A stretch of 11,003 bases of DNA from Bacillota bacterium. Its GTDB lineage: Bacteria; Bacillota; Clostridia; Tissierellales; Sporanaerobacteraceae. Each line of letters begins with the position of its first letter. The stretch's first letter is position 1. The translations under genes and the position numbers were made by a program. Below, in pieces: positions 1-11,003 of this stretch. The notes below the pieces were generated by a model. That model searched no databases. It was not told the origin of the DNA and saw only the letters and a list, made by a program, of their open reading frames with translations. Location of the stretch: assembly GCA_029779375.1 (NCBI GenBank), contig JAKPAR010000145.1, positions 1-11,003 on the forward strand. Reading direction: 5' to 3'.

Positions 1-1
1 T

Positions 2-664
2 GATATAGAGAATAAAGTTGAAATGAATTTTTTAAAGACCCATCTTAAACAAATGGAAAGCTTGTACAATGTGTTGAGAACTCAAAATCATGAACATAAA
101 AGACATATTCAGACCATTCAATCTATGATTTATTTAGATGAGATACAGTCTGCAAAGGAATATATTGATGGTTTAAGCCAAAACTATAGTCGAACAGATG
201 ATATCATATATGTGGGGAATATGGCCTTGACAGCTCTCATAAATGAAAAGAGAAAAGTAGCAGAAATAAACAGTATAGATTTTGGATTTTCCATAAATTG
301 CATCTTAAGTAAACTAAGGATAAGTTCTTGGGATTTATGTAGTGTATTGGGAAATCTCTTGGACAATGCTTTTGAAATTGTCATGAAGAAAAGAGACAAT
401 AGACAAGTAAAGTTAGAAATCAATTATGTATATGACAAATATGTTGTTGAAGTGTCTAACAATGGAGAAAAGATATCTGAAGTAGAAATAGATAAAATAT
501 TTGAGCCAGGATATACCACCAAAGGTTCTGTAGGAAGAGGATATGGATTGTTTTTAACTAAAAGTCTTATAGAAAAGTATGGTGGTACTATAGAGGTATA
601 TTGTCAAGAAAATACTGTTTTTCAAATAATGTTTCCATGTAAAGAAGGTGAAGTAAGTGAATAG
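2..664 (+). CDS. AgrC-like GHKL sensor histidine kinase, 3' part (5' end outside window)
   Basis: This is the cytoplasmic C-terminal half of a peptide-sensing histidine kinase. The frame is open to the window edge, so the membrane sensor domain lies upstream. Numbering from the Met at 23, a linker helix leads to an H-box (RTQNHEHKRH; likely phospho-acceptor His23). An N-box NLLDNAFE (111-118), a G1-like VSNNG (144-148), an F-box FEPGYTTK (160-167) and a G2 box GRGYGL (171-176) follow. An Asn-rich G1 box and an H-box of this shape are usual for the HPK10/AgrC class. The gene ends 8 nt inside agrB, which implies translational coupling. With AgrB, AgrD and a LytTR regulator next door, it most likely detects the AgrD-derived cyclic peptide and phosphorylates the regulator at 1429-2157. 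The family call is firm; the ligand is inferred from context. Confidence 0.9.
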   Translation, partial: DIENKVEMNFLKTHLKQMESLYNVLRTQNHEHKRHIQTIQSMIYLDEIQSAKEYIDGLSQNYSRTDDIIYVGNMALTALINEKRKVAEINSIDFGFSINCILSKLRISSWDLCSVLGNLLDNAFEIVMKKRDNRQVKLEINYVYDKYVVEVSNNGEKISEVEIDKIFEPGYTTKGSVGRGYGLFLTKSLIEKYGGTIEVYCQENTVFQIMFPCKEGEVSE

Positions 665-1289
665 AGATTTTGCTTTAAAAATTTCAACTAAATTAGCTAA
701 AAAACTAGATGGAAGCAAACAAGATGTTGAAATTTGGGCTTATGGCTTGGAAATAATCTTGAACTCCGTTATCAAATTTTTAATTATAGCTGTATTGTCT
801 GTTTTTTTAGGAATTTTTCAATATACTATGTTTTGTATTATAGCTTTTGCCTTTTTTCGTCATTTTGGTGGAGGGGTACATTTTAGTACTTATTTGCGAT
901 GTTTAAGTTTTGGAGTTGTAAATTTTTTGATTTCAGGGGAAATAGCTTCTTTAGACAAAGTTTTAATTGTTCATGAGATACTTTTTTATATAACATTGGC
1001 TTTAGGAGTGGCAGCTATTCTTAAATGGATTCCTGCTGATACCAAGAAAAAACCTATAAAAGAAAAAGAGAAAATAAAAAAGCAAAAAATTAAAACTACT
1101 GTTGTTTTAATATCTTGGCTAATACTTATAATATTTTTGGACAAGCACGGGAAAGACACCTATATTCCAGCTATTACATTGGGAGCCTTTGAGAGCCTTT
1201 TATTTATGACTCCTTTTGGATACTGGACGATAAATGAAATAGACAATTTTTTAAATAAAATATTTATAAAAACTGAGGAGGTGAAATAA
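657..1289 (+). CDS. agrB: AgrB-type membrane peptidase processing the quorum-sensing propeptide
   Basis: AgrB is an integral-membrane cysteine endopeptidase that removes the C-terminal tail of AgrD and closes the ring of the autoinducing peptide. The family signature is clear: FRHFGGGVHF followed by Cys, giving His75 and Cys82 with the seven-residue spacing of the known catalytic His/Cys pair. The 210 residues match the family size, and there are several hydrophobic segments (about 35-66, 83-95, 105-122, 146-161, 171-188). A Lys-rich cytoplasmic stretch lies near 126-145. The start is GTG at 657, 6 nt after AAGGTG and overlapping the kinase gene by 8 nt. agrD begins on the base after the stop codon, as expected for a processing enzyme and its substrate. 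Confidence 0.95.
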   Translation: MNRDFALKISTKLAKKLDGSKQDVEIWAYGLEIILNSVIKFLIIAVLSVFLGIFQYTMFCIIAFAFFRHFGGGVHFSTYLRCLSFGVVNFLISGEIASLDKVLIVHEILFYITLALGVAAILKWIPADTKKKPIKEKEKIKKQKIKTTVVLISWLILIIFLDKHGKDTYIPAITLGAFESLLFMTPFGYWTINEIDNFLNKIFIKTEEVK

Positions 1290-1412
1290 ATGATTAAAGG
1301 TATTCTTTCTATTTTCGCATCAATATTAGGGATAGTTGCTTCTACAGGAGCTAATGCTGCTAGCGTGTTTATTTTTTATGAACCAGATGTGCCTAATTGT
1401 CTAAAGAAGTAG
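1290..1412 (+). CDS. agrD: AgrD-like autoinducer propeptide (40 aa) with Ser at the ring-forming position
   Basis: This 40-residue ORF starts at the base after the agrB stop and has a near-perfect Shine-Dalgarno, GAGGAGGTG (1275-1283), 6 nt before the ATG. The layout is that of AgrD: an N-terminal hydrophobic/amphipathic leader (residues 1-20), a small-residue GANAA segment (20-24), the core SVFIF (25-29), and a Pro/acidic tail YEPDVPNCLKK (30-40). The core and tail line up without gaps with clostridial precursors of the form CxWFTxQPEEPKSL. At the ring-forming position this protein has Ser25 (agc, 1362-1364) in place of Cys, so the mature signal would be a lactone. Cys37 lies in the discarded tail and cannot be the ring residue by this alignment. 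Identity as AgrD is strong from position and layout; the exact processed ends are inferred. Confidence 0.9.
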   Translation: MIKGILSIFASILGIVASTGANAASVFIFYEPDVPNCLKK

Positions 1413-1428
1413 GAGTGGATGATTTTTA

Positions 1429-2157
1429 ATGAAATTTCTTGTTTTAGAAGACGAGGTCTATACTCGAAAATTTATCAAAAAAATCATACTGGAAAATTCT
1501 ACTGAATCTGAAGTATTTGATACATCAAATAGTAGAGATGCTGTAGATATAGTTATAGCTCAAAATCCACAAATAGCTATTCTTGATATGGAACTTGAAG
1601 GCGATGATTTAAATGGTTTGGAAGTAGGTAGAATGATTCAAAAGATTAGTCCTGAAACAAAAATGGTTTTTGTCACTGGACATTCTAAGTATGCAGTATC
1701 TGCTTTTGAAGTACATCCTTATGACTATATTTTGAAACCTATAAATGTCAAGAGACTTATAGAAACCATAGTGACTTTAACTAGAAACCTAGAAAAAAAT
1801 TTCATGGATGGGAAAAGAGGTATTGAGAAAATTGTAGTCAAAAATGGCCATGAGATGCTTTTTGTACCAGTAGATGATATATCATATATAGAAAAGGCTA
1901 ATAGAAAGACTTTTATACATGATGGGAAAAATTTTTATTCTGTTCAAGATACTTTGCAGGAATTGGAGAAAAAATTAGGAAATAATTTTTTGCGAGTTCA
2001 CAAGTCTTATATTGTAAATAAAGACAAAATAGATAAAATAAAAGAGGTTGGGGAAAGAACATATGAAATTAAGTTTTTAAATAGTCATAAGGTAGCATAC
2101 ATGAGCAGAACAGGATATGGGAAATTTAAAGAAGAGTTAAAAAAATGGATATTGTAA
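1429..2157 (+). CDS. AgrA-like LytTR-family response regulator
   Basis: This is a two-component transcription factor of 242 residues. The receiver domain (1-about 120) shows the acidic pocket E7/D8/E9, phospho-acceptor Asp53 in ILDME, Thr83 in FVTGH and Lys103 in LKP. The LytTR DNA-binding domain (about 133-238) carries the diagnostic FLRVHKSYIVNKDKI. The start ATG at 1429 follows AGGAG overlapping the agrD stop (1411-1415); the spacing of about 13 nt is long, although AGTGGAT lies closer. It closes the kinase-agrB-agrD-regulator locus and is followed by a strong terminator. It is the expected partner of the upstream kinase and would bind LytTR direct-repeat boxes, candidates for which lie at about 2237-2303. 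The symbol agrA would be reasonable but rests on context. Confidence 0.93.
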   Translation: MKFLVLEDEVYTRKFIKKIILENSTESEVFDTSNSRDAVDIVIAQNPQIAILDMELEGDDLNGLEVGRMIQKISPETKMVFVTGHSKYAVSAFEVHPYDYILKPINVKRLIETIVTLTRNLEKNFMDGKRGIEKIVVKNGHEMLFVPVDDISYIEKANRKTFIHDGKNFYSVQDTLQELEKKLGNNFLRVHKSYIVNKDKIDKIKEVGERTYEIKFLNSHKVAYMSRTGYGKFKEELKKWIL

Positions 2158-2191
2158 AAAAATAGTACGCCAATATTGGCGTACTATTTTT
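2158..2191 (+). terminator. Perfect 34-nt palindromic terminator after the agr-like locus
   Basis: The segment is an exact inverted repeat: AAAAATAGTACGCCAAT is followed by its reverse complement, ending in five T. As RNA it forms a stem of at least 14 bp with a small AU loop and a 3' U-tract. It starts at the regulator's stop codon and should end the agr transcript. The 5' A-run makes it symmetrical, so it could also act on transcripts from the other strand. Confidence 0.93.
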
Positions 2192-2236
2192 GTGCCTAAT
2201 TTTACATGAAAGGTGGCTGGTTAAACATGAAAATAG

Positions 2237-2269
2237 GACAGTTGTGAAAAGCTGGAGGGTTTTTAATAT
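2237..2269 (+). promoter_or_regulatory. Candidate promoter with LytTR/VirR-like half-site
   Basis: A possible -35 TTGTGA (2242-2247) and -10 TAATAT (2264-2269) are separated by 16 nt, upstream of the small ORF at 2325. The -35 overlaps GACAGTTGTGAAA (2237-2249), which contains the CAGTTNT core of VirR/AgrA-type LytTR boxes. A second matching box at the canonical spacing is not evident. Both promoter and operator are tentative. Confidence 0.3.
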
Positions 2270-2281
2270 TTTTATAGAAAA

Positions 2282-2302
2282 TTAAAGTTAAGTTAAAGTT
2301 AA
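2282..2302 (+). repeat. Short 11-bp direct repeat, possible LytTR-type binding boxes
   Basis: AAAGTTAAG (2284-2292) and AAAGTTAAA (2295-2303) form a direct repeat with an 11-bp period, one DNA helical turn. The first copy fits the loose AgrA consensus (A/T)(A/C)(C/A)GTTN(A/G)(G/T). Staphylococcal boxes are usually about 21-22 bp apart, so the spacing differs. The stretch is AT-rich and chance cannot be excluded. Confidence 0.3.
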
Positions 2303-2324
2303 ATTGCTGAAGGAGTGTGTGTTT

Positions 2325-2483
2325 ATGGGTCTTATAAAAAATGAATTAAAGGATCTTTGTATTATAGTCATATTCATGCTGGATTCCTTGAAAAAGGAAG
2401 GCCTCATAAGCGAAGAAGAATATATAAAAAATACTAAAGTAAAAGAAGAATTTTTGGAAAACTTTTCTGAAAGAGTGATTTAA
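2325..2483 (+). CDS. Small uncharacterised protein (52 aa), SHOCT-like
   Basis: This small ORF starts at ATG 2325, 9 nt after a good Shine-Dalgarno AAGGAG (2310-2315), and ends at TAA 2481-2483. The 52-residue product has a hydrophobic patch LCIIVIFML (11-19), then DSLKKEGLISEEEY (20-33) and a charged helical end. The middle part resembles the SHOCT pattern (L..Lk..GlIteeEy..kK), a short helical module often found at protein C-termini but also alone. It is not long enough to be a membrane protein with confidence. It lies between the agr-like locus and the DUF1002 gene and may be transcribed separately from both. No specific function can be given. The good ribosome binding site and amphipathic, non-random composition argue that it is real. 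Confidence 0.65.
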   Translation: MGLIKNELKDLCIIVIFMLDSLKKEGLISEEEYIKNTKVKEEFLENFSERVI

Positions 2484-2533
2484 AGCGATTTTGCTCTTGT
2501 AAAATTTGTAATAATAAGTTATTCTATGATATA

Positions 2534-2542
2534 TGGTATTAT
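2534..2542 (+). promoter_or_regulatory. Candidate extended -10 promoter for the DUF1002 gene
   Basis: TGGTATTAT matches an extended -10 element (TGn plus TATTAT at 2537-2542). No good -35 hexamer stands at 17 nt, which extended -10 promoters tolerate. Initiation near 2549 would give a leader of under 20 nt containing GAGGTGAT (2555-2562). This is tentative. Confidence 0.35.
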
Positions 2543-2565
2543 AAAAACAAATTCGAGGTGATATC

Positions 2566-3426
2566 ATGTTTGAAAGAATAACTTCTATTTTAATGGTGTT
2601 TATTTTATTGTTTTCTAGTTTTGCAATTGCAGATGGAGTATCTACTACAGATAGAGTTGTAAGTATAGGTAAAAACTTGACAGACTCTCAAAAAAATCAG
2701 ATATTAAGTTATTTTGGTGTGGATAAAGATATAGAAATAGTAGAAGTGACCAATGAAGAAGAAAGACAGTATTTAGGGAAATATATAGATGCTAAACTTT
2801 TAGGGACTAGAGCTTTATCATGTGCTTATGTAGAAAAATTAAATGAAGGAGAAGGTATAACTGTAGAAACTCACAATATAACTTGGGTTACAGAAGATAT
2901 GTATAAAAATGCCTTGATTACTGCAGGAATAAAAGATGCAAAGGTAATTGTCGCAAGTCCTGTGAAAGTTTCAGGAACTGCTGCTCTTACAGGAATCATG
3001 AAGGCTTTTGAAGATATTACGGGAGAAAGTTTAACCAAAAAAGAAAAAGAAGTTGCTAGTGAAGAAATAGCTAAAACTGCAATGCTTGGAAATGAAATAG
3101 GTCAAGAAAAGGCTAGCGAATTGATTGAAAACATAAAAATAAATGTGGTTGCAAACAATATAAGAAGCAAGAAAGATATAAGAAGAGCAGTACAGGCAGC
3201 AGCAAAAGAATTGGGTGTAGAATTGACAGATGAACAGACAGATGAAGTTGTTGCTCTCATGAAGAGAATTGCAAAATTAAATTTAGATTTAAATGATATA
3301 AGAACTCAACTTAAAGATATATCAGGGAAAATAGATAAGATTTCAAAGCAGAATGAAGAAATAAAGTCTTTATTGAATAGGATTATTGACTATTTTGGAC
3401 AACTTTTTAGTAAGCTTTTTGGATAA
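2566..3426 (+). CDS. Secreted DUF1002 (YpuA-family) protein
   Basis: This is a 286-residue exported protein of unknown function. An N-terminal signal peptide is visible: a short charged start, hydrophobic core ILMVFILLFSSFA (8-20), and an A-I-A site for cleavage after residue 22. The DUF1002 region follows (about 33-210), with the family hallmarks NLTDSQKNQIL (37-47), GTRALSCAYVEKL (80-92), THNITWVTEDMYKNALITAG (102-121) and SPVKVSGTAALTGI (131-144). The C-terminal part (about 240-280) is predicted coiled coil, with regularly spaced hydrophobic residues in a Lys/Asp/Glu-rich segment. There is no transmembrane anchor at the C-terminus. The start ATG lies 3 nt after GAGGTGAT. B. subtilis YpuA is the best-known relative and has no assigned function. 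Its position after an agr-like locus is suggestive only. Confidence 0.88.
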   Translation: MFERITSILMVFILLFSSFAIADGVSTTDRVVSIGKNLTDSQKNQILSYFGVDKDIEIVEVTNEEERQYLGKYIDAKLLGTRALSCAYVEKLNEGEGITVETHNITWVTEDMYKNALITAGIKDAKVIVASPVKVSGTAALTGIMKAFEDITGESLTKKEKEVASEEIAKTAMLGNEIGQEKASELIENIKINVVANNIRSKKDIRRAVQAAAKELGVELTDEQTDEVVALMKRIAKLNLDLNDIRTQLKDISGKIDKISKQNEEIKSLLNRIIDYFGQLFSKLFG

Positions 3427-3442
3427 TGAGAGTTCTTATTTC

Positions 3443-3471
3443 TTGATGCTCATATATAGGTAGTATATAAT
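3443..3471 (+). promoter_or_regulatory. Sigma-A-type promoter for gltX
   Basis: TTGATG (3443-3448) and a perfect TATAAT (3466-3471) are separated by 17 nt. Initiation near 3478 would leave a short leader with AGGAGGTG (3489-3496). The gene therefore has its own promoter, and no terminator is visible between the DUF1002 gene and this site. Confidence 0.8.
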
Positions 3472-3503
3472 AGATTGGTAGACTATTTAGGAGGTGCTAT
3501 AAA

Positions 3504-4991
3504 TTGGATGATGTAAGAGTTAGATTTGCGCCAAGTCCAACTGGATATTTACATATTGGCGGGCTTAGGACTGCACTATATAATTATTTATTTGCAAAAC
3601 ATAACAATGGAAAATTTATATTGAGAATAGAAGATACAGATAGAACTAGGTTTGTAGAGGGAGCTATAGAAAATTTAGTCAATTCTCTAAAATGGGCTGG
3701 AATAGAGATAGATGAAGGCGTAACTCTTGATGAGAATGGACAAATTACACAAGTAGGAGAATATGGTCCATATATCCAATCTGAAAGATTAGATATTTAT
3801 AGAAAATATATAGATGAACTCATTGAAAGAGGATATGCATATTATTGTTTTTGTACTAAAGAGAGATTAGATAAAATAAGAGAAGAACAAAAAATAAAAG
3901 GGCTTGTGCCTAAGTATGATGGTTTTTGTAGAAATATCTCAATTGAAGAAGCAAAAAAGAGAATTGCCGATGGAGAAGAATATGTAGTAAGGCTAAAATT
4001 GCCTCAAAATGTGGATATCAAATTTCATGATATTGTGAGAGGGGATATAGTTATAAATACAAATGACTTAGATGATCAAGTTCTTTTAAAATCCGATGGT
4101 TTTCCCACATATCATTTAGCTGTAGTTGTAGATGATCATCTTATGAATATAACTCATGTAGTTAGAGGTGAAGAATGGTTGCCATCAGCACCAAAGCATG
4201 TATTTTTATATCAAGCTTTTGGCTGGGAGGCTCCAGAATATGTCCATCTTCCAACTGTATTAAATAAAGATAGGAAAAAATTAAGTAAAAGGCAAGGAGA
4301 TGTCTCTGTAGAAGACTTTAGAGCTAGTGGCTATCTTCCAGAAGGATTAGTTAATTATCTTGCTCTTGTAGGATGGAGCCCAGAAGGAAATGAAGAAATT
4401 CTTTCTATGGATGAGTTGATAAATGAATTTTCCTTTGAAAGAGTTTCAAAAACTGGAGGAATTTTTGATAAAGATAAACTAAATTGGGTAAATAGTCATT
4501 ATATAAGAAGTTCAAGTTCTGAAAGGATTACGGATTTAGCTATACCTTATTTAAAAGAAGCTAATTATATAACGGATGAAGATGTATTTAAAAGATATGA
4601 TTGGATAAAGGCAATGGTTGTTACTGTACAGGAAAGTTTATCTACAGTAAAAGAAATTGTGGATAAGGTAGAGATTTTCTTTAAAGATAAGGTAGAACTT
4701 GAAAGTGACGAAGTTTTAGAAGTTCTTAAAGGTGAACAAGTTCCTACTTTGTTTGAAGCTATAAGAGAGGAATTAGGAGAAATTGAAGAATTAGATGAAG
4801 AATTTTGTAGTGGGTTCATGAAGAAAATACAAAAAAAGACAGGAATAAAAGGAAAGAATTTATATATGCCTGTGAGAGCAGCTCTTACTGGAAATCTTCA
4901 TGGGCCAGAGCTTGTAAATATTTTATATGTTTTGGGCAAACAAAATATATTAAAACGCATAGAATATGTAGAAAATAATTATTTAAAATAG
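3504..4991 (+). CDS. gltX: Glutamyl-tRNA synthetase
   Basis: This is a class I aminoacyl-tRNA synthetase that attaches glutamate to tRNA-Glu in the cytoplasm. In many Firmicutes it also mischarges tRNA-Gln, which GatCAB then amidates; the sequence alone does not settle that here. The ATP-binding HIGH-type motif is HIGG (17-20) within [14 protein letters not shown], and the KMSKS-type motif is KLSKR (259-263). A zinc-site pattern Cys115-x-Cys117-x24-Cys142 is present. The glutamate-binding RIEDTDRTR is at 41-49. The anticodon-binding helical domain fills the rest up to residue 495, a normal length. The start is TTG at 3504, 7 nt after AGGAGGTG; no in-frame ATG lies closer, and starting later would remove the conserved [11 protein letters not shown]. 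Confidence 0.97.
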
Positions 4992-4994
4992 GTC

Positions 4995-5023
4995 TTGAAT
5001 ATTTAGATTAAATAATGTAATAT
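4995..5023 (+). promoter_or_regulatory. Promoter of the T-box/cysE operon
   Basis: TTGAAT (4995-5000) and TAATAT (5018-5023) have a 17-nt spacer, just after the gltX stop. Initiation near 5030 fits the start of the T-box leader. Confidence 0.6.
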
Positions 5024-5039
5024 ATTCTTTAACAATCTG

Positions 5040-5279
5040 ATATAAAAAAGTTATGAAAAGGAAAAGTAGATTTAATATACTCACAGAGAGAGGTTTTTAC
5101 CTAGCTGAGAGAAACCTCGGGTTCTTATTAAGTTGAAGTGCACCTTTGAACTATGTGCTTGAAATTCTAGTAAAGCATATCGGTAGACACCGTTATTGTC
5201 TTTGAGTTGGGAATATTTTTCCAATCAGAGTGGAACCGCGAATTAAATCGTCTCTGTTTTTTGAGACGATTTTTTATTT
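5040..5279 (+). promoter_or_regulatory. Cysteine-specific T-box riboswitch leader
   Basis: This leader RNA senses uncharged tRNA-Cys and controls read-through into cysE and its downstream genes. Stem I features are visible: the GGAAAAGTAGA region (5059-5069), AGAGAGAGG, and the distal ACCTAGCTGAGAGAAACC block. The specifier codon UGC (5139-5141) sits in GAAGTGCACCTTTGA, the usual context of a specifier followed by ACC. The T-box core TGGAACCGCG is at 5231-5240. In the TGGN bulge, N is A, complementary to the U73 discriminator of tRNA-Cys, an independent sign of Cys specificity. The antiterminator can pair CAGAG (5226-5230) with CTCTG (5252-5256), overlapping the terminator stem and making the two forms exclusive. 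Uncharged tRNA-Cys should favour expression. Confidence 0.95.
5245..5279 (+). terminator. T-box leader intrinsic terminator
   Basis: AAATCGTCTC (5245-5254) pairs with GAGACGATTT (5263-5272) over an 8-nt T-rich loop, followed by a T-run. It competes with the antiterminator for the CTC at 5252-5254 and is the off-state of the riboswitch. Confidence 0.93.
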
Positions 5280-5305
5280 TTAATTTTTATGAGGAGGTTA
5301 GGAAG

Positions 5306-5854
5306 ATGTTGGATACTATAAAAGAAGATTTAAAAGCCATAAGAGAAAGAGATCCAGCTGTAAAAAGTTGGGTTGAGGCGGTTCTTTGTTATCCAGGATT
5401 TCATGCTCTATTCTTTTATAGAATTGCTCATTTTTTTTATAGAATAAGATTCTACTTGCTAGCAAGAATGATCTCCAATATTGGTAGATTTTTTACGGGT
5501 ATAGAAATACATCCTGGAGCCAAAATTGGAAAGGGTATTTTTATAGATCATGGTATGGGAGTTGTAATTGGAGAAACTACTGAAATTGGAGATTATGTAA
5601 CTATATATCAAGGAGCCACATTGGGTGGAACAGGGAAAGAAAAAGGCAAGAGACATCCAACTATTGGAAACAATGTAGTTATAAGCTCTGGAGCCAAAGT
5701 ATTGGGGCCATTTACTGTAGGAGACAATTCTAAAATAGGAGCGGGGTCTGTGGTATTGAAAGAAGTGCCATCAGATTGTACTGTAGTAGGATTACCTGGT
5801 AGAATTGTTGTAAAGGATAATAAAAAGATTAAATGTGTAAATAAAAGGGAATAA
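5306..5854 (+). CDS. cysE: Serine O-acetyltransferase, truncated at the C-terminus by an in-frame stop
   Basis: CysE makes O-acetylserine from serine and acetyl-CoA, the first step of cysteine synthesis. The left-handed parallel beta-helix of hexapeptide repeats runs from about residue 66 to 165. Catalytic His82 lies in [17 protein letters not shown] and His117 in [15 protein letters not shown], and the entry is of the short Gram-positive type ([11 protein letters not shown] at 65-75). The start ATG at 5306 is 8 nt after GAGGAGG (5291-5297); starting further upstream would place coding sequence inside the T-box terminator. The product is 182 residues, shorter than the roughly 217 of B. subtilis CysE. 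The missing segment is the conserved LPDPV tail, found in the same frame after the TAA. The catalytic core is intact, so activity is likely. Confidence 0.93.
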
Positions 5855-5983
5855 ATTGATATTGACCAAGTTAGACTTCCAGATCCAGTATTTCAAGAAA
5901 TTGAATGCATGAAAAAACGAATAGCTGATTTGGAAGATTATATTTATAAGATGGAAGGAGATGCTAAACATGATATTGTATAA
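5855..5983 (+). pseudogene. Detached C-terminal tail of cysE (in-frame continuation after TAA)
   Basis: The cysE reading frame continues past its TAA (5852-5854) for 42 sense codons to a second TAA (5981-5983). The predicted peptide has IDIDQVRLPDPVFQEIE followed by a heptad-like KKRIADLEDYIYKME. This matches the usual end of Gram-positive CysE, a LPDPV motif then a short coiled coil. It has no convincing start: the in-frame ATG at 5909 has no Shine-Dalgarno. The end overlaps the cysS ATG by 14 nt, as adjoining operon genes often do. The segment is most likely translated only if the stop is suppressed, or is a decaying remnant, or reflects a base-call error. Confidence 0.8.
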
Positions 5984-7367
5984 TACTTTGACAAGGAAAA
6001 AAGAAGAATTTAAGCCAATTGAAGAGGGAAAGGTGACAATGTATGTTTGTGGTCCAACAGTCTATAATTATATTCATGTAGGAAATGCTAGACCATTGGT
6101 AGTATTTGATACATTGAAACGATATTTTAAATATAAAGGGTATGAAGTAAAATATTTAGTCAATTTTACAGATATAGATGACAAAATGATCAAAAAAGCT
6201 AATGAAGAAGGAACAACAGTTAAAGAAATAGCAGATAGATATATTGCTGAATTTCACAAAGATGCTAAGGGACTACTTTTAGATGAAAAAGAAACTGTAC
6301 ATCCAAGGGCTACAGATCATATTGAAGAAATAATTGAATTTGTAGAAGATTTAATTGAAAAAGGTGCAGCATACGATGTAGATGGGAATGTATATTTTGA
6401 TATAACAAAGGCTAAAGATTATGGGAAACTTTCGAAGAAAAATATAGAAGAATTGATGAGTGGTGCTAGAATTGAAATAAGCGAAGAAAAGAGAAATCCT
6501 ATGGATTTTGCTTTGTGGAAAAAAGAAAAGCCAGGAGAACCTTCATGGGATAGCCCTTGGGGAAAAGGAAGACCTGGTTGGCATATTGAGTGTTCAGTAA
6601 TGGCAAAGACATTTTTAGGAGAAACTATTGATATACATGCTGGTGGAGAAGATTTACAATTTCCTCATCATGAAAATGAAATAGCTCAATCTGAAACTCT
6701 TACAGGAAAGCCTTTTGCAAATTACTGGCTTCACAATGCTATGATAAATGTTGAAAATGTAAAAATGTCTAAATCCAAATCAAATTTTTCTACTGTAAGG
6801 GATGTAAGCAGAGAATTTGATTTGGAAGTTTTAAGATTCTTTTTATTGTCAGCACACTATAGAAATCCTATAAATTTTAGTAGAGAACTATTAGCTCAAT
6901 CTCAAAGGGGATTGGAAAGGCTATACAATGGAAAGAAAAACTTGCAGTATTTAATGGAGAAGACTATAGATAGAGATTTGACAGAAGAAGAATTGAATAT
7001 AAAAGAAGAAATAAATAAATATAAATTTGAATTCATACAAAGTATGGAAGATGATTTAAATACTGCTGATAGCATAGCTTCACTATTTGAAATAGTTAAA
7101 GTAGCAAATTCAAATTTTGATGAAAAAAATTCAAAAAATCTGATAGAATATACTTATGGTGTTTTTATGGAACTTTCAGATATTTTGGGAATATTATCCA
7201 AAACTGACGAATTGTTGGATGATGAGATAATGGAACTTATACAGAAAAGAAGTGAAGCTAGGGCCAACAAAGATTATAAGCTAGCAGATGAAATAAGAGA
7301 TGAATTAAAGAGTAAAGGAATAATCATTGAGGATACAAAAGAAGGAGTGAAATGGAAGAGGATTTAG
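5970..7367 (+). CDS. cysS: Cysteinyl-tRNA synthetase
   Basis: This class I synthetase charges tRNA-Cys with cysteine. Counting from ATG 5970 it has 465 residues. The HIGH-like motif is HVGN (36-39) and KMSKS is at 265-269. The zinc ligands known in E. coli CysRS are all present: Cys27, Cys208, His233 and Glu237. The anticodon-recognition domain follows. The upstream ATG at 5961 touches the Shine-Dalgarno AAGGAG (5955-5960), so the start at 5970 with 9-nt spacing is chosen; it gives MILYNTLTRKKEEF, the usual N-terminus. It lies 115 nt after the cysE stop in the same T-box operon, which links cysteine synthesis to its use. Confidence 0.97.
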   Translation: MILYNTLTRKKEEFKPIEEGKVTMYVCGPTVYNYIHVGNARPLVVFDTLKRYFKYKGYEVKYLVNFTDIDDKMIKKANEEGTTVKEIADRYIAEFHKDAKGLLLDEKETVHPRATDHIEEIIEFVEDLIEKGAAYDVDGNVYFDITKAKDYGKLSKKNIEELMSGARIEISEEKRNPMDFALWKKEKPGEPSWDSPWGKGRPGWHIECSVMAKTFLGETIDIHAGGEDLQFPHHENEIAQSETLTGKPFANYWLHNAMINVENVKMSKSKSNFSTVRDVSREFDLEVLRFFLLSAHYRNPINFSRELLAQSQRGLERLYNGKKNLQYLMEKTIDRDLTEEELNIKEEINKYKFEFIQSMEDDLNTADSIASLFEIVKVANSNFDEKNSKNLIEYTYGVFMELSDILGILSKTDELLDDEIMELIQKRSEARANKDYKLADEIRDELKSKGIIIEDTKEGVKWKRI

Positions 7368-7370
7368 CCT

Positions 7371-7796
7371 ATGGAAGAAAAAATATATGATGTATTTAAA
7401 AATATGAATAAAAAATTAACTGCTAGGGAGGCTTCAATGTTGTCTCCTTTGCAGTTAGCTTATATAGGAGATGCAGTATACGAGCTTTTTATAAGGACTT
7501 ATTTGTTAGAAAGAGATTTACCTGTACATGAACTCCACAAAGAAGCTATAAAATATGTTAAGGCAAAGGCTCAATCAGATATTGTCCATGAGTTAGAAGA
7601 TGAATTGACAGAAGAAGAAAAAGCTATTGTCAAAAGAGGAAGAAATGCAAAGACTTATTCATCTCCCAAGAATGCAGAACTAATAGACTACAAATATGCT
7701 ACAGGGTTTGAAAGCTTGATAGGATTTTTATATTTGACCGGAAGACAAGAGAGAATGATGGAATTGTTTCAAAAAATAGTATTGGAATATAATTAA
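7371..7796 (+). CDS. mrnC: Mini-ribonuclease III (MrnC)
   Basis: Mini-III is a dimeric RNase III-type nuclease lacking a dsRNA-binding domain; it matures 23S rRNA ends in B. subtilis. The 141 residues contain LSPLQLAYIGDAVYELFIR (25-43), with likely catalytic Asp34, and TGFESLIGFLYLTG (111-124), with Glu114 in the second metal-binding segment. The conserved KAKAQ (65-69) and GRNAK (90-94) blocks are characteristic of this subfamily. The start ATG at 7371 lies 3 nt after the cysS stop; the Shine-Dalgarno GAAGAGGA (7355-7362) is inside cysS. Location directly after cysS is a conserved Firmicute arrangement. Confidence 0.95.
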   Translation: MEEKIYDVFKNMNKKLTAREASMLSPLQLAYIGDAVYELFIRTYLLERDLPVHELHKEAIKYVKAKAQSDIVHELEDELTEEEKAIVKRGRNAKTYSSPKNAELIDYKYATGFESLIGFLYLTGRQERMMELFQKIVLEYN

Positions 7797-7819
7797 TAAT
7801 ATTAGAAGGTGTGATATAG

Positions 7820-8608
7820 GTGAGTAGCAAACTTAAAGTTGAACTTTTAAGATATACTCCAGATGGTGAAAAGTTAGTGGCTTCAGCTGCCAAACTTTGT
7901 TATTCATCAGTTGGAATTGACAAAATTGAAGACAATTTAGATGATCAGAAAGTAGATGATTTTCTAAATATGCTTATGAATTTAGGACATGAATCTCCTC
8001 TTGAACATGTTACGTTTACTTTTGGGGTGGAAGGTATATCGAGAGTCCTTACACATCAGCTTGTAAGGCACAGAATAGCTAGTTATTCTCAACAGTCTCA
8101 AAGGTATGTGAAATTAGAACAATTTGATTATATAATACCACCATCCATAGAAAGTATACCTGAAGCCAGAAGCTTGTTTGTTAAAGCTATGGAAGAAGAT
8201 CAGGAATATTATGAAAAAATAACAGATTTATTATTTGAAAGACATTTAAGTGATTTTCTGAAAGAAGGATACAAAGAAAAAAAAGCTAAAAACATGGCTG
8301 AAAAAATGGCCATAGAAGATGCTAGATATGTGTTTCCAAATGCTTGTGAGACAAAAATAGTTTTTACTATGAATGCTAGAAGTCTTTACAATTTTTTTAG
8401 ATTGAGATGTTGTAATAGAGCTCAATGGGAGATAAGAGAACTTGCTTATGAGATGCTTATGGAAGTAAAAAAAGTGTATCCAATTCTTTTTAAAAATGCT
8501 GGACCTAGCTGTTTGATAGGACCATGCCCTGAAGGCAAGATGACCTGCGGGAAAATGGATGAGGTAAAAGAAAAGTATATGTATGGGAGTGAAAAAAATG
8601 GGATCTGA
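7820..8608 (+). CDS. thyX: Flavin-dependent thymidylate synthase ThyX
   Basis: ThyX makes dTMP from dUMP using methylene-tetrahydrofolate, FAD and NADPH, replacing ThyA. The signature RHRX7S is exact: [11 protein letters not shown] at residues 83-93, followed by QR (94-95). The conserved GHESPLEHV (57-65) is present. The 262 residues exceed a typical compact ThyX of about 220-250. The C-terminus holds a Cys-containing segment [18 protein letters not shown], also seen in other clostridial ThyX proteins. The start is GTG at 7820, 8 nt after AGAAGGTG. The end overlaps rlmB by about 11 nt when the latter starts at 8598. Confidence 0.96.
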
Positions 8609-9338
8609 TTATATTGTAGGAAGAAATCCAGTACTAGAGGCCATAAAATCTGATCGAGGAGTAGAAAAATTATTTGTCGCCAAAGGGGATTTAAAAGGTT
8701 CCATAAATAAAATACTTGGTATGGCTAGTGAGAAAAAGATTCCAATACAATATGTAGATAAAAATAAATTGGATAGCATATCAGATGGAGTTCCACATCA
8801 AGGTGTAGCAGCATTGGTTACTTCTTTTAATTATTGTTCTATAGATGATATTTTAAATAAAGCCAATGCTTTAAAAGAAGATCCTTTTATAGTTATACTT
8901 GATGAAATAGAAGATCCTCACAATTTAGGTTCAATCATTAGAACTGCTGAGTGCGGTGGTGTACATGGAATAATAATACCTAAAGGAAGATCAGCTACTA
9001 TTACTCAGACTGTAGTTAAAGCTTCAGCAGGAGCAGTAGAGCATATGCTTATATCAAAAGTAAATAATATAACAAATACCATATTAGAACTAAAGGAAAA
9101 AGGTTTATGGATATATGGTGCAGATATGGATGGAAGTGAATATTATTTTGAAAGGGATTTTAATGGTCCTAAAGCCATAGTCATTGGTAGTGAAGGAAAA
9201 GGTATTGGGAAAAGGGTCAAAGAAAATTGTGATTTTTTAGTTAAGATACCTATGATGGGTAACATATCTTCATTGAATGCTTCCAATGCTGCCTCTATAC
9301 TAATATATGAAGTGGTAAGAGAGCACTATGGCAAGTAA
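8598..9338 (+). CDS. rlmB: 23S rRNA (guanosine-2'-O-)-methyltransferase RlmB (TrmH/SpoU family)
   Basis: This is a SPOUT-fold rRNA 2'-O-ribose methyltransferase; RlmB modifies G2251 (E. coli numbering) of 23S rRNA in the P-loop. Counting from 8598 there are 246 residues. The N-terminal RNA-binding domain (1-about 75) contains [12 protein letters not shown]. Motif 1 is [18 protein letters not shown], with Asn109 and Arg115. Motif 2 is [13 protein letters not shown] (about 195-207), and motif 3 is [18 protein letters not shown] (about 217-234), the knot that binds S-adenosylmethionine. The start ATG 8598 has GGGAGTG (8585-8591) at 6 nt; an earlier ATG at 8583 has a weaker site. It overlaps both neighbours, suggesting coupling. 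Confidence 0.93.
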
Positions 9339-9861
9339 TCATTCGAGGCCAAAAGAATATTTATTTGTAGATGGCTACAATATAATTAATGCTTGGGAGA
9401 AATTAAAGGCATTGAGCGAAATAAGTTTAGAAATGGCAAGAAATGAGCTTATAGATATCATGGCTGAATATCAGCATTATACAGATATAAAGGTTATAGT
9501 AGTATTTGATGCTCATATGGTTAAAGGAAATAGTGGTAAAAAAGATATGATAAACGGTGTAGAGGTAGTGTATACAAAAGAAGATGAAACCGCAGATCAG
9601 TTTATAGAGAGAACCCTTGACTCTATAGGACGAGTGAAAAGAGTGAGAGTAGCTACATCTGATTGGATGGAGCAACAAGTAGTTCTTGGTAGAGGTGGTA
9701 CAAGGATTTCAGCAAGAGAATTGGAAGTAGAGATAGAAAACTATAAAAAATTAATCAAAAATAAAAGCAGGAAAAAAAATCAAATCAATGATTTAATGAT
9801 TGGAAGACTTGATGATGAAACAATCAAAAAACTTGAAAGATGGAGAAATAGTGAGGAATAA
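9328..9861 (+). CDS. NYN-domain endoribonuclease, YacP/Rae1 family
   Basis: This 177-residue protein has the PIN-like NYN fold. Its B. subtilis relative Rae1 (YacP) enters the ribosomal A site and cuts mRNA during translation; the same activity here is inferred from family membership. The start motif YLFVDGYNII (11-20) places Asp15 and Asn18; further acidic residues are Asp61 (VVFDAH), Asp90 (ETADQF) and Asp112 (TSDW), consistent with the metal site. The conserved GGTRISARELEVEI follows at 123-136, and the C-terminus is basic and helical. The ATG lies 11 nt inside rlmB. It is the last gene before the sigH promoter. Confidence 0.9.
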   Translation: MASNHSRPKEYLFVDGYNIINAWEKLKALSEISLEMARNELIDIMAEYQHYTDIKVIVVFDAHMVKGNSGKKDMINGVEVVYTKEDETADQFIERTLDSIGRVKRVRVATSDWMEQQVVLGRGGTRISARELEVEIENYKKLIKNKSRKKNQINDLMIGRLDDETIKKLERWRNSEE

Positions 9862-9863
9862 GC

Positions 9864-9892
9864 TTGACTATTCAAAATGAATTAATTATAAT
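9864..9892 (+). promoter_or_regulatory. Sigma-A-type promoter of sigH
   Basis: TTGACT (9864-9869) and a perfect TATAAT (9887-9892) are separated by 17 nt, immediately after the yacP stop. This is one of the best promoter matches in the window. Initiation near 9899 leaves about 50 nt of leader. Confidence 0.85.
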
Positions 9893-9911
9893 TTAAGTAA
9901 TTGAAATAGGC

Positions 9912-9933
9912 AATATTAAATATTCTTAATATT
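9912..9933 (+). promoter_or_regulatory. AT-only hairpin in the sigH leader
   Basis: AATATTAA (9912-9919) and TTAATATT (9926-9933) can form an 8-bp A-U stem with a 6-nt loop, ending 3 nt before the Shine-Dalgarno CGGAGGGG (9937-9944). The stem is weak and does not sequester the site itself. It could be chance in AT-rich DNA. Confidence 0.3.
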
Positions 9934-9951
9934 TTGCGGAGGGGATGCTTG

Positions 9952-10599
9952 GTGGGACTAGGTTTATACAGTGAACTGGATACTTCGTATTACGATAGCA
10001 TAGATGACGAGGATATTGTCGAAAAAGCAAAAGATGGTGATCCTCAAGCACTGGAGTACCTCATTACCAAGTATAAAAATTTTGTAAGGACTAAAGCACG
10101 TTCCTATTTTTTAATTGGAGCAGACAAAGAAGATATTATACAAGAGGGAATGATAGGCCTTTATAAAGCTATTCGTGATTACAATAAGGACAAGCTCACT
10201 TCTTTTAAAGCTTTTGCAGAACTTTGTATCACAAGACAAATAATTACAGCAATAAAAACAGCGACTAGGCAAAAACATATTCCGTTAAATTCTTATGTTT
10301 CGTTGAATAAACCTATCTATGATGAGGAGTCAGATAGGACTCTTTTAGATGTGATTTCAGGAGTAAAGATTACAGATCCTGAAGAACTCATCATTAGTCA
10401 AGAAGAGCTGATGAGTATGGAATGCAAGATAGGTGAGATACTTAGCGATTTGGAATTGGAAGTACTTATGGCTTATTTGGAAGGCAAATCTTACCAAGAA
10501 ATAGCAGTGGAATTAGATAGACATGTTAAAAGTATTGACAATGCACTGCAAAGAGTAAAAAGAAAACTTGAAAGATATTTAGAACTTAAAGAAGATTAA
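9952..10599 (+). CDS. sigH: RNA polymerase sigma-H factor
   Basis: SigH is an alternative sigma factor that starts post-exponential and sporulation transcription in Firmicutes. Region 2 (about 32-100) includes YLITKYKNFVRTKARSYF (37-54) and GADKEDIIQEGMIGLYKAIR (57-76), close to the SigH consensus. Region 4 (about 163-213) has a helix-turn-helix with EGKSYQEIAVELDRHVKSID. The chosen start is GTG 9952, 7 nt after CGGAGGGG, giving 215 residues; a TTG at 9934 is in frame but lies upstream of the Shine-Dalgarno. It is followed by tRNA-Thr and tuf, the order seen in other Clostridia. Confidence 0.95.
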   Translation: MGLGLYSELDTSYYDSIDDEDIVEKAKDGDPQALEYLITKYKNFVRTKARSYFLIGADKEDIIQEGMIGLYKAIRDYNKDKLTSFKAFAELCITRQIITAIKTATRQKHIPLNSYVSLNKPIYDEESDRTLLDVISGVKITDPEELIISQEELMSMECKIGEILSDLELEVLMAYLEGKSYQEIAVELDRHVKSIDNALQRVKRKLERYLELKED

Positions 10600-10610
10600 A
10601 TTTTTTCCTA

Positions 10611-10639
10611 TTGACAATAATATTACTAGATAGTAGAAT
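10611..10639 (+). promoter_or_regulatory. Strong promoter of tRNA-Thr/tuf
   Basis: A perfect TTGACA (10611-10616) and TAGAAT (10634-10639) have a 17-nt spacer. Initiation near 10646 would be just 14 nt ahead of the tRNA. No separate promoter is evident for tuf, so it is probably read from here. Confidence 0.88.
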
Positions 10640-10659
10640 AATTTACAGTGGTTATAAGT

Positions 10660-10735
10660 GCCCATGTAGCTCAGTAGGTAGAGCACTTGCATGGTAAGCA
10701 AGAGGTCACCGGTTCAAATCCGGTCGTGGGCTCCA
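10660..10735 (+). tRNA. tRNA-Thr (anticodon GGT)
   Basis: A complete 76-nt cloverleaf with an encoded CCA (10733-10735). The acceptor stem GCCCATG (10660-10666) pairs with CGTGGGC (10725-10731), with one T-G wobble. The anticodon stem CTTGC/GCAAG holds loop ATGGTAA, so the anticodon is GGT (10693-10695), which reads ACC and ACT as threonine. The T-arm ACCGG TTCAAAT CCGGT is canonical and the D-arm has GG at 18-19. It lies between sigH and tuf and shares a transcript with tuf, so tRNA release would need processing at both ends. Confidence 0.98.
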
Positions 10736-10748
10736 AAGTAAATATTTA

Positions 10749-10773
10749 AAGAAACGCCCGGCTGGGTTTTCTT
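10749..10773 (+). other. Hairpin between tRNA-Thr and tuf
   Basis: AAGAAACGCCC and GGGTTTTCTT can pair around a GGCT loop, with one bulge. The 3' arm is T-rich but no extended T-run follows. It may be a weak terminator/attenuator or a processing signal in the tRNA-tuf transcript; its role is not established by sequence. Confidence 0.35.
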
Positions 10774-10807
10774 GTCCGATTATATTAAAATTAAGGAGGA
10801 ATAAAAA

Positions 10808-11003
10808 ATGGGAAAAGCACATTATGAGAGAACCAAACCACACGTAAATATAGGAACAATAGGTCACGTAGACCATGGTAAAACAACTTTAACAGCAGCA
10901 ATCACAACAGTATTAAACAAGAGATTTGGCTCAGGAGAAGTAATGAGTTATGACAATATAGACAAAGCTCCAGAAGAAAGAGAAAGAGGAATAACAATAT
11001 CCA
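10808..11003 (+). CDS. tuf: Elongation factor Tu, 5' part (runs off window)
   Basis: EF-Tu delivers aminoacyl-tRNA to the ribosome as a GTP-bound complex. The first 65 residues are visible. They include the P-loop GHVDHGKT (19-26) and the start of switch I with ERERGITI (57-64), both identical or near-identical to the family. The start ATG at 10808 is 7 nt after AAGGAGGA (10793-10800). It follows tRNA-Thr and probably shares its promoter. Only the N-terminal GTPase segment is in the window, so nothing can be said about the remainder. Confidence 0.97.

Follow-up and report, generated by a model that had tools for sequence, protein, structure and literature searches.

A serine-closed ring predicted for the AgrD signal of an agr operon, probably from Sporanaerobacter

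How an AgrD precursor closes its signal when serine stands where the ring-forming residue is expected is the question raised by the locus described here. The window, that is, the whole stretch of DNA analysed, comprises 11,003 nucleotides and is an entire contig (C117) from a genome that is 88.8% complete and divided into 402 contigs. Weighing the evidence below, we consider it likely that the window carries a working agr operon in the order agrC-B-D-A, probably from Sporanaerobacter, and that its signal is closed through Ser25 as a lactone.

Gene content, family membership, conservation of Ser25, the AgrB catalytic residues and synteny were obtained as direct results. Both a sensor kinase and a LytTR response regulator accompany agrB and agrD (Table 1), and the regulator is followed by the small gene, the DUF1002 gene, gltX, cysE, cysS, an RNase III-like gene and further genes. 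Gene order between agrC and the RNase III-like gene is the same in four relatives, namely a congener (G001), Anaerosalibacter bizertensis (G002), the MAG coal_NL1.3 (G004) and A. massiliensis ND1 (G005); Sporanaerobacter and Anaerosalibacter are both placed in the Sporanaerobacteraceae, Tissierellales (NCBI taxonomy). The syntenic counterparts in the congener are 82-96% identical to those of the window (77% for the small gene), and the truncated kinase shares 90% identity with the C-terminal portion of the congener's whole 450-aa kinase. Judged by the AgrD identities given below, the host is most likely Sporanaerobacter. In the 88.8% complete source genome, agrB gave the only PF04647 match. 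The regulator at 1429..2157 scored under the cut-off of the NCBIfam AgrA model (60 of 400 bits). Searching with AgrB alone yielded no locus in the species genomes, an AgrB alignment search yielded three loci there and none in viral contigs, and the sole match of AgrB among solved structures was a ribosomal protein (E 0.42). In the window and the four relatives alike, the SHOCT-like small gene and the DUF1002 gene (2304-3426) adjoin agr.

Table 1. Coordinates of the agr operon and the adjoining features in the window
Feature	Position	Strand	Evidence and remarks
agrC-like sensor kinase, 5' part lost at contig edge	2..664	+	SpoB-type alpha-helical and GHKL ATPase domains; Pfam HATPase_c 64.5 bits, HATPase_c_5 46.5
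agrB, peptidase-cyclase	657..1289	+	PF04647 128 bits; putative catalytic His75 (879-881) and Cys82 (900-902)
agrD, signal precursor	1290..1412	+	TIGR04223; predicted ring Ser25-Phe29 (1362-1376), then Tyr30-Glu-Pro-Asp-Val-Pro35
agrA-like response regulator, receiver and LytTR DNA-binding domain	1429..2157	+	Pfam LytTR 80.1 bits, Response_reg 63.4
Terminator-like inverted repeat, then T run, 3' of operon	2164..2191	+	By eye
Degenerate direct repeats, period 21, possible LytTR-regulator site 5' of small gene and DUF1002	2192..2245	+	Window copy alone no better than chance
SHOCT-like small protein, possible ATG start at 2325	2304..2483	+	SHOCT 16.5 bits, under the cut-off of 27
DUF1002 protein, candidate target gene	2566..3426	+	PF06207 272.7 bits

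To judge from its sequence, the product of 1290..1412 is a genuine AgrD. This forward-strand reading frame encodes 40 residues, MIKGILSIFASILGIVASTGANAASVFIFYEPDVPNCLKK, and matches NCBIfam TIGR04223 (quorum_AgrD) with 43.2 bits (E 3e-11, cut-off 19); with the Pfam staphylococcal AgrD model (PF05931) it reached 12.8 bits, under the cut-off of 22.7. The agrB gene ends one base 5' of the agrD start and contains GGAGG within its 3' end. The first-pass annotation, made from the letters of the window, had placed agrD directly after agrB, with Ser25 encoded by AGC at 1362-1364 and Cys37 as the sole cysteine, and the coordinates, the codon and the TIGR04223 match all agree with it. Ser25, the predicted nucleophile, lies seven residues N-terminal to Pro32 of the [EQ]P motif, and Pro35 completes a P-x-x-P tail, a pattern described as the AgrB recognition region (PMC8748961). 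The cysteine that defines thiolactone autoinducing peptides at the ring position is replaced here by Ser25, and Cys37 lies beyond the cut site.

Close relatives show the same arrangement. The window AgrD is 85% identical to that of Sporanaerobacter acetigenes and 88% identical to that of the congener G001; Ser25, the preceding ANAA and the following YEPDVP are constant in the three proteins, and the predicted ring varies (SVFIF in the window, SMFIY in G001, SILIY in S. acetigenes). The Ser25 codons are synonymous (AGC in the window, AGT in G001). The annotation had proposed aligning AgrD from close relatives to see whether serine is fixed; both of these relatives carry Ser25, and it is thus not the case that all relatives have cysteine. 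An AgrD-alone search of 5.8 billion proteins matched only the protein itself and that of S. acetigenes.

A broader sample was drawn from the order, in which all 91 TIGR04223 matches came from 61 of 249 genomes. Seven residues N-terminal to the [EQ]P proline, 52 of these AgrDs carry Cys, 26 Ser and 4 Thr, a further 6 have Ser directly preceded by Cys, 2 have Cys only one place earlier, and 1 (L090) falls outside these categories; ten labels were assigned by eye (L020, L024, L028, L029, L063, L065, L073, L080, L086, L090). For the 70 AgrDs with a nearby AgrB, the same categories hold 43, 19, 1, 5, 2 and 0 members, no AgrB having been found for the other 21 of 91 within the fetched stretch of about 1.5 kb per side, which in some cases ends at a contig end. 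Thirty of the 91 have Ser or Thr and no Cys beside it; they come from 15 of the 29 genera and 12 of the 17 families with matches. In 7 of the 61 genomes this type and the Cys type occur together. This frequency, along with a published clostridial serine lactone, speaks against the exceptionality of serine that the annotation had implied. Its description of the ring as unusually hydrophobic was likewise rejected: by mean Kyte-Doolittle value over ring residues 2-5, calculated for the 81 order AgrDs with C/S/T at the place found by regular expression, 8 have a more hydrophobic ring than the window and one more shares the window's ring.

In the class, TIGR04223 matches occurred in 90 of 293 genomes, and 90 loci, the better-scoring matches down to E 3.8e-7, were sampled. 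A regular expression assigned 48 to Cys, 30 to Ser and 5 to Thr (one with Cys before it), leaving 7 others, of which five lack the [EQKD]P anchor but have Cys by eye and two have Cys one place earlier. This expression favours C/S/T in its choice of anchor, and the count from an unanchored alignment of 88 order, 88 class and 118 database unique sequences is preferred. Herein, the Ser25 column holds C, S or T in 86/88 order sequences (C49 S33 T4), 82/88 class sequences (C49 S28 T5) and 118/118 database sequences (C108 S10), with another residue in only 2/88 and 6/88 of the order and class. The corresponding figures are 8/88, 13/88 and 12/118 for the column after it and 49/88, 23/88 and 20/118 for the column before it. 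Because the Ser25 column is nearly restricted to C/S/T and its flanking columns are not, we take this to mean that the column requires a nucleophile, and the earlier placing of serine at the ring-forming position is thereby sustained. Among the database relatives, of which 120 are listed out of 285 matches found with 20 chosen query sequences, 109 carry Cys and 11 Ser, serine being rarer in this score-ranked list. A share of about a third for Ser/Thr therefore applies to the genome samples only and not to the score-ranked database list, where 10 of 118 unique sequences have Ser. The annotation had also set Ser25 against a cysteine in clostridial AgrDs; this holds for the wider family, as the 109 of 120 listed relatives attest, but not for the nearest genus, where the cysteine is placed opposite Ala24, one residue earlier, in addition to Ser25.

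Several further precursors deserve mention in their own right. Threonine occupies the ring column without a neighbouring Cys in L017, L018, L020, L023, L126, L144, L172 and L183, and a Thr-closed lactone, if true, would be a further chemical type. In L100, L128 and L133, two cysteines in a row stand at and just before the ring column (TCCYWVL[HY]QP), offering two neighbouring candidate attackers. The core SVFIFYEP recurs in L062, from another family of the order (G235), with a different leader and a TCT serine codon; the same predicted signal in the window and in so distant a locus could point to cross-talk or to convergence. In addition, a Ser-type AgrD with NIGTTSMFLMYQPEPPKNLKK is identical over the part read across three families and one residue off in a fourth genome (L145, L151, L153 and L141; G375, G342, G270 and G431), as if it were borne by a mobile element. 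Among the open-licence papers listed by full-text searches, no title or abstract beginning announced this locus or a count of Ser/Thr precursors, and such a survey may well exist.

The sister genus provides the closest comparison. The Anaerosalibacter agr locus (L094, L096) shares with the window the syntenic operon, Ser25 and the EP-x-x-P tail, but its AgrD reads GASTCS[VA][LM]I[YFL][YH]EP, with Cys24 opposite Ala24 and beside Ser25, so that either residue may close the ring and Ser25 need not be the attacker there, a point against reading the window by analogy. The earlier remark on a single-base change between Ser and Cys holds for the codon but does not describe the difference between the genera, as the cysteine of the sister genus is residue 24 (TGT) and Ser25 (AGT) is kept. 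AgrB trees were built in a quick version of 66 sequences (four shorter than 130 aa left out) and a careful version of 59 (seven long-branch rows left out), neither with an inferred root. The window AgrB falls in a clade of 8, with support of 99 in the quick tree and 100/99 in the careful tree, made up of 2 members of the window genus, 3 of the sister genus and 3 from two other families. Ser25 is common to the whole clade (8/8), and Cys just before it is confined to the 3 sister-genus members. Because the other members have Ser without Cys, a gain of Cys24 in Anaerosalibacter would be at least as simple as a loss in Sporanaerobacter on this unrooted tree. Furthermore, two order AgrDs, L065 and L080, lack the Ser and carry a Cys one place before it, which suggests that a cysteine there can serve in ring closure; a six-residue ring is given for C. 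acetobutylicum (PMC12312760). A second, different agrBD occurs in A. massiliensis (L091, G005), with serine in the ring column (NTASILFWGEP) and a GEPECP tail, and the tree neighbours of its AgrB include Cys types.

When the Cys-Ser rows are excluded, parsimony between Cys and Ser/Thr needs at least 8 changes on the quick tree and at least 5 on the careful tree; for the Cys group, well-supported branches alone force 3 and 4 changes, respectively. Serine is encoded by AGC or AGT in the window and G001 and by TCT in L062, L025, L091, L064 and L028, and these two kinds of codon fit more than one origin.

The bond that closes the ring, the termini of the mature peptide, its receptor and its targets are inferred from these observations. 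In the mechanism proposed for AgrB, a Cys acyl-enzyme is attacked by the ring residue (PMC4979651). Applied to the window, AgrB would cleave AgrD after Phe29 and keep the peptide bound to Cys82 as an acyl-enzyme; attack on this intermediate by the Ser25 hydroxyl would give the five-residue ring Ser-Val-Phe-Ile-Phe, a predicted lactone because serine is the attacker. The leader would then be trimmed, leaving no tail or one Ala, and the peptide would bind AgrC and lead to phosphorylation of the LytTR regulator, which would probably regulate its own operon and might also act on the unit of the small gene and DUF1002. The His75 and Cys82 columns are invariant in 66/66 aligned AgrBs. Since AgrB has both the His and the Cys, and a Ser25-Phe29 lactone is on record from Clostridium thermocellum, the SVFIF lactone is the best prediction; this is the product that the first-pass annotation had named, and it stands as the likeliest one.

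It is also conceivable, at a clearly lower probability, that Ser25 closes the ring and the active form is something other than the plain lactone, either with Ala24 kept as a tail or with the ester rearranged to an all-amide ring through the free amino group of Ser25. By eye, Ala21-Asn-Ala23, N-terminal to Ala24, resembles a signal-peptidase site. Tail-less clostridial rings can rearrange (PMC12312760), but the identically numbered peptide of C. thermocellum matched the tail-less lactone (PMC5322536). Very improbable is a signal that is linear or closed through the tail Cys37, with Ser25 not the attacker. Cys37 is the sole cysteine of the window AgrD; against this, Cys37 lies past the cleavage site, almost only C/S/T occur in the Ser25 column, and many AgrDs with a ring Cys have a cysteine in the Cys37 column as well (69/118 database, 19/88 order and 12/88 class sequences). 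Less likely still is a decayed AgrD that has lost its cysteine and makes no signal, an idea for which the sister-genus Cys at the neighbouring residue, opposite Ala24, could be cited. The operon and the AgrB catalytic residues are intact, Ser25 is kept in three related sequences, the agrD of the congener differs from that of the window by 8 synonymous as against 5 amino-acid codon differences, and Ser without Cys recurs in two other families of the AgrB clade; ring closure through Cys37 and decay were both rejected on the common tail Cys, the conserved Ser25 column and the intact operon. An error of sequencing or assembly at the serine codon, for which the fragmentation into 402 contigs might be invoked, is practically refuted, since G001 and S. 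acetigenes independently share Ser25 and the AgrD cluster at 90% identity holds 3 sequences on 26 contigs, the longest of 2.27 Mb.

Ring closure by Ser25 as a lactone thus being the preferred reading, the possible targets of the signal may be considered. In the congener, ACAGTTAGG-N12-ACAGTTAGG lies 5' of agrC with a third copy in register, and the ACAGTTAGG direct repeat resembles the AgrA site of S. aureus. This is the sole zero-mismatch match in five genomes, the agrC upstream region being absent from the window. With one mismatch, the five genomes contain six matches, four of them upstream of agrC within about 0.55 kb; genome-wide, the sites total 66 as against 98 in a reversed control and so fall below the control. 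Copies with period 21 between agrA and the small gene were seen by eye in all five sequences, of which the script cut-off flags only L094 and L095, and the window's own copy (expected 0.69, present in 101 of 200 shuffles) is no better than chance. The period-21 repeats 5' of agrC and of the DUF1002 unit point weakly to targets; feedback of the regulator on its own operon is likely, and control of the DUF1002 unit is a suggestion.

Taken by itself, the window locus adds one more predicted lactone signal of a known type, and the comparison weighs more. A tentative view, which we hold to be rather less probable than its contrary, is that lactones are no exception here: about a third of the AgrDs in the sampled genomes would rely on Ser or Thr, with repeated exchange against Cys (5 to 8 parsimony changes), the Cys24-Ser25 pairing may let one AgrB lineage alternate between a thiolactone of six residues and a lactone of five, and Thr rings would form a further type. 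Taking thiolactones for granted would mislabel about one in three precursors of the order and class samples. In addition, Ala24-Ser25 and Cys24-Ser25 at the same locus in sister genera form a natural pair for the choice of attacker and ring size by AgrB, oxygen versus sulphur.

Among known systems, the nearest parallel is AgrD Clo1313_2818 of C. thermocellum, for which LC-MS/MS with a synthetic peptide as reference confirmed the Ser25-Phe29 lactone (PMC5322536). As in the window, cleavage is predicted at Ala24/Ser25, the lactone has five residues (Ser25-Phe29), Tyr30 follows and the proline is conserved, whereas that gene, by the paper's account, is not surrounded by an agr operon and the window has agrC-B-D-A intact save for the cut kinase (PMC5322536). 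The Agr2 signal of Clostridioides difficile, listed as NSA[SSWVA], also begins its five-residue ring with Ser and comes from a full agrBDCA locus, but it has a three-residue tail, another ring sequence and another gene order (PMC12312760). The S. intermedius group peptide RIPT[STGFF] and GBAP of Enterococcus faecalis, QN[SPNIFGQWM], are likewise Ser-closed lactones from AgrD-type precursors, and differ in their long tails and, for GBAP, in a nine-residue ring (PMC12312760, PMC3673130); in the S. intermedius group, a change from Ser to Cys weakened the response (PMC3673130). The AIP of Clostridium perfringens, [CLWFT], finally, has a five-residue ring, given without a tail, and is closed by Cys, hence a thiolactone (PMC12312760).
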